DNA of 64,000 nucleotides from positions 899,377 to 963,376 of the forward strand of contig DASXUQ010000005.1 in NCBI GenBank assembly GCA_036504735.1. Direction: 5' to 3'. The stretch is from a bacterium. Its GTDB lineage: Bacteria > Electryoneota > RPQS01. Below the pieces are notes generated by a model. It made no database searches, had not been told where the DNA came from, and saw only the letters and a list, made by a program, of their open reading frames with translations. Below, one piece after another: positions 1 through 64,000 of this stretch. Made by a program: the position numbers and the translations under genes. Every line of letters begins with the position of its first letter. Position 1 is the stretch's first letter.

Positions 1-462
1 ATCCAAGTCACGCAGCGACGTCTGCACGTCGTTGGCAATGTCCTGAAACACGTGCACCGCTTCGGTCATGCCCACAGGATTGTCGCCGTTCAGGGGCATG
101 GTGATATCCGCCGGCGGAAGTTTGGATCCCGGCAGCAGCGACAGCGCCTTGCCCGCCATGACCGTCGGGGACTCGACCGTAACGTGATAGTCCGAAAACA
201 GCGTGACGCTCTTGTCTATGGCGGCATCCACAAACACTTTGCCGCCGGACAGGCTGATGCGCGTGACCTTACCCTTTACCACGCCGTTGGCCAGCACGTT
301 GGCGCCGTTTTCGAGGCCGCCCACGTTATCGAACACGACTTGAATGTGATAGCGGGAGGACCGCAGGCGGTAGCCCTTGCCCCACATAATCCCGCCGATC
401 AGAAAGACGATGGAAATGATGACGGCAATACCGACACGAATCTCATTTTTTCTTGGATCCAT
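1..462 (-). CDS. MCE/MlaD-family lipid-transport substrate-binding protein (C-terminus cut by window edge)
   Basis: 154 residues are visible and the gene runs off the window at base 1. The start is ATG at 462 with an AGGAG site 5 nt upstream. A short basic N-terminus is followed by one membrane segment (about residues 10-29) and then an MCE domain containing FDNVGGLENGANV and GVVKGKVTRI. Known MCE proteins are anchored in the inner membrane and move phospholipids between envelope membranes with an ABC transporter. It begins 3 nt after the PTS EIIB stop codon, so it is probably co-transcribed with it. No partner permease or ATPase is in view. The family is clear; the substrate is not. Confidence 0.88.
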   Translation of the reverse strand, partial: MDPRKNEIRVGIAVIISIVFLIGGIMWGKGYRLRSSRYHIQVVFDNVGGLENGANVLANGVVKGKVTRISLSGGKVFVDAAIDKSVTLFSDYHVTVESPTVMAGKALSLLPGSKLPPADITMPLNGDNPVGMTEAVHVFQDIANDVQTSLRDLD

Positions 463-465
463 GCT

Positions 466-966
466 CTACTCCTCGTAGGGTATGGGTTTCGTCGCGGGCA
501 GATCCTGGCATTTGATCTTCACCCCGAGGTGGCGAAGTTCCTGCAGCGTCGTACGATCCCACTCCGATAAATAAATGTAAGACAGCACCTCTTCCCGCCC
601 TTCGCGGAAATGCAGGCCGCCCAGAATAAGCTCTCTAAGAGGTACACCCAGACGCACCAGTTTCAGCGCGTCCACCGGAGTTTCCAGCACCAGCATCGCC
701 CGCGTATTTTTGAAATCTCCGCGCTGCCAGCGCTGCGCCGCGTCGGCCAGGGAAATCACGTCGCCACGCTGCTCTTCGGGAATGAGCAGGCGGAAGGTCT
801 GCGACAGGGTCCGGTCGCGGCTGACACGGTCGGAAACGAGCAAAACGGGACAGAGTTGCAGCGTCTGTCCCCAGCCAACGATGACCTGTCCATGCAGCAG
901 GCGGTCATCGATACGCACAAGAGGAAAAACTAACTTGTCTTTCCTCCGAAGAAGATTTAAGCTCAT
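466..966 (-). CDS. PTS mannose/fructose/sorbose-family EIIB component
   Basis: 166 aa, the usual size for a single EIIB domain of the mannose family. The signature VRIDDRLLHGQV holds the phosphorylatable histidine, here His25. In complete systems EIIB takes phosphate from EIIA and gives it to the sugar entering through EIIC/EIID. The start ATG overlaps the EIIA stop as ATGA, so translation is coupled. No EIIC, EIID, HPr or enzyme I lies in the window; the next gene is an MCE protein. Together with hprK upstream this suggests a regulatory phosphorelay rather than a complete transporter, which is inference. Confidence 0.9.
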   Translation of the reverse strand: MSLNLLRRKDKLVFPLVRIDDRLLHGQVIVGWGQTLQLCPVLLVSDRVSRDRTLSQTFRLLIPEEQRGDVISLADAAQRWQRGDFKNTRAMLVLETPVDALKLVRLGVPLRELILGGLHFREGREEVLSYIYLSEWDRTTLQELRHLGVKIKCQDLPATKPIPYEE

Positions 967-1337
967 GAAGAAATCCGTTGAATTCCGCGATGGGCGTCCG
1001 ATTCCACCATAGTCACCAGTTCGCTAAAGGCGAGCTGTTCGCGCTTGGTAAAAAAGGAAAACAGCATCGGCATGTTCACTCCCGAAATGATCGCGCATTC
1101 CGGATGAACCTGCTGAAGCGTTTTGCACGCGACGTAAGGTGAGCCACCACAGAAATCGACAAAGAAAATGAGGGGGCCGCCGCTCAGAGTCGATTGAACG
1201 GCGTGGATGATTTGATCGAGGGAAAGACCCTCATTGGACAGGACTTGCACGTCCGCCTGCGGCCCGAGCACGCCCTGCACGGTCGCCAGGAGTACCGCGC
1301 CCAGCGTACCGTGCGTCAGAATAACCGCACGAACCAT
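963..1337 (-). CDS. PTS mannose-family EIIA component
   Basis: 124 aa, one EIIA-Man domain. The N-terminus MVRAVILTHG places the phosphorylation-site histidine at position 9, and the later FFVDFCGGSPYVAC and SGVNMPML segments are typical of the family. EIIA accepts phosphate from HPr and passes it to EIIB. It lies between hprK (11-nt gap) and EIIB (4-nt ATGA overlap), giving the order hpf-hprK-EIIA-EIIB. The grouping with hprK suggests control by HPr phosphorylation state. No HPr gene is visible in this window. Confidence 0.9.
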   Translation of the reverse strand: MVRAVILTHGTLGAVLLATVQGVLGPQADVQVLSNEGLSLDQIIHAVQSTLSGGPLIFFVDFCGGSPYVACKTLQQVHPECAIISGVNMPMLFSFFTKREQLAFSELVTMVESDAHRGIQRISS

Positions 1338-1348
1338 GCGCGTTCCTC

Positions 1349-2317
1349 CTACTCGAAGTCTTTTTCCAGATAGGATTCAAGCTGGGTTTTCACACGCATC
1401 GCATCGGTCAGGGCTTCGCCGAATTGCTTGGCCGGATGAAACCCGTAGACTTTCAGATGCAGATTGAGGGCAATCGTTTCCGCCAGCACCGTAATGTTCT
1501 TGCCGGGAAAGATCGGCAGACGTACGTAAGGGATTTTGACTCCGAGATATTCCTTGAACTCGTCGTCAATCCCGGTGCGGTCGTAGTCCTGCTCCCCGCT
1601 CCAGTCCACCAGTTCCACTTCGGTTTCCACCCGCTTCTGCAGGCGAACCGCGCGCACGCCGAACATCCGGCCCACGTCGATGATGCCGATGCCGCGGATC
1701 TCCATGAAGTGCTTGAGCAGTTCCGAGCCGTGGCCCATGATCACGTTGTCCGCGGTGCGCGTCACCGTCACCACGTCATCGGAAACCAGGCGGTGGCCGC
1801 GTTCCACCAGATCCAGCGCCACTTCGGACTTGCCGATGCCGCTGCGCCCCGTGAAGAGCAGACCCGTGCCGTACACGTCCACAAGGGATCCGTGGACGGT
1901 CAGCGTCGGCGCGAACTTATGATCGAGGTAATCGGAAAGAAGGTGCGTCAGCTCGGTCGTCGTCAGCGGTGACGAAAAGATCGAGACGTCGGCCAGATCG
2001 GCGAAGCGCGGCAGATCAGCGGGGATGGGATTCAGATTCGTAACGATCAGGCAGGGGATGTCGAAGCGGAAGATCCGCTCCAGCGACTGCCGCTGGGCAT
2101 CCGGCGAGAGGGAATTCAGATACCGGATTTCGGTGTTGCCCAGCACCTGAACCCGGTCAAAGGTGAACAGATCGATGAAGCCTGCCAGAGCGAGGCCTGG
2201 CCGGTGAAGATCCTTCTGACGAATCTCCCGTACCAGGCCTTTCGGAGTATTGACGAGCTTCAAAGACAGCCGGTCCTGCATGTCCTGAAAAAAAGCGCCG
2301 ACTTGCAGTTTCTGCAT
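1349..2317 (-). CDS. hprK: HPr kinase/phosphorylase
   Basis: 322 aa from ATG 2317, preceded by GAAGGACGGCTT (good spacing); a TTG seven codons earlier is less likely. HprK phosphorylates and dephosphorylates HPr at a serine, linking carbon state to regulation. The N-terminal domain (about 1-130) is followed by the kinase domain with VHGSLVDVYG (catalytic-type His142), P-loop GRSGIGKS (157-164), VSDD (178-181) and the family signature EIRGIGIIDV (206-215). It follows hpf by about 30 nt and precedes EIIA and EIIB. Length and motifs indicate an intact enzyme. Confidence 0.96.
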   Translation of the reverse strand: MQKLQVGAFFQDMQDRLSLKLVNTPKGLVREIRQKDLHRPGLALAGFIDLFTFDRVQVLGNTEIRYLNSLSPDAQRQSLERIFRFDIPCLIVTNLNPIPADLPRFADLADVSIFSSPLTTTELTHLLSDYLDHKFAPTLTVHGSLVDVYGTGLLFTGRSGIGKSEVALDLVERGHRLVSDDVVTVTRTADNVIMGHGSELLKHFMEIRGIGIIDVGRMFGVRAVRLQKRVETEVELVDWSGEQDYDRTGIDDEFKEYLGVKIPYVRLPIFPGKNITVLAETIALNLHLKVYGFHPAKQFGEALTDAMRVKTQLESYLEKDFE

Positions 2318-2349
2318 AAGCCGTCCTTCGGGCCGCAAGGGCCGCAGGT

Positions 2350-2688
2350 TTACTCTTCGTCCGTGGCTTCCGCCGCCGCCGCATCCGGCGCCCCCGCGGC
2401 CCGCCGCGTCTGCTGCTTGCCTTTCAACTTCTTGAGCTGCTGCTCAATCTTGTCCACCGCCGCCACCACCGAACGCTTGAAATCGTCCGACGTCCCGGTC
2501 GCATCCAGCACCGACCCGTTGACGTTGACGTGCATGTGAACGTCTTTCTCAGTCTTGGTATAGGAAAACTCGATTTCGCAATTGAGGATCTCATCGGAAA
2601 ATTTTTCGAGTCGCCGCGCTTCTTCTTCGGCAAACTCTTTGAGGGAATCGGCAGCCTTAAAGTGGATCGAGGAAATCTTCGTTCTCAT
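2350..2688 (-). CDS. hpf: Ribosome hibernation-promoting factor (HPF/RaiA, short form)
   Basis: 112 aa. The first roughly 95 residues have the pattern of the HPF/YfiA beta-alpha-beta domain that binds the 30S decoding region and inactivates ribosomes (MRTKISSIHFKAADSLKEFA, then MHVNVNGSVLDATG). The tail is alanine-, glycine- and acid-rich. The C-terminal dimerisation domain of long HPFs is absent, so this is the short form. It is first in the hpf-hprK-EIIA-EIIB cluster, about 100 nt after xerC. An AAGGATAACC ribosome site precedes the ATG. Confidence 0.93.
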   Translation of the reverse strand: MRTKISSIHFKAADSLKEFAEEEARRLEKFSDEILNCEIEFSYTKTEKDVHMHVNVNGSVLDATGTSDDFKRSVVAAVDKIEQQLKKLKGKQQTRRAAGAPDAAAAEATDEE

Positions 2689-2785
2689 CGGTTATCCTTT
2701 CTAAACGGTTCGCACGGGGGCTCGACAACCACACCCGCCGCGCATACTTTCGCATTCCCTGAAGGGAACACAGCCGATAATACAA

Positions 2786-3706
2786 CTATTTTTTTTCCGC
2801 GTGCGGATGCGCCTGTCGATACGCCTCCTTCAAACGCTGAGCGGTCACGTGAGTATATTTCTCCGTCGTGGCCAGCGAACGGTGACCAAGCAATTCCTGT
2901 ACCGAACGCAGGCCGGCGCCATGATCCAACAGGTGTGTTGCGAAACAGTGACGCAGCACGTGCGGCGAAAGCTTCTCGCCGTGCAACGCCGCCAGTTCGC
3001 GGCGGACAATCTGGTAGGCGCGAAACCGCGAAAGCTTTTTGCCGCGGTCGCTGAGCCACAACTCGCCCGGATCGGCCAGCTCCTCCGCCTGCAAAAACTC
3101 GCGCCGGGCTTTCAAATATTCTTCGAGTGCCTGTGCCGCTTTGCGCGACACCGGAACCAGCCGCTGCCTGGATCCCTTGCCCATCACGCGCACCGTGGAG
3201 CGCGACAAATCGATTTCCGCCCGGCGCAGACCCAGCAGTTCGGAGATCCGCAATCCCGCCCCGTAGAGCATCTCCAGCAGGGCATGATCCCGCAGGTCTG
3301 TAAACGTGCCCGTGCGAGGCTTGTCCAACTGGGCGACGACGTCCTTTTCCGGATAAACCGTAGGCAGGGGCTTGTGGCCGCGCGGCTGCCGCAGGCCCGC
3401 CAGCGGATTGGCGGTCAACTGACCCTGTCGCATGAGAAACTTGGCGAAGCTGGAAAGCGCGGCCCGTTTGCGTTCCATCGACGACCGGGCAAACCCGTCC
3501 GCCGTCATGTGATGCAGATACGCCCGCAACGCCGCCGGTTTGAAATCCTCAACCGTCGGCTCGGCTCCGTTGTCCTGTGCAAACCGCTCGATGAACTGCC
3601 GCACATCCCTTCCGTACGCCGCCACGGTGTGTCCCGACCGTTTGCGGCGGGCATCCGTGTCGCGCAGGAAATCCGGCAGGAGTTCACTTAGCGCGGGATG
3701 GCTCAC
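2786..3706 (-). CDS. xerC: Tyrosine recombinase XerC/XerD
   Basis: 306 aa, normal length for Xer recombinases, which resolve chromosome dimers at dif. An N-terminal SAM-like core-binding domain (about 5-100) precedes the catalytic domain. The catalytic set is visible: Arg153 in GAGLRISELLGL, Lys177 in MGKGSRQR, His249 and Arg252 in HVLRHCFATH, His275 in LLGHRSLATT and nucleophile Tyr284 in TEKYTHV. The start ATG overlaps the topA stop by 4 nt. C versus D cannot be settled without a tree, and no dif site was searched for. Nothing suggests a phage or integron integrase. Confidence 0.9.
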   Translation of the reverse strand: MSHPALSELLPDFLRDTDARRKRSGHTVAAYGRDVRQFIERFAQDNGAEPTVEDFKPAALRAYLHHMTADGFARSSMERKRAALSSFAKFLMRQGQLTANPLAGLRQPRGHKPLPTVYPEKDVVAQLDKPRTGTFTDLRDHALLEMLYGAGLRISELLGLRRAEIDLSRSTVRVMGKGSRQRLVPVSRKAAQALEEYLKARREFLQAEELADPGELWLSDRGKKLSRFRAYQIVRRELAALHGEKLSPHVLRHCFATHLLDHGAGLRSVQELLGHRSLATTEKYTHVTAQRLKEAYRQAHPHAEKK

Positions 3707-6192
3707 ACTTTCACTCCGGCGCCGACGTCCACTTTATGTTTACACTTCGGACACTGGTGAAAATGTCCGCTCTTCAGTTCCTTATCTTCCATGTACGGAC
3801 TGCCGCAATTGGGACAAGGCTCGGCTACCGGCTTGTAGCTTGAGATAAAGTCGCAGTCGGGATAGCGTGAGCAGCCCCAGAAGGCCCCGCGGCGGGACCG
3901 CTTCTGAGTGATCATTCCCGTACAGCCGGGATTCGGGCATGGCACGCTTTCGCTGTTATTCAGCGGCATTGTCGTCTTACAGTCGGGATAACCCGTACAA
4001 CCAAGGAACCAACCGAACCGGCTCTTCTTGGGAGCCATGGGCTTGCCACAGTTTGGACAGGTCGTCTCGGCCACTTCCGGCGGCTTCTCGTGTTCGAGAG
4101 GCTCGGTATGGCGACACTCCGGGTAGTTGGAACAGCCCAGGAACTGGCCGCTGCGCCCCCACTTCATGATCAGCGGGCTGCCGCAATCCGGACACATCTT
4201 GTCCGTGACCTCTTCTTGAGCTTCCTTCAGGGCGATGCGGTTCTTTTCCACCTTGGAGAGCCGCTTGGAGAACGGCGTGTAGAAGTCCTTGATGACCTCC
4301 CGCCAGCCGTACTCTTCGCTCTCCACAAGGTCCAGCTCCCCTTCCATCTTCGCCGTGAAGTCCACGTTGAAAATATCGGGGAATTGATCCACGAGCACCT
4401 TGTTCACGGTCTCGCCCAGCGTCGTGGGATGGAAGCGGCGCTCTTTCAGTTCCACATAGCGGCGCTTGACCAGCACGGAGACGATGGACGCATAGGTGGA
4501 CGGGCGGCCAATGCCCAGTTCGTCCAGCGCCTTGACCAGCGAGCCCGCATTGAAGCGCGGGGGCGGCTCGGTGAAGTGCTGGGTGGGAGTGATCTTGTCC
4601 ACCGCGTAGGTCTTGCCCACTTCGAGCTTGGGCAGATCCCGCGTGATGTCGTCGTCTTCCTCGTTCTCGCTCTCTTTGGTCTGCCGCTTTTCTTCGGCAA
4701 CCGCTCCCAGCACGGCCAGATGGCCGGGGAACAGCAGGCGGCGGCCCGAGGCGCGGAATTCATACGGTCCCGCCATCAGCGTCGCCGTGGTGACTTCGAA
4801 GCGCGCGTCGGCCATCTGGCACGCCACAAAGCGCTGCCAGATCATTTCGTAGAGCCGGAACTGCTCGGGGTTCAGATATTTCTTCATCGCCGCCGGATCG
4901 CGCTGCACACCCGTAGGACGAATGGCTTCGTGGGCATCCTGCGCCGACTTCTTGGTGACATACACCCGCGCCGTGTCCGGCAGATAGTCCGTTCCGAACT
5001 TGTCGGCAATGTAATCGCGCGCGGCGGCTACCGCTTCGGGAGCCAGACGCGTGGAGTCGGTACGCATGTAGGTGATCAGACCGACGAGGCCATCCTTGCC
5101 GGCGTTCACCCCTTCATACAGCGCCTGGGCCACGGCCATCGTGCGGTCGTTGGAGAAACCCAAACGGCGCGACGCGTCCTGCTGCAAGGTTGAGGTGGTA
5201 TAGGGAGCATAAGGCCGCGACGACGCCGGCTTGACTTTCAGATCGGTCAGGTTGAAAGGATGCTTCTGAATATCCTCTACCGCCGCCTTGGCCGTCGTCT
5301 CATCCTTGATATCCGGCTTTTCATTTTTGATCTTCACCAGCCGCGCCAAAAAGAGTTCCTTCCTGGCGGTGCGCAGATACGCTTCCACCGTCCAGTACTC
5401 TTCCTTGACAAACGCGCGAATCTCTTCCTCGCGTTCGCAAATCAGGCGCAGCGCCACCGACTGCACGCGCCCCGCGGAAAGTCCGCGCGCGACGATCTTC
5501 TGCAGCAAGGGCGAGACGAGATACCCCACCAGGCGGTCGAGCACGCGCCGCGCCTGCTGGGCATCCACTTTCGGCATCGAAATATCGCCGGGGATGGACA
5601 TGGCTTTTAATACGCCGCTGCGCGTAATCTCATTGAACAGCACCCGGTGCAGTTTCCGGTTGTGTCCGTTGCGCAGTTCGCGGGCCACGTGAAAAGCAAT
5701 CGCTTCCCCTTCACGGTCAGGGTCAGTCGCGATGAACACTTCGCGCGCGTCGCGGGCGGATTTCTTCAGCGCGGAGAGCACGCTCTCCTTGCCTTCGATC
5801 ACCACGTATTCGGGCTCGAACTCGTTTTCGAGATCCACACCCAGACGCTTCGGCGGCAAATCGATCAGATGCCCCACCGTCGCCTGCACAACGTAATCGC
5901 TGCCAAGATATCCGGTCAGCGTACGCGCCTTGGCCGGTGATTCGACGATGACAAGGTTCTTGCCTGTCGCATCCACGGCACGCGGAGCCGCGAACTTGCG
6001 ACCGGAAGACGGCGCGGCTTTCCCGCCTGTGGCGGTCTTGCCTGCACGCGGCGTACGCGTGGCTGTCTTCTTTGCGGCTGCCGGTTTGGAAGTCCGTGCC
6101 GGCTTGGACGCGGTGGTTTTCTCGGCGGCTGCACGCTTCTTAGTGGTGCCGCTCTTGGACGTCTTAGACGTTATATCGGTAGTTTTTGACAT
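3703..6192 (-). CDS. topA: DNA topoisomerase I
   Basis: 829 aa type IA topoisomerase that relaxes negative supercoils. Residues 1-78 are an unusual Lys/Ala/Thr-rich basic extension. The TOPRIM domain starts at about 79 (LVIVESPAKA) and has the metal motif DPDREGE (157-163). The nucleophile is Tyr375 in GLITYMRTDSTRL. The last ~150 residues hold four C4 zinc ribbons, for example CPDCGSPLIMKWGRSGQFLGC. The strong 14-bp hairpin at 6209-6240 lies just upstream of the start. xerC is coupled downstream by ATGA, and smg lies upstream, a neighbourhood also seen in other bacteria. Confidence 0.97.
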   Translation of the reverse strand: MSKTTDITSKTSKSGTTKKRAAAEKTTASKPARTSKPAAAKKTATRTPRAGKTATGGKAAPSSGRKFAAPRAVDATGKNLVIVESPAKARTLTGYLGSDYVVQATVGHLIDLPPKRLGVDLENEFEPEYVVIEGKESVLSALKKSARDAREVFIATDPDREGEAIAFHVARELRNGHNRKLHRVLFNEITRSGVLKAMSIPGDISMPKVDAQQARRVLDRLVGYLVSPLLQKIVARGLSAGRVQSVALRLICEREEEIRAFVKEEYWTVEAYLRTARKELFLARLVKIKNEKPDIKDETTAKAAVEDIQKHPFNLTDLKVKPASSRPYAPYTTSTLQQDASRRLGFSNDRTMAVAQALYEGVNAGKDGLVGLITYMRTDSTRLAPEAVAAARDYIADKFGTDYLPDTARVYVTKKSAQDAHEAIRPTGVQRDPAAMKKYLNPEQFRLYEMIWQRFVACQMADARFEVTTATLMAGPYEFRASGRRLLFPGHLAVLGAVAEEKRQTKESENEEDDDITRDLPKLEVGKTYAVDKITPTQHFTEPPPRFNAGSLVKALDELGIGRPSTYASIVSVLVKRRYVELKERRFHPTTLGETVNKVLVDQFPDIFNVDFTAKMEGELDLVESEEYGWREVIKDFYTPFSKRLSKVEKNRIALKEAQEEVTDKMCPDCGSPLIMKWGRSGQFLGCSNYPECRHTEPLEHEKPPEVAETTCPNCGKPMAPKKSRFGWFLGCTGYPDCKTTMPLNNSESVPCPNPGCTGMITQKRSRRGAFWGCSRYPDCDFISSYKPVAEPCPNCGSPYMEDKELKSGHFHQCPKCKHKVDVGAGVKV

Positions 6193-6208
6193 TGGATTAT
6201 CAGAGAGG

Positions 6209-6240
6209 AAAAAGCTTTAAGCGGGCGCTCAAAGCTTTTT
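6209..6240. terminator. Bidirectional intrinsic terminator upstream of topA
   Basis: A 14-bp stem (6209-6222 with 6227-6240, one G-U pair) and 4-nt loop has an A-run at one edge and a T-run at the other, so it reads as an intrinsic terminator on both strands. On the minus strand it ends transcription from smg just before topA. Because only 16 nt separate it from the topA start, it may also act inside the topA leader. Confidence 0.75.
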
Positions 6241-6341
6241 AACTGCGAAAACTGTGACAGGTTCACGACGCACATTAACGCCTTGTTATCTCAAGGTTTA
6301 GCACCGTCGGAAGAAACGTCATTATTCGCGGAAACGGACGG

Positions 6342-6818
6342 CTAATGAACGTGCTCCGGCCAGGGGCGATAAGGACTTATAGCGTAGGCGGAATCGGTTT
6401 GACGGGGATCTTTTTCCAGAAGGTGAGTAGCCACCAACACCTTCATTTCGTCATCGCCGACGTTCAAGTTTCCGAGAAGCATGCACCGCTCGATGAGTTC
6501 TTCCACGTCGCACAAATCCAAAATGCCCAGATGCAGCATCTGAATCAGATACCCATAGGCCTCGGGGGCGACATACTGGCGCTCCACGTCGTGCAGCACA
6601 CGATGTGCATGAACGCTGGAGGGATTGCCTACCTGCGTTCGTCTGGACTCTCCTGCAAGGCGGTCGGCGAACAGGGAAATGGCGGCCGCCACTTCGCGCT
6701 GGGAAAACCCGCGCTGCACCAGTTCGTCTGAAATTCCTTCGATCTCTTCAGCCTTGATCCGGTGAGATTGAATCTCACCGATAACGTACATCAAAATCTC
6801 TACTATCCGTTGGTCCAT
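6342..6818 (-). CDS. smg: Smg family protein (DUF494)
   Basis: 158 aa, matching the Smg/DUF494 family in length and opening (MDQRIVEILMYVIGEIQ). It is mostly helical and acidic, with no signal peptide or membrane segment. The biochemical role of the family is not established. In E. coli smg lies near topA and DNA-processing genes, and here it directly precedes topA, which supports the assignment. A bidirectional terminator separates it from topA, and about 150 nt separate it from secA. Confidence 0.85.
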   Translation of the reverse strand: MDQRIVEILMYVIGEIQSHRIKAEEIEGISDELVQRGFSQREVAAAISLFADRLAGESRRTQVGNPSSVHAHRVLHDVERQYVAPEAYGYLIQMLHLGILDLCDVEELIERCMLLGNLNVGDDEMKVLVATHLLEKDPRQTDSAYAISPYRPWPEHVH

Positions 6819-6970
6819 GTGCAGCCCTCATGTTAGCCGCCCTGTCAAGAACCCTTCATCCATTCATAGTCGCCGCGACAATTTTTTCGAGTGAAATGCC
6901 GGCCATCGCGCGGGCAACAGTTCCGACGAAGAGAAAGTAACCAAAAAATTCACGAAAGGCAAGTGAAAAG

Positions 6971-9991
<3,021 letters not shown>

Positions 9992-10050
9992 GGTTTATGT
10001 ATGAAAACGCTATGTTCACAGGGATGACACCGGCATGCGGGAAAAATTCC

Positions 10051-10734
10051 TTACATCCCGATGAAAAGTCGGGCCGCCAGAAACTCCGGCAAATTGGCTT
10101 GCCTGATCTTTCTTGCCGCCTCTTGAATAGGATAAGACTCACGAATCCACGAGAAAGTTCCCGAATCTGTATCATATAGCCCACAGGAGGCCCGGGGATC
10201 GCGGTCTCGAGGCTGGCCGACCGAGCCGACATTGACAATCACCTTGCCGTCGGCGGGGTCATCAAAACGCACGGGAATATGGGAATGGCCGATAAAAGCC
10301 GTGGTGTCGTCGCGCATGGCTTCGAAATCCGCCGCCGCGTCTTCCGGGCGCAGGATGTAGTTCCATGCGCCCGGTTCAATCGGCGTGGCATGCACCATCA
10401 GCAGATGCTCGTCCTCGTGCGTGAGGGGAAGCGCCTGCAAATAGGCGAGATTTTCTTCCGTCAGAATCCGGCCCGTCCACTCGATCGCGGCGCGGGCATA
10501 GCTGTTGAAATACTGGATGCCTGTGCGACCGGTAAGCGCATCATCGTGATTACCGATCACACAGGCATGACAGAGGGATCGCACCTTTTCCACGCATTCA
10601 TTGGGGTTCGCCCCATAGCCGACGATATCGCCAAGGCAGTAAATACGCTCCACCTTTTCGCTCTCGAGCTTGCGGAGCACCACCTCGAGCGCCTCGAGGT
10701 TGGAATGAATGTCGGAAATGATGCCAATCTTCAC
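10051..10734 (-). CDS. Metallophosphoesterase (YfcE/MJ0936-like)
   Basis: 227 aa cytoplasmic calcineurin-like phosphoesterase. All metal motifs are present: ISDIHSN (7-13), CLGDIVGYGA, IGNHDDA, MVHATPIEP and FIGHSHIPV. Relatives are broad phosphodiesterases and the true substrate is usually unknown. The start ATG overlaps the nusB stop by 4 nt (ATGA), so the two are translated together. secA begins 59 nt past its stop. No signal peptide is present, unlike the secreted phosphoesterase at 14213. Confidence 0.88.
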   Translation of the reverse strand: MKIGIISDIHSNLEALEVVLRKLESEKVERIYCLGDIVGYGANPNECVEKVRSLCHACVIGNHDDALTGRTGIQYFNSYARAAIEWTGRILTEENLAYLQALPLTHEDEHLLMVHATPIEPGAWNYILRPEDAAADFEAMRDDTTAFIGHSHIPVRFDDPADGKVIVNVGSVGQPRDRDPRASCGLYDTDSGTFSWIRESYPIQEAARKIRQANLPEFLAARLFIGM

Positions 10735-11183
10735 GGGGTGGAAACTCCTTCCGAGATGTCCTCTTCGGGCTTGGACATCTTCTTCTTCAGCTCCGTGCTG
10801 ATCGCGTCCAGGATCCCGTTAACGAAGCGGCCACTCTGCGCCGTGGAATAGCGTTTGGCCAGTTCAATCGCCTCGTTGATCGTCACCTTGAACGGGATAT
10901 CGTCGAAGTAGAGAAACTCCGCGATAGCGGCCCGGAGAATGATGTGGTCGAGCACCGCGATGCGGTTGAGATCCCATTTCTGAACGGACTGTTCGATCAG
11001 GGTATCAATCGACCCGCCCTGTTCGGTCACACGGCGGCATAATTCGCGGCAGAAACGGACATTGGAGTCGTCCGCAACCGAATCGAGCACTTCCTTGAAA
11101 ACCTGCTCGACCGGATTGCCGGACAATTGATGCGCATACAGAATACGAAGCGCCCACTCACGGGCGGCACGGCGAGATCTCAT
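10731..11183 (-). CDS. nusB: Transcription antitermination factor NusB
   Basis: 150 aa, usual NusB length. With NusE it binds boxA RNA and prevents premature termination in rRNA operons. Family features are RAAREWALRILYAHQLS at the N-terminus, NRIAVLDHIILRAAIAEFL in the middle and PFKVTINEAIELAKRYST near the end, followed by GRFVNGILDAI. A lysine- and acid-rich tail of about 17 residues extends past the domain. ilvE ends 9 nt upstream and the phosphoesterase gene overlaps its stop, so the three probably form one transcript. Confidence 0.94.
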   Translation of the reverse strand: MRSRRAAREWALRILYAHQLSGNPVEQVFKEVLDSVADDSNVRFCRELCRRVTEQGGSIDTLIEQSVQKWDLNRIAVLDHIILRAAIAEFLYFDDIPFKVTINEAIELAKRYSTAQSGRFVNGILDAISTELKKKMSKPEEDISEGVSTP

Positions 11184-11192
11184 GGTGTCCTG

Positions 11193-12122
11193 TTAAACGT
11201 GAACGCGCAGTCCGTGCGGATCGGGACGGCGGCCTTCGATCAGATCGAAGAGAGCTTCCTGCAGACGCAACGTAATCGGTCCCGGTTTGCCGCTGCCGAC
11301 GGTGACCTTGTCCACCGACCGGATCGGAGTCAATTCCGCCGCCGTTCCCGTGAAGAAAACTTCATCGGCGATGTACAGCATCTCGCGCGGAATCACTTCG
11401 ATGATCGTGGGGATATTCAACTCGCGGGCCAGCGTCAGCAGCGCCTGGCGGGTGATGCCCGGCAGGATCGACCCGCACAGCGGCGGCGTCCAGAGAATGC
11501 CGTCCCGCACCAGGAAGATGTTCTCGCCCGAGCCTTCGGAGACAAAACCGTTCTTGTCCAGGGCGATGCCCTCGTCGAATCCCAGCGCCATGGCGTCGAT
11601 TTTGATGAGCTGGGAATTCATGTAATTGGCGCCCGCCTTGGCCAGCGCGGGCAGCGTGTTGGGCGCAATGCGCGTCCACGAAGAGACACAGACTTCAATC
11701 CCCTTTTCCAGAGCTTCCGCGCCCAGATACTTGCCCCAGCGCAGCGGCATGACCACCGCGTCAATCGGGCAGGCATCGGGGAAGACGCCGAGAGAATAGT
11801 ACCCGCGATACAGCAGCGGACGCAGATAGCAGGCGTCGAGATTGTTGTCCCGGCAGACCTGAATGCAGGCCTTCTCGATATCTTCGCGCGTCCACGTCGG
11901 TTCCATGCGATAGATCTTCGCGGAATCGAACAGGCGGCGGATATGCTGCTTAAGCCCGAAAATAATCGAGCCGTCGGGAGTCTTGTAGCACCGGATGCCC
12001 TCGAACACCGAGGATCCGTAATGCAGTGCATGAACAGCGATGTGAACGGTGGCGTCGTTCCAGTTCACCATCTTGCCGTTCATCCAGATTTTCAGAGTTT
12101 CGTCAAATTTTGAAGCGGCCAC
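11193..12122 (-). CDS. ilvE: Branched-chain amino acid aminotransferase
   Basis: 309 aa from a GTG at 12122. The open frame extends further upstream, but the extra residues do not resemble the family and overlap the preceding gene; an ATG at 12083 would cut off the conserved KIWMNGKMV strand. No clear ribosome site is visible. It interconverts Leu, Ile and Val with their 2-oxo acids using PLP. Seen: HYGSSVFEGIRCY, the PLP lysine in ALAKAGANYMNSQL, and SEGSGENIFLVRDG. It lies beside an acyl-CoA dehydrogenase, so it could feed leucine breakdown as well as synthesis. Confidence 0.92.
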   Translation of the reverse strand: MAASKFDETLKIWMNGKMVNWNDATVHIAVHALHYGSSVFEGIRCYKTPDGSIIFGLKQHIRRLFDSAKIYRMEPTWTREDIEKACIQVCRDNNLDACYLRPLLYRGYYSLGVFPDACPIDAVVMPLRWGKYLGAEALEKGIEVCVSSWTRIAPNTLPALAKAGANYMNSQLIKIDAMALGFDEGIALDKNGFVSEGSGENIFLVRDGILWTPPLCGSILPGITRQALLTLARELNIPTIIEVIPREMLYIADEVFFTGTAAELTPIRSVDKVTVGSGKPGPITLRLQEALFDLIEGRRPDPHGLRVHV

Positions 12123-12165
12123 GGTTGTGTACCAAATTGTGAATGAAGAGGAATAGGAAAACCTA

Positions 12166-13308
12166 TCAGGAAAGCAAACTTCGTGCAAGGATGAAACGCT
12201 GGATCTCCGAGGTTCCCTCATAGATCTCGGTAACTTTCGCGTCGCGCAGCATGCGCTCCACGGGGTAGTCCATGGTGTAGCCATTCCCCCCGTGAATCTG
12301 CAGCGCGTCATTGGTAACTTTCATAACCATATCGGACGCGTACAGCTTCGCCGCCGCGGCCTCGGTCGTGTAGCGCAGCCCCGCGTCTTTCTTGCGCGCC
12401 GCGCTGTAAATCAACATGCGGGCCGCCATGGTGGACATCTCCATGTCGGCCAGCTTAAACTGAATCGCCTCGAAATCGGCAATCGGATGCCCGAACTGCA
12501 CGCGCTGCTTGGCATACTTCACCGCCTCTTCCAGCGCGCCCTGCGCCAGTCCCACCGCCTGCGACGCGATGCCGATGCGGCCCGAATCCAGCGCGCTCAT
12601 CGCAATCTTGAAGCCTTCGTTCTCTTTGCCCAGCAAATTGGCGGCGGGGATGTGCAGGTCTTCCATGATCACCGGCACGCAATCGGAGGAGCGAATGCCC
12701 ATCTTCTTCTCGTTGGGGCCAAGATGCAATCCCTTGGAATCGGCGGGCACGATAAAGGCCGAAATGCCGCGCGACTTCTCCACGTTCTTGTCGGTGCGCG
12801 CGAAGATAATGTGCACCTGCGCGCTCTTGCCGTTGGTAATGAAGGCCTTGGTGCCGTTCAGAATATACTCGTCACCCTTGCGCTCGGCAGTGGCCTCCAG
12901 CGCAGCGGCGTCCGAACCGGAGGCCGGCTCTGTCAGGCAGAACGCGCCCAGCAGTTTGCCTTCAGCCAGCGGCCGCAGCCACTTTTCCTGCTGTGCGGCG
13001 TTGCCGAACTTCTCCAGCGGATAGCAGACCAGCGAATTGTTGACCGAGACCACCACGCCCACGGAGGGATCCACGCGGGACAGCTCCTCGATCACCATCG
13101 CATAGGTAACCGCATCCATCCCCGCGCCGCCGAAACGCTCGGGGGTGTTCACTCCCATAAAGCCCAGTTCGCCGAGCTTGTCGCAAATCGCCTTGGGAAA
13201 TTCGCCGGACTCATCGCGGGCCGCGACCGATGGTCTGATCTCGTGCTCCGCGAACTCGCGGATGGCTTGCTTGACTTCGAGCTGCTGCTCTGTGAGCAGG
13301 TGATCCAT
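12166..13308 (-). CDS. Acyl-CoA dehydrogenase (short/branched-chain type)
   Basis: 380 aa FAD enzyme introducing the alpha-beta double bond in acyl-CoA thioesters and passing electrons to ETF. N-terminal helical domain, then [13 protein letters not shown] and [13 protein letters not shown] flavin-binding segments, the QVQFGHP-like segment [13 protein letters not shown], and the C-terminal [10 protein letters not shown] that holds the catalytic glutamate of butyryl/isovaleryl-type enzymes. It follows the 3-hydroxyacyl-CoA dehydrogenase gene by 35 nt. A second paralogue lies at 17409-18554. Chain-length or isovaleryl specificity cannot be read from sequence alone. Confidence 0.93.
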
Positions 13309-13343
13309 GAATGAACTCCGTGAGTGTGTCGGTCCGGATTCGC

Positions 13344-14198
13344 TTACTTCGCGTAGTCGTAAAAGCCGCGCCCCGATTTGCGGCCAAGATAGCCCGCCGC
13401 GACATACTTGCGCAGCAGCGGACAGGGACGGTACTTGGAATCGCCGAGATCACGGTGCAGAACCTCCATGATCGCCAGGCAGACGTCGAGGCCGATCAGA
13501 TCCGCCAGCGTGAGCGGTCCCATCGGATGGGCCATGCCCAGCTTCATCACGCCGTCAATCGCCTCCTTGTCGGCCACGCCTTCCATCAGGCAGTACACCG
13601 CTTCGTTGATCATCGGCATCAGCACGCGGTTGGAGATGAACCCCGGAAAATCGTTGACCGTGATCGGCGTCTTGCCCAGCGCCTTGGCGAATTCCACCAC
13701 GTCGGCGTGCGTCGCGTCGCTGGTGGCCAGGCCGCGAATCATCTCCACCAGCGCCATCATCGGCACGGGGTTCATGAAGTGCATGCCGATCACGTTGCCC
13801 GGACGCTTGGTGGCCGCGGCAATCTGCGTGATGGAAATCGTTGAGGTGTTGGACGCCAGAATCGTTTCCGGCTTGCAAATCCTGTCGAGTTCGGAGAAAA
13901 TTTTGACCTTGGCGTCGAGGTTCTCGATCACCGCCTCAATCACGATGTCCGCCTTGGCGGCGTCATTCAGCGAGAGCGTGCCATGCAGCCGGCCCATCGT
14001 CGCCTGCTTGTCGGCTTCCTGCAACCGGCCCTTTTCCACCTGCCGGGCGAGGTTCTTCTCGATAGTGGAGACCGCCCGCTGCAGCAGCGGATCGGACACC
14101 TCGATCAGGTAAACGTCATAGCCACTTTGCGCGCACACGTGGGCAATGCCGTTCCCCATCGTGCCGCCGCCGATCACAGCAACTTTCTGAATGGTCAT
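13344..14198 (-). CDS. hbd: 3-hydroxybutyryl-CoA dehydrogenase
   Basis: 284 aa from ATG 14198 (GAGG site 6 nt upstream); a further upstream start would overlap the neighbouring gene. It oxidises 3-hydroxyacyl-CoA to 3-oxoacyl-CoA with NAD(P), or the reverse. The Rossmann motif [14 protein letters not shown] is at 5-18, followed by SNTSTISIT, the catalytic-His region [11 protein letters not shown], and [19 protein letters not shown]. Length equals the short PaaH/Hbd type without a fused hydratase. With the thiolase, hydratase and dehydrogenases nearby it completes a beta-oxidation-type cycle. Confidence 0.94.
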
Positions 14199-14212
14199 GT
14201 TTACCTCGTCCC

Positions 14213-15295
14213 TCAGGGTTGGGTGGAGCGCCACGCGGATCCTGCGGCGCGGTCTTTTTCGAAGGCCAGGCCGTACGCGGACGACGAGGCGGAAGTGATG
14301 CCGCAGCCTCCCGGCGGATCCACCGGATGGACAACGACTTTGATCGTCGACGGCGTCTGGGAATATTCCAGCCAGAGATTGTCCACCGCCACGCGCTCTC
14401 CACGCGGATCAGCGCAGATCGCCGCCGCACAGTTGATCCGCAGCAGGGAACCGTCCTTCCCCGCCCAATACGCATGACGGTCGGAACTGACCGCCACATC
14501 CACCCGGAACGTGTGCAGGGCCTCGGCCAGCCGCCGCCTCTGCTTCTGATCTTCCTCGGCGGAACCGCCGCGTACGCCGTTCTCCGCGCCATCGATATGG
14601 CCGTTGTCCAGCGTGTCCGGAAAGAACCACGTCCAGTCGTGAGCCACGGCAATCAGCGGCAGCGCCGGCGATGCTTTGCGCAAGGCCGTCAGCGTGGAAT
14701 CCACCCACCTAATCTGATCTTCGCGAAACGCCCAGCGGTCGCTGCGGTACAGCATCAGCAGCGCGCAGTCCCGCCGTGAGCCCGAGCCCACAATCAGCAG
14801 ATAGTCGCCGTAGTCCGACATCGGCAGCGGCTTGTCGATTTCCGTGAGCGGTTGCACACGGATCCGCATCGCATCGAGGTCGAACATTTCGTAGAGCTGC
14901 ACGCCAAGTTCATTGGTGCCTTCGTAGGCGCAGCGCTTGCCCGGAACCTGGTCCGCGCGGTGAGCGGTTTCCGGGTCGAGGAAATATTGTTCATCATCCC
15001 CGCCGGGGGTGGTGAACACCGCCGGGCCCGGAGCATTGGGCCAGAAGTCCAGGGGATGGTCGGGCGCCGCAAACACGCTGCGGTAATCATTCAGCACGGC
15101 CTCCGGAGTCCCGGCGCGGCCATAATCATATTTGACGACGTCGCCGTCAATCACGAACAGGCGCGGATGCAGTTTCTTCGCCTGTTTGAGGATCGTGCGG
15201 TGCACACGGTTGGCCCCGCGATTATCCCCGTAGATGCAGATTCGGAACGGCGTTTCAGCGAGCAGCGGCGAAGCCGCGATAAGAAAAAACGCCAC
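14213..15295 (-). CDS. Putative secreted calcineurin-like phosphoesterase
   Basis: 360 aa from GTG 15295; an in-frame CTG at 15316, overlapping the thiolase stop and preceded by GGAGG, would add IRSLVR and make a better signal peptide. The hydrophobic N-terminus ends in [10 protein letters not shown]. Metal-type motifs resemble metallophosphoesterases: [28 protein letters not shown] and SSDRHAYW, but the canonical GNHD is not obvious (TPGGDDEQ stands there). It lies inside the acyl-CoA gene cluster, tightly packed between thiolase and hbd. The function is unknown, and envelope or periplasmic location is inferred. Confidence 0.6.
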
Positions 15296-15312
15296 CCGAA
15301 CAAGTGACCGGA

Positions 15313-16494
15313 TCAGAGCACCTCCACCGCCATAGCCGTCGCCTCACCGCCGCCGTTGCAGATGCCGACGATGCCGCGCTTGCCGCCCGTATCCTTCAGG
15401 GCGCTGAGCAGCGTCACCACAATACGGCAGCCGGACATGCCGATGGGATGCCCGAGGGCAACCGCACCGCCGTAAATATTGACCTTTTTCGGATCCACAC
15501 CGAGGAGCTGGGTATTGACAATCCCGACCACGGCAAACGCTTCATTCAGTTCGAACAGATCCACATCCGTCTTCTTCCAGCCGATCCGGCGCAGGAGCTT
15601 TTCGATCGCGCCTGCGGGAGCCGTGGTAAACCATTCCGGCTCCTGACTGTACGTGGTATAGCCGACAATGCGCGCGAGGGGCTTGACGCCGCGCCGCGCC
15701 GCTTCTTCATACGACATGATGGTCATCGTGGACGCGCCGTCATCGAGTTTCGACGCGTTAGCCGCGGTGATCGTCCCTTCCTTCTCAAACGCGGGCCGCA
15801 GCGCGGACAGTTTCTGGATGTCGCCCTTGCCCGGCTCTTCATCCGTGTCCACCGTGCTCTCTCCCTTCTTGCTCTTGATCAGCACCGGCACGATTTCATG
15901 GGCGAACTTGCCCGCCTTTTGAGCGGCCAGCGCGCGGGTGTACGATTCCGCCGTGAACTCATCCTGCTGCTCGCGCGTAATCTTATGCTCGCGGGCGCAC
16001 AGTTCGCCGCAGCTTCCCATATGCTGATTCTTATACGGATCCCACAAGCCGTCCTTCACCAGCCCGTCTACCACCGTGCCGTTGCCGAGACGGTAGCCGT
16101 TGCGGGCGCTTTCGAGGTAATAGGGAGCCTGTGACATGCTCTCCATGCCGCCGGCGATCATCACCTTGGCGTCGCCGAGCTGAATAGTCTGCGCCGCCGA
16201 CATCACCGCCCGCAACCCCGAGGAACAGACCTTGTTCACCGTCCACGCCGAAACACTGGCGGGAATGCCCGCGAAAATCGCCGCTTGACGCGCCGGAGCC
16301 TGGCCGACGCCCGCCTGCAGAACCTCCCCGAGAATCACTTCATCCACCTCGCCCGGTTCCAGTTTGGAACGCTTGAGGTTTTCCTTGATGGTCATGGCCG
16401 CGAGCAGCGGAGCGGAGAGTTGGGCGAGCGAGCCGTTGAATGAGCCGATGGGTGTGCGCACTCCGGAAGTGATCACGGGAGTCGTGGGGTTCAT
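15313..16494 (-). CDS. Acetyl-CoA C-acyltransferase (thiolase)
   Basis: 393 aa, standard length for thiolases that cleave 3-oxoacyl-CoA with CoA or condense two acetyl-CoA. The acylated cysteine is in NKVCSSGLRAVMSAAQ. The NEAFA motif is NELNEAFAVVG, and the C-terminal GICNGGGEATAMAVE supplies the second cysteine. GGAVALGHPIGMSGCR supplies the catalytic histidine. It sits between the MBL-fold gene and the putative phosphoesterase. AtoB-like (acetoacetyl-CoA) specificity is likely from length and motif style, but not proven. Confidence 0.93.
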   Translation of the reverse strand: MNPTTPVITSGVRTPIGSFNGSLAQLSAPLLAAMTIKENLKRSKLEPGEVDEVILGEVLQAGVGQAPARQAAIFAGIPASVSAWTVNKVCSSGLRAVMSAAQTIQLGDAKVMIAGGMESMSQAPYYLESARNGYRLGNGTVVDGLVKDGLWDPYKNQHMGSCGELCAREHKITREQQDEFTAESYTRALAAQKAGKFAHEIVPVLIKSKKGESTVDTDEEPGKGDIQKLSALRPAFEKEGTITAANASKLDDGASTMTIMSYEEAARRGVKPLARIVGYTTYSQEPEWFTTAPAGAIEKLLRRIGWKKTDVDLFELNEAFAVVGIVNTQLLGVDPKKVNIYGGAVALGHPIGMSGCRIVVTLLSALKDTGGKRGIVGICNGGGEATAMAVEVL

Positions 16495-16547
16495 TGCGTT
16501 TGTCGTCCTTTTCGTTTGCGTTCAGCCGGCGATAATGGAAAGAACAA

Positions 16548-17399
16548 TCAGATCGTTACGGAATCCAGCCCATAGCTGCCATCCGCACGGGGAAGCAAAT
16601 ACCCGGCGCGCAGCCGCGGCGCATGCACAAACAGCAGCAGATCACGGCGGCGGGCAGCCTCAGCCAGGGCGCGCTCCTTTTCGGCGGTCAGGTGCGCGAT
16701 GTCATGATCATAGGAAAGGTAGCAATCCAGCGGAATTTGCGCCGACGTGGGAATCAGATCACTCAGGTAAATCGCCCCCGCGGATCCCGCTTCAGCGATC
16801 TGCACCGTCTGCAACCCAGCGCAATGCCCGTTTACCCAGCGGACGGAAATCCCCGGCAGCAAATGGGCGTCGCCGTTCAGCAGTTCAAGCCGTCCCATGC
16901 CCAGCAGCGGCTCGAAATCATCCGGCATGTAGCTGCCGAGATCTCCCGCCGCAATGTCCTGCCGTGCCGCCGTCACCTCGCGCTCCTGCACCACGTACCG
17001 TGCGTTCGGAAAGGACGGCACAATGTCGGCGTGAGCATCCAGCCGTGTGCAGGCCCCGGCATGATCCCAGTGCAAATGCGTCAGGATCACCAGGTCCACG
17101 TCCTCGGGCCGCACCTTCAGGCTCGCCAGAGCCGGAAAGAACTGCCGCGGCCACTGCAACGTGTAGGCGCTGACCTTGTCCGGTCGCGGCTTGTCGCCGG
17201 TTCCGGGATCCACTACCACCGTGCGGCCATTGCCGCGAATCAGCAGCGAATTGAACCCCACACGGACCCGTGATTTGCTGCGGACGTTGAGCCGAGGCGC
17301 GCTGTGAATTTCCGCACAACGGCGCACAAACGTGTCCGCTTCGTCTTCGAAGTAGCCGTCGCTGATCAGATCGAGGCGGAACGGGCCAAGCTCGATCAT
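16548..17399 (-). CDS. MBL-fold metallo-hydrolase
   Basis: 283 aa cytoplasmic-looking metallo-beta-lactamase fold protein. Seen: NSLLIRGNGRTVVVDPGTG near the N-terminus, the zinc motif THLHWDHAG, a later NGHCAGLQTV and AIYLSDLIPT carrying the bridging aspartate. The family includes lactonases, thioesterases and glyoxalase-like enzymes. Position between an acyl-CoA dehydrogenase (9-nt gap) and a thiolase suggests a thioester or lactone substrate from acyl-CoA metabolism, which is inference. Confidence 0.85.
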   Translation of the reverse strand: MIELGPFRLDLISDGYFEDEADTFVRRCAEIHSAPRLNVRSKSRVRVGFNSLLIRGNGRTVVVDPGTGDKPRPDKVSAYTLQWPRQFFPALASLKVRPEDVDLVILTHLHWDHAGACTRLDAHADIVPSFPNARYVVQEREVTAARQDIAAGDLGSYMPDDFEPLLGMGRLELLNGDAHLLPGISVRWVNGHCAGLQTVQIAEAGSAGAIYLSDLIPTSAQIPLDCYLSYDHDIAHLTAEKERALAEAARRRDLLLFVHAPRLRAGYLLPRADGSYGLDSVTI

Positions 17400-17408
17400 G
17401 GTTTCCGC

Positions 17409-18554
17409 TTAGTGGTTGGACTCGGACAGCAGCGTGCGGGCAATCACCAGCCGCTGGATCTCCGACGTGCCTTCGCCGATCTCACACAGCTTGTTGTCGC
17501 GGAACATGCGCTCGACCGGATACTCCCGCACGTAGCCGTAGCCGCCGTGAAGCTGAATCGCCTGCGACGTCACGCGCTGCGCCATTTCACTGGCGAACAG
17601 CTTGGCCATTGCCGCTTCGCGCATGTAGGGCTGCCCCGCGTCCTTGCGCTGCGCCGCTTCGAAAATCAGATGCCGCGCCGCTTCGATCTGTGTGTACATG
17701 TCGGCGATCTTGAATTGAGTCGCCTGGAAGTCCGCCACGTACTGCCCGAACGCTTTGCGCTCCTTCACATAGCTCAGCGTCGCCTCATACGCGCCTTCGG
17801 CGAGCCCAAGGGACATGGAGGCGATGGAAATGCGGCCCGCGTCCAGCGTGGTGAGCATCTGCTTGAAACCGTCGCCCGGCTTGCCCAACAGATTCTCCTT
17901 CGGCACCTTCAGATCGGTGAAGTGCAGAAACACGGTGTCTGAACCGCGCACGCCCAGCTTGCGCTCCTTCTTGCCGACGCTGAAGCCTTCCATGCCCTTC
18001 TCCAGCAGGAAGCTGCTGATGCCCTTGGTCCCCTTGGAACGGTCGGTCACCGCGCTGATGGTGAAGGTTTTGGCATAGGTGCCGTTGGTACAAAATTGCT
18101 TCGAACCGTTGATCAGAAAATAGTCGCCCGCATCCACCGCCGTCGTCTGCGTCGCGCCGGCGTCGCTGCCCGCTTGCGGTTCGGTAAGGCCGAACGCGCC
18201 CAGCGCCGCGCCGCTGCACAGATCGGGCAGGTATTTCATCTTCTGATCTTCATTGCCGAACGTGTAGATCGGCCCGCACCCCAGCGAGATGTGCGCGGCC
18301 AACGTCAGCGCCGTGCTGCCGCAAACCTTCGCCACCTCTTCCACGGCCAACGCATAGGACACATAGTCCATGCCAGCCCCGCCGTAATTTTCCGGGTACG
18401 GAATGCCCATCAATCCGAGTTCGGCCATCTCGGCGATGATCTCTTCAGGAAAGCGTTCGTGCTCATCAATCTCGGCCGCGATGGGCTTGATCCGGTTCTG
18501 GGCAAAATCCCGGACCATGTCACGGAGCATTTTCTGTTCTTCGGTGAGCTGCAT
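17409..18554 (-). CDS. Acyl-CoA dehydrogenase (second paralogue)
   Basis: 381 aa, same family as the gene at 12166 but clearly divergent. N-terminus [18 protein letters not shown], flavin segments [13 protein letters not shown] and [26 protein letters not shown], then [18 protein letters not shown] and the catalytic glutamate in [14 protein letters not shown]. Two paralogues in one cluster suggest different acyl substrates, for example isovaleryl-CoA and butyryl-CoA. It precedes the MBL-fold gene and follows a small coiled-coil gene. No frameshift or missing key residue is seen. Confidence 0.93.
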
Positions 18555-18594
18555 CGGTTTGGGGCTGTTAAGAGGTTATGGCGCGCGTGCGCAG

Positions 18595-18801
18595 TTAGTC
18601 GTCGCTGATAGTATCGAGCATGTTGTCCCCGGCGCCTTCAATCCGCTTACGCCGCTTCTTCATGTCGTCCATCAGGGAGCTGTACTCCTGCTGCGACAGA
18701 TCGTAATCGGACAGCACGCGGTCGAGGTTGTTGCGGACCTTCTGCAATTTGGGAGACAGTTTACGGACCGGCTTGGGGGATGTGGGGTCTGTGTCAGTCA
18801 T
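18595..18801 (-). CDS. Small charged coiled-coil hypothetical protein
   Basis: 68 aa from ATG 18801, with AGGAG upstream and a 4-nt ATGA overlap with the preceding sugar-isomerase-like gene, so translation is coupled. The N-terminus is Pro/Thr-rich. Residues about 18-55 form a charged amphipathic helix (LQKVRNNLDRVLSDYDLSQQ, then DDMKKRRKRIEG), and the end is acidic. There is no membrane segment or cysteine. The family is not recognised. Coupling and codon use like its neighbours argue that it is real. Confidence 0.65.
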   Translation of the reverse strand: MTDTDPTSPKPVRKLSPKLQKVRNNLDRVLSDYDLSQQEYSSLMDDMKKRRKRIEGAGDNMLDTISDD

Positions 18802-19595
18802 GCGATCTCCTGCCATGACAACGTTTTTGCCAAAGAATCAAAATAGTCGCGACTCGTTTCGGCGTCGTCGGGACTCACTTCGAAGGTGATGCTCGCCTGG
18901 CGGCCGATGCGCGCCAGCGGATCCAGCAGCGTACGGAAATTCACCGCACCCGTGCCCAGCGCCATATGCAGATCGCTGTGGCCGTCATTATCCGAGCAGT
19001 GCACGTGCACGATGCGGTCGCAGAAGCGGCGCGACCATTGCGCCGGATCCACCTGCCCGAAACACGTGGCATGCGCCGTGTCCAGGCACATGCCCAGCGC
19101 CGGAGTCGGAAAACGTTCGAAAATCTCCTCGAACAGCGATGTGTCCGGCTCATAGGTGTTTTCCATCGCCAGCCGCACTTCGAGGTCCGTCGCGCGAATG
19201 ATGAGCTGCTCCAGCCCGGCGGAGAACGTCTCCAGCCAGCGGGCGCGCGATTTGGCCGTGTACTGCGGCAGAAAACCCGTGTGAAACACCACGTGCGGGG
19301 AGTGCACCGCCCGCGCCGTCTCCATCGCCACAGTCAACACGTCCAGCGTGTAATTGCGGATGTGCGCGTCGCGGGAACCTAAACTTAGGTTGTGGAACGG
19401 ACCATGCACGGACGCTTCCACCCCCGCATCCGCCACGGCATCCGCCAGATCCAGCAGGTTCTCCCACCGCACCTGCGGCCAGAGATCCTCGGTGGTCTCA
19501 AACAGAATCTCCACACCCAGCCCGAGATCGGCGATCCGGGGCAGTTGCGCGGCGACCTGTGAATGTTCACAATAAACGTAACGCTGTCCAAACAT
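18798..19595 (-). CDS. Sugar phosphate isomerase/epimerase-like TIM-barrel protein
   Basis: 265 aa, xylose-isomerase-like/AP-endonuclease-2 TIM barrel. Metal-site-type segments are SVHGPFHNLSLG, VVFHTGFLPQY, LAMENTYEP, CLDTAHATCFG, IVHVHCSDNDG and a final ITFEVSP, which together supply the usual Glu/Asp/His ligands. Substrates in this family range from sugars to inositols and cannot be inferred here. It lies 6 nt after the biotin-carrier gene and overlaps the small coiled-coil gene. Its presence in an acyl-CoA locus is unexplained. Confidence 0.82.
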   Translation of the reverse strand: MFGQRYVYCEHSQVAAQLPRIADLGLGVEILFETTEDLWPQVRWENLLDLADAVADAGVEASVHGPFHNLSLGSRDAHIRNYTLDVLTVAMETARAVHSPHVVFHTGFLPQYTAKSRARWLETFSAGLEQLIIRATDLEVRLAMENTYEPDTSLFEEIFERFPTPALGMCLDTAHATCFGQVDPAQWSRRFCDRIVHVHCSDNDGHSDLHMALGTGAVNFRTLLDPLARIGRQASITFEVSPDDAETSRDYFDSLAKTLSWQEIA

Positions 19596-19601
19596 AAAAG
19601 G

Positions 19602-20102
19602 TCAGCCTTGTTCTTCCCGCACTAAGGATATGATTACCGCATCGGCATCCACAATCGCGCCCGGTGTGCCGGACGTCGCCTCGACGACTCCCGCCCGCGG
19701 CGCACGCAGCGGATGCTCCATCTTCATAGCCTCCACTACCGCAATAATCTGCCCCTCTTCCACCGCATCGCCCTTGGCCACCAGCAGTTTCACCAGTGTT
19801 CCGGGCATGGGCGCCCGCACGTCATGGGATGCCGCGCCACCGTGGGCTCCGGCGGCGCGTTCATCGGAAGGAACCGTGAATTCGAAGGTCTTGCCCGCCA
19901 TCCAAATCCAGATCCGGTCTTTCGCGCGCGCTCCCCGCACCACCTGCTGGCCGCGTGAATTTCTCAGCAGCAGACGCCCCGGCGACAATTCTTCAACCGT
20001 AAACTCGTGCTCGGATCCGTCAAGGGAAATCGACGCACCTGCGGCGGAATTCTCTACTTTGAACGACACGGCGTCGCCGTTGAACAGCAATTCTCGGGTC
20101 AT
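19602..20102 (-). CDS. Biotin carboxyl carrier subunit of acyl-CoA carboxylase
   Basis: 166 aa from ATG 20102, overlapping the biotin carboxylase stop as ATGA with GGAAGG upstream. The C-terminal ~70 residues are a biotinyl domain with the biotinylated lysine in VEAMKMEHPL, preceded by VRAPMPGTLVKLLV. The N-terminal ~90 residues (MTRELLFNGDAVSF onward) look like the second half of the BT beta-barrel of methylcrotonyl/propionyl-CoA carboxylase alpha chains. Together with the previous gene it equals one normal alpha chain of about 667 aa split in two. Confidence 0.9.
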   Translation of the reverse strand: MTRELLFNGDAVSFKVENSAAGASISLDGSEHEFTVEELSPGRLLLRNSRGQQVVRGARAKDRIWIWMAGKTFEFTVPSDERAAGAHGGAASHDVRAPMPGTLVKLLVAKGDAVEEGQIIAVVEAMKMEHPLRAPRAGVVEATSGTPGAIVDADAVIISLVREEQG

Positions 20103-21604
20103 GCGCCGGCCCTTCCGCTTGCAATCTGCCACGGTCCCAGACTGGCCCAGGGAGAGGGGATTCCCTGCTTACCTTCTTCTGCGGCTGCCACCCGCCGGGA
20201 CGTTATTCTGGTCGCAGCGAGCAGTGCGCCCGCCAGTTCCGATGCGCTCGGCGGCGAAGGCTTCCAGTTGGGAAAATACTCGTCCAGAAAATGCGTACTC
20301 AAATTCCCCACGGCAAATTCCTGATGCTTCAGCACGTCGCGCAGCAATTCCATCGCCGTGGCCACACCCAACAGCGCATACTGGTTCAGCGCCTCGCACA
20401 TCTTGCGGATCGCCACGTCGCGCGTGTCGCTGTAGGAAATCACCTTCGACAGAATCGGATCGTAGTACACCGATACTTCCGCGCCTTCACGAATGCCCGA
20501 GTCTATGCGCACGCCGGGAATATGCGGTTCCTCCAGCGCCAGAATCGTCCCCGAAGACGGCAGAAAATTGCGCGCCGGGTCTTCGGCGTAGATACGGCAT
20601 TCCACCGCATGGCCGCGCGCCTGAATCTGCTGCTGCGTCTTAGGCAGCGGCTCGCCTGCCGCCACGCGCAATTGCCACTCCACCAGATCCTCGCCCGTTA
20701 CCATTTCCGTTACCGGATGCTCCACCTGCAAGCGGGCGTTCACTTCCAGAAAGTAAAAGTTGCCGCGGTCAAACAAGAACTCCACCGTCCCGGCATTAAC
20801 ATATCCCGCGGCCTTCACCACCTTCACAGCCGCGTCGCCCATGCGTTGCCGCAATTCGGGAGTCAGGATCGGCGATGGCGACTCTTCGATGATCTTCTGA
20901 TGCCGCCGCTGCACCGAGCATTCGCGCTCTCCAAGGTGCACCGCGTTGCCGTGCGTGTCGCAGAAGATCTGAAACTCGATGTGGCGCGGGCGCGCAATGT
21001 ATTTTTCAAGATACACCGTGCTGTCGCCGAAGGCCGAGCCCGCCTCACGCTGCGCCGCTTCCAGCGCCATCGGCAAGTCCGCTGGGTTGTGCACCACGCG
21101 CATACCTTTGCCGCCGCCGCCCGCCGCCGCTTTGATCAGCACCGGATAGCCGATCTCCTCCGCCTTCTGCAAAACAATTTTCGGCTCGGGAGTATCAAAC
21201 GTCGCCCCCGGAGTCACCGGCACCTTGTGCTGCACCGCCAGCACGCGCGATTCGATCTTGTTTCCCAGCAGCGCCATCGCCTGTGCCGGAGGACCGATAA
21301 ACACCAGTCCCGCCTTCGTGACGGCCTCGGAAAACTTGGGATTTTCGGAAAGGAAACCGTACCCGGGATGAATCGCCTCGGCACCCGTCTGTTTCGCCGC
21401 CGCGATAATGCGTTCGCTATTCAGATAGCTTTCACCGGGCGGCGGTGCGCCGATCAGTACGGCTTCGTCGGCCAGCTCCACGTGGCGCGCGCGACTGTCC
21501 ACGTCACTATACACCGCCACGGTGCGAATGCCCATCTCGCGGCAGGTGCGGATGACGCGCACGGCGATCTCGCCACGGTTCGCTATGAGGACCTTCTTAA
21601 ACAT
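20099..21604 (-). CDS. Biotin carboxylase subunit of acyl-CoA carboxylase (methylcrotonyl/propionyl type)
   Basis: 501 aa ATP-grasp enzyme carboxylating biotin with bicarbonate. Seen: MFKKVLIANRGEIAVRVIR at the start, the glycine-rich AAAGGGGKGMR lid, HIEFQIFCDTHGNAVHL, ERECSVQRRHQKIIEE, FLEVNARLQVEHPVTEMVTG and GHAVECRIYAEDP. Beyond the core (about 446) the tail SPWASLGPWQIASG matches the start of the BT domain of carboxylase alpha chains, and the rest continues in the next gene. It overlaps the hydratase gene by 8 nt. Substrate is probably methylcrotonyl-CoA by context. Confidence 0.93.
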   Translation of the reverse strand: MFKKVLIANRGEIAVRVIRTCREMGIRTVAVYSDVDSRARHVELADEAVLIGAPPPGESYLNSERIIAAAKQTGAEAIHPGYGFLSENPKFSEAVTKAGLVFIGPPAQAMALLGNKIESRVLAVQHKVPVTPGATFDTPEPKIVLQKAEEIGYPVLIKAAAGGGGKGMRVVHNPADLPMALEAAQREAGSAFGDSTVYLEKYIARPRHIEFQIFCDTHGNAVHLGERECSVQRRHQKIIEESPSPILTPELRQRMGDAAVKVVKAAGYVNAGTVEFLFDRGNFYFLEVNARLQVEHPVTEMVTGEDLVEWQLRVAAGEPLPKTQQQIQARGHAVECRIYAEDPARNFLPSSGTILALEEPHIPGVRIDSGIREGAEVSVYYDPILSKVISYSDTRDVAIRKMCEALNQYALLGVATAMELLRDVLKHQEFAVGNLSTHFLDEYFPNWKPSPPSASELAGALLAATRITSRRVAAAEEGKQGIPSPWASLGPWQIASGRAGA

Positions 21605-22385
21605 GCGTTACCCAGGTTGGTTTCCGCTTCTCGAGGAACGCCGCCATGCCTTCCTGCCCCTCCTCCGACATCCGCTGCGTGGCAATCCGCCTCGCCGTAA
21701 ACTCTTTAGCCAAATCCAGCGGCATTCCCGGCACCGCATGCAGCAGCTCTTTGGTGACGCGCAGCGCCTGCGAGCCGCAGCGTCCAAACTGCTCCGTGTA
21801 TTCGCTCACCGCCTCATCTAAAGCCGCCACCTCAACCACCCGATTCGCCAGCCCAATCTCCAGCGCTCGCGGCGCGGTCACCTGCATTCCGGTGAGGAAC
21901 ACTTCCCGCGCGCGCCCTTCGCCGATCTTGCGAATCACAAACGGCGAAATCGTCGCCGGTACCAGGCCGATCCGCACTTCGCTGAAGGACAGCACCGCAT
22001 CATCCGCCATCACCACAAAATCCCCGCAGGCTACAAGTCCCGCCCCACCGCCGAATGCCCCTCCCTGCACCCGCACAATGGTCGGACAGGGAAACGCATA
22101 CAGCGCATGAAACATGTCAAACAGCCGCCGTGAGTCTTCGAGATTGGCTTCCAGCCCCGCGTCCTTCAATCCACCCATCCAGTGAAAATCGGCTCCCGCG
22201 CAAAACGTCTGCCCTTCCGCCGCAACAATCAACGTGCGGATTTCCGTCTCCGCCGCCAACTCTTGCAGCGCGCGGGTAATCTCGGCAATCAGTTCCGCAT
22301 TGAAGGCATTGCGGATTTCCGGCCGCGCCAGCGTCAGCCGTCGCGCCGCCGCCGTGCCGTCGATCTTCACCAGATTGAAACTCAC
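21597..22385 (-). CDS. Enoyl-CoA hydratase/isomerase family protein (methylglutaconyl-CoA hydratase candidate)
   Basis: 262 aa crotonase-fold enzyme. Features are LTLARPEIRNAFNAELIAEI, the oxyanion-hole region GQTFCAGADFHWMGG and VQGGAFGGGAGLVACGD; catalytic-type residues occur in SEVRIGLVPATISPFV. It lies between the carboxyltransferase (one gene away) and the biotin carboxylase, the usual place of the hydratase acting after methylcrotonyl-CoA carboxylase in leucine degradation. The start overlaps the PH-like membrane gene by 4 nt. Substrate assignment rests on context. Confidence 0.88.
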   Translation of the reverse strand: MSFNLVKIDGTAAARRLTLARPEIRNAFNAELIAEITRALQELAAETEIRTLIVAAEGQTFCAGADFHWMGGLKDAGLEANLEDSRRLFDMFHALYAFPCPTIVRVQGGAFGGGAGLVACGDFVVMADDAVLSFSEVRIGLVPATISPFVIRKIGEGRAREVFLTGMQVTAPRALEIGLANRVVEVAALDEAVSEYTEQFGRCGSQALRVTKELLHAVPGMPLDLAKEFTARRIATQRMSEEGQEGMAAFLEKRKPTWVTHV

Positions 22386-22867
22386 GCCTTGCTCCGGCGC
22401 GGGGCCACCTGCAGCAGCGCAGCCTGCAACCGCTCAGGGTTATCGCTGCCGATCAGATAGCGGCGTCCGTTGATCACTACCTGCACACCCCGCCCCAGTT
22501 TGGCGTTATACACCCACTGTCCCCCCACGAAGTGCAGCCCGATGCCGTACCACATGGGAATGTGCGCGATCTCGCCGACCTGCACTCTGTCCGCCGGAAC
22601 TCTCCGGTGCCAGATCAGAAAGCCAAACCGGAAGTCCGTCGTCGTCACTGCAATGTTCAGCCGCGAAAATCCCCACATCGCTCCTATCGCGAGTACCAAA
22701 GCGGCCGCGATGCTTGCAAGGTCTTCGGGCCTGCTTTTCGAGGGGTCGACTCCGGACAGCAACGCCGTTGCCACCAGCCCCACCGCCACTACCAACGCAA
22801 TGACATTGAGCAGCCAGAAGGACTGATGCTCTTCATAAACCGTCGTGCCGGGAAGTGTGGTTTCCAT
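22382..22867 (-). CDS. Membrane protein with PH-like domain
   Basis: 161 aa. Two N-terminal membrane helices (about 18-40 and 50-68) are followed by a soluble beta-rich domain with FRFGFLIWHRRVPADRVQVG and VINGRRYLIGSDNPERLQAA, the pattern of bacterial PH-like membrane proteins. The role is unknown. It begins 2 nt before the carboxyltransferase stop region and overlaps the hydratase start by 4 nt, so it is translated with the carboxylase genes. A small membrane protein in this place is unusual. Confidence 0.68.
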   Translation of the reverse strand: METTLPGTTVYEEHQSFWLLNVIALVVAVGLVATALLSGVDPSKSRPEDLASIAAALVLAIGAMWGFSRLNIAVTTTDFRFGFLIWHRRVPADRVQVGEIAHIPMWYGIGLHFVGGQWVYNAKLGRGVQVVINGRRYLIGSDNPERLQAALLQVAPRRSKA

Positions 22868-22869
22868 AG

Positions 22870-24480
22870 TTACATCCTGTAGACGCCCGGCCGGTAATCG
22901 GGCACGGGCTTGTTGGACGCCATCGCAATTCCCAGGGCGAGGGCTTGTCGCGTATCCACCGGATCCAGAATCCCGTCATCCCACAGCCGCGCCGTGGAAT
23001 AATAGGGGTTGCCTTCGAATTCGTATTTCTCCAGAACGGGACGGCGAATCGCCTCCGCCTCTGTGGCCGTTAATTCCTTGCCCTTGGCGCGCAGTTGCTC
23101 CTCTTTCACCTGCACTAAGACGCCTGCTGCCTGCTCGCCGCCCATCACGCTGATCCGCGCGTTGGGCCACATCCACAACAGCCGGGGCAGATACCCGCGC
23201 CCGCACATGGCATAATTTCCCGCGCCGTACGATCCGCCCACCATCACCGTGTACTTCGGCACGTCGGCGCAGGCCACGGCATGCACCATCTTCGCGCCGT
23301 CCGAGGCAATGGCCCCATGCTCATACTGCTTGCCCACCATAAAGCCGGTGATGTTCTGCAGGAAGAGCAACGGAATCTTCCGCGTGCCGCACAGTTCGAC
23401 AAAATGCGCGCCCTTTTTGGCCGACTCGCCGAATAGAATCCCGTTGTTGCCGATGATGCCGACCAGATAGCCGTGAATCCGCGCAAACCCGCACACCAGC
23501 GTCGTTCCGTAGCGCGCCTTGAATTCCTGAAAGCGCGACCCGTCCACCATGCGGGCAATCACCTCGCGCATGTCGAACGGCTTGCGCAAATCAGAGGGCA
23601 CCACGCCGTACAATTCCATCGGATCGTACGCCGGCTCTTCGGGAGCCACACGGTCGAATTCGAAGCGCGGATTCGGTCCCAGACCTTCCACAATCGAACG
23701 CACAATCGAAATCGCGTGATCGTCGTCCTCGGCAAAGTGATCCGCCACGCCGGAAATCCGCGTGTGCACGTCCGCCCCGCCCAGTTCTTCCGCCGTCACT
23801 TCCACACCCGTAGCCGCCTTCACCAGCGGCGGTCCGCCGATAAAAATCGTTCCCGTCCCCTTGACAATCACGGTCTCATCGGACATTGCCGGCACGTAGG
23901 CCCCGCCCGCCGTGCAGCTTCCCATCACCACGGCAATTTGCGCGATTCTCTCCGCGCTCAGCCGTGCCTGGTTGTAAAAGATCCGCCCGAAGTGTTCCTT
24001 GTCGGGAAAGGTTCCCGCCTGTTCGGGGAGAAAAATTCCGCCGCTGTCCACCAGATACACGCACGGCAGGCGGTTTTCCATGGCGATCTCCTGCGCACGG
24101 ATGTGTTTCTTGATCGTCATCGGAAAATAGGTGCCGCCCTTCACCGTGGCATCGTTGGCCACCACCAGAATCTCCCGCCCGTGCACCACGCCGACTCCCG
24201 TCACCATCCCCGCCGAAGGAGCCTCATCATCGTACATGCCGCTGGCGGCCAGCGGAGAGAACTCCAGAAACGGAGTATCCGGATCGAACAACTTCTCCAG
24301 CCGTTCCCGCACCGGCAGCTTGTTCCGTTCCCGGTGGCGGTCAATGCTCGCCTTCGGCCCGGCAGCCGGCTGCAACCTCGACAACCGCGCGCGCAGGTTC
24401 TCGACCAGAGTCTTCATCGCGGCGACATTCGCCTGAAAGTCAGGATCCGCCGTGCGGATGTTGGTTTGAATTTTCTGCAA
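22870..24480 (-). CDS. Acyl-CoA carboxylase carboxyltransferase (beta) subunit, methylcrotonyl-CoA type
   Basis: 536 aa, the length of methylcrotonyl/propionyl-CoA carboxylase beta subunits that move the carboxyl group from biotin to the acyl-CoA. Two crotonase-like halves: the first with [20 protein letters not shown] and [17 protein letters not shown], the second with [20 protein letters not shown] and [16 protein letters not shown]. The YEHGAIA and GGEQAAGVL segments resemble methylcrotonyl-specific subunits. First gene of the catabolic run, 32 nt beyond the secreted protein gene. Confidence 0.92.
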
Positions 24481-24512
24481 GGGCCGGTAGGTTGGAAAAG
24501 TAAGTTTAGAAC

Positions 24513-25430
24513 TTAGTGTGGTGTGGTGTCATCATCGGTCGCATGGCCGACCGACGGCGGCGCCGGAACATCCAGTCGCGGCGCGGCATCACTCCCCGTG
24601 CCTGTCAGCGTCAAACCGGCATCTCCGTAGCCTAGGCGCACGACGTCCAGCGGCGGCACGGTCGAAGACCGGTAGCACATTACGGTCGCGCCGTCCGTTC
24701 CCGAGCCGCGAAACTTGCTCACGGCAAACGTCCCGGAATACAGTTTAAGCTGATCCTGCCCCTCTTCGGTCGGCTTGTCCGCCGCGTCGTAATCCAGCTC
24801 GTTGTTAGGGAGAGCAAAACTCAGAGCCTTGAGTTCGCCGCCGTCCACCCGGTACAATGCGCGGTGCACGGTCTTGATATCCCCGGCGGAGGGAACAATC
24901 AGATCGTATTCCACCGTCGTGGGCTCGCCCTCAACGGTCTGAAAAACCGCTTGCAGCCATTCCGCATCCCGCCCCATCCATTCGGAAGAGCCAAGATAGT
25001 AGACGGTGAGTCGCGCTTCCACCGCGCCATACGAGCCGACTTTTTCATCCCACGGCGTAAGCTGATACTGCGCATACGCGCCGATCTCTGTGGCGTTCAA
25101 ATGCCCGCGGTACAGCAATCGGCGCAGCCACAGATTGGCCAGCGCCACCGCGCCCGAATTGGGAGCGGCCGTCACCGTGGGAACCGTATCCGGCGCTGCG
25201 GGTATCTCATCATCATTGTTGAGTTGCCGTGGCTTCTCCGAGTCCGGATTCGCCGCGTTTCCCCCGGCGGAATCCGGCTTCAGGGAATCGGCGGGAACAG
25301 GATGGGTCGTATCCGGCACCGCAACTTGCGCCGTGTCCGGAGTCAGGTCATACTGGGCATACGCCGTTCGCGTGCCCAAAGCAAGCAGCACGGCGCAGCA
25401 GAAAATGGCAAACAGGAGTGTCTTTTTCAT
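24513..25430 (-). CDS. Secreted hypothetical protein
   Basis: 305 aa from ATG 25430 with AAGG upstream. A classical signal peptide is visible ([19 protein letters not shown], cut probably after AYA). Residues about 25-85 are a Pro/Asp/Ser/Thr-rich linker ([18 protein letters not shown]). A globular domain follows with [20 protein letters not shown] and a repeated AQYDLTP / [10 protein letters not shown] theme. No catalytic motif is recognised. It may be a periplasmic or outer-membrane-associated protein. It follows the SDR gene by 13 nt. Confidence 0.7.
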
Positions 25431-25443
25431 AGGAACCTTGGCC

Positions 25444-26235
25444 TCACCACAGCGATTGCACGCGCCCGCCATCGATGCAGATGGTTTGCGCGGTAATGTA
25501 CGATGCCCGGGGAGAAAGCAGAAACGCGCATAGAGGAGAAAACTCGTCAAGGTCCCCGAGGCGTTTCATCGGAATTTCCTCGGTAGACAGCGCGCGCACC
25601 TCTTCCAGCGTCTTTCCGGTGCGCGCGGCAAAAGCCGCATCCAATTCCTGCGTACGCTCGGTCAAAATCCGCCCGGGCGCTACACTGTTGACACGTACAT
25701 TCTTATCGGCGACTTCGTTTGCCAGATAACGGAGAAATCCCACCAGTCCGGGCCGGATCGAATTCGACGTCGTCAAATTCAGGATCGGCTGCTTGACCGT
25801 GGTCGAGACAATCGCCAGAATGGACCCTCCACCCTGCGCAATCATTCCCGGCACCACCAGTTTGCACAGCCGCACCACCGACATGAACACCAGGTCAAAG
25901 GAGTGCTGCCACTGCTCATCGGTGATAGCCAGCGGCGCTCCCGCCGGAGGCCCGCCACAGTTGGTTACCAGTCCGTCAATCCGCCCGTAAGCTTTCAACG
26001 TCTGGCTGACCATCTCATCCAAATCCTGCGGCGCCTTCAGATCGGCCACGCAGGTCTGGAAATCCTCCAGTTTCTCATCCCACAATCTCTGCGCGGCATC
26101 GGCCAGATGGCTCGCGTTGGAACTGGAGAGCATGACCCGTCCGCCTTCCCTCAGCAGTTCCCTTGCAACGCCAAAGCCGAGTCCCTTGGACGCGGCGGTG
26201 ACGAGAAAACTCTTGCCGGTAAGGTCGAGCTTCAA
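25444..26235 (-). CDS. SDR-family oxidoreductase
   Basis: 263 aa from TTG 26235, overlapping the upstream stop as TTGA with AAGG 7 nt before. Rossmann motif VTAASKGLGFGVARELL (TAASKGLG replaces the usual TGASxGIG), NCGGPPAGAP in place of NNAG, and a C-terminal SYITAQTICIDGGRVQSLW. The catalytic YxxxK is not typical: around 150-165 the sequence reads TSNSIRPGLVGFLRYLANEV, lacking a clear Tyr-x-x-x-Lys. It resembles divergent 3-oxoacyl-ACP-reductase-like SDRs. Substrate and even activity are uncertain. Confidence 0.85.
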   Translation of the reverse strand: MKLDLTGKSFLVTAASKGLGFGVARELLREGGRVMLSSSNASHLADAAQRLWDEKLEDFQTCVADLKAPQDLDEMVSQTLKAYGRIDGLVTNCGGPPAGAPLAITDEQWQHSFDLVFMSVVRLCKLVVPGMIAQGGGSILAIVSTTVKQPILNLTTSNSIRPGLVGFLRYLANEVADKNVRVNSVAPGRILTERTQELDAAFAARTGKTLEEVRALSTEEIPMKRLGDLDEFSPLCAFLLSPRASYITAQTICIDGGRVQSLW

Positions 26236-26741
26236 AAGGTCGCCTTGGTGGTTATTTTGATCACAACAGCGGTCGTCTTGCCTTCGATGACATTCACCGC
26301 GCCCTGCACATTCGCGCCGTTCCAGCCGTTGGCATACCACCCCTTGTTGTCTTCCACATAGACGCTATACCAGCCCGGAGGCGTCGCCATCGAGAAGGCT
26401 CCCGCCGAGTCGCAAACCGTCTCCGCCACCATCGCCGTGGGAATCGAATCCCGATGGGCCGTCACCATACCGCCATCCCCCACCACGGGAAGATAGGCGC
26501 GCACGCGCCGTCCTGCGCCGGGCTTGATCTGACTCTTCGCCTTCGCCGGATCGACCATCGGCATGAAGTTGCCTTCCCAGATCTCTACCCGGCCCGATAT
26601 TCCCTGCGAGTCCTTTGCCGCAATCGTCACGGCGCTATCCACCCCATGCGACTGCTTCTCTTTGGCCTGTTTGTGTCCCATGGCGAGGGACAAGGCGGTG
26701 AGACCCAGCAGCAGCAAAAAGAACGGGAGTCCGCGTTTCAT
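26232..26741 (-). CDS. Secreted hypothetical protein with carboxypeptidase-regulatory-like domain
   Basis: 169 aa with a signal peptide (MKRGLPFFLLLLGLTALSLA). The mature part has a beta-sandwich style: ISGRVEIWEGNFMPM at the start, CDSAGAFSMATPPGWYSVYV in the middle and VNVIEGKTTAVVIKITTKA at the end, the layout of carboxypeptidase-regulatory/transthyretin-like domains used for binding or adhesion. No enzyme motif is seen. It is 8 nt downstream of recJ and overlaps the SDR start, so it is within an operon. Confidence 0.68.
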   Translation of the reverse strand: MKRGLPFFLLLLGLTALSLAMGHKQAKEKQSHGVDSAVTIAAKDSQGISGRVEIWEGNFMPMVDPAKAKSQIKPGAGRRVRAYLPVVGDGGMVTAHRDSIPTAMVAETVCDSAGAFSMATPPGWYSVYVEDNKGWYANGWNGANVQGAVNVIEGKTTAVVIKITTKATF

Positions 26742-26749
26742 AGCCCTCC

Positions 26750-28447
26750 TCAGCGAATGTCCTTGATTCTCAGTTGCACCGTCTTGCGGCCGTTGTATTC
26801 GTTCTCTTCGACCGCATACACCATCTCGATCGGCCGTCCGCCCCCGGTCACGCGGTCAATATTGTGGCCAAGGTTGAAGCCGATGGCTTCAAAGGCCACG
26901 CCGCCCTGCCCCGCGCGGAACTTGAGGTGATTGGAGCCCACAATCCGCGGACTGTCCAGTATGTCCAGACCCCGGGAGAAGAAATTCGGACGGTTGTTCT
27001 TCGGCCCGAACGGCGCAAACCGCTTGAGCGAAGCCACCACGTCCGGCGTGATCTCGTCCAGTGAAATCTCGCTCTCGATCTTGATCTTCGGCACAAGGTC
27101 CTCTTCGGGGATAATCTCCCGGCAGACCAGTTCGAAGCGCCGCTTGAACTCGGGAATATTCTCCGCCGCGATGGTCAAACCCGCCGCATACTTATGGCCG
27201 CCGAACTGCAGCAGCAGATCGCCGCAGGCTTTCAGCGCCTGATAGATGTCGAATTTGGCAATCGCCCGCGCCGATCCCTTGCCCTGCCCGTTCTCGATGG
27301 TAATCATTACCGTCGGACGGTAGTAGCGTTCGATCAGCCGTGAAGCCACGATGCCGATCACGCCCGGATGCCAACCCTCGCGCGCGAGCACCAGCGAGCG
27401 TGCTTCCAGAGGATTGATGGTCATCTCGATTTCGCGCACCGCTTCTTCCAGCGTGGCGTTGTCGATATCCTTGCGGCGGCGGTTCTCGTCTTCGAGCACC
27501 TGCGCAATCTGCCTCGATGAGGAACGGTCGCGCGTGGTCAGCAGTTTCACCGCCCGCAGCGCGCTGCCCAGGCGGCCCACCGCATTGATCCGCGGCGCAA
27601 TGCCGAACACAATGTCGCCGACTTCGATCTTGCCCGCCTTGATGCACGCCGTTTCGATCAGCGCCGCCAGGCCCACTTCGGGCATGTTATTGATCTTTTC
27701 CAAACCGAGCTTCACGAACACGCGGTTCTCGTCCACCAGCGGCACGATATCCGCCGCGCTGCCGAGGGCCACGAGGTCCATGTACTTCTCGGTGTATTCA
27801 TTCTCCAGATTCAGCTTCTGGATAATCCCCTGGGCAATCTTATACGCCACGCCCACGCCCGACAATTCCTTGAACGGGTAGCCGCAGCCTTCACGCTTGG
27901 GGTCGCACACCGCATGAGCCTCGGGAATCGCATCCCCCGGCTCGTGGTGATCGGAGATAATCAGGTCAATGCCCAGCGCCGTGGCAACTTTGGCCTCCTT
28001 GATCGAGGTGATGCCGCAGTCCACGGAGATGATCAGGCTGGCGCCGGATTTCTGAAGTTCGAGAATTCCCAGTTCGGAAATTCCATAGCCCTCATTCTGC
28101 CGGTCGGGGATGTACGGAATGACATCACCCCCGAGGTCCTTGAGAATCAGGTAGAGCATCGAAGCCGACGTGATACCGTCCACGTCGTAATCGCCGTAAA
28201 TGGCGATCCGCTCGCGCTGCCCGAGCGCCTTGACAATCCGGTCCACCGCTTTGTCCATATCGAGCATCAAAAACGGGTCGTACAGGTGGGACGTGTTCGG
28301 GTTAAAGAACCGGTCCACCTGTTCGGCAGTATCGATGCCGCGATTGATCAAAATGCGGCTGACGGCGTAGGGAATATTTGACTGTCGGCTTAGGCTCTCA
28401 ATCTCCTCATGGGGCCGGCTTTCCACCAGTTCCCATTTTGATTGCAT
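26750..28447 (-). CDS. recJ: Single-stranded-DNA exonuclease RecJ
   Basis: 565 aa, usual RecJ length. It degrades single-stranded DNA 5' to 3' in recombination and repair. DHH-family metal motifs: IAIYGDYDVDGITSASML, SVDCGITSIKEAKVA and LIISDHHEPGD, then PFKELSGVGVAYKIAQ. DHHA1 motif LQFGGHKYAAGL follows, and a C-terminal OB-like domain includes FAPFGPKNNRPNFFSRG. Start ATG 28447. It appears to head the recJ-secreted protein-SDR operon. Confidence 0.95.
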   Translation of the reverse strand: MQSKWELVESRPHEEIESLSRQSNIPYAVSRILINRGIDTAEQVDRFFNPNTSHLYDPFLMLDMDKAVDRIVKALGQRERIAIYGDYDVDGITSASMLYLILKDLGGDVIPYIPDRQNEGYGISELGILELQKSGASLIISVDCGITSIKEAKVATALGIDLIISDHHEPGDAIPEAHAVCDPKREGCGYPFKELSGVGVAYKIAQGIIQKLNLENEYTEKYMDLVALGSAADIVPLVDENRVFVKLGLEKINNMPEVGLAALIETACIKAGKIEVGDIVFGIAPRINAVGRLGSALRAVKLLTTRDRSSSRQIAQVLEDENRRRKDIDNATLEEAVREIEMTINPLEARSLVLAREGWHPGVIGIVASRLIERYYRPTVMITIENGQGKGSARAIAKFDIYQALKACGDLLLQFGGHKYAAGLTIAAENIPEFKRRFELVCREIIPEEDLVPKIKIESEISLDEITPDVVASLKRFAPFGPKNNRPNFFSRGLDILDSPRIVGSNHLKFRAGQGGVAFEAIGFNLGHNIDRVTGGGRPIEMVYAVEENEYNGRKTVQLRIKDIR

Positions 28448-28539
28448 GTCTGGTCCTGTATTTTATTCAACAAAAAAATCATGGATAGGTGACCGATTCG
28501 TAGATCCGTTTGTACAGTCCAATAATAGTGTAACGCCGC

Positions 28540-29361
28540 CTATTTTTCCTTCATCGTTCCTACGACCAGATACCAGACGCTGTCACGCCGTGCATAAAAC
28601 GAGAAGTCATCGGCATAGAACCGCGGATTCGCACATCCCAGCTCGCAGCAACCACCGTGAAAGAAATCGTCAAAATCCGTGACCGTTTCCACGCCGTCGT
28701 AATTCCATCCCCACAAACTGTCCCGGCGGAACATAAAGAACGGCTGGTCATTCACATAGTGATAATCGAATGTTTCCGAGCAGTGATATTTGTCGCTCAA
28801 GAACTCGCCATCGGCAATGATCTGAAAACCCTTGCCGCGCTCCTCATTTGAACGGGTATCATCCGCCGGTTTATAGTCCCACGTTTCGATCCACCAGTGT
28901 CCGGTGCGATAGTACATCCCGGGAGCTTCCGTCACCATACAGTCGCGGAAACCGTAAAGCACGGTGTCGTTGCGCAGCAGTGTGTAGAGGGGACAATGAG
29001 TCTGCGTGCTGCCTTGCCACTCTCCGCGCCGCTTCCAGACGTTTCCCGCCTCATCTGTGAACGGGGAAAATGATTGCCCTTTCTTTTCGGGACTATCCCG
29101 AATCGGTTCCGTCAGGGTATCGAGAAGATCAAGCACGGTTTCCGGATCGTGATAGACTCCGTGCAGGTCCCGGCTGGGTTTGCCGACATACATTTCGAAT
29201 TCAATCCATCCCGGCTCCCAGTACCCGTACACCGAGTCTCCCCACACTTTCTCTACTCGGGGCAAACGGAAGGTCTCAATTTTCAACCGGCTTGCAGTGG
29301 AATCTGCCGCCGCTATGGAGCAGAGAGCAATTGTTGCAAGTAAGAGAGCCGTCAGTCGCAT
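28540..29361 (-). CDS. Secreted hypothetical protein rich in Trp and Tyr
   Basis: 273 aa with a signal peptide (MRLTALLLATIALCSIAAAD). The mature part is rich in aromatic and acidic residues and has a cysteine pair in GGCCELGCANPRF. Segments such as EKVWGDSVYGYWEPGWIEFE and RDSLWGWNYDGVETVTDFDD suggest short aromatic beta repeats of the kind where bacterial lipoproteins report values. No family is recognised. It lies between recJ (about 90 nt) and a methyltransferase gene. Confidence 0.65.
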   Translation of the reverse strand: MRLTALLLATIALCSIAAADSTASRLKIETFRLPRVEKVWGDSVYGYWEPGWIEFEMYVGKPSRDLHGVYHDPETVLDLLDTLTEPIRDSPEKKGQSFSPFTDEAGNVWKRRGEWQGSTQTHCPLYTLLRNDTVLYGFRDCMVTEAPGMYYRTGHWWIETWDYKPADDTRSNEERGKGFQIIADGEFLSDKYHCSETFDYHYVNDQPFFMFRRDSLWGWNYDGVETVTDFDDFFHGGCCELGCANPRFYADDFSFYARRDSVWYLVVGTMKEK

Positions 29362-29376
29362 GGATGAGACGCCCCG

Positions 29377-30108
29377 TTAATTTGCTTTGCACAGCACGTA
29401 GATTACCCACGGCGCGACCGTCATTTCGTTGACGTACTCGCAGGAGTCTTCCGTTCTTCCCAGCGGCCTGTACACCTCTACAACCTCGAGCCCCGCCAAC
29501 TCATAGGTCTCGCGATAGGCCTCATCCGGCCACAGAATGTCATGCACGGGTCGGCGGTCCACCACGTCGTTCATGATCGTGTACACCGAATCCCCGCGCC
29601 GGGCCGTCTTGTTCCCCGGAAAACAGCTCGTCTTGAAGGAGGCCCAATCGTGCGTGTAAATCTCCGGTGCGGACACCAGACTGATGATCCGGCCCTCCGG
29701 TCCGAGCAGGTCTTTCAGCCCGCGAAACAGCGCCACCTTGGTTTCCAGCAGGGGAATATTGTCGAATGTGAACACGGAGATCACGAGGTCATAAGCCGCA
29801 GGACCGAGTTCCCGCAATCCACCCACACCGGCCAGCCGGTAATCCCCTTGCGGATCCCGTTCCCGTGCCAGTGTGAGCATGTCCTCGGAAATGTCGATCC
29901 CCACCGCGTCAAATCCGAGGGACTTCACAAATCGCGTCGAACGCCCCGCGCCGCAACCGAAGTCCAGCGCCTTCGATCCCTTCACGTGCGCACGTATAAT
30001 CTGCGGCAAATCCCGGTAGGCTAAGTAATAGGTCCCCGGAAACTCCAGCGCCGCATACGCCTTCGCCCGCTCCGCGTCTTCATAGACGTTCACAAACCCC
30101 ACCGCCAT
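29377..30108 (-). CDS. Class I SAM-dependent methyltransferase
   Basis: 243 aa. Motif I is ALDFGCGAGRSTRFVKSLG, followed by VGIDISEDMLTLARERD (acidic loop) and DLVISVFTFDNIP, the class I methyltransferase order. The C-terminal third carries MNDVVDRRPVHDILWPDEAY, found in small-molecule methyltransferases. The substrate is unknown. It begins about 30 nt after a short hairpin and a purine-rich repeat that follow RNase P RNA, and has no clear partner gene. Confidence 0.85.
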   Translation of the reverse strand: MAVGFVNVYEDAERAKAYAALEFPGTYYLAYRDLPQIIRAHVKGSKALDFGCGAGRSTRFVKSLGFDAVGIDISEDMLTLARERDPQGDYRLAGVGGLRELGPAAYDLVISVFTFDNIPLLETKVALFRGLKDLLGPEGRIISLVSAPEIYTHDWASFKTSCFPGNKTARRGDSVYTIMNDVVDRRPVHDILWPDEAYRETYELAGLEVVEVYRPLGRTEDSCEYVNEMTVAPWVIYVLCKAN

Positions 30109-30140
30109 CTCCTATGTCTGAAGGGCGGCGTCTCGCCGCG

Positions 30141-30176
30141 TTTCATCCTTCATCCTTCCGCCTTCATCCTTTTCTT
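30141..30176 (+). repeat. Purine/pyrimidine heptamer repeat element A
   Basis: Pyrimidine-rich on the plus strand: tandem TTCATCC units with a CCG variant in the middle. On the minus strand it reads AAGAAAAGG then GGATGAA units, starting exactly at the 3' end of RNase P helix P1. Its 30-nt core is shared with the copies at 32358, 32761 and 52616. Confidence 0.8.
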
Positions 30177-30667
30177 CGAGTTCGCCGGTAAGCCGAATTC
30201 TGTTCCCAAATCTCGCCGGATGGATCCATAGATCCGCCCGGCGGATCGGGCGACGATCATCTGTCTGGGGTGGCCATTACTGACCACCTCGATGCGACCT
30301 ACCCGCCGCCACTTGTGCCCCACGGGCCGCGAGGACTGACGGCTTACTTGGTCTTGCTCCGGACGGGGTTTACCCTGCCGTTCCTGTTGCCAGAAACGCG
30401 GTGCGCTCTTACCGCACCTTTTCACACTTACCGAAAGACGAAATTAGAAATGAAAAATTAGAAACGATAAACAGGAATGAACGTCTGCACGCATTCTCTT
30501 TTTAGTTTTTCATTTTTGATTTTTAATTTCGTCTTCCGGCGTTATTTTTTCTGTGGCACTTTCCGTTGCGTCGCCGCACCCGGCCGTTAGCCGGCGTCCT
30601 GCCCTATGGAGTTCGGACTTTCCTCGACGAAGATCTCTCCCCGCCGCGATCGCCTGGCGAACTCGAA
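30175..30667 (-). ncRNA. rnpB: RNase P RNA (type A, enlarged P12)
   Basis: Catalytic RNA of RNase P. Helix P1 is a perfect 12-bp pair between 30656-30667 and 30175-30186. The 5' conserved block GAGGAAAGTCCGAACTCC is at 30608-30625 (minus sense), followed by GGAAAGTGCCACAGAAA; the P10/11 block GGTGCGGTAAGAGCGCACC is at about 30400-30420 and the 3' block ACAGAATTCGGCTTACC at 30186-30203. The molecule is about 493 nt, well above the usual 350-400, because P12 (30431-30539) is a long AT-rich hairpin. No consensus promoter is visible in the 60 nt before it. Confidence 0.96.
30431..30539 (-). repeat. AT-rich hairpin element forming P12 of RNase P RNA
   Basis: The arms are 30431-30466 and 30499-30539, pairing first through AAGACGAAATTA/TAATTTCGTCTT and then through AAATGAAAA-type units. 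Composition differs sharply from the GC-rich RNA around it. GAAATTAGAAAT recurs in the hairpin at 62491-62607, so this looks like a dispersed element lodged in a tolerant helix. Confidence 0.75.
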
Positions 30668-30694
30668 ATCTACATTTGGCGGCCCCCGCCGCCA

Positions 30695-30733
30695 CTTATC
30701 CCTTATCCTTAAGCCCTTATCCCTTCTTCTTCA
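30695..30733 (+). repeat. Purine/pyrimidine heptamer repeat element H
   Basis: On the minus strand this begins at the TGA stop of the PP-loop gene: TGAAGAAGAAGG and then GGATAAG units with one GGCTTAA unit. Same architecture as the elements at 32761 and 47287 but with a different heptamer. Confidence 0.7.
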
Positions 30734-31570
30734 AACTCCCGGCAGCGGTGATGCCTTCTGCATAGCATTGATCCGCTCCAGTTCGCCGGAGGAAAGCCCG
30801 ATCTGCTCGCGCAGGAACTTCTCCACTTCCTGCCACGGCTGCAAGATCGCCTGCTCCTCCTGCCCGAGAGCTTCGTCCCGCGTCATCTGGCCCGCATTGA
30901 TCATATTGCAGTAACCCATGCAGTCCTGCGTGCAGCCCACGGTCTTGACAAAGAAGAAGTTCACGACCTGATGCAGCGTGCAGTCCGACCGCCACGTCGT
31001 CACATGCCCGACCGGCTTCTCCCACCCCAGTTCACGCTGAATGGTCTCTTTAAGCTTCTGCCGCTCCCACGGCAGATAATCAAAGACGCTGACTTCCTGA
31101 ATCGCCGGATTCTTCAACTTCGGCTCGGCCCGTCCGAACAGCGGGTTGCCGCTCACGGGAAACTCCAGCCGCTGCATGAACGAGAAGTATTCGGTCTTGT
31201 AAAAATTGACGTCCGCCAGCTTGTTCCAGCGGGACTTCAACATCCCCTGCAACGCCTTGCGTCGCACCTTCTCCGTGGATTCCGCCGCCGATGTTCCCCA
31301 CAAAATCAGCGGCACGCCGTGCTTCTCGGCTTCGATATAAACCGCGCTGTGATAACCGTACGCACACTGGCGGCAGAAGCCCCGCGCCATTTCCGCCAGC
31401 CCCAGCGGCACCGAAGCCTTGGTATTGGACCGCACAATGCTCGTCGCAACATCTTTCTTCGAACGCACGACGGAAAGATCCACCCCGAGTGCCTTGCAGG
31501 CGCTGCGCATGTTCTTTGCCGCCTGCGGGTTGACAAACTCGTTGTCGTGGTTCACGGCCAGCGGATTCAA
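30731..31570 (-). CDS. PP-loop N-acetyl-sugar-amidotransferase-like protein, C-terminal part (split frame)
   Basis: 279 aa from a TTG overlapping the previous stop (TTGA). It continues the PP-loop ATPase whose N-terminal part is at 31567-31806: the junction reads KKVYG then LNPLAVNHDNEF, exactly as in full-length relatives. It has RGFCRQCAYGYHSAVYIEAE, PLILWGTSAAES, TTWRSDCTLHQVVNFFF and GCTQDCMGYCNM cysteine motifs. Relatives such as WbpG/WbuX amidate sugars of surface polysaccharide. Either a one-base deletion broke the gene or the halves are made by coupled initiation or frameshifting. Confidence 0.75.
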   Translation of the reverse strand: MNPLAVNHDNEFVNPQAAKNMRSACKALGVDLSVVRSKKDVATSIVRSNTKASVPLGLAEMARGFCRQCAYGYHSAVYIEAEKHGVPLILWGTSAAESTEKVRRKALQGMLKSRWNKLADVNFYKTEYFSFMQRLEFPVSGNPLFGRAEPKLKNPAIQEVSVFDYLPWERQKLKETIQRELGWEKPVGHVTTWRSDCTLHQVVNFFFVKTVGCTQDCMGYCNMINAGQMTRDEALGQEEQAILQPWQEVEKFLREQIGLSSGELERINAMQKASPLPGV

Positions 31571-31806
31571 CCGTACACCTTCTTCGCAAGGTAAAGCACA
31601 TAGGTGCTGTCCCGCCCGCCGCTCAGCGGCACCACACTGTCATATCCGGAAGCCGTCTTCTTGCTCTTGGACAGCAGCGCAGAGAAGGCCGCTTCGCCTG
31701 CCAGCACCTGTGGCACGTAGCTGCGGCAGAGAGAGCATTTGCCCTTTTCATCAAAGGTGATTCCCGGAACCGTGTCCGGCATAATACAGGAAGTACAACG
31801 CTTCAT
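31567..31806 (-). CDS. PP-loop N-acetyl-sugar-amidotransferase-like protein, N-terminal part (split frame)
   Basis: 79 aa. It opens with a zinc-type motif CTSCIMPDTVPGITFDEKGK and CSLCRSY, followed by the ATP PP-loop VVPLSGGRDSTYVLYLAKK. It stops at TGA straight after KKVYG, while the rest of the enzyme follows in the -1 frame. One additional T in GGTTGAAT would restore one reading frame of about 358 codons, typical of the family. Alone this piece could not be a working enzyme. No slippery heptamer is visible at the junction. Confidence 0.75.
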   Translation of the reverse strand: MKRCTSCIMPDTVPGITFDEKGKCSLCRSYVPQVLAGEAAFSALLSKSKKTASGYDSVVPLSGGRDSTYVLYLAKKVYG

Positions 31807-31939
31807 GGTCTCTCCATGCAGTGTAAGTGAAGTGCGGCCCGGCTCGAACGCCTGACGCGATGCCGAAGCGGATTCGACCGGAACCAGAAGTGCAATAACT
31901 CGAAAACAATGGACAGAACGAACGGCTCGCGGGGATGGC

Positions 31940-32359
31940 TTACGCCTTGTCCAGCGCCATATTCACCATCCGGTCCGCGTCCCTGTTCTCCTCGCGGGGA
32001 ACATGCTTGATGCGCAGCACAAACGGCACGTGGCGTTTGACAAGCTGCACCTGATCGTAGAGTTCCCGCAGCCGCGGTTCCTTGATCTTCCACTCGCCGA
32101 TCACCTGCATCACAATCAGCTTGCTGTCGCAGTGCACCCGCAGCGTCTTTGCGCCGGATTCCCGCAACGCGGGATTCTGTCCCACCACTTCCAGCAGCCG
32201 GATCAGCGCCCGGTACTCCGCTTCGTTGTTGGTGCCGTGCCCGATGCACCGCCCTTCTTCGAAGAGCAGCTTCCCGTCACTGTCTTTGACCACCACTCCA
32301 ATCGCCGCGGGCCCCGGATTCCCTCGGGCGCCGCCATCAATATGCGCTATTAAATCCAA
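31940..32359 (-). CDS. rnhA: Ribonuclease HI family protein
   Basis: 139 aa from TTG 32359. It hydrolyses RNA in RNA-DNA hybrids. The catalytic acids are visible: Asp8 in HIDGGARGNPGPA, Glu in NNEAEYRALI, Asp in VHCDSKLIVM and Asp in NRDADRMVN. It resembles the compact RNase HI-like group without the basic protrusion. The start codon is unusual: the whole 43-nt space to the preceding gene is a purine/pyrimidine repeat, the TTG lies at its edge and no Shine-Dalgarno site is present. About 130 nt without features separate it from the PP-loop gene. Confidence 0.88.
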   Translation of the reverse strand: MDLIAHIDGGARGNPGPAAIGVVVKDSDGKLLFEEGRCIGHGTNNEAEYRALIRLLEVVGQNPALRESGAKTLRVHCDSKLIVMQVIGEWKIKEPRLRELYDQVQLVKRHVPFVLRIKHVPREENRDADRMVNMALDKA

Positions 32360-32388
32360 GGATGAAGGCGGAAGGATGAAGGATGAAG
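32358..32388 (+). repeat. Purine/pyrimidine heptamer repeat element B
   Basis: Purine-rich on the plus strand: GGATGAA units with a GGCGGAA variant. It fills the gap between the four-helix-bundle pseudogene and rnhA and touches the rnhA TTG start. Orientation is opposite to copies A, C and D. Confidence 0.8.
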
Positions 32389-32402
32389 CAGCGTCCCGAA
32401 TA

Positions 32403-32767
32403 TCATGCGGATGCTTTCTGTTTGACTTTTTTGGTCACGGTCACGATAATCGCCGTTAGCTGGTCGGCCTCTTCCTGCAACGGTTTCAAATTCTTGGGAT
32501 TCACGATTGCAGTGTCTGCCAACAGTTCCATCCAGTAGGCGGTTTCGTCAAGTTCTTGCAATGCGCCTTCCATCTTGGAAATGAAATCCGCATTAGACTT
32601 TGCTGGCAAGCTTCGCGATATTGCGCGCCCATGGATGTTCCAGACCGCAGAATTTGCCGTCCCAACACATGCGCGGGATCGGTCTTAGGCAATGCCATGT
32701 ACAGACGGATGATGCGGTGGGCAAATTGCCGTGTGCGATCACGCAGACTCTGGATGTCTTCCTTCAT
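32403..32767 (-). pseudogene. Four-helix-bundle protein (TIGR02436/S23-like), frameshifted
   Basis: The N-terminal part (ATG 32767: RDRTRQFAHRIIRLYMALPK, QILRSGTSMGAQYREA) is in one frame and the rest (AKSNADFISKMEGALQELDE, TAYWMELLADTAI, down to 32403) in another. Joined, they match the family pattern SGTSxGAxxREA-xxAKSxADFxxK-LxExxETxYWxELL over about 120 aa. The shift is at about 32612-32618. Family members sometimes lie in rRNA intervening sequences, and their role is unknown. The start codon and its AAGG site are supplied by repeat element C. Sequencing error cannot be excluded. Confidence 0.75.
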
Positions 32768-32800
32768 CCTTCATCCTTCCGCCTTCAGCCTTTTCTTAAG
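32761..32800 (+). repeat. Purine/pyrimidine heptamer repeat element C
   Basis: On the minus strand it starts on the TAA stop of the zinc-ribbon gene (TTAAGAAAAGG), runs through GGCTGAA, GGCGGAA and GGATGAA units, and ends on the ATG start of the four-helix-bundle gene. The element thus supplies the stop codon surroundings of one gene and the start of the next. Confidence 0.8.
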
Positions 32801-33524
32801 GAACAATAATCCGCCCGCAGGTCTCGCAAAGCACGATGTCCATCAGCTTGCGGATGTTGACCTGAGTCTGCGGGGGGATCACGGCAAAGCAGCCGCCACA
32901 GGCGCTATCGGTTATATGGGCCACGCCGCGGCCATCCTTGGCCTTGCGGATGCGCTCATAGTGGGCGTACAGCGGTTTCATGATCTTGGCCACGACGGCG
33001 TCCCGGCGCTGCATGAGCTGCCGCTCATCCTCGGCGGTCTCGGAAAGCTTCTCCTGCAGATCGGCATTCTTCACCTTATGCTCGGCGCGCACCGAAGTCA
33101 GATCCGTGTGGCGTTCATCGAGCAGGCGTTCCAGTTCGGCCTTGCGGGCAGTCGTCGCCGTAATGGCCGTCTCGCAACGGGTGATCTCCTCTTTCACAAA
33201 AGTGAGTTCCGCCGTTACCGCATCGTACTCGCGCGTGTTCTTCACCGCGTAGAGCTGCTGCTGGAGCTTCTTCTGCTTGTCCAGTGCCTCTTCCAGCTCC
33301 TTCCGGCGGTCAATAATCGCCTTCTCGCCGTCTTGAAGTTCGGCCGTACGGCTCTCCAAAAAGGCTTCACTCTCGACGATACTGCTATTCAGCCGCTCAA
33401 CTTCTTCGGGCAAATCGCCGCGTTCCATGGCGATGTCTTTCAACTCATCGTCAATCTGTTGAAGTTCCGTAAGAAGCTTGACCGCGTCGCGGACCTTGTT
33501 CTCCAAACCGACTTCGTTACTCAC
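32796..33524 (-). CDS. Zinc-ribbon coiled-coil protein (CT398-like, DUF164)
   Basis: 242 aa. About 170 residues of continuous coiled coil (QQIDDELKDIAMERGDLPEE through KLSETAEDERQLMQRRD) are followed by a C-terminal zinc ribbon with CGGCFAVIPPQ and VLCETCGRIIVP. This is the layout of CT398/HP0958-type proteins, which in some bacteria bind RNA or flagellar/RpoN partners. The role here is unknown. The tRNA unit with its own terminator lies upstream. The stop codon is at the edge of repeat element C. Confidence 0.88.
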   Translation of the reverse strand: MSNEVGLENKVRDAVKLLTELQQIDDELKDIAMERGDLPEEVERLNSSIVESEAFLESRTAELQDGEKAIIDRRKELEEALDKQKKLQQQLYAVKNTREYDAVTAELTFVKEEITRCETAITATTARKAELERLLDERHTDLTSVRAEHKVKNADLQEKLSETAEDERQLMQRRDAVVAKIMKPLYAHYERIRKAKDGRGVAHITDSACGGCFAVIPPQTQVNIRKLMDIVLCETCGRIIVP

Positions 33525-33559
33525 GTTTCCTCATCAAGGTTGGTTTATCGGTAAAAGCC

Positions 33560-33594
33560 AAAAAAAAGGTGTGCCAGTAATCCCATGCACACCT
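33560..33594 (-). terminator. Intrinsic terminator after the CAU tRNA
   Basis: On the minus strand an 8-bp stem AGGTGTGC/GCACACCT (33567-33574 with 33587-33594) with a 12-nt loop is followed by eight T. It lies about 135 nt past the tRNA 3' end and isolates the tRNA from the zinc-ribbon gene. Confidence 0.85.
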
Positions 33595-33729
33595 CACACC
33601 TCGTCATCCGCCTGACACAAGCAGTCGCAACGTACCCCGAACAGAGTAAGCAGCGGCGACGTCGTCTAAGCATTTCAAGACAAGGAACATTTGGCAACTT
33701 CATAAAGCTTGGGATGCTGTGATCACTCG

Positions 33730-33802
33730 TGGGCCCTCCAGGATTCGAACCTGGGACCGACGGATTATGAGTCCGCTGCTCTAACCGCTGAGCTAAGAGC
33801 CC
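33730..33802 (-). tRNA. tRNA with CAU anticodon (probably Ile2, lysidine type)
   Basis: 73 nt with discriminator A73 and no encoded CCA. Acceptor GGGCTCT pairs with AGGGCCC (one U-G); D stem GCTC/GAGC; anticodon stem GCGGA/TCCGT around CTCATAA; T arm CCAGG-TTCGAAT-CCTGG. TTAGCTCAGCGGTTAGAGCAG closely follows E. coli tRNA-Ile2 rather than elongator tRNA-Met, so Ile2 is favoured. It is not an initiator tRNA, since the three G-C pairs in the anticodon stem are missing. A strong promoter lies upstream at 33947-33974. Confidence 0.93.
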
Positions 33803-33946
33803 TGTCCCGACAGAAGGCCACCGCCTCCCCGCAAGGCCCCACCTGTCGTACCGTTTCCACCCTCCGCGCACGGTCCCAGACCCCCGCTGAATGTGGAAAA
33901 GCAGCCTAACACGCGCCCGAGAGCAGCCGCCACAGCTAATCTTTAA

Positions 33947-33974
33947 AATATACGAAACATGGCGGCAATGTCAA
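33947..33974 (-). promoter_or_regulatory. Sigma70-type promoter for the CAU tRNA
   Basis: On the minus strand TTGACA (33969-33974), a 16-nt spacer and TATATT (33947-33952). This is the best promoter match in the window. Transcription would start near 33940, giving a leader of about 135 nt before the tRNA. Confidence 0.8.
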
Positions 33975-34062
33975 GGGGACAAACCACTCTTCAATAGCGC
34001 TTATTTACACAAATAACAACGATTAGATGAATCAATCGAATGGATAGTCTCCTCTCGGCATA

Positions 34063-35145
34063 TTACTCCACCTTGCCCAGAGCCTTTTGGATAATCGGCC
34101 TCAGGAGAATTTCTATCTTTTCACGGTGTACAAAATCCAGCCGCAGATCCGCCACCAGTACCGGAATATCATACGGCCAGGTTCGGATCCGTGTGCGGTC
34201 CTTGCCTGTGGTTAACACATAATGCGCACCCGCACTCTGAGCAGCATTTGCCACGCGAGCCAGTTCCTTCTGGGTAAAGCGGTGGTGGTCCCCAAAGGCC
34301 TCGCCGCCCAGCACATTCAATCCCTTGGCAATCAACATATTATAGAAGCGGGAAGGCCGGGCAATGGAGGTCAGCAGATAGACAGGTGTGGATAACTCTG
34401 TGGATAACTCGGTCGGCAGGGTCAGTTTGGGAATCGCCGCCGCGAAGGGCTTGCCATACCTCTTGGCTACCTGCTCGGCGGCCAGAAAGTCCTTGCCAAC
34501 GCCGATAATCGCCGAGGCGCGCTCTAAGGCCCGGATTCCTTCCCGCAGCGGCCCGGCAGGCAGCACCTTGCCATTCCCGAAGGGATGCGCACCATCCAGC
34601 AGCACAAGGTCCAAGTCCCGCGCCAGCCTCCGATTCTGAAAGCCGTCATCCAGCAGCAGGATCTTCGACCCGAATTTCGACACGGCAAAGACTGCCGTTT
34701 TGTTCCGATTGACATGCACCAGCACGGCCAGTTTCGGCACTGCCTGTTTGATCAGCAGCGGTTCATCCCCGGTGCGGTGGTAGTCCGAATCCGTATCCAC
34801 CACCACCATATCGCTGGTGGCCCTCCCGAATCCCCGGCTGAGGATCGCAACGGCATTAGGCTCTGCCAATGCCGGCTCAAGGTCTGCAAGCATCTGCGCC
34901 AGAGCGATCGTGCAGGGCGTTTTGCCTGTGCCTCCCACTACAATGTTCCCCACAGAGATCACCGGTGCGGGCGCGTGAAAAACGTGCATCGCATCGAAGA
35001 CACGATGGTAAACATCCGCGGCAGGCCCATAAAGGGCCGCCAGAGGCACAGTCAGCAGCGCCGGCCAGGCCGGACGATCCAGTGGAAACTCCGCCGTAAA
35101 GGAAGAGCGCGAGAGGAGGTGATCGGGTAGGTTCAGTACTTGCAA
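34063..35145 (-). CDS. lpxK: Tetraacyldisaccharide 4'-kinase
   Basis: 360 aa inner-membrane enzyme that adds the 4'-phosphate to make lipid IVA in lipid A synthesis, so the cell has an outer membrane with LPS. Seen: a hydrophobic N-terminal region, the P-loop VGNIVVGGTGKTPC and ILLLDDGFQNRRLARDLDLV with family-typical acidic residues. SIARPSRFYNML and GDHHRFTQKEL follow, and near the end TTGKDRTRIRTW. It stands alone on the minus strand behind a strong promoter at 35259-35287. Confidence 0.95.
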   Translation of the reverse strand: MQVLNLPDHLLSRSSFTAEFPLDRPAWPALLTVPLAALYGPAADVYHRVFDAMHVFHAPAPVISVGNIVVGGTGKTPCTIALAQMLADLEPALAEPNAVAILSRGFGRATSDMVVVDTDSDYHRTGDEPLLIKQAVPKLAVLVHVNRNKTAVFAVSKFGSKILLLDDGFQNRRLARDLDLVLLDGAHPFGNGKVLPAGPLREGIRALERASAIIGVGKDFLAAEQVAKRYGKPFAAAIPKLTLPTELSTELSTPVYLLTSIARPSRFYNMLIAKGLNVLGGEAFGDHHRFTQKELARVANAAQSAGAHYVLTTGKDRTRIRTWPYDIPVLVADLRLDFVHREKIEILLRPIIQKALGKVE

Positions 35146-35258
35146 TAGTGAAACCGTAGCAGGTGGGAGTCAGTTTCAAGGAGAGTCTGTCGGGCCCCAG
35201 CGGCACCAAAGCCGCGGCCTGTCGCAAAAGGCTAATTTACAGTTTGATGGACAACTCT

Positions 35259-35287
35259 AAGATAGGAGTCTCGCAGCGAATTGTCAA
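35259..35287 (-). promoter_or_regulatory. Sigma70-type promoter for lpxK
   Basis: On the minus strand TTGACA (35282-35287), a 17-nt spacer and TATCTT (35259-35264). The predicted leader to the lpxK start at 35145 is about 105 nt. It lies in the divergent gap between lpxK and the HAD gene. Confidence 0.7.
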
Positions 35288-35367
35288 GGGTGAACGCCGT
35301 GGGAGTCTCTTGATTTTCTGCTCGCCTTGTCATAGATTGTTGCTAACTCAATTGTTCAGGGATTCTT

Positions 35368-36060
35368 GTGAAGCTTCTAATCTTCGATATCGACGGGACT
35401 CTCACGCACTTGGATGGGGCCACACGGCGGGCTTTCGATGCCGCCTATGTCAAAGTCTTCGGAATGCATGCGGCCGTCGACCGCCTCCAACTCCATGGCC
35501 GCACCGATCCGATCATTTTCCGCGAACTCCATGAACTCTCCGGCCTGAGTGGCACTCCGGAGGACAACTTTGCCCGCTTCCGAGAGGTCTACCTCGAAGA
35601 ATTGCCGGCCTCTATCGCCGCCACCCCCAAAGCCAAGGTGCTGCCCGGAGTCATCGACCTCCTCGAGGCCCTTAAAGTCCGGGAAAACACGGCGGCCCTC
35701 GCCCTCGGCACCGGCAACATGGAGGCAGGGGCGCGGCTCAAGATCGGTTTCTTTGGCTTGAACTCCTATTTCCCGGTCGGCGGTTTCGGCGACGTCCATC
35801 ACCGCCGACTCGATATTCTGCACGATGCGCTGCGCAACGCTTCAGCCTTCTATCACCGGGACTTTGCCCCTGAGGACACATGGGTCATCGGGGACACCAT
35901 CCATGACATCGAAGGCGGCAAATTGGCCGGATTGATGACGATGGGCGTGGCCACCGGCGGAGCCTTTACGGCGGAGGATCTGAGAGTATCCAATGCGGAC
36001 GTCGTGTTCAATGATCTGTCCGATACGGCAGCCGTCCTGTCAGCCTTCGGGCTTGATTAA
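35368..36060 (+). CDS. HAD-family hydrolase (phosphoglycolate phosphatase-like)
   Basis: 230 aa from GTG. Motif I LLIFDIDGTLTH supplies the nucleophile and acid aspartates, motif II is in LALGTGNMEAGA, and motif III/IV is WVIGDTIHDIEGGKLAG. The cap domain lies between about 17 and 95. Relatives remove phosphate from phosphoglycolate or other small phosphates, and the substrate is not determinable. It is the first gene of the plus-strand run, with only a weak promoter-like TTGTCA at 35327 upstream. Confidence 0.88.
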   Translation: MKLLIFDIDGTLTHLDGATRRAFDAAYVKVFGMHAAVDRLQLHGRTDPIIFRELHELSGLSGTPEDNFARFREVYLEELPASIAATPKAKVLPGVIDLLEALKVRENTAALALGTGNMEAGARLKIGFFGLNSYFPVGGFGDVHHRRLDILHDALRNASAFYHRDFAPEDTWVIGDTIHDIEGGKLAGLMTMGVATGGAFTAEDLRVSNADVVFNDLSDTAAVLSAFGLD

Positions 36061-36192
36061 GCCCAACCGGCACAGCCCCTTTTTTGTGAACTTGACCGCG
36101 GCCGGAGGCCGTCAGCAATCTTTCGAACATCCCATAGTCCCGGCGAAGCCCTCGCTCGCCCATCTACAGCCGAAGAGAGTTCACCGCGCCGG

Positions 36193-37134
36193 ATGATGCC
36201 GCAGTTTCGCAGAACCGTTTTCAGCCTGATGCTGCTGCATGTGGCTATCAGTTCGGGCGGCTATCTGTTTGTAAAGGTCGGACTCGCCGAATTCTCGTCC
36301 TTGGCCTTCGCCTTCTGGCGCTTTGTCATCGGCCTGGCCGGCCTGCTCACCGCCACGGTTGTCCTGAAAGCCTGGCCGAGGATTGACCGCAAGGATTGGC
36401 CGCGCGTCCTGCTGCTCGGCGCGCTGGCGGTACCGGCCAATCAACTGTTCTATCTGGTGGGCATGAAACACTCGGTACCGTCCCACGCATCGCTGATCTA
36501 CGGTGCTACGGCGGTCATCGCCCTCGTGCTCTCCACCGTCCTCGGCTATGAAAAGCTGCAACGGTTCAAAGTCGTCGCCATCAGCGTGTCCGTTCTCGGA
36601 CTGGTGCTGGTGGTCACCTCCAGCCGCACGCCGATTCTCGGCACCGAGAATTTCGGCGGCGATGCGCTCATCACCGTCAGCATGTTTGCCTGGGCCGGGT
36701 ACACCGTGTTCGCCAAGCCATTAGTCGCCAAGTACGGCGCGGTGCAGGCCACCCTCGCCTGCCTGATGGTCGGAACGTTGATGGGGCTGCCCTTTCTGAT
36801 CAAACCCGCCCTCGCGCAGGACTATTCCATCCTGACGTGGCGCGGGTGGATCGGCACCGCCTACTCGGGTATCATGAGCACCTGTATTTCATATACGGTC
36901 TGGTTCGCGCTGCTCAAGCGCGTGGACCCCTCGCAGGTGGCCATCATGACCACCCCGCAGCCGGTGGTCACCACGGCCCTCTCGGTGTTGATTCTCGGAG
37001 AAGCTCTCAGCCTGCCGCTGATTACCGGCGGCCTGCTGGTCATCGGCGGAGTCCTGCTCATGCAGGCTCCCGTCCTGCTTGCAAATCGTCGCGTCGCTGA
37101 ACTATTAAAAAGAACCCATCTCGCCAAGGAGTAA
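36193..37134 (+). CDS. EamA/DMT-family transporter
   Basis: 313 aa with ten predicted membrane helices in two five-helix EamA repeats (about 8-140 and 155-300). Typical segments are GYLFVKVGLAEFSSLAFAFW, NQLFYLVGMKHSVPSHASLI and SYTVWFALLKRVDPSQVAIM. Members export amino acids, nucleotide sugars or other metabolites; the substrate cannot be inferred. It ends 2 nt before the DJ-1/PfpI gene, so both are probably one operon. Confidence 0.88.
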   Translation: MMPQFRRTVFSLMLLHVAISSGGYLFVKVGLAEFSSLAFAFWRFVIGLAGLLTATVVLKAWPRIDRKDWPRVLLLGALAVPANQLFYLVGMKHSVPSHASLIYGATAVIALVLSTVLGYEKLQRFKVVAISVSVLGLVLVVTSSRTPILGTENFGGDALITVSMFAWAGYTVFAKPLVAKYGAVQATLACLMVGTLMGLPFLIKPALAQDYSILTWRGWIGTAYSGIMSTCISYTVWFALLKRVDPSQVAIMTTPQPVVTTALSVLILGEALSLPLITGGLLVIGGVLLMQAPVLLANRRVAELLKRTHLAKE

Positions 37135-37136
37135 TC

Positions 37137-37673
37137 ATGAACTTAAAGAAAGCCGTATTCGCCGTGCTCATCGAGCAGGATTATCAGGACATGGAAGTGT
37201 GGTACCCCGTCTATCGCCTGCGGGAAACCGGCGCCGAAGTGCTGCTCGTCGGCACAGGCAGCGCCGACGTCTACAAAAGCAAGCATGGCTACCCGGCCAC
37301 CGTAGACCGCACCGCCGATCAGATCAAGGAATCCGAGTTGGCCGGGCTGGTGATCCCCGGCGGCTGGGCTCCCGATAAGCTCCGCCAATCCAGTTCCATC
37401 CGCAACCTCGTGCGCGACATGTTCCGCAAGAACAAACCTGTGGCTTGTATCTGTCACGGCGGCTGGGTACTCGCCTCGGCGGAAGTCTTAAAGGGCCGGG
37501 AGGTCACCAGCTATCCGGGCATCAAAGATGATATGATCAACGCCGGCGCCAAATGGCACGATGCCGAAGTGATCGTGGACGGCAATCTGGTCACCTCCCG
37601 CCGTCCCGATGACCTCCCCGCGTTCATGCGCGAGTTCGTCGGCCTGTTCCATATGGCAGAAGTCGAAGCATAA
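37137..37673 (+). CDS. DJ-1/PfpI family protein
   Basis: 178 aa, standard length of the PfpI group. The nucleophile elbow is VACICHGGWVLASAEVLKG, with the cysteine before His as in family members (often GHGxxxL). GLVIPGGWAPDKLRQ, EVIVDGNLVTSRRPDDLPAF and the acidic LIEQDYQDMEVWYP complete the pattern. Members act as glyoxalase/deglycase-like or protease-like stress proteins; the activity here is uncertain. Followed by an 11-bp hairpin and repeat element E. Confidence 0.88.
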   Translation: MNLKKAVFAVLIEQDYQDMEVWYPVYRLRETGAEVLLVGTGSADVYKSKHGYPATVDRTADQIKESELAGLVIPGGWAPDKLRQSSSIRNLVRDMFRKNKPVACICHGGWVLASAEVLKGREVTSYPGIKDDMINAGAKWHDAEVIVDGNLVTSRRPDDLPAFMREFVGLFHMAEVEA

Positions 37674-37680
37674 TCGGTCC

Positions 37681-37711
37681 GTAGCCGCGCAGGGCTGCCT
37701 TGCGCGGCTAC
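37681..37711 (+). terminator. Hairpin after the DJ-1/PfpI gene, possible terminator
   Basis: Perfect 11-bp stem GTAGCCGCGCA/TGCGCGGCTAC (37681-37691 with 37701-37711), 9-nt loop, followed by a poor T-tract (GTTCCCTTTTC). It begins 8 nt after the stop codon. Either a weak terminator or one of the intergenic palindromes seen elsewhere. Confidence 0.5.
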
Positions 37712-37717
37712 GTTCCC

Positions 37718-37759
37718 TTTTCAGTATTTCAGCGTTTCAGCCTTTCAGCCTTTTCTTAA
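37718..37759 (+). repeat. Purine/pyrimidine octamer repeat element E
   Basis: Four TTTCAGC(x) units, then CCTTTTCTTAA directly before the GTG start of polX. On the minus strand it reads TTAAGAAAAGG plus GGCTGAAA units. Orientation is opposite to the flanking genes, so the polX start has no Shine-Dalgarno site. Confidence 0.75.
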
Positions 37760-39457
37760 GTGACTCCTCAAGCAGCTTCCGCCCTTCTGCGGCACTATGC
37801 ATTGTTGCTCGACCTGCTCGGCGAGGATTCTTTCCGCGCCCGCACCTATGACAATGCCGCCCGCATGCTGGAAGCTCAAGCAGAGCCCCTCGATGCCCTG
37901 ATTGCCCAGAACCGCCTCCAGCAAATCAAAGGCATCGGACCCGGCATTGCGTCCGCCCTGATCGAGATCTCGTCCCGCGGCACTTTCTCCGATCTCGATG
38001 CCGCGCAGCAAAAGGTCCCGCCCGGCGTGCTCGATCTGCTTCGCATCGAAGGCCTCGGCGTCAAAAAGGCCCGCGTCCTTTGGAAAGAAGGCCGCGTCAC
38101 CTCGCTGGATGAGCTGGAATCGGCCCTGCATCAGGACATCGTCTCCCGGCTCCCGGGCTTCGGCGCCAAAACTGCGGAGAAATTCCGCATCAGTCTGGAG
38201 TTTTTAAAGACGGTATCGGGCCGCCATCTGCGGCACCATGCCGACCGCGCCGCCGAAGCCGTTCGCCAGAGCCTCGCAGCCATTCCCGGAATTCAAGAGG
38301 TCTTCTTCGGCGGCAGCTTGCGGCGATGCTTGGAGACCGTCGGCGACCTGGATGTGCTCGTCATCGCCTTGCCCGATGCCCTGTCATCGGTCCGCCGCAG
38401 CATCGAGCAGCACTCCGGCTTCACCTGGACAGACACCGGCCCAATTCTGCGCGGCGCAACCGCGGCACGGTTCCCCGTCGAACTGTCCCTGATCCCGCCG
38501 CAACAGGCGGCGCTGCGCAAGGTCATCGTCACCGGATCAAAGGACCATGTCCGCGCCCTGCTCGCCATTGCGGCCCGGCGCGGCGTCGATCCCGAGCAGC
38601 TTCCGGCGCAATCAGAGCAAGACGTCTACTCCGCCCTCGGCTTGGAATACGTTCCGCCTGCCTTGCGCGAGAGCGCCGATACGGTCGTTGCCGCCGGTAG
38701 CTGCACCTTCCCCACTCCGGTCGCGCTGTCCGACATTCGCGGCATTCTGCATTGCCACACGCCCGCGTCCGACGGCCACAGCACCTTGCGCGAACTGGTC
38801 ACGGCCATGATCGACAAGGGCTATGAATATCTGGGCATTGCCGACCATTCGCAGGCGGCAGCTTACGCCCACGGCCTCACCCCCGACCGCGTCCGCGCCC
38901 AGTGGAAAGAGATCGATGAGCTGAATCGTGAAGTCGCCCCGTTCCGCGTTCTTAAGGGAACGGAGGTCGATATTCACGCCGATGGCCGTCTCGACTTCGA
39001 TGATGACCTGCTCGCAGGCTTCGATTTCGTGATCGCCTCGATTCACACCGGCTTTGCCATGACCGAGGACGAAGCGACGAATCGCCTCTGCCGCGCGCTG
39101 GAGAATCCCCACGTGGACATCCTCGGTCACGCCACGGGAAGGCTGCTCCTCGAGCGCATCGGCTACCCGGTAAACCACGAGCGGCTCATCGAGTGCGCCG
39201 CCCGGCACGGCAAAGCCATCGAACTCAACAGCAATCCGCACCGACTTGATCTGGACTGGCGCTGGCTGGCACAGTGCGAAGCCGCGCGCGTCCCCGTGCC
39301 GCTCAACCCCGATGCTCACATTGTAGACGGCCTGTGGGAAATTCGTTATGGCGTGGAGGTCGCTGCCAAAGGCCCGCTCACGGCGGCGAACTGTCCCTCG
39401 ACATGGCCGGTAGATACCTTCTTAAACTGGTGTAACATTCATACGAGAGAAACGTGA
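37760..39457 (+). CDS. polX: DNA polymerase/3'-5' exonuclease PolX
   Basis: 565 aa from GTG, the normal size of bacterial family X polymerases with a fused PHP domain. Helix-hairpin-helix motifs are at about 52-70 and 90-110 (IKGIGPGIASAL, IEGLGVKKARVLW). The polymerase motif FFGGSLRRCLETVGDLDVLV carries two metal aspartates, but the third position reads FPVELSLIPP, with Glu in place of the usual Asp. The PHP domain (about 330-560) has HCHTPASDGHSTL, IADHSQ, GTEVDIHADG, VDILGHATGR and NPDAHIVDG. It acts in gap filling and end processing in relatives. Confidence 0.92.
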   Translation: MTPQAASALLRHYALLLDLLGEDSFRARTYDNAARMLEAQAEPLDALIAQNRLQQIKGIGPGIASALIEISSRGTFSDLDAAQQKVPPGVLDLLRIEGLGVKKARVLWKEGRVTSLDELESALHQDIVSRLPGFGAKTAEKFRISLEFLKTVSGRHLRHHADRAAEAVRQSLAAIPGIQEVFFGGSLRRCLETVGDLDVLVIALPDALSSVRRSIEQHSGFTWTDTGPILRGATAARFPVELSLIPPQQAALRKVIVTGSKDHVRALLAIAARRGVDPEQLPAQSEQDVYSALGLEYVPPALRESADTVVAAGSCTFPTPVALSDIRGILHCHTPASDGHSTLRELVTAMIDKGYEYLGIADHSQAAAYAHGLTPDRVRAQWKEIDELNREVAPFRVLKGTEVDIHADGRLDFDDDLLAGFDFVIASIHTGFAMTEDEATNRLCRALENPHVDILGHATGRLLLERIGYPVNHERLIECAARHGKAIELNSNPHRLDLDWRWLAQCEAARVPVPLNPDAHIVDGLWEIRYGVEVAAKGPLTAANCPSTWPVDTFLNWCNIHTRET

Positions 39458-39903
39458 CGAATCTTCAAGAATTCCTAAGCGGTGTCGAAGACGAAGACTT
39501 CCGCGAACTCTGCCTCAGCATCTGCGGCGGTTTGCGCGAACTGGACCGGCATTATGACTGGGTCGGCATCTACTGGGTAAAGGGCGAAAACCTCGTCCTC
39601 GGCCCGTGGAGCGGCCCCGAAGAAACCGAACACAAAAAGATACCCATCAGCGAAGGCGTCTGCGGCGCCGCCGTGCGCGAGAAACAGACGATCATCGTCG
39701 ACGACGTGCAGAGCGATCCGCGCTACCTCGCCTGCTTCGCCGATACGCGCTCGGAAATCGTCGTTCCCATCCGCGCCAAAGGCAAAATTATCGGCGAAAT
39801 TGACATCGACGGCAAAGAGAAAGCCGCCTTCACCGCTGAAGACAAACAGTTTCTTGAAGCCCTTGCGGAATACATCGGCAACCAATGGCCCGGCAAATGG
39901 TAG
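39454..39903 (+). CDS. GAF-domain free-methionine-(R)-sulfoxide reductase-like protein
   Basis: 149 aa single GAF domain of the YebR/fRMsr type that reduces free methionine-R-sulfoxide. Seen: YDWVGIYWVKGENLVLGPW, SEGVCGAAVREKQTIIVDDV, DPRYLACFADTRSEIVVPI and GEIDIDGKEKAAFTAEDK. The cysteines in EGVCGAA and YLACFA occupy two of the three redox positions of the family; the third, earlier Cys position (often near ELV..C) is not clear. GTG start overlaps the polX stop by 4 nt. Confidence 0.87.
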   Translation: MTNLQEFLSGVEDEDFRELCLSICGGLRELDRHYDWVGIYWVKGENLVLGPWSGPEETEHKKIPISEGVCGAAVREKQTIIVDDVQSDPRYLACFADTRSEIVVPIRAKGKIIGEIDIDGKEKAAFTAEDKQFLEALAEYIGNQWPGKW

Positions 39904-41258
39904 ATCCCCCTCTTATGATCTCCGTCTCGGGCGTCCGGGGCGTGATCGGCAAATCCATGACTCCGCAAGTCGCGCTGCGCTGGGCGGAAGCTTTCGGCGG
40001 CCTCTGTAAACCCGGCCCGGTGGTCGTGGGCGGTGACAGCCGCATCTCCAAATGGATGATGCGCGCGGCGGCCTTCGCCGGTCTGTCCGGGTCGGGCGCC
40101 CGCGTCATCGATGTCGGCATCGTCCCCACGCCCACCATCGGCCTTGCGGTCGAGCATCATCATGCGCGCGGCGGCATCGCCATTACCGCCAGCCACAATC
40201 CTCTCGAGTGGAACGCCTTCAAGTTCTACGGTCCGGATGGAATCTTCCTCGATGAGGCCGACGGCAACAAGCTGCGCGCCATGGTGGAATCCGATGCTCA
40301 GTTCTCCGTCACGGTGGTGGAAGTGGGTTCATTCGAGAAGGATGACCTCGCCTTCTATCGCCACGTGGACGCCGTGCTCGCCATCCCCTTTCTCCGCCGC
40401 GCCGAACTGCAAGCCCGCCGCTTCAAGGTCGGGCTCGATGCCGTCAACGGCGCCGGCGGCATGCTGCTCAAAACACTCCTTGAAGAATTGGGATGCGAGG
40501 TCGTCGGCTTCCATCTGGCCCCCACGGGTATCTTTCCGCGCAATCCCGAACCGGTGCCCGAACACTTGGGCGACGTCTGCACCGCGATGAAAGCCGCGCA
40601 GGTGGATATTGGCTTTGTGGTGGACCCCGACGCGGACCGCCTCGTCGTGATCCTCGAGAATGGCCAGCCCGCCGGCGAGGAACTCACCGTCGTTGCCGCA
40701 TCGGATATCGTGCTGCGGTATCAGCGCGGCCCGGTCGTCGCCAACTGCTCCACCACCCGTGCCATCGAAGATATTGCCGCACGCTATGGTGTATCGGTTA
40801 CCCGCACCAAGGTCGGCGAAGCGCACGTGGCGCGAAAGATGAAGGAGATCGGCGCGGTCATCGGCGGCGAAGGCAACGGCGGCGTCATGTTTCCCGCCAT
40901 TCATGCCGCGCGCGACACCGCAGTCGGTATCGCTCTGATCCTTGAGGCGCTGCTCGAGTCCGGCCAGACGGCGTCGGGATATTTCGCCTCCCTTCCCCGC
41001 TACCATCTGGTCAAGCGGCGTCTGGCCTTCGACGACGTTCAGCAACTGCGCCGCGCCCTTCAAACCGTCGAATCAAAAGTCTCGCTCGGCGATGCCGATC
41101 ATCTGGACGGGCTCAAGTGGACTCTGCCGCAATCCTGGGTGCAGGTGCGCGCCTCCAATACCGAGCCCATCGTGCGCGTCTTTGCCGAAGCGCCCGATGA
41201 GAAGGAAGCCCAATCGCTGGCAGAGACGGTCCTGCATAAACTTGAAGAGATGTCGTGA
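39897..41258 (+). CDS. Phosphohexomutase (phosphoglucosamine/phosphomannomutase family)
   Basis: 453 aa from ATG 39897, which overlaps the preceding stop; an ATG at 39915 is equally possible and no ribosome site separates them. Alpha-D-phosphohexomutase interconverting 1- and 6-phosphosugars. Seen: SVSGVRGVIGKSMTPQ, the phosphoserine loop TASHNPLEWNAFKFYG, the magnesium loop DPDADRLVVI, and the sugar-binding GGEGNGGVMFP. C-terminal phosphate site RASNTEPIVRVFAEA. Placement before glgC suggests glucose-1-phosphate supply, but GlmM activity is equally consistent. Confidence 0.92.
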   Translation: MVDPPLMISVSGVRGVIGKSMTPQVALRWAEAFGGLCKPGPVVVGGDSRISKWMMRAAAFAGLSGSGARVIDVGIVPTPTIGLAVEHHHARGGIAITASHNPLEWNAFKFYGPDGIFLDEADGNKLRAMVESDAQFSVTVVEVGSFEKDDLAFYRHVDAVLAIPFLRRAELQARRFKVGLDAVNGAGGMLLKTLLEELGCEVVGFHLAPTGIFPRNPEPVPEHLGDVCTAMKAAQVDIGFVVDPDADRLVVILENGQPAGEELTVVAASDIVLRYQRGPVVANCSTTRAIEDIAARYGVSVTRTKVGEAHVARKMKEIGAVIGGEGNGGVMFPAIHAARDTAVGIALILEALLESGQTASGYFASLPRYHLVKRRLAFDDVQQLRRALQTVESKVSLGDADHLDGLKWTLPQSWVQVRASNTEPIVRVFAEAPDEKEAQSLAETVLHKLEEMS

Positions 41259-41292
41259 ACGGAAGTTTGAAACCGCAACTGGATTAACGAAC

Positions 41293-42591
41293 ATGGAAAG
41301 AACCGTTGCCGTAATTCTCGGCGGCGGGCGCGGCACGCGTCTGCATCCGCTAACCAAACATCGCTCCAAACCGGCTGTGCCGTTCGGTGGGATGTATCGC
41401 CTGATTGACATTCCGGTGTCCAATTGCCTGAACTCGGATGTCTATCGCATCTTTGTCGTCACCCAGTTCAACTCGGCTTCCCTCAATCGCCACATTGCCC
41501 TCACCTACAATTTCGACGCTTTCCGCGAAGGCTTTGTGACGATTCTCGCCGCCGAGCAGACTCCCGAAAACATGGATTGGTATCAGGGGACGGCGGATGC
41601 CGTGCGCAAAAATCTGCGCCACATCCGTCCCACCCAGTCGGATGATGTGCTGATCCTCTCCGGCGATCACATCTACCGCATGGATTACCGCGTGATGGTG
41701 GCGCTGCACCGTCAGCAAAGGGCCGACATCACTATCGCCGCGTTGCCCGTGCGCGCCTCGGAAATCGGCCGGTTCGGCATCTTGCGCATGAATTCCGAAG
41801 GACGCGTGACGGACTTCTGCGAAAAGCCCAAGTCCCTCGATCTGGTGAAAGGCTGGGATCTCGCCCCCGGGCTGTTCAACGGCGACAAGAATCTGCCGGG
41901 ACATGGTCCGGTGTTCATGGCCTCCATGGGCATCTACGCTCTTCGCTATGATGCGATGAAAGATATTGTCCATCAGGATGTGGGCCCGGACTTCGGCAGG
42001 GACGTCATCCCCAATGCCATCCGGCAGCACCGGGTATACGCCTATCCGTTTTCCGGCTATTGGGAAGACATCGGAACGATCGGCACGTTCTATGAAGCGA
42101 ACCTCGCGCTCACCGATCACTCTCCCCGCTTTGAGCTGTTCGATCCCCAGATGCGCCTGTTCACCCGCGCGCGTTTCCTTCCCGGAGCCCGTCTCGGCAA
42201 CAGCCGCATCAACCAGAGCCTGATCTGCTCCGGCGTACAGGGTGACGCCATTACCGTGGACCACAGTATTCTCGGAACGCGCGGCATGTTCAAGAGCGGC
42301 GTCAACATTTCCGACACGGTCATGGTCGGCGCGGACTATTTCGAAACTCCCGATATGCTGGAAGAGAACCGTGAATTGCACCGGCCCGACGTAGGCATCG
42401 GCGGCGATACCATGATCCGCCGCGCCATCGTGGACAAAAACGCGCGCATCGGCTATGGCGTGACCATTGACCCGGGCGACGATTGCCCGGACATCGACGG
42501 CGCGGGCTACGCGGTACGCGACGGGATTGTGATCATCGAAAAGGATTCCACGATTCCCGACGGGATGCGCATCCCGGAGAGGAAAAAATAG
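41293..42591 (+). CDS. glgC: Glucose-1-phosphate adenylyltransferase
   Basis: 432 aa from ATG 41293; the frame is open further upstream inside the previous gene but that is out-of-frame overlap. It makes ADP-glucose for glycogen. Nucleotide motif VILGGGRGTRLHPLTKHRSK, then KPAVPFGGMYRLIDIPVSNC, WYQGTADAVRKNL, DDVLILSGDHIYRMD, GRFGILRMN and the sugar-site YWEDIGTIGTFYEAN. The C-terminal left-handed beta-helix domain covers about 290-430. A pyrimidine phosphorylase starts 1 nt after the stop. Confidence 0.95.
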   Translation: MERTVAVILGGGRGTRLHPLTKHRSKPAVPFGGMYRLIDIPVSNCLNSDVYRIFVVTQFNSASLNRHIALTYNFDAFREGFVTILAAEQTPENMDWYQGTADAVRKNLRHIRPTQSDDVLILSGDHIYRMDYRVMVALHRQQRADITIAALPVRASEIGRFGILRMNSEGRVTDFCEKPKSLDLVKGWDLAPGLFNGDKNLPGHGPVFMASMGIYALRYDAMKDIVHQDVGPDFGRDVIPNAIRQHRVYAYPFSGYWEDIGTIGTFYEANLALTDHSPRFELFDPQMRLFTRARFLPGARLGNSRINQSLICSGVQGDAITVDHSILGTRGMFKSGVNISDTVMVGADYFETPDMLEENRELHRPDVGIGGDTMIRRAIVDKNARIGYGVTIDPGDDCPDIDGAGYAVRDGIVIIEKDSTIPDGMRIPERKK

Positions 42592-42592
42592 C

Positions 42593-43975
42593 GTGCTGGT
42601 TGTCGAACTGATTGCAAAAAAGCAGGGCGGCGGCACGCTGGCTTGTCAGGAAATCTCCGCGCTGATGGAAGGCTTCACCCACGGCGACGTGCCGGACTAC
42701 CAGATGTCCGCGCTGCTCATGGCCATCTACTTTCAGGGATTGACGGAAGATGAAGGCCGCTGTTTCCTGAAGGCGATGATCGATTCCGGCAAGCGGCTCA
42801 ATCTGTCGTCCGTACCCGGAATCAAGGTGGACAAGCACTCCACCGGCGGTGTCGGCGACAAGACCTCGCTCATCGTCGCGCCCGTGGTCGCCGCGGCGGG
42901 CGTGCATGTGCCGATGATCTCCGGACGGGCCCTGGGGCACACCGGCGGCACGCTTGACAAACTGGAGAGCATCCCCGGTTTCCGCGTCGGCCTTAGTGAG
43001 TGCGAATTCGAGAAGGTCCTGCGCGAGACCGGTTGTGCCTTCGGCGCGCAGACCGCCGAACTGGTGCCTGCCGACCGCAAGCTCTACGCGCTGCGCGACG
43101 TGACCTCTACGGTGTCCATTCCGCCGCTCATCGCCGCCAGTATTCTCTCCAAGAAGATCGCCGAGGGTACCAATGCGCTGGTGATGGACGTTAAGGTCGG
43201 CGACGGCGGCTTTCTGCGCAGCGAAGAGGAAGCGCGTGAACTGGCACAGATGCTGGTACGCTGGTCTGCTGCCGAAGGTGTCCGCACGGTCGTTTTCGGC
43301 ACCGGCATGGAGCAGCCCCTCGGCAAAGCCGCGGGCAATGCCCCGGAGATTATCGAGTGCCTCCAGATTCTGCGCAGCGGTGAAGGGGACAAGCGGCTGC
43401 TCGATCTCTGCCGGGCTCTCGGCGCGGCCATGCTCTGGCTCGGCGGGGAATCCGCCACTATGACCGATGCGGCGGCGCTGTTTGACCACACTCTGGCCAG
43501 CGGTGCGGGATTCGAGAAGTTCAAGGAAATCGCCGCCGCGCAGGGATCGAATGCGGAAGCCATTGAGTCTTACCACCTGCAGTGGACGCCGGCCCATCGC
43601 TGTGAAATTCGCGCTCCGCGCGACGGATTTATCTCCCGCGTCGCGGCCCGCGATGTGGGTTTTGCGCTGGTGGATTTGGGAGCGGGGCGGCGCAAGGCCA
43701 CCGATCCGGTGGACCACAGCGCCGGCGTAGTTTTCGAACGGCAGCAGGGCGACCCGGTGGCCGCCGGCGATCTCATTGCCACGGTCTGCTGGTCAAAGGC
43801 GATTGACGCCGGCGAGGGGCTGCGCCGGCTGGAGCAGGCCATCCGCATTGAGGATGCTCCTTCTGCGCCGCAGCCGTTACTGACATTTTTTTGTGATGCA
43901 ACCGGGATCAGGCCTCCCCGCGAGATGCTGCCCCCGATGGCGAACCTAACACGCAAGGAGAAGAGTCATGGATGA
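42593..43975 (+). CDS. Pyrimidine-nucleoside phosphorylase
   Basis: 460 aa from GTG. Phosphorolysis of thymidine or uridine to base and (deoxy)ribose-1-phosphate. Seen: the family signature SGRALGHTGGTLDKLESIPG, phosphate-binding KVDKHSTGGVGDKTSL, TSTVSIPPLIAASILSKKIA and DVKVGDGGFLRS. A C-terminal swivelling domain (about 345-430) follows. It sits immediately after glgC. deoA versus pdp cannot be separated by eye. The last codons overlap the ATG of the small basic protein by 8 nt. Confidence 0.93.
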   Translation: MLVVELIAKKQGGGTLACQEISALMEGFTHGDVPDYQMSALLMAIYFQGLTEDEGRCFLKAMIDSGKRLNLSSVPGIKVDKHSTGGVGDKTSLIVAPVVAAAGVHVPMISGRALGHTGGTLDKLESIPGFRVGLSECEFEKVLRETGCAFGAQTAELVPADRKLYALRDVTSTVSIPPLIAASILSKKIAEGTNALVMDVKVGDGGFLRSEEEARELAQMLVRWSAAEGVRTVVFGTGMEQPLGKAAGNAPEIIECLQILRSGEGDKRLLDLCRALGAAMLWLGGESATMTDAAALFDHTLASGAGFEKFKEIAAAQGSNAEAIESYHLQWTPAHRCEIRAPRDGFISRVAARDVGFALVDLGAGRRKATDPVDHSAGVVFERQQGDPVAAGDLIATVCWSKAIDAGEGLRRLEQAIRIEDAPSAPQPLLTFFCDATGIRPPREMLPPMANLTRKEKSHG

Positions 43976-44321
43976 CGCTACTGCGCATAAAGCTCGGGAT
44001 CTGAAGCTCAAGATCCTCCACGTCGAAAAGGAACTGCAGGCCACGAAACATAACGCGGGACTCGGCCAGTGGCTGGGTGCCGGCCATGCCGGACAGATTG
44101 CCCGCACCAGCGAGCGCGAACGCAAACGCCTCGAAGACAAGCTCGAGGACCTGAAGACGAAGCTGGAGGCCCTCAGCGGAACCGAAGAGGCTCCGGCCCC
44201 GGTGGCCGCCGAGACTCCCGTCGCAGAGCCCGCCGCCCCGCCCAAGCGCGCACCAAAAAAAGCTGCCGCGACCAAAGCCGCGGCAGCCACCAAAACACCT
44301 AAGAAAACGACGAAGAAATAG
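43968..44321 (+). CDS. Coiled-coil protein with histone-like Lys/Ala/Pro tail
   Basis: 117 aa. Residues 1-70 are a charged helix or coiled coil (HKARDLKLKILHVEKELQAT, TSERERKRLEDKLEDLKTKL). The tail from about 75 is Ala/Pro/Lys-rich (PKRAPKKAAATKAAAATKTP) and resembles histone H1-like and AlgP-like DNA-binding tails. The basic N-terminal extension of TopA here has a similar composition. No annotated family is certain. It overlaps the phosphorylase end by 8 nt. Confidence 0.7.
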   Translation: MDDATAHKARDLKLKILHVEKELQATKHNAGLGQWLGAGHAGQIARTSERERKRLEDKLEDLKTKLEALSGTEEAPAPVAAETPVAEPAAPPKRAPKKAAATKAAAATKTPKKTTKK

Positions 44322-44350
44322 ACGCAAGGATTCGCGATCACGGGTCCGTC

Positions 44351-44374
44351 GTAGGGGCACGGCATGCCGTGCCC
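44351..44374. repeat. GTAGGGGC-led palindrome 1
   Basis: GTAGGGGC at 44351 begins a perfect 20-bp palindrome GGGCACGGCATGCCGTGCCC (44355-44374). It lies between the convergent basic-tail and thioredoxin genes and may act as a terminator or a REP-like element. Confidence 0.7.
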
Positions 44375-44387
44375 GCTCCGGATCCTG

Positions 44388-44714
44388 TTATGCAGAGTGG
44401 TTCTTCAGTTTCTCCTCGAACTTGGCGCGCGGCAGAACGCCGGTCACCGTCTCCACAAGCTGGCCGTTCTTGAAGAACAGCACCTGCGGAATATTGAGCA
44501 CGCCGTAGCGGCGCGGCACTTCGGGACTGGCCGAAATATCCAGCGTTCCGATCACCACCTTGTCCTGCCATTTGGGGGCCAGCTCCGCAAGCATGGCCTC
44601 CACCTTTTTGCAGGGGGCGCACCACTCGGCTCCGAAATCCAGTACCGCCAGTTTATCCGCGCGGAGAATCTTCTCTTCAAAATCCGCGTCATTAATTTCC
44701 ATCAAATGAGACAT
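44388..44714 (-). CDS. trxA: Thioredoxin
   Basis: 108 aa single thioredoxin domain with the redox motif WCAPC in FGAEWCAPCKKVEAML (the usual WCGPC has Ala for Gly) and the cis-proline region NIPQVLFFKNGQLVETVTG. It is probably cytoplasmic, as no signal peptide is present. It is placed 26 nt downstream of dsbD and may supply or receive electrons for DsbD. The C-terminal half is standard. Confidence 0.93.
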   Translation of the reverse strand: MSHLMEINDADFEEKILRADKLAVLDFGAEWCAPCKKVEAMLAELAPKWQDKVVIGTLDISASPEVPRRYGVLNIPQVLFFKNGQLVETVTGVLPRAKFEEKLKNHSA

Positions 44715-44740
44715 GCGTTATCGCTCCTTGCGAAGATGAG

Positions 44741-46510
44741 TTACAGATTGTGCTGATCGAGCAGGGCCACAAAGTCGTCCGCTGACTTGAACCCGGTAAA
44801 CCGCGTGATTTCCTCGCCGGACGGACTGAACAACATCACCGTCGGCATGCCGGTGATCTTATATTTCTTCTTCATATCTTCCACCCATGCGTTCTGCTTG
44901 GTAAAGTCCAGTTTGAGCCGCACAAAACTGCCCGTGCGCTGAATCACGTTGGGCACCACGTAGGTCTTTTCGTCCAGCTCTTTGCAGGCCACGCACCAGT
45001 CGGCGTAAACGTCCACCAGCAGCGGCTTGCTCTGATCCTTCGCCGTCGTCCACGCTTCCGGCTCCCTGTTCACCAGCCACGCCACTTCCTGCTTATCGGC
45101 CACCGCCGCCATGTTTCCGGCGGGACCTATCGCCTTGAAGAGGAAAATCGCGCCGACCAGAAACACCATCAGCGCCACCGCTTTGCCCAGCCGCCGCGCT
45201 CCGCTGGGATACTCCCCAAGCGAATCGAACGCGCCGACAAACACCGACATCGTAATCAACAGCACCGCCCACGCGCCGGTCTTGAAGGGCTCGGGAATCG
45301 CCAGGCGCAGCATGTACAGTGCGCCGAACAACATGATCCAGCCGAAACCCTTCTTCACATTGTCCATCCACGCGCCGGCCTTCGGCAGCGCCTGAATCGC
45401 TCCGGAAAACGTGCCGATCACCAAAAACAGCACGCCCAATCCCAGCGAGAATACGAACAGCAGCGACCAGCCGAACAGCAGATTGCCGTTGCGCGAAACC
45501 CACGCCAACAGCGCCACAATCACCGGGCCGACGCACGGCGCCATCACCAGTCCCGACACCATGCCCAGCACCAGCGGCGCGAACAGTCCGCGCTTGGGGC
45601 CTCCCCCCTGCATCTTCGACTGCAATGAGGACGGCAGCGCGATTTCAAACGCGCCCAGCATGCTGACACCCATGATCGCAAAGATCGCCGCCACCGTAAA
45701 GGTCACAATCGGCGAACCCGAAATCGAACCGAACAGCGTGCCCGTCGCCGCGGAGATCAGCCCCAGTGAACTGTAGATCACCGCAATGCCCAGCACATAG
45801 ATAAACGACAGCCACAGGCCGTGCAATTTGCCCCGGCTCGCCCCGCCGATGTAGCCGATGGTAATCGGAATCACCGGATAGACGCACGGCGTAAAGCTCG
45901 CCAGAATTCCACCGACAAACACCAGCAGAAACGCCAGCCACGATCCCTTGTTCAGCGCCGCAATCAGCCGCGCTTCCAGAGTCGTTCCGCCGGTATCTTC
46001 TGCCGGAGCCGCCTGCGGCGAGAACACATCTGCATTCGCCGCCGTGACCGCGGTGCCCTGCGGCACAATCGTCGCCGTCACCTCCAGGTCCCGGTCCATC
46101 GGCAGGAAGCATACCTCCTGCCCGAACTCCTGGCACATCTGGTAACCGATGTGAATCGGCCACGCATACTGCCCCGCTTTGGCGTCGCCGGCCGCTTTCA
46201 CCGGCACCCGCACTACCACCTTGCCCTGATAAACCCGGTCGCCTTTGTATTTGGTCCCCGCCGGAAACTGCGCGCTATCGAAGGTCAGCCCCAGCGTGTC
46301 ATGGGTCTCAACAAGAAACAGGCCGTTATCCACGTCGGTAATGTGATGCCCCTTGGGCACGTCAAACACCACCGCCAGCACGGCGCTGCCGCCGGCGGAA
46401 ATTCCCGACTGGTTCCACACGGCCTTCACAGGTACAGGCGGCCCTTCCTGGGCGAATACCGCCGCGCAGGCGGCCAGCAGAATCGCCATCAGCAAAGCGT
46501 AGCTCTTCAA
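44741..46510 (-). CDS. dsbD: Thiol:disulfide interchange protein DsbD
   Basis: 589 aa from TTG 46510 with GGAG 8 nt upstream. It passes electrons from cytoplasmic thioredoxin to periplasmic thiols. Signal segment ALLMAILLAACAAVFAQ, then a periplasmic alpha domain (to about 185) with the cysteine pair in CQEFGQEVCFLP. Eight membrane helices follow, with FTPCVYPVIP and VMAPCVGPVIV cysteines, and a C-terminal thioredoxin domain has DVYADWCVACKELDE. All redox cysteines expected for DsbD are present. Thioredoxin follows and the OsmC gene diverges 55 nt away. Confidence 0.94.
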   Translation of the reverse strand: MKSYALLMAILLAACAAVFAQEGPPVPVKAVWNQSGISAGGSAVLAVVFDVPKGHHITDVDNGLFLVETHDTLGLTFDSAQFPAGTKYKGDRVYQGKVVVRVPVKAAGDAKAGQYAWPIHIGYQMCQEFGQEVCFLPMDRDLEVTATIVPQGTAVTAANADVFSPQAAPAEDTGGTTLEARLIAALNKGSWLAFLLVFVGGILASFTPCVYPVIPITIGYIGGASRGKLHGLWLSFIYVLGIAVIYSSLGLISAATGTLFGSISGSPIVTFTVAAIFAIMGVSMLGAFEIALPSSLQSKMQGGGPKRGLFAPLVLGMVSGLVMAPCVGPVIVALLAWVSRNGNLLFGWSLLFVFSLGLGVLFLVIGTFSGAIQALPKAGAWMDNVKKGFGWIMLFGALYMLRLAIPEPFKTGAWAVLLITMSVFVGAFDSLGEYPSGARRLGKAVALMVFLVGAIFLFKAIGPAGNMAAVADKQEVAWLVNREPEAWTTAKDQSKPLLVDVYADWCVACKELDEKTYVVPNVIQRTGSFVRLKLDFTKQNAWVEDMKKKYKITGMPTVMLFSPSGEEITRFTGFKSADDFVALLDQHNL

Positions 46511-46565
46511 AACTCTACTCCGTATTTTCCCACTGTAGTACACAGGAAACCAGATTGAGGTTCCC

Positions 46566-47033
46566 TTGAAAGTATGCATCAGACACGTTGACGGTCACGC
46601 CTTCGTGGCCAAATCCGATTCCAATCATTGGGTAGCCTTCGACACCGGCGTTGCCAGTGGAGGCGGAGGCGGCGCCAATGATCCTTTTCAACTTTTCATC
46701 ATCGCCTGCGGCGGCTGCGTCTCGATTGACGTCGTGGACATTCTGAAAAAAAGCCGCAAGGACTTTACACTTTACGAACTCGATGTCGAAGTCACGCGGG
46801 CGGATCACCCTCCCAAAATCGCGAAATCTCTTTGCTTCCACGCGCGTATAACTGGAGATGAGATCACCGAAGAACTCGTCCGCCGCGCACTTGTGCTCTC
46901 GCTCACCAAATACTGCTCGGTTTCCCTTTCGATTGACCGCTCCATTCCCTTCACAGCGCGAGTAACCCTCAACGGCCACCGTGGCGAAACCTTCGACATC
47001 CCCCGCGATCCAGCTCTCTACGACCGCGACTGA
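46566..47033 (+). CDS. OsmC family protein
   Basis: 155 aa from TTG with GAGG 5 nt upstream. OsmC/Ohr-like fold; in relatives this reduces peroxides through two cysteines. Here the active-site-type Cys are in IIACGGCVSIDVVD and LTKYCSVSLSID. N-terminal GGGGGANDPFQLF is also typical. OsmC rather than Ohr is favoured by the IIACGGC context. It diverges from dsbD with a 55-nt shared control region, so a joint thiol stress response is plausible. Confidence 0.87.
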   Translation: MKVCIRHVDGHAFVAKSDSNHWVAFDTGVASGGGGGANDPFQLFIIACGGCVSIDVVDILKKSRKDFTLYELDVEVTRADHPPKIAKSLCFHARITGDEITEELVRRALVLSLTKYCSVSLSIDRSIPFTARVTLNGHRGETFDIPRDPALYDRD

Positions 47034-47066
47034 TGAATGTGGCTGCGCCATCCACCGCAAAATCTT

Positions 47067-47128
47067 GTAGGGGCGGGTTAAGCGGACAGATGCTACATGT
47101 TAGAGAATGCAACATGCGCAACCCGCCC
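47067..47128. repeat. GTAGGGGC-led palindrome 2 (tandem unit 1)
   Basis: Arms GGGCGGGTT (47071-47079) and AACCCGCCC (47120-47128) enclose a 40-nt middle. The second unit at 47156-47216 repeats both arms and much of the middle (AGAGAATGC). Confidence 0.75.
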
Positions 47129-47155
47129 GTTGTGATCCCTGCGTGTACACCCCGT

Positions 47156-47216
47156 GTAGGGGCGGGTTAAGCAGAAGATGCCACACCTCAGAGAATGCCT
47201 CACGCGCAACCCGCCC
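47156..47216. repeat. GTAGGGGC-led palindrome 3 (tandem unit 2)
   Basis: Second copy of the 47067 unit, 89 bases downstream, with the same GGGCGGGTT/AACCCGCCC arms and a diverged middle. The pair occupies the 276-nt space between OsmC and SprT. Confidence 0.75.
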
Positions 47217-47286
47217 GTTATGATCCCGGCAATCGCCAAGACGGGAGGGTTGCGGAAGACCTTAACCCTCCCCTACGCCCGGTATT

Positions 47287-47312
47287 CTTTCAGCCTTTCA
47301 GCCTTTTCTTCA
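47287..47312 (+). repeat. Purine/pyrimidine octamer repeat element F
   Basis: On the minus strand it starts at the TGA stop of the SprT-like gene (TTGAAGAAAAGG) and carries GGCTGAAA units. Same unit and edge as element E. Confidence 0.75.
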
Positions 47313-47858
47313 AGGGCACATCAGCTCAAGGTATTTCAGAAACTGACTGTCCGTGGTTTTCTGTTTTTTTGCCGGACGGCCTCTCATCGGCCAATTCTGT
47401 CCCAGCCACGTGTCCACGTCGGCATAACCGGGGAAAGCCTTCTCCGAGCGACGGAATTCCGGAGTGTGGAAACGCCGCGTGCCGTTCTTCGCCTCGGAGA
47501 AGCCATACAGCAGATGCAGCATCTCATGATGCATGACTTGTGCAATCACCATATCCGGAACGCGGGCGTCGTCCAGCGCACAGTTCAGCGTGATCACACG
47601 CCGTTTGACATCGCACAACCCCAGTGTCACCCGCCAGCGATTCCGTGACCAGCGCAGCACACACGGTGCGATACCGTTCCGGAATGCCGTGCGATTGATC
47701 ACAGTGAAGAACTTTTCCATATCATAAACATCACCTTGCGGCTGGTGGCGGGGGCCGCGAGGGCGCACCACAGGCTCGGCAGAAGGCGGCGGGGGAGGAG
47801 GGGGAACAGCGAAGAGGTCGAGCTGCTCAAGCAGTAAAACGGTAGGGGAACGGCTCAT
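47310..47858 (-). CDS. SprT-like zinc metallopeptidase domain protein
   Basis: 182 aa. The zinc motif HHEMLHLLYG is followed by a third ligand region KNGTRRFHTPEFRR, the arrangement of SprT/YgjP-like proteins. A Pro-rich N-terminus (residues about 15-35, with eight consecutive prolines) precedes the domain. RNRWRVTLGLCDVKRRVITL supplies the beta strands. Relatives of SprT act on DNA-protein crosslinks in eukaryotes; the bacterial role is unknown. Diverges from citrate synthase. Confidence 0.83.
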   Translation of the reverse strand: MSRSPTVLLLEQLDLFAVPPPPPPPSAEPVVRPRGPRHQPQGDVYDMEKFFTVINRTAFRNGIAPCVLRWSRNRWRVTLGLCDVKRRVITLNCALDDARVPDMVIAQVMHHEMLHLLYGFSEAKNGTRRFHTPEFRRSEKAFPGYADVDTWLGQNWPMRGRPAKKQKTTDSQFLKYLELMCP

Positions 47859-47882
47859 CGATTATCAATTTACGCAATTGAG

Positions 47883-47911
47883 TTGACTTTGTCAGCCCAA
47901 AATGCGATATT
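47883..47911 (+). promoter_or_regulatory. Sigma70-type promoter for citrate synthase
   Basis: TTGACT (47883-47888), a 17-nt spacer and GATATT (47906-47911) on the plus strand, about 85 nt before the citrate synthase start. It lies in the short divergent gap with the SprT-like gene. Confidence 0.6.
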
Positions 47912-47996
47912 CTGAACAAAGTTGTCCACTGGAAATTACACCCGTGGGCGGTGCAGATCACTCTGCAATTTAAAGAAATTCAAAAGGATGATAGTC

Positions 47997-49295
47997 ATGT
48001 CACTGCTTGTTGAAAAACTGCGCACCACTGTGCCCGAGTACAGAAATGCGTTGAAAGACTTTCAGAAAGCGAACGGCGACGTTGTCATTTCTCAAGTCTC
48101 GGTCGGTGCCCTGCTCGGCGGTCAACGCGGAGTTCTGGGTCTGCTTTGCGATACCTCTCTGGTACCGCCGGACAAGGGCCTCATTATCCGCGGCATCCCC
48201 CTCATGGATCTCGTGGAAAAATCGCCCGAAGAAACCCTCTGGCTGCTGCTGACCGGCGATCTGCCGACGAAGGCCGAAGTCAAGGACCTGCAGGCGGATC
48301 TTGCCAAGCGTAACAAGGTCCCCGGCTATGTGTGGAAGATGCTGGATGCCTTCCCCAAGGACAGCCATCCGATGGCCGTGTTCAACACCCTGATTCTTGC
48401 GATGGAGCGCGATTCGATTTTCCGCAAGCGCTACGACGAAGGCATGAAGAAGGACGTATACTGGGAAGCCGCGCTCGAAGATTCCCTCGACATTATCGCC
48501 CGCATCGGCACCATCGGCGCGGCAGTCTATCGCTGGAAGTATGATCTCGGTCCGCGTATCGAGCCGAATGCCGATCTGGATTGGGCCGGCAACTACGCGT
48601 ACATGATGGGCACCAAGGATCCCGACGGCAGCTTTGCGGACCTTATGCGTCTGTACATGGTGCTGCACAGTGATCATGAAGGCGGCAACGTCTCCGCGCA
48701 CACCTCGCATTGCGTCGCGTCCGCGCTGTCCGATCCGTACTATGCCATCAGCGCCGGTCTCAACGGTCTGGCCGGCCCGCTGCATGGTCTGGCCAATCAG
48801 GAATGCCTCGCGTGGCTCGAAGCCACTCTGAAGCAGTTCGGCGGCAATCCGTCGGATGAAGAACTCGACAAGTTCGCGCGCGAAACTCTCGGCGCCGGTC
48901 GCGTGATCCCGGGCTACGGCCATGCCGTGCTGCGCATCACCGATCCCCGGTTTGTGGCCTTCCGCGCCTTCGGCGAGAAGCACATTCCGAATTCGCCGGT
49001 CTTCAAGCTGGCCTGCCAGGTCTACGACGTCGTGCCGAAGATCCTGCAAACCATCCAGAAGATCAAAGATCCATGGCCAAACGTGGATGCCATGTCGGGC
49101 AGCTTGATTCACAGCTACGGCGTGACGCAGGCGCAGTATTACACCGTGATGTTCGGCGTCTCCCGCGCGCTCGGCATGTGTGCCCAGCTCGTGATGAGCC
49201 GCGCGTGGGGCGAGCCCATTGAACGTCCCAAGTCCATCACCTTCGAAGATCTCAAGGCCATCGTCGCCAAGAAGTCGGCCGCCGTCCCGGCGTAG
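47997..49295 (+). CDS. gltA: Citrate synthase, mitochondrial (eukaryote-like) type
   Basis: 432 aa from ATG 47997, AAAGGATG upstream. Condenses oxaloacetate with acetyl-CoA. The sequence follows the mitochondrial and Geobacter-type subgroup: GALLGGQRGVLGLLCDTS, HSDHEGGNVSAHTSH, LAGPLHGLANQE and the characteristic PGYGHAVLRITDPRF. KDPWPNVDAMSGSLI and FGVSRALGMCAQLVMSRAWG follow. Catalytic His residues lie in the HSDHEGG and PGYGHAV loops, Asp in NVDAMSG. The NADH-sensitive hexameric GltA group lacks this tail. It stands alone, with a promoter before and a terminator after. Confidence 0.95.
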   Translation: MSLLVEKLRTTVPEYRNALKDFQKANGDVVISQVSVGALLGGQRGVLGLLCDTSLVPPDKGLIIRGIPLMDLVEKSPEETLWLLLTGDLPTKAEVKDLQADLAKRNKVPGYVWKMLDAFPKDSHPMAVFNTLILAMERDSIFRKRYDEGMKKDVYWEAALEDSLDIIARIGTIGAAVYRWKYDLGPRIEPNADLDWAGNYAYMMGTKDPDGSFADLMRLYMVLHSDHEGGNVSAHTSHCVASALSDPYYAISAGLNGLAGPLHGLANQECLAWLEATLKQFGGNPSDEELDKFARETLGAGRVIPGYGHAVLRITDPRFVAFRAFGEKHIPNSPVFKLACQVYDVVPKILQTIQKIKDPWPNVDAMSGSLIHSYGVTQAQYYTVMFGVSRALGMCAQLVMSRAWGEPIERPKSITFEDLKAIVAKKSAAVPA

Positions 49296-49319
49296 TCGCT
49301 TTCAAAGATCGTTCGTTTC

Positions 49320-49352
49320 GAAAGCCCGTTCCGCAAGGAGCGGGCTTTCTCT
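49320..49352 (+). terminator. Intrinsic terminator after citrate synthase
   Basis: 13-bp stem (49320-49332 with 49337-49349) capped by a GCAA tetraloop, 24 nt after the stop codon; the T-tract is short (TCTTC). Confidence 0.8.
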
Positions 49353-49388
49353 TCGCCCCAATGTGTCGTCCCGACTGCATCCCACCCC

Positions 49389-49446
49389 TGCCGAGCCGGG
49401 TTGAGCCGGATCACGCACTGGCCGCACCCACAAACACAACCCGGCC
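49389..49446. repeat. GGGTTG...CAACCC dispersed element, copy 1
   Basis: About 58 bp with end arms GCCGGGTTG and CAACCCGGC. A second copy lies in inverse orientation at 52063-52119, sharing TGCCGAGC, GGGTTGAGCCG and AACACAACCCGG while the middle has diverged. Confidence 0.7.
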
Positions 49447-49540
49447 GAAACATACCCGTTCCCGAATCTTCCTCACATTCCCTCCGCTTCAGCGGGGGCA
49501 AGGGGGTTGCGCTCACGAGGGAACTAAGGGATGCATCTTC

Positions 49541-50128
49541 CTACCCCGCCAACCCCGCCAAAACCTCTTCCGCACTCCGCACCCGTCCGATCCTCGGAAA
49601 AATATTCTGAATCGCAAACGTGTGCATTTCCGCGCTGAAGGAGGCCATGCCGTCTTCGACATAAATCTGCTGATAGCCATGCTCGAAGGCGCTGCGTCCC
49701 GTAGACTCCACACCCATGTTCGTCGCAATGCCGCCCAGCACCACGGTGACAATCCCCCGCCGCCGCAGTTGCAGATCCAGATCGGTTCCGTAAAACGCGC
49801 CCCACTGCCGCTTAATGATGACCAGATCACCCTTGCGCGGTTTGATCTCCGGAACAAAGTCACTCCAATCCGGCGGCAGCACCGCGGGAATGGTCTGCGG
49901 CATGTCCGAGAGCGGCACCAGCCTGTCGCCGTAGTCCCCGGAGAAGACCACATGCACCAGCACCACCGTCCCGCCCCGCTTGCGAAATTCATCGGCCAAC
50001 CGCGCGCAATTCTTCACCACCGTCTCCGCCGCATGCGGCGCCGTCGTCCGGCTGGCAATCCCCTTCTGCAAATCAATCACCACCAGTGCCGTGGTCTTTG
50101 GATCAAGAACAAGCTCAGTAGCCGCCAT
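49541..50128 (-). CDS. Isochorismatase-fold protein, YecD-like, catalytic Cys replaced
   Basis: 195 aa from ATG 50128 with GGAGGG 5 nt upstream. It is close in motif order to E. coli YecD: TTALVVIDLQKGI (active-site Asp), IIKRQWGAFYGTDLDLQLRR (Lys) and IATNMGVESTGRSAFEHGY. The cysteine nucleophile expected in the last motif (usually TNxCVE) is Gly, as in YecD, so classical cysteine-hydrolase chemistry is not expected. The function of YecD proteins is unknown. The spacer before it is filled with palindromes. Confidence 0.85.
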   Translation of the reverse strand: MAATELVLDPKTTALVVIDLQKGIASRTTAPHAAETVVKNCARLADEFRKRGGTVVLVHVVFSGDYGDRLVPLSDMPQTIPAVLPPDWSDFVPEIKPRKGDLVIIKRQWGAFYGTDLDLQLRRRGIVTVVLGGIATNMGVESTGRSAFEHGYQQIYVEDGMASFSAEMHTFAIQNIFPRIGRVRSAEEVLAGLAG

Positions 50129-50141
50129 GATTACCCTCCGT

Positions 50142-50244
50142 GTAGGGGCCAATTGCCTCGCCCGCCATGCATATGTCGTGGACACGATCGTAGGGGCTCA
50201 CAGCAGTGCGCCGCCGGATGTAGGGGCCGGTCTAAGACCGGCCC
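50142..50244. repeat. Cluster of three GTAGGGGC elements
   Basis: GTAGGGGC occurs at 50142, 50190 and 50220 within 80 nt. The third starts a clean hairpin GGGCCGGTC/GACCGGCCC (50224-50232 with 50236-50244, loop TAA); the first two have weaker inverted parts. The cluster lies upstream of the YecD-like gene. Confidence 0.65.
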
Positions 50245-50256
50245 GCCTAACTATTA

Positions 50257-50288
50257 CTACTCCACACCCTCCGGGTGTGGGCGAAAAA
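50257..50288. repeat. CCACACCC hairpin repeat, copy 1
   Basis: 32-nt word with inner inverted repeat CCACACCC/GGGTGTGG and a GCGAAAAA end. A near-identical copy is at 51167-51198, so the two copies flank the lipoprotein gene at 50373. Confidence 0.7.
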
Positions 50289-50372
50289 TAGAATTCCTAA
50301 GGCGCTTTACCCTCAAGGCCGTACTTCCCGTCTTGCGGCCTGAGGACCAGACTGCGTCGCCTGATAGATGGT

Positions 50373-50966
50373 CTACCTTGGCCGTTTGGTAATCATCGCG
50401 CGGTAACGGCTCATCATAGTTGATTCACCATCAAATGCGATAGTGTTCACATTATCGGCTGCCAAACCCGCAGCAGGCTGCGTCCAATCCGCGCTTCCCG
50501 CCTGAGCCCACGGATTGCTTCCGCCGTTGTAGGTATCCTGCCAGCCCCAACCAAACTGTGAGGAGAAATGGCCAATCATGAAGTAGTAGCTCGCAAGGGT
50601 GTCTGTCATCACATCGTGGGTGAACGGCGCAGGCAAATGCATGTACCGTTCGTTCCAGGGTAACAATCGATACTGAGCAAACTCGCCATGAAAGACCTGT
50701 CGTCCCCCATTTCGAATCGAATCTGAGGCAATAAGATACTCTGCATACAGGTAGGCATGCACATCTAAATGATTCGGCGTGTCACGCGGGCCGGCATACG
50801 CAACAGCCGAATCCGGTATGATATACAGGGTGTCGTTGTACACGTACTGTAACCCTGCCGGCAGCGGTTCCTCATTACTGTTATCACTGTCATCTTTCTT
50901 GCAAGATGTGGACAGGAGAGCCGCAACAAAAAGCGCCATGACACTTACGGAGATGACCTTGACCAT
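50373..50966 (-). CDS. Lipoprotein, hypothetical
   Basis: 197 aa with a lipoprotein signal (ALFVAALLSTSC, lipid-modified Cys22) followed by the acidic linker KKDDSDNSNEEPLP. The mature domain has aromatic-rich strands (YVYNDTLYIIPDSAVAYAG, FGWGWQDTYNGGSNPWAQAG). The phrase AQYRLLPWNE resembles [10 protein letters not shown] in the secreted protein at 24513. No family is recognised. It is bracketed by copies of the CCACACCC hairpin repeat and has repeat-rich spacers on both sides. Confidence 0.7.
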   Translation of the reverse strand: MVKVISVSVMALFVAALLSTSCKKDDSDNSNEEPLPAGLQYVYNDTLYIIPDSAVAYAGPRDTPNHLDVHAYLYAEYLIASDSIRNGGRQVFHGEFAQYRLLPWNERYMHLPAPFTHDVMTDTLASYYFMIGHFSSQFGWGWQDTYNGGSNPWAQAGSADWTQPAAGLAADNVNTIAFDGESTMMSRYRAMITKRPR

Positions 50967-51317
50967 GTGCTGACCTCAGCGTATTTGAGGGTTATCGAAG
51001 TTCTTATCTGACTCTGCCGCGCAGAGTAGATAGCAGGTAGTTGTCCGTACCAACCCGGTTCAGTCGTAGATACGGCGGTCGGCTGTCCCCCTATGGCGCG
51101 ACCTCCCACCGTTTACTTCCGGCGGCCTCCCGGTCGCCTCTTCATCGCCTTGCCCCCCTAACGACACTACTCCACACCCTCCGGGGGTGGGCGAAAAACG
51201 GATCCCCGCCAACCCGCTACCAATCCTTGTCATTCCGTTCCGTCTTCGGAACGGAATCCCAAACCTCACAGGAGTCTTCGACCAGAAGTCCGCCGTGCGG
51301 CCTGAATGGATTTCGCT
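50967..51317. other. Gene-free spacer, 351 nt
   Basis: No open frame with family support. Contains the second CCACACCC hairpin copy at 51167-51198 and a hairpin ATTCCGTTCC/GGAACGGAAT at about 51233-51258. The composition is mixed, with short direct repeats. Confidence 0.6.
51167..51198. repeat. CCACACCC hairpin repeat, copy 2
   Basis: Matches the 50257 copy at all but one base over 32 nt (GGGGG for GGGTG), including the GCGAAAAA end and the upstream ACTACT. Confidence 0.7.
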
Positions 51318-51959
51318 CTACTTTCCCGCCTTCATCTTCGCCAGTTCTTTGCGGGCCTTGGCGTCAGCCAGTGTCTTCTGGACCTTAGGATTCTGGACGA
51401 ACGTTTCGAGCGCCGCCATCTTCTCCTTCTTCGACAAGTGCATGATCCGCTCCAATTCTTCCTTGGCGACGGTGGCCCTGGGGTTCGGATCATTGATGTT
51501 CGGATATTGCGCTTGCACCTTCTCCCAGCCTTCCGGGTTGGAGTACATATCGCCGTAGAGTTTTTGGGCCAGAGAATCACGGGCGATGCCGGCGAGCGAC
51601 GAGTTCGGGTATTGCTTCAGAACCGCCTCGTAATCCTTTACGTCGAACAGCTTCTTTGCCGCCTGCTCATCGAGTTGAGCCTTGGCCTTGAGCGCCAGCG
51701 GCGTCTGACCGTAGGTCTTGATCAGGTCCTCGAACTTCCCTTCGTTGTACAACTTCTCGGCCAGCTTCTGCCTCGCCTGCTCGGCAGCCGGAGTGTCGGG
51801 ATACTGTGCCACCACTTCCTGATACTTCCCTTCCCCGAACAGCTTCTGCGCCTTTTCTTGCGGCGATGCACAACCGGCAAGCAGCCACAGCAACAGCACA
51901 ACACTCGCCGCGACGATGGATGTCAAAACTCGCCTCGGCCTCCTACCTTCTGCTCTCAC
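51318..51959 (-). CDS. Lipoprotein with TPR-like helical repeats
   Basis: 213 aa from GTG 51959, chosen because GGAGG lies 4-5 nt upstream; an ATG at 51998 has no such site. Lipobox LLWLLAGC, then helical units of about 30 residues: QKLFGEGKYQEVVAQYPDTP, AEKLYNEGKFEDLIKTYGQT, AKKLFDVKDYEAVLKQYPNS, LYGDMYSNPEGWEKVQAQYP. This resembles the TPR lipoproteins of BamD/YbgF type that bind other envelope proteins. The exact role is unknown. Lys/Ala-rich end. Confidence 0.8.
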   Translation of the reverse strand: MRAEGRRPRRVLTSIVAASVVLLLWLLAGCASPQEKAQKLFGEGKYQEVVAQYPDTPAAEQARQKLAEKLYNEGKFEDLIKTYGQTPLALKAKAQLDEQAAKKLFDVKDYEAVLKQYPNSSLAGIARDSLAQKLYGDMYSNPEGWEKVQAQYPNINDPNPRATVAKEELERIMHLSKKEKMAALETFVQNPKVQKTLADAKARKELAKMKAGK

Positions 51960-52062
51960 TGGACCTCCGTTGGATACCAAGTTCCCACAGTGCTTCATTA
52001 CCGTTCCCGCAAACGCGGCGGGGTTTTGGAGTCACAAATCCGTTCGGCGTTGCCCTTCATAA

Positions 52063-52119
52063 GACCGGGTTGTGTTCGTGGTTCGGTCACCATCTAATTC
52101 GGCTCAACCCAGCTCGGCA
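52063..52119. repeat. GGGTTG...CAACCC dispersed element, copy 2 (inverse)
   Basis: Reverse-complement relative of the element at 49389-49446; arms GCTGGGTTG and CAACCCGGT pair with one G-U. It lies just upstream of the TPR-like lipoprotein gene. Confidence 0.7.
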
Positions 52120-52482
52120 TGCTTGCAAGGGGCAATGCAATCAGCCCCTACCCACTAATGCACTGCGAATTCCCTTTCGCATCAGCCGAGGCCCATCATG
52201 CCTCCCCGCCTCATGCACCCATGTGCCATGCACCGAAACTCACAAACGGCTATCTTACAATGCACACGCAAGTTCCCTTGTGATGCGCCGCAGGCTATGA
52301 TCTTCCGCAACCGGCACATAGCACCTTCGCGCCGCTCCCCCTTGCGTTCCCCCTGTCCGCCATCGTATCTTATCCCTGCCAATTCCCGTTACAGCGTGCG
52401 CATTTCTCTTCGCACCATCACCTCAAAACACGCACACATTCCACACTATGACACCGCGCCCAAATGCTCACAAAAAACGCAC

Positions 52483-52526
52483 TTTTTCAGCGTTTCAGTC
52501 TTTCAGAATTTCAGCATTTCCCTAAG
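52483..52526 (+). repeat. Purine/pyrimidine octamer repeat element G
   Basis: Five TTTCAGxx units on the plus strand; on the minus strand GCTGAAA-type units. It is not adjacent to any gene, unlike the other copies. Confidence 0.7.
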
Positions 52527-52615
52527 GTAAGACAGTTCGTTTGGTCACAAATATATTTTCCGTTAAGAAGACATTTACACAAGGCCGTTGCCCCTGCGGC
52601 TGAAGGAAGCGTCTT

Positions 52616-52648
52616 CCCTTCATCCTTCATCCTTCCGCCTTCATCCTT
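52616..52648 (+). repeat. Purine/pyrimidine heptamer repeat element D
   Basis: Shares the 30-nt core of elements A, B and C. On the minus strand it begins on the TAA stop of the FAD-oxidase gene (TAAGGATGAAGGCGGAAGG). Confidence 0.8.
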
Positions 52649-53960
52649 ACTTGCACAGCGGCACCACCACGCCTGCGGGGTCGCACTTCTTCAGGAACTG
52701 CTCCCGGAGTGTGCGGGTGATGGACGTGCGGCCATTGCGGATATCGAAGGGAAGCAAGTTGCCCGCCGCGCAGCAGCCGCCCAGCGTGACCGCCACCTCG
52801 ATGATCTTCTTCAGCAGTTCTTCAGCGCGGACCGTTGTGCGCGGCTCGGCATCGGGCTGCAAGATCCACACGTTCATATGGCCCGCTTCCACCGTGCCCC
52901 ACAGCGCAACCGGGAAATTGAAATCGCGGCCCAGTTCCTTGACCGCCTCTTCGAGTTCCGGCACCGATGGCGCGGGGACGCGCAATCTCGCGGTCGTGCG
53001 CTCGGGGTACAGCCTCGCCGCCGTGCGTGAGAAGCGGAATAGATCCTGCCACAGCGCGTCAATCGCCAGATCATCGAAAAACGGCCTGCCGAACGCGCGC
53101 CAGGCATCCGGCCAGCGGATCTCATCCCGCCACTCCGCCGAAATCAGCACCGCCGCCTTGTCCGACACCGTGCCGTCATTGCCCTTGCGCAGCACATCCG
53201 TCGCCGCTTCGCCCCAGTAAATCACCGTCTCGGCCAGCGGCTCAAACTCCCGCAGCGCGGCCATCACCTCCACCGCCGCCCGCGCGGAAGGCAGTTCGAA
53301 CAGACCCGACGCGCGCGATTGCGGCGCGGGCTGCACATTCAATTCCAGCGCGGTAATCACCCCCGCGGTCCCGCGTGATCCGAACAGAAACCCCGACACA
53401 TCCAGCGCCGCCGCCGTGGCCACGGCAGGCCCCGTGCGGTGCACCACACCGTCCGTGCCCATCCACTCCACCGCGCTGATGTGCGACAGCACTCCGCCGT
53501 CCCGCCAGTTGCGCAGCCCTTCCCATCCCGTCGCCAGCATCTCCCCCACCGACGTCCGCGCGGGAACCGGCATCAGCGGCACCCAGCGCTGCCCGGCGCG
53601 CGTCAGGTCAATCGCCAAGGCCTCGAGCGGCAACCCGCCATTGACGCGCACACTGCTGCGCGACGCCGAGAATGCCGGCGTGCCCATCATGCGCGTGGTC
53701 AGCACAAGCGTCTGCCCTTTCAAGTCCCGCACCTCCACCGGGCGCAGCCCCGAAGCCACCGCCACCTTCATCTCTTTGGACGCGGCGTACTCGAATACCG
53801 CGCGCAATTCCTCATCATTGGCAGGCTCCACCACCACATCGGGCAAATCTTCTTTGCCAAGGCGGCCCTTCAAAAAGGTGAGGATTTCCTTTTGTCCCGT
53901 GTGCACGGTGCCGGTCTGTACGGCGTCGCGCAATTTGGCATAGCGGTCAAATAGTCGCAC
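52647..53960 (-). CDS. FAD-linked oxidase (PCMH-type, GlcE-like)
   Basis: 437 aa. FAD-binding half: LPDVVVEPANDEELRAVFEY, KEMKVAVASG, TSVGEMLATGWEGL (the pocket that normally reads GGxxATN), WMGTDGVVHRTG and GTAGVITALELNVQP. The C-terminal half is a substrate cap. It resembles the short glycolate-oxidase subunit E and related flavin oxidases. No iron-sulfur partner lies beside it. The substrate is unknown. The last codon touches repeat element D. Confidence 0.82.
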   Translation of the reverse strand: MRLFDRYAKLRDAVQTGTVHTGQKEILTFLKGRLGKEDLPDVVVEPANDEELRAVFEYAASKEMKVAVASGLRPVEVRDLKGQTLVLTTRMMGTPAFSASRSSVRVNGGLPLEALAIDLTRAGQRWVPLMPVPARTSVGEMLATGWEGLRNWRDGGVLSHISAVEWMGTDGVVHRTGPAVATAAALDVSGFLFGSRGTAGVITALELNVQPAPQSRASGLFELPSARAAVEVMAALREFEPLAETVIYWGEAATDVLRKGNDGTVSDKAAVLISAEWRDEIRWPDAWRAFGRPFFDDLAIDALWQDLFRFSRTAARLYPERTTARLRVPAPSVPELEEAVKELGRDFNFPVALWGTVEAGHMNVWILQPDAEPRTTVRAEELLKKIIEVAVTLGGCCAAGNLLPFDIRNGRTSITRTLREQFLKKCDPAGVVVPLCK

Positions 53961-53962
53961 GA

Positions 53963-54313
53963 TCAGCCTTCCGGTTTACTCTTCTTCTCATCTGTCTTCA
54001 CCGCCGGAGTGCTCTCCGTCTTGGTTTCCGCCGCGGGCGCGGGAGACGCGCTGTCGGACGACGCCTTAGAGTCCGCCGCCATCTCGGAGTCGTACGATTT
54101 CAGCGACTTCGGATTGCGCCCGCCCGCGCTGTTCTTGTGGGCATAATCCGTAATGTAAAATCCGGAGCCTTTGAAAATCAGCCCGGTGCCTCCGGAGATA
54201 ATGCGTTCGGCATGGGCGCCGCAAACGGGACAGACCTGAATCGGATCGGCGAGAATGCTCTGGAACTCTTCGAACACGTGACCCTTCTCGCAGCGATATT
54301 CGTACGTTGGCAT
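53963..54313 (-). CDS. FmdB-family zinc-ribbon protein
   Basis: 116 aa from ATG 54313; an upstream in-frame extension is not like the family. N-terminal domain MPTYEYRCEKGHVFEEFQSI, zinc motif CPVCGAHAERIISGGTG, then GLIFKGSGFYITDYAHKN: the standard FmdB layout. The C-terminal half is Ala/Ser/Lys-rich and low complexity. FmdB proteins are thought to be regulators, but their mechanism is not known. It lies 2 nt after the FAD-oxidase start region. Confidence 0.87.
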   Translation of the reverse strand: MPTYEYRCEKGHVFEEFQSILADPIQVCPVCGAHAERIISGGTGLIFKGSGFYITDYAHKNSAGGRNPKSLKSYDSEMAADSKASSDSASPAPAAETKTESTPAVKTDEKKSKPEG

Positions 54314-54341
54314 AGTGTGGATACCGGAATGGGGAAAGAAA

Positions 54342-54845
54342 TCAGAAGTCGTCGCGCCAGAGGACAATTCGGAATTTTCCTCCGCGCGGTTTGAACACCG
54401 TAAAACGGGCAAAGCCCAGCAGCGGCGATAGCTCATCAAGAATCAACTGATACTGCACGCGGATTTCAATCATGCTGTCCGGCGCGGAGATCGCCTCGTC
54501 GGCGGGAGTGAGACCGCCCCAGATCAGCGAGACGTCGTGGAAACTGCGAAACATGCGCGAAGTGGCGCGCAGATCCGTGTCGCGGTACCAGCCGTCCGTG
54601 CGCTGCAGGTTCGGATCGTAATATTGAAACTGGAACTGCTCATCGAGCAGATCCGCATATTGCAGCGAATCGCCGAGCTGATAGGCCGTGGAGAAATTCT
54701 TCAGCAGACCGCCGACGGTCGACGCGTCGGTCCACAGCGACTCGGAGTTGCCGCTGAGCGCCGGGGCGAAGGGATTCGCGCAGCCTCCCGCGAGCAGCAT
54801 CAGCAGCGTGAGACTCAGGGCAATTGCGACTTGAAATCGCTCCAT
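54342..54845 (-). CDS. Lipoprotein, hypothetical (paired with upstream gene, NTF2-like candidate)
   Basis: 167 aa with a lipobox (LMLLAGGC, Cys22) and a single small domain: FSTAYQLGDSLQYADLLDEQ, FQFQYYDPNLQRTDGWYRDT and a final FTVFKPRGGKFRIVLWRDDF. The order (long helix, then curved strands with an aromatic end) suggests an NTF2/SnoaL-like fold. The upstream lipoprotein gene has the same plan (LTNMRSALFEHDQNNYLLSF ... YWQIYRWQDTR). The start overlaps that gene by 31 nt. The function is unknown. Confidence 0.72.
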   Translation of the reverse strand: MERFQVAIALSLTLLMLLAGGCANPFAPALSGNSESLWTDASTVGGLLKNFSTAYQLGDSLQYADLLDEQFQFQYYDPNLQRTDGWYRDTDLRATSRMFRSFHDVSLIWGGLTPADEAISAPDSMIEIRVQYQLILDELSPLLGFARFTVFKPRGGKFRIVLWRDDF

Positions 54846-55390
54846 GTGGCGGCGTCCTGTGTGCGTGTGTCCTGCCAGCGGTAGATTTGCCAGTAATTCG
54901 CCCGGCCCTTGCGGAACCAGAAATCGGCGGTGCCTGTCACGTGATGCGGCACGTTGGTGAGGGCCACGCCGGCGGTGAGGTCATAGCGTGCGATCACCTC
55001 TGCGCTGTCGCCCAGCGGCTGCGGCGTGACCAGAGAACTGAACACCACAATGATTATGCTGTCGGCGGGCAGCGTGCCGGGATTGAAAAGCTGAGTGGCG
55101 TGGTGGGATTCGGCCTCGTAGTCCCAGTGGCCCATCGCCGGAAAACTTGCCACGGTGACGGGATCGGCGACGAACTGGAAGTGGTCGGGATCGAAAGACA
55201 GCAGATAGTTGTTCTGGTCATGCTCAAACAGCGCCGAGCGCATGTTGGTCAGCACGTCCTGCGGATTGACCGGCGTGGTCCAGGTGTGCCGTCCCGTGTC
55301 CGGCGTTTCGGCAGGACGCGTGGAGAACAGACCGCAGCCGCCCAGGAGCAGCGCCGTGCAGAGCAGGACTATGCAGCACAAACGGATCAC
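54815..55390 (-). CDS. Lipoprotein, hypothetical (NTF2-like candidate)
   Basis: 191 aa with lipobox (ALLLGGC, Cys19). The mature domain opens VNPQDVLTNMRSALFEHDQN and ends FWFRKGRANYWQIYRWQDTR, matching the downstream lipoprotein in plan, so the pair probably arose by duplication. Its stop lies 31 nt inside the start of the next gene, an unusually long overlap. It begins 5 nt before the antiporter stop, so it is in the same transcript. Confidence 0.72.
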   Translation of the reverse strand: MIRLCCIVLLCTALLLGGCGLFSTRPAETPDTGRHTWTTPVNPQDVLTNMRSALFEHDQNNYLLSFDPDHFQFVADPVTVASFPAMGHWDYEAESHHATQLFNPGTLPADSIIIVVFSSLVTPQPLGDSAEVIARYDLTAGVALTNVPHHVTGTADFWFRKGRANYWQIYRWQDTRTQDAATWSDFKSQLP

Positions 55391-55394
55391 TACG

Positions 55395-56669
55395 TCACCG
55401 TACCAGAAAATAGGTGATGATCAACACAGGAAGCAGAAACGGCAGCGAGTACTTGTAAATGTACTCGACAAAGCCCGGAGTCTTTGCGCCCGCATGGTCG
55501 CAGATGGACTTCACCATAAAGTTCGGCCCGTTGCCGATATAGGTGGCCGCGCCGAAGAACACGGCAGAGATACTGATGGCACGCAGCATGTGGCTGTGGG
55601 TTTCGATCCACTGCAGGACGTGCAGCTTGTCATTGACCGACAGCCCTTCGAGACCCATGGCCGCCGCCAGAAAATTCAGATAGGATGGCGCGTTGTCCAG
55701 CACGGAGGAGGTGGCGCCAGTGGCCCAGTAGAACCCGCCGGGGGTGGTCAGTCCCAAGAGTGACGCATTGGAAGCCAGCCAGTCGAGGGCCGGGACCATA
55801 GCCGCGAAAATCCCCGCGAACAAGATAGCCACTTCGCGGATCGGGTGAAAGGTGAAGCCGTTTTTCCGGTGAATCGCGCGCGGCGTACTGAGATATGAGC
55901 CAACGGCAGCAGTGACCATGATCAGTTCGCGGATCCACACCAGATTCTCCGGCAGAAAGGCGCCCACCAGCACCGCCGCAAGAATCAGCGCGAGGAAGAA
56001 GAGGTTGCGTTTGCCTTCCAGCGTGAACACATCCGGCGCGGCGGCCATCTCCTGCTCGCCCAGCGATTGTCTGTGGTAATGGCGGTTGTCGAGCCAGAAG
56101 AACATGGCCAGCAAAAGTCCGATAGCAACCAGCCACCTGTACCAGAGGTGCTGAATCACCCAGAAGAAGGGCACACCCTTCAGATACCCGAGAAACAGCG
56201 GGGGATCGCCGATGGGCGTGAGCGCGCCGCCGCAATTGGCGATGATGAAGATGAAGAACACGGCGTGGAACGGCGCGAACCGCCACCGGTTGCCGCGCAG
56301 ATAGGGCCTTATCAGCACCATCGACGCGCCGGTGGTTCCTATGATGTTGGCCAGCGCCGCGCCGACGGCCAGCAAAAGTACATTCTGTTTCGGCGTCAGT
56401 TCACCATACATGCCGACATGGATTCCGCCCGCCACGATGAACAGCGACCCGATGAGGACGATGAATGCGACGTAATCGTGCGCGGTCTCGACCATGCGCT
56501 CGCCGTGTCCGAAGAACGCCGTGTAATACACGACCACCAGCAGGCCCAGCGGCAGAATCACCCACGGATACCGCTTGCCCCACCAGTCCGGGGCGAGCAG
56601 CGGAAAGACCGCAATGCTCAGCAGAATCAGCACGAAGGGCAATGCCCAGATCAGCGGCGGAGCGATCAC
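55395..56669 (-). CDS. nhaD: Sodium:proton antiporter (NhaD type)
   Basis: 424 aa from GTG overlapping the previous stop (GTGA). Eleven or so membrane helices. Family segments: GGIHVGMYGELTPKQNVLLL, AALANIIGTTGASMVLIRP, FIIANCGGALTPIGDPPLFL, TGATSSVLDNAPSYLNFLA and YIGNGPNFMVKSICDHAGAK. These are the Asn/Gly-rich re-entrant motifs of the NhaD/ion transporter superfamily. It exchanges Na+ or Li+ for protons. Arsenite or citrate transport by relatives is less likely from the motifs. Confidence 0.88.
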   Translation of the reverse strand: MIAPPLIWALPFVLILLSIAVFPLLAPDWWGKRYPWVILPLGLLVVVYYTAFFGHGERMVETAHDYVAFIVLIGSLFIVAGGIHVGMYGELTPKQNVLLLAVGAALANIIGTTGASMVLIRPYLRGNRWRFAPFHAVFFIFIIANCGGALTPIGDPPLFLGYLKGVPFFWVIQHLWYRWLVAIGLLLAMFFWLDNRHYHRQSLGEQEMAAAPDVFTLEGKRNLFFLALILAAVLVGAFLPENLVWIRELIMVTAAVGSYLSTPRAIHRKNGFTFHPIREVAILFAGIFAAMVPALDWLASNASLLGLTTPGGFYWATGATSSVLDNAPSYLNFLAAAMGLEGLSVNDKLHVLQWIETHSHMLRAISISAVFFGAATYIGNGPNFMVKSICDHAGAKTPGFVEYIYKYSLPFLLPVLIITYFLVR

Positions 56670-57502
56670 GCAGCGGCTTTCGCAGAAAGGGTCTTCAGAA
56701 GTTCTTCCGTCACCTTAAACAGGGCCTTGCACATTGCGCGCCGGCCCATGTCGCTGCGCCGCGAACCGCGCGGAATCTCGATGTGCAGCGCACGCCGCGT
56801 CACGTCGGACCGCAGTGAACCGGTCTGCTTTGTGTTTTCCGCCGTCATGCGGATGGCATGCAGCGGTTCAATGGCCATCTCCGGAAGCATCGGCAATTTG
56901 CCGCGCATTCCCGCATACCAACCGGCAATCTGCTCGGCCAGTTCCCGTTCCACGCCTTGAGTTGCCACCTCAAGGTATGGCGTGCGGTGGTGAGCATGAA
57001 ACTCGATCAGCAGATCCAGCGGCAGTGCGCCACGTCCGGAGGCTTCGGCCAGCGCCTGCACATACAGGCGGTGAATGTCCTGCGCGCGCTCGGTGGTTCG
57101 CTCGATGCGCCCCGGTCCGGCCGATTCGGTGGGACGGTTGACGTGAATGTGCCGCCCAATGGCCGCAGGTATGGTATGCGGATCCTGATCCCGGTAATTT
57201 TTTGCGACCACCCAGCCGAGACGGTAGCGCTGGGCCACGCGGTTGCAGAAGTACTCCGACCAGTTGTCAAAGCTGACATGCGGTGCCGCCGCCACTACAG
57301 CCAGCGAACGTCCGCACACGCCGCGCATTTCGATCCGCGCCGGTATCAATTCCTGAACAAGCGCGCGGGCTTCCTCGCGGGAGAGCGTCTTGCCGCTCAG
57401 CATCGGAAACTCCTCGCCGGGGCTCCGCAGAAAGGTCATCAACTGCCCCTGCAGGTCATCCGAGCGTTGTAGCGCCAGAATGAGGCGATTGAGGAATTTC
57501 AT
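56666..57502 (-). CDS. Hypothetical protein resembling N-formylglutamate amidohydrolase
   Basis: 278 aa without signal peptide. Motif order resembles the zinc hydrolase fold of N-formylglutamate amidohydrolases: VVAAAPHVSFDNWSEYF (His), HIHVNRPTESAGP (like xxDxNR), LLIEFHAHHRTPYLEVATQG (like DxH) and RALHIEIPRGSR near the end (Glu/Arg). The typical signatures are altered, so the match is only of pattern. It is coupled by ATGA/GTGA overlaps with the Nudix gene before and the antiporter gene after. Confidence 0.6.
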   Translation of the reverse strand: MKFLNRLILALQRSDDLQGQLMTFLRSPGEEFPMLSGKTLSREEARALVQELIPARIEMRGVCGRSLAVVAAAPHVSFDNWSEYFCNRVAQRYRLGWVVAKNYRDQDPHTIPAAIGRHIHVNRPTESAGPGRIERTTERAQDIHRLYVQALAEASGRGALPLDLLIEFHAHHRTPYLEVATQGVERELAEQIAGWYAGMRGKLPMLPEMAIEPLHAIRMTAENTKQTGSLRSDVTRRALHIEIPRGSRRSDMGRRAMCKALFKVTEELLKTLSAKAAA

Positions 57503-57957
57503 TTTTTCAGCCGCTCGTACAGGTCAAAGGCCTGCAGAATATACTCCGGGGCGTAGCCGTATTTTTTTTCGTCGAGCATCTTGAGAGTGCCTGCGGCAAC
57601 CTGCTCGCGGGTTGCCCACACGAACTCGTGGTGCTCGTCGCTGATGGTCACGTCACCGGAAGCGCACTCGGCGATATAATCGATCCCTAACATCGGCGGC
57701 AGGTGATCAAGAATAGCGCCGAACCATGTGTGGGCCACACCAAGGATCTCGATGTCGAGTCCGGTCTCTTCGCGCACTTCGCGGCGCAGACCTTCTTCGG
57801 GGTCCTCGGCGACATTCAATTTGCCTCCGGGAGGGGCAAATGTGAGCGGCGGATTCGCCCGCAGGAGGAGCAGAATCCGCTCGCCTCGAAAGAGATAGGC
57901 ACCCACCGCCACGCGGTGCGTCAGAGCACCGCGTGGCGGAGAATCAGGCATAGTCAT
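57499..57957 (-). CDS. Nudix hydrolase
   Basis: 152 aa. The Nudix box is PPGGKLNVAEDPEEGLRREV followed by REETGLDI, with Glu residues in the right spacing for metal binding. N-terminal VAVGAYLFRGERILLLLRA and C-terminal EFVWATREQVAAGTLKML are typical of NUDIX/ADP-sugar or nucleotide-triphosphate hydrolases. The substrate is unknown. Its ATG overlaps the dehydrogenase stop as TGATG. Confidence 0.92.
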   Translation of the reverse strand: MTMPDSPPRGALTHRVAVGAYLFRGERILLLLRANPPLTFAPPGGKLNVAEDPEEGLRREVREETGLDIEILGVAHTWFGAILDHLPPMLGIDYIAECASGDVTISDEHHEFVWATREQVAAGTLKMLDEKKYGYAPEYILQAFDLYERLKK

Positions 57958-59096
57958 CAGGCAACCGCGACGCGCGCTTTGAGTTTCTCTACAACGGCGT
58001 TGGCCATTTCGATGGTGGTGGACTTGCCGCCCATGTCATAGGTGCGGACCTTGCCGTCGGCGATCACCGCGGCGATGGCGTTTTCCAGCCGCACGGCCTT
58101 TTCGGTCTCGCCCAGCCAGTCCAGCATCATCTTGGCGGCGAGGAACGTGGCAATGGGGTTGACCTTGTACATGCCGGTATATTTCGGCGCGCTGCCGTGG
58201 GTCGGTTCGAACACGGCGTAGGTGTCGCCGATGTTGCCCGCGGCCGCAAAGCCGAGGCCGCCGACGAGCTGCGCGCACAGATCGGAGAGAATATCACCGA
58301 ACATATTTTCCGCCACGATGATATCGTAGTCGAAGGGATTCTTGACCAGCCACATGCACTGCGCGTCGATGTTGGTTTCGTACAGCGGGATGCTGGGGTA
58401 TTCCTTGGCGACTTCGCGCGCGGTGCGGACCATCAGGCCGCCGGTCTCGCGCAGCACGTTGGGCTTGTCGCAGACGGTGACGCTGCGGCGGCCGTGACGC
58501 TTGGCGAACTTGAAGGCTTCCTTGGTGATACTGCGGCAGCCCTGACGGGACATGATACGGAGCGTCACCGCCAGATTATCGAGGCCGTAGTCACCGAACT
58601 TCTTCATCTTCTTGTTGGCGGCGGAAATGGCATCGAAGACGCTTTGCGGCAGAGGATGGAACTCCACGCCGCCGTACATGCCTTCGGTATTCTCGCGGAA
58701 GACGACGATGTCGATGCCTTCTTTGTAGTTCAGCGGGTTGCCCGGATAGGCCTTGGTGGGCCGGATATTGGTGTGCAGGTTAAGTTCCTGGCGGAGGCGG
58801 ACGATGGGCGAAAAATAGTCATAGCCCTTGCCGCGCAGGGACGGGTCGAGTTCGGCGTTGGCTTCGTCGCGGGGCTTGGAGGTGATGGCGCCGAACAGCG
58901 CGCATTCGGTCTGGGAGAGGATTTTCAGCGTGCGGTCGGGAAGGGCATTGCCTTCGCTCTTCCAGAATTCCCAGCCGATGTCGCCGTGGGTGTATTCCGC
59001 GTCGAATTCAAGTGCGTCTAAACAAATGCGTGCCGCTTCCATTACTTCGACGCCGACGCCGTCGCCGGGAAGCCATGCGATTGAATGTTTTGCCAT
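57957..59096 (-). CDS. Isocitrate/isopropylmalate dehydrogenase family protein
   Basis: 379 aa NAD(P)-dependent beta-decarboxylating dehydrogenase. Seen: [14 protein letters not shown] at the start, [20 protein letters not shown] (substrate arginines), [30 protein letters not shown] (catalytic Lys), [20 protein letters not shown] (metal Asp) and [20 protein letters not shown]. Isocitrate versus isopropylmalate specificity is not clear: the ENTEGMYGG segment is like NAD-isocitrate or homoisocitrate enzymes. Tight packing with the Nudix gene. Confidence 0.9.
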
Positions 59097-59251
59097 AGGA
59101 AAATGGGGGTTGAAATTGCTATTTGGGGGTATCGAAAGAAAATCGGTATCGTTGCGTTTCGTCCGGGTTGTGTATGTGCTTCAGGAAGAAAGTGAAGAGC
59201 GCACAGCCGTGCGGCGCTACAGCAGCCCTTGCTATCTCACGTTTTCTGCAA

Positions 59252-59674
59252 CTACTTCGGCCATTCCTTGTTGGGGTCGGGGCGGAGAATTTCTTTGGCT
59301 TTGCTGAGGAGCAGGAGCAGAATGACGTCGAGGACGATCAGAATTTCGGAGAACGGATTCTGCCACATGGCGACCATGGCGCCGACGCCGAGGATCACCA
59401 GAAACCACGTGACGCGCCAGCCCAGCCGCCACGCCCACCACTGCATGCGGCGCATATCTTTGGAGGCCGACATGAGGAGTGTTCCGGCAAAGGCCACCGC
59501 CACCCCAGTGGCCAGCACCATGTACAGCACTTCGTTTTTGTTTTCGGGGTAGAGCTGCTTCAGGGTGTTTTCCATCGTGAACAGCGGCGCGGCCACGCAC
59601 TGCACCAGCCCCAGCACGACGAGCAGCATCCCCACGAAGTTCACGCCGTCCAGCGCCAAAATTCTCTTGTCCAT
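59252..59674 (-). CDS. Small membrane protein, four helices
   Basis: 140 aa from ATG 59674 with GAGGG 7 nt upstream; a longer frame upstream lacks hydrophobic pattern. Four membrane segments at about 12-32, 52-72, 88-105 and 110-128 (VNFVGMLLVVLGLVQCVAAP, VLYMVLATGVAVAFAGTLLM, VTWFLVILGVGAMVAMWQNP). The end is charged. Not recognised as a family. It lies 30 nt after the ABC permease stop, so it may be made with the exporter. Confidence 0.7.
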   Translation of the reverse strand: MDKRILALDGVNFVGMLLVVLGLVQCVAAPLFTMENTLKQLYPENKNEVLYMVLATGVAVAFAGTLLMSASKDMRRMQWWAWRLGWRVTWFLVILGVGAMVAMWQNPFSEILIVLDVILLLLLSKAKEILRPDPNKEWPK

Positions 59675-59703
59675 GTTCTTTCCCTCAGTAAGTTGCCTTG
59701 CCG

Positions 59704-61053
59704 TTAACTCAGTTCTGTTTGCAACCGCTTGTAGAACACAACGACGGAAACCGTTACGAGCAGCGCGGCCATGCCCAGCAGCATTCCGCACTCGGTGAGA
59801 ATGCCGCCGAGGCCGTGGTCGCGCCAGAAGATATTCAGAAAGCCCTGCATGGCCCAATGCACCGGCGTGATGACCGCCAGATTGCGAATGGCCTGCGGCA
59901 TGAGGAAGCTGGGGATCATGGCCCCGCCGATGGCCGACATGGCCAGAATAATCGTCACCTGAAGGCCGCTGGCCTGTTCTTCGGTGCGGCTGAAGGCGGC
60001 GATGATCAGACCGAGGCTGCTGGTGGCGAGGGCGGTAACGACAATCATCAGCAGCAGCGCCAGCGGATGCGCCATGACGTTCAGCCCGAAAATGAGACGG
60101 CCATAGACCATCATGACGGCGAGCTGCGTGCTGCCCAGCAGCACCGCGTAAAGGTATTTGGAGAAGAGCATCTCGCCGGGCGAGACGCCGGTGACGCGCA
60201 GGCGGCTGGCCGTGCCGTCGCGCATTTCGCGCAGCAGCGACGCAGCGATGGCACCGACGGCAAACAGCAGAAACATAACGGCGGGGCCGGCGACGCTCTG
60301 GGCAATGCCGGGATTGACGATGTTCTGGCCGACGACGGCTTCATTTTTGATCTTGAACATGCCGCTTAAGGCCTTGTCGAAGCTGAAGCCCGAGGTATCG
60401 GCCTTTTTGCTCGAGTCCGGATCGCTGCCGAGCACCATCTGCTCGGGGAACATCTTGCCGACATCGAGCGTATCGGGAAACGTGAAGCCGAAATTTTTCT
60501 CGATGGCGCGGCGAATGTCGCCGTTGAAGCTCTTCTGGATCAGGGAATCCGCGCCGAACGCGGACTGATTCATCATGCTTATGGGCATGAGACCGGGAAA
60601 GGCGGAGAAGACCTGCCGCTGCAACAGGCCGGAGACGATGCCCGATGCCAAGGGATCACGCGGGTCCTGCAGCATGCTAAGGCGCACCTGACCGCTCTTC
60701 AGGCCATCGGAAAAGTCGCGCGGGACGATGAGGGCCACGCTGTTGGCACCGCGCTCCACCCGCTGCCTTGCCGAAACGCTGTCGAGCAGCGACGAGTCCG
60801 CCTTTGCTTTCTGCACGATCTCGATTTCATCCAGATCATCGAGTGCGCGCAGCAGCCGTTTTCCCGCGGGGCCCTGATCTTCATTGACGGCCAGCACGGT
60901 CATCTCGCTGAGGGCGTCGCCCGAGCGGCCAAAGACCAGACCGAAGACCAGGATCATGACGGCGGGCACGATGAAGCCGAGGCCCATGGCCACAGGATCG
61001 GCAACAAAAATGCGAAAGTCCTTGCCGACCAGAGTGAAGAGACGGCGGATCAA
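59704..61053 (-). CDS. ABC-2 type transporter permease
   Basis: 449 aa. One N-terminal membrane helix (ADPVAMGLGFIVPAVMILVF), a soluble domain of about 200 residues, then five helices at the C-terminus (GPAVMFLLFAVGAIAASLLR, YAVLLGSTQLAVMMVYGRLI, LALLLMIVVTALATSSLGLI). This is the layout of ABC-2 exporters of YhgE/drug or Na+ type. ATPase partner is the next gene upstream, overlapping by 4 nt. The exported substrate is unknown. Confidence 0.9.
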   Translation of the reverse strand: MIRRLFTLVGKDFRIFVADPVAMGLGFIVPAVMILVFGLVFGRSGDALSEMTVLAVNEDQGPAGKRLLRALDDLDEIEIVQKAKADSSLLDSVSARQRVERGANSVALIVPRDFSDGLKSGQVRLSMLQDPRDPLASGIVSGLLQRQVFSAFPGLMPISMMNQSAFGADSLIQKSFNGDIRRAIEKNFGFTFPDTLDVGKMFPEQMVLGSDPDSSKKADTSGFSFDKALSGMFKIKNEAVVGQNIVNPGIAQSVAGPAVMFLLFAVGAIAASLLREMRDGTASRLRVTGVSPGEMLFSKYLYAVLLGSTQLAVMMVYGRLIFGLNVMAHPLALLLMIVVTALATSSLGLIIAAFSRTEEQASGLQVTIILAMSAIGGAMIPSFLMPQAIRNLAVITPVHWAMQGFLNIFWRDHGLGGILTECGMLLGMAALLVTVSVVVFYKRLQTELS

Positions 61054-61943
61054 TTGCGCAGCTCCTTTCCGGTCAATTGCAGAAAGAGCGCTTCGAGATT
61101 CGGTCCGGTGATTTCGAGGCGGTCGAAGGGGACGTTGCTGCCATGAAGGCGCGTCACGATGTCACCGAGATCCTGCGTGCGCTGTGGAATGTAATCCACA
61201 TGGTCTCCTTCCGCCACGCTGGTGACGGAATCGAGCCGCGGCAGCGCCGCCTTGGCGCCGTGCACGCGCACGACCCGCGGCGTCTTCACCAGCGACAGGA
61301 GTTCGCTGAGGGTGCCTTCGGCCAGCAGCGCACCGTGATCAATGATGCCGATGCGGCGGCAGAGGCGTTCGGCCTCTTCCATGTAGTGCGTGGTATAGAT
61401 CAGCGTTTTGCCCGCGGCATGAAGATCATGCAGCAGCGTGAAGATGCGGGCGCGCGATTGCGGGTCCACGCCGACGGTGGGTTCATCGAGCAACAGAATG
61501 GGCGGATCGGCCAGCAGCCCCACGGCAAGGTTCAGCCGCCGTTTCATGCCGCCGGAAAAGGTTTTGACCTTGTGGGTCGCGCGGTCCTCCAGTCCCACGG
61601 CGTCCAGCACCGTGCGGATGCGCGAGGACAGCGCGCCGCCGCGCAGTCCGGAGAGCGAACCGAAGACTTCAAGATTCTGGCGCGCGGTGAGCACGTCGTA
61701 GAGCGCGATCTCCTGCGGGACGACGCCGATGGCGCGCATCCCGTTGGGAGCGGAAGCGATGGTCAACTGTCCATCGTCCGGCTGAAGCAGACCGGAGAGG
61801 ATTCTCAGCAGCGTGGTCTTCCCCGCTCCGTTGGGTCCGAGCAGGCCGTAGAATTCGCCGCTCTGAATGTCCAGATCCACGCCGCCCAGCGCGGTCACAT
61901 TCCCGAAAGATTTGCGAAGACCTTTGGCAAGGACGGCGCTCAT
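61050..61943 (-). CDS. ABC transporter ATP-binding protein
   Basis: 297 aa. Walker A GPNGAGKTTLLRILSG, Q-loop GVVPQEIALYD, signature VKTFSGGMKRRLNLAVGLLA, Walker B PPILLLDEPTVGVDPQSRAR and H-loop LIYTTHYMEEAERLCRR. The C-terminal ~80 residues match the tail of ABC-2 exporter ATPases. It powers the permease encoded directly downstream. Overlaps rsmD by 4 nt (ATGA). Confidence 0.95.
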   Translation of the reverse strand: MSAVLAKGLRKSFGNVTALGGVDLDIQSGEFYGLLGPNGAGKTTLLRILSGLLQPDDGQLTIASAPNGMRAIGVVPQEIALYDVLTARQNLEVFGSLSGLRGGALSSRIRTVLDAVGLEDRATHKVKTFSGGMKRRLNLAVGLLADPPILLLDEPTVGVDPQSRARIFTLLHDLHAAGKTLIYTTHYMEEAERLCRRIGIIDHGALLAEGTLSELLSLVKTPRVVRVHGAKAALPRLDSVTSVAEGDHVDYIPQRTQDLGDIVTRLHGSNVPFDRLEITGPNLEALFLQLTGKELRN

Positions 61944-62479
61944 GGCATGTCCCAGATGCTGACGGTGGTTTCGCCGAAGATGCGCGATTTGCGCAGGACC
62001 AGCGGCGGAATATCCGGCGGAGCGTTGCGGCGGGAATGTTCGAAGACCAGCACGCCGCCGTGCAGCAGCATTCCGGCGTCGAGAATTTCCTCGATCACCC
62101 GCGCGGGCAGGACGTCCGAGTAGGGAGGGTCGGCGAAGATCAGGTCGAAGGGCTCCATCCAGCGGTCGGATTTATGGAGAAAATGGGACACATCTTCACG
62201 AAAAATGAAGGCGCGGTCTTCGAGGTGGAACTTCTCGATGACGCGCATCATCCGTTTTTCGGATTCGTGGGATTTGTCCACGAACACCGCCTGCGCCGCT
62301 CCCTGCCGCAGGGCCATGACTCCATAGGAGCCGACTCCGGCAAACAGATCGAGCACGCGGCGATTTTCGATCTCATCGGTGAGCATGCCGAACACCGATT
62401 GCAGCGTGCGCGCCGCCGTCGGGCGAAGCTCTCCGTGATGACTATTGCGTTTGGAACCGGAGGAAAGTCGAACAGCCAC
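61940..62479 (-). CDS. rsmD: 16S rRNA (guanine966-N2)-methyltransferase
   Basis: 179 aa from GTG 62479, GGAGG 7 nt upstream; a longer start would lie in the AT-rich hairpin. Seen: RPTAARTLQSVFGMLTDEIE, motif I VLDLFAGVGSYGVMALRQGA and the catalytic motif FDLIFADPPYSDVLPARVIE (DPPY). It methylates G966 of 16S rRNA in relatives. The usual neighbour coaD is not present. The hairpin element at 62491-62607 separates it from comEA. Confidence 0.93.
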   Translation of the reverse strand: MAVRLSSGSKRNSHHGELRPTAARTLQSVFGMLTDEIENRRVLDLFAGVGSYGVMALRQGAAQAVFVDKSHESEKRMMRVIEKFHLEDRAFIFREDVSHFLHKSDRWMEPFDLIFADPPYSDVLPARVIEEILDAGMLLHGGVLVFEHSRRNAPPDIPPLVLRKSRIFGETTVSIWDMP

Positions 62480-62490
62480 GGGCCACCTCC

Positions 62491-62607
62491 GAAGAAAATT
62501 TGAAATTAGAAATTGGAAATAGGAAAGAAAGCAAAAATCAAAAAGCAAAGAGCAGAAACGCAGGGGACTCCTTTTCTATTTCACATTTCCTATTTTCGAT
62601 TTTCTTC
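62491..62607. repeat. AT-rich hairpin element at the rsmD/comEA junction
   Basis: Arms 62491-62527 (GAAGAAAATTTGAAATTAG onward) and 62571-62607 pair imperfectly over about 36 nt. The right arm encodes the last five residues and stop of comEA. Same word set (GAAATTAGAAAT, AAAAATCAAAAA) as the P12 hairpin in RNase P RNA. Confidence 0.75.
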
Positions 62608-63009
62608 CGTGCCCACTATGCATTTGTCGCGGATGGCGGCGAGGCGTTTGGGACCGATGCCGGGCACATCATCGAGTTGGTCGACCGAGGCAAAGTGCCC
62701 GTGCTGCTCGCGGTACTGCACCATGCGCGCGGCGAGCACCGGGCCGATGCCGTCGAGCCGCTCGAAGTCCGTTGCGGTGGCAGTGTTGATGTCAATGGGC
62801 GCGTTCTGCGCGGCGAACCGCGCCGCCATGATGGAATCGGCGCGCCGTTTCAGGTCCTGCGCCGCGACGTCATTTTCGACGACCGTCAGCGGATACTGCA
62901 CGGGTTTGTGACGGATCTCCTGCACCACACGGGTTCCCAGCCCCGCGGCGAAGGCGATGCCGAGCAACCAGAGCATGGTACGCGGGCGGAAGCCGAAATT
63001 ACCGATCAT
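62590..63009 (-). CDS. ComEA-like helix-hairpin-helix DNA-binding protein
   Basis: 139 aa. One N-terminal membrane segment (MLWLLGIAFAAGLGTRVVQE) and two C-terminal helix-hairpin-helix motifs: INTATATDFERLDGIGPVLA and SVDQLDDVPGIGPKRLAAIR. This is the ComEA layout; ComEA binds incoming DNA at the periplasm in natural transformation. The final residues EENRK and the stop are encoded by the arm of an AT-rich repeat. No other competence gene is in the window. Confidence 0.88.
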   Translation of the reverse strand: MIGNFGFRPRTMLWLLGIAFAAGLGTRVVQEIRHKPVQYPLTVVENDVAAQDLKRRADSIMAARFAAQNAPIDINTATATDFERLDGIGPVLAARMVQYREQHGHFASVDQLDDVPGIGPKRLAAIRDKCIVGTEENRK

Positions 63010-63010
63010 C

Positions 63011-64000
63011 TCATGTGCCTGAGGTTTCCCGGGAACGTTTGAAGAAACTCTTTTCGCCCGTGGGCGTGCGGAAATTGTCCGAGTTCCGCAGTTCGTTGAT
63101 CATCTCTTTTTCGCGGGCGTTCATCCGCTTGGGGACCATCAGCCGGATTTCCACCAGTTCATCACCGGCGCGGTAGCCGTTAAGCGACGGCAGACCTTTG
63201 CCGCGCATGCGCAGAATGCGGCCCGGCTCGGTGCCCGGATCAATTTTCAAGCGGGCACGCCCGGTGAGGGTCGGCACTTCCACCTCGTCACCAAGGATAG
63301 CCTGCGGAATGGTGAGCGGCAGCACGTAGATGATGTTGTCGCCGTCACGCGTGAAATATTCGTGCGGCAGTTCGTCGATCACCACCACAAGATCACCCGA
63401 AGGCCCGCCGTGCGGTCCGGCATTGCCTTCGTTACGCAGCGTCAGATATTGCCCGGCGGAGACACCTGCGGGGATGTCCACCGTGACGACGGTCTCTTCG
63501 CGCACACGTCCGTCGCCCTTGCAGACGGGGCAGGGATCGGAAGTGATTTTGCCTTCACCATGGCACTGAGGGCAGATCTGAATATTGACAAACTGTCCGA
63601 GAAACGTGTTGGACACCTGCCGCACCTGTCCGGTGCCGTGGCAGGTGGGACAGGTTTTGCGCTGGGTGCCCTTCCTGGCGCCGCTGCCGCCGCACTCGGC
63701 GCAGGCCTGATAGCGTTTGACCTTCAGCTTCTTTTGCACGCCGGTGGCGATCTCCTCAAGGCTGAGGTTGAGCTTCACCTGAAGATCGGTGCCGCGCACG
63801 CGGGCCGGACCGCCGCCGCCGCGCTGCTGGCCGAAGCCGCCGCCGAACATGCCGCCTTCCATGAACTGGCGCAGAGCATCCGACAGGTCGAACTCGAAGC
63901 CGCCGTAGCCACCGCCGCCACCGGGAGCGCCCGCGCCGGCACCCATGCCCATGCCCGCCTGTCCGAAGCGGTCATACTGGGCGCGTTTCTGTTGATCGGA
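63011..64000 (-). CDS. dnaJ: Chaperone DnaJ (N-terminus beyond the window)
   Basis: 329 residues are visible; the frame stays open to base 64000 and begins within the J domain end (KRAQYDRFG), so the start lies outside. Gly-rich linker (GAGAGAPGGGGGYGGFEFD), zinc-finger domain with four CxxCxGxG motifs (CAECGGSGARKG, CPTCHGTGQV, CPQCHGEGKI, CPVCKGDGRV), then two beta-barrel substrate domains ending VEIRLMVPKRMNAREKEMI. It works with DnaK and GrpE. The stop is 1 nt from comEA. Confidence 0.95.
   Translation of the reverse strand, partial: SDQQKRAQYDRFGQAGMGMGAGAGAPGGGGGYGGFEFDLSDALRQFMEGGMFGGGFGQQRGGGGPARVRGTDLQVKLNLSLEEIATGVQKKLKVKRYQACAECGGSGARKGTQRKTCPTCHGTGQVRQVSNTFLGQFVNIQICPQCHGEGKITSDPCPVCKGDGRVREETVVTVDIPAGVSAGQYLTLRNEGNAGPHGGPSGDLVVVIDELPHEYFTRDGDNIIYVLPLTIPQAILGDEVEVPTLTGRARLKIDPGTEPGRILRMRGKGLPSLNGYRAGDELVEIRLMVPKRMNAREKEMINELRNSDNFRTPTGEKSFFKRSRETSGT

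Follow-up and report, generated by a model that had tools for sequence, protein, structure and literature searches.

The rnpB locus of this bacterium raises the question of how a long AT-rich hairpin came to lie within the P12 helix of RNase P RNA, an essential structural RNA. The window, which is the whole stretch of 64,000 nucleotides that was analyzed, contains the gene at positions 30173 to 30665. A covariance-model search with RF00010 matches 30665-30173 on the minus strand with 302.7 bits and covers all 367 model positions (1-367). This end-to-end match and the conserved core identify a class A RNase P RNA gene and, as a correction to the first-pass annotation, place it on the minus strand. 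All conserved parts are present and the core is intact, while P12 holds about 90 bases outside the model. The insert, at 30431-30539 on the minus strand, is 109 nt long with 68% A+T and consists of inverted arrays of seven-base words of the AAATTAA, AAATCAA, and AAATGAA types. The first-pass annotation had already placed an AT-rich hairpin of 109 nt here, on which the model search, folding, and shuffled controls agree, supplemented by BLAST; the present analysis adds that the insert has a period of seven bases, that a cyanobacterial precedent has been published, and that there is a link to intervening-sequence-protein (IVP) elements. A second rnpB insertion, GC rich and located near the 3' end in the P19 region (about 30211-30260), contains an inner GGATC(C)ATAGATCC palindrome and is a single copy in 464 kb of the same genome.

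The RNA of the P12 insert folds into one long hairpin of -37.9 kcal/mol (z score of -5.95), a value equaled by none of 200 shuffled sequences. Not one of 20,000 shuffles attains the period-7 signal, and the complementarity of the arms reaches 25, compared to a maximum of 16 in 5,000 shuffles. In the RNA, the purine-rich 5' arm (30492-30535, minus strand) pairs with the pyrimidine-rich 3' arm (30435-30479, minus strand). Arm alignment shows that the two arms of one hairpin are built of differing words whose order is mixed, and that neither arm exactly mirrors the other. Arms from the same copy pair barely better than arms from other copies, and the arms may therefore also change independently. 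The idea that perfect covariation of the arms in each copy would demonstrate copying of whole hairpins was consequently dropped, as a copy's own arms rank little above the others.

The words of the insert are dispersed in the genome. BLAST with the insert gives 21 matches at an E value of ≤0.001 in its own genome, two of which are the insert itself. The best outside copy (C17:229158-229196) shows 92% identity over 39 nt and takes in the nonrepeated start GAAGACG. The first-pass annotation had instead pointed to the word set of an AT-rich hairpin of seven-base words at 62491-62607, which is supported by sequence, periodicity, and arm alignment. The shared vocabulary stands (GAAATTA and GAAATAG words), but this hairpin is no close copy, is absent from the BLAST matches of the P12 insert, and is surpassed by much closer copies elsewhere, such as that on C17. 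In 464 kb of the genome, period 7 is the main medium period, with 5.6 loci per 100 kb, compared to at most 1.9 for other periods. Thirty-six of 47 heptad loci are intergenic, although coding DNA makes up 89%. A role of the hairpins as terminators was rejected: they show no excess between convergent genes, and most are found between tandem genes, a share close to that seen for the remaining spacers.

Further arrays surround rnpB. A CTTATCC-word array lies upstream of the gene at 30693-30727. A single-armed GGATGAA-word array adjoins its 3' end at 30140-30172 (G000:C5:929516-929548) and is identical in 33 of 33 nt to a P12 arm of the relative G002, so that a 33-nt array including the irregular word GGCGGAA is shared unchanged between genera. 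Another GGATGAA-word array, at 52619-52652, was found by repeat scan and cross-genome search. Together with the arrays at 32358-32387 and 32763-32793, these GGATGAA arrays are 30 to 35 nt long and contain GGCGGAA; the type is near-identical in several genera, has dozens of copies, and is often single armed.

Comparison with relatives covers G012 from the same order and ten other genomes of the same family, in one of which, G004, rnpB was not found. P12 is short in G005, G007, and G010. Six family genomes, including that of the window, contain word-repeat P12 hairpins with six different words: AAATTAA in the window's genome (G000), CTTGAAA in G001, GGATGAA in G002, GTATGAA in G003, GACTTGA in G006, and ATTAGAA in G008. 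All six are strong hairpins, with z scores of -4.4 to -10.8, and G002 and G008 differ in their words even though they belong to one genus. G009, as well as G012, shows a GC-rich hairpin in P12 instead of word repeats. A GC-rich GATTCCGGCAGGGACACAGTCCCTGCTCGGCGA-like hairpin occupies varied peripheral helices of the relatives' rnpB, namely, P3, P12, or the 3' region (L039 in G001, L015 in G002, L019 in G008, L020 in G009, and L036 in G012), and further copies are scattered through those stretches of the G001, G002, and G008 genomes that were read.

The P12 word families are dispersed within their own genome, often without copies in others. The G006 insert has 24 matches in G006 itself and 14 in G001; no other genome has more than 1, and G002, G003, G007, G008, and G010 have none. 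The G002 insert has 53 matches in G002 and 44 in the window's genome, with none in the short-P12 genomes G007 and G010. Copies of the window's own insert are dispersed in its genome and almost lacking in short-P12 genomes. Six words in six genomes and the difference within one genus point to repeated filling of P12 by resident repeats. The two checks proposed in the first-pass annotation, P12 length in relatives and dispersed copies, thus bear out its proposal of a repeat element captured in rnpB. The pattern that it named as contrary to capture, the same AT-rich P12 across the whole phylum with no dispersed copies, is not what is found.

The likely kin of these hairpins contain a gene. At 32358-32793 on the minus strand, the window carries a decayed IVP element. 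Its inverted arms consist of GGATGAA words (32358-32387 and 32763-32793) and enclose a broken PF05635 (23S_rRNA_IVP) gene that is split over two frames (32403-32767, minus strand). On one side of the element lies an RNase H-like gene and on the other a zinc-ribbon gene, and the content of this spacer turns over among relatives as it does in P12: G002 (L245) has an intact IVP element with eight-base words, and G008 (L103) has an AT-rich hairpin without a gene, while the flanking genes align at 73 to 84%. PF05635 is present in 8 of 12 genomes searched and was not found in G005, G007, G011, and G012. Most PF05635 genes of the family lie between inverted arms, each of about four seven- or eight-base words. 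Among 129 PF05635 loci from more than 40 genomes of several phyla, 111 show inverted flanking arms at a P value of <0.01, compared to 9 of 300 random intervals, which were placed without regard to intergenic position. An arm score of at least 15 is reached by 102 of the 129 loci and by 2 of the 300 intervals. The best arm period is 7 in 94 loci and 8 in 17; the elements have a median span of about 486 bp and a median arm of 32 nt. With 109 nt, the P12 insert is too short for PF05635 and has no IVP gene, and its gene-bearing relatives lie elsewhere in the genome. No IVP gene was seen inside P12 in the rnpB loci examined.

Periodic P12 inserts are not confined to this family. A pattern search for a long P12 of 91 to 121 nt, with each species represented by a single genome, lists at least 80 loci; of those listed, 34 are strictly periodic (7, 8, or 14) and 10 are borderline. 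Among the matches listed, the strictly periodic ones belong to the Cyanobacteriota (16), Bacteroidota (9), Planctomycetota (7), Nitrospirota (1), and an unclassified bacterium (1; G008), the P12 of which recurs in survey locus L177 of the unclassified "bacterium STB_160." Borderline cases among the matches listed add the Bacillota, Armatimonadota, and Myxococcota. Such inserts hence occur in at least four named phyla, and the first-pass view of the arrangement as unusual holds only in part because of this recurrence. P12 words differ within Hymenobacter and within Nostoc, the same turnover as in the window's family. Among the matches listed, PF05635 is present in 41 of 44 genomes with periodic P12, compared to 19 of 36 with long nonperiodic P12 (Fisher P = 5e-5), an association confounded with phylum. 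PF05635 was not detected in three genomes with periodic or borderline P12 (L121, L130, and L163 in G065, G098, and G100, respectively). In these genomes, the partner may have disappeared or may have escaped detection because the genome is a draft; alternatively, the arrays may have arisen differently.

A more direct connection comes from comparing P12 with IVP arms in 45 genomes, for each of which only some PF05635 loci were read. P12 is best matched by the IVP arms of its own genome in 14 of 45 genomes, compared to 1 expected; a permutation test gives P = 2e-4, the lower limit for 5,000 permutations. These include Microcystis, Scytonema, Nostoc, Hymenobacter, Pirellulales, Nitrospirota, and G006, and several matches continue beyond the words into the inner boundary. 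In the window's genome, the match of P12 with its own AT-rich IVP element (L281) is modest, with a score of 17.5 and rank 2 of 45. About half of the 45 genomes show no clear correspondence between P12 and any of the IVP arms sampled.

These matches bear on a process without any capture, in which replication slippage and template switching would have lengthened a short P12 stem in situ and the same process would have made similar arrays elsewhere. In many bacteria, period-7 arrays outnumber all other medium-length repeats, and slippage has been proposed for them (PMC4679880); the variation of word order between the arms of one copy fits such a process. Slippage does not readily account for P12 words held in common with dispersed copies of the same genome, for a 33-nt array with the irregular GGCGGAA that is identical across genera, for matches extending past the words into element boundaries, or for a hairpin that is kept while its word is replaced. 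In-place expansion is accordingly regarded as unlikely.

Periodic P12 inserts also resemble the gene-bearing elements in polarity: a purine-rich 5' arm is found in 42 of 49 periodic P12s and in 76 of 100 IVP elements but in only 7 of 36 nonperiodic P12s. This biased polarity, like the retention of the hairpin in all six long-P12 family members, would also suit a selected function, for example, in protein binding or RNA stability, by which an extended P12 is kept while its sequence drifts. Close relatives with a minimal P12 speak against such a function, and the words match resident repeats instead of showing drift from a common ancestor, which makes this explanation quite improbable.

REP elements mobilized by RAYT form a further class of dispersed hairpins, one of which P12 might have received. 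The window's genome contains seven RAYT-type Y1-transposase genes. In G002 and G006, the P3 helix of rnpB holds REP-like hairpins, and rnpB has a RAYT gene as its neighbor in G002 and G009. Similar to the P12 insert, REP elements are short dispersed hairpins; they differ in having a GC-rich core and a CTAG foot and no seven-base periodicity. The P12 arms contain neither a GC-rich palindrome core nor a CTAG-type foot and do not belong to this class. None of 30 RAYT loci from the window's family and order shows period-7 or -8 arms, and G010 has three RAYT genes yet almost no heptads. For P12, a RAYT/REP source is therefore largely refuted and is considered highly improbable, despite the presence of the genes.

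The REP hairpins themselves (CTAG with GCAACACGC..GCGTGTTGC) flank the RAYT-type gene adjoining rnpB in L245 of G002 (1230-1950) and in L020 of G009 (800-1560), and the same kind lies inside P3 in G002 and G006 (L016). In G009, the 5' end of rnpB occurs a second time, truncated and with a REP, in front of the RAYT gene, as if the cassette had entered P3 with duplication. Three RAYT genes of the window's genome (L232, L233, and L234) each lie amid their own distinct GC-rich repeat family. A literature search that covered few subscription journals found no publication joining REP or palindromic elements with rnpB.

Judged from sequence comparison, the P12 insert is probably a captured dispersed hairpin element, a gene-less relative of the IVP-carrying (IVS-type) elements known from 23S rRNA. 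The element would be a hairpin dispersed in the genome with arms of about four seven-base words each, the gene-bearing relatives of which would carry IVP/S23p (PF05635) between such arms. It would have landed in P12, which as a peripheral stem can take such an extension. Since the insert is self-complementary, it would only lengthen P12 and leave the catalytic core untouched. We infer that the element moves or has moved as a unit, that the IVP takes part in this, and that RNase P tolerates the insert. The IVP is not known to be a transposase.

A broader proposal is more tentative, with somewhat less than an even chance: short tandemly repeated repetitive (STRR) heptamers of cyanobacteria may form one class of mobile elements together with the 23S rRNA IVSs and the P12 hairpins found in several phyla. 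These elements would have inverted arms of word repeats, and some would carry an IVP gene while others lack one. Every lineage of the IVP would have a seven- or eight-base word of its own, and stems of structural RNAs (23S rRNA and P12 of RNase P) would be recurrent landing sites. This would connect the STRR heptamers with the word-repeat hairpins scattered between genes and with the 23S rRNA IVSs and their puzzling four-helix-bundle protein, suggest a source for the rnpB repeats known since 1997, and give the IVP a candidate partner sequence in its own word. By analogy, RNase III, the gene for which is present in the genome, could possibly cut the P12 hairpin and leave a two-piece RNase P RNA; a prediction is that RNase P RNA may, as 23S rRNA does, occur in pieces in some bacteria. 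The host range of the P12 words and their link to PF05635 elements appear to be new. On IVP and heptads in general, no publication was found apart from the Coxiella paper (PMC4990558), which notes heptamers; the search lay mostly outside subscription journals, where such a link could exist.

The direct precedent for words in P12 is the cyanobacterial STRR case. Vioque's 1997 article (NAR 25:3471) reportedly describes STRR heptamers that lengthen P12 in rnpB of heterocystous cyanobacteria, with unrelated words in close relatives and words dispersed in the genome. The STRR part of the RNase P RNA is said to be dispensable in vitro, and a link to IVP elements reportedly formed no part of that article. 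The window shares with STRRs the tandem, dispersed seven-base words in P12 and differs in its bacterial family, its AT-rich words, and its inverted arms. P12 has been described as sometimes dispensable, with reference to cyanobacteria (PMC2858038). The TAACTGA heptamers of the Beggiatoaceae are intergenic direct repeats of unknown function (PMC4679880). A P12 arm of Microcystis is likewise a TAACTGA array, whereas the Beggiatoaceae repeats are described neither as hairpins nor in rnpB.

A close structural parallel is the 23S rRNA IVS of Coxiella burnetii, which has 428 nt. Its terminal stem measures 28 bp, its loop holds an S23p gene preceded by tandem seven-base repeats, and RNase III excises it (PMC4990558). 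In both cases, a stem of an essential structural RNA hosts a hairpin with seven-base repeats, the distribution is sporadic, and terminal inverted arms form a long stem, of about 28 bp in the IVS, with a PF05635 gene in the full-length form. The elements described here share this plan, and the P12 insert is therefore read, with due caution, as a gene-less hairpin of the IVS type. The same type of hairpin brackets IVP genes, so that the insert looks like an RNase P counterpart of the rRNA inserts. It differs in lacking an S23p/IVP gene in its loop; gene-less 23S IVSs are known as well. As it lies in RNase P RNA instead of a peripheral stem of 23S rRNA, the P12 insert is best said to work like a 23S IVS, not to be one.
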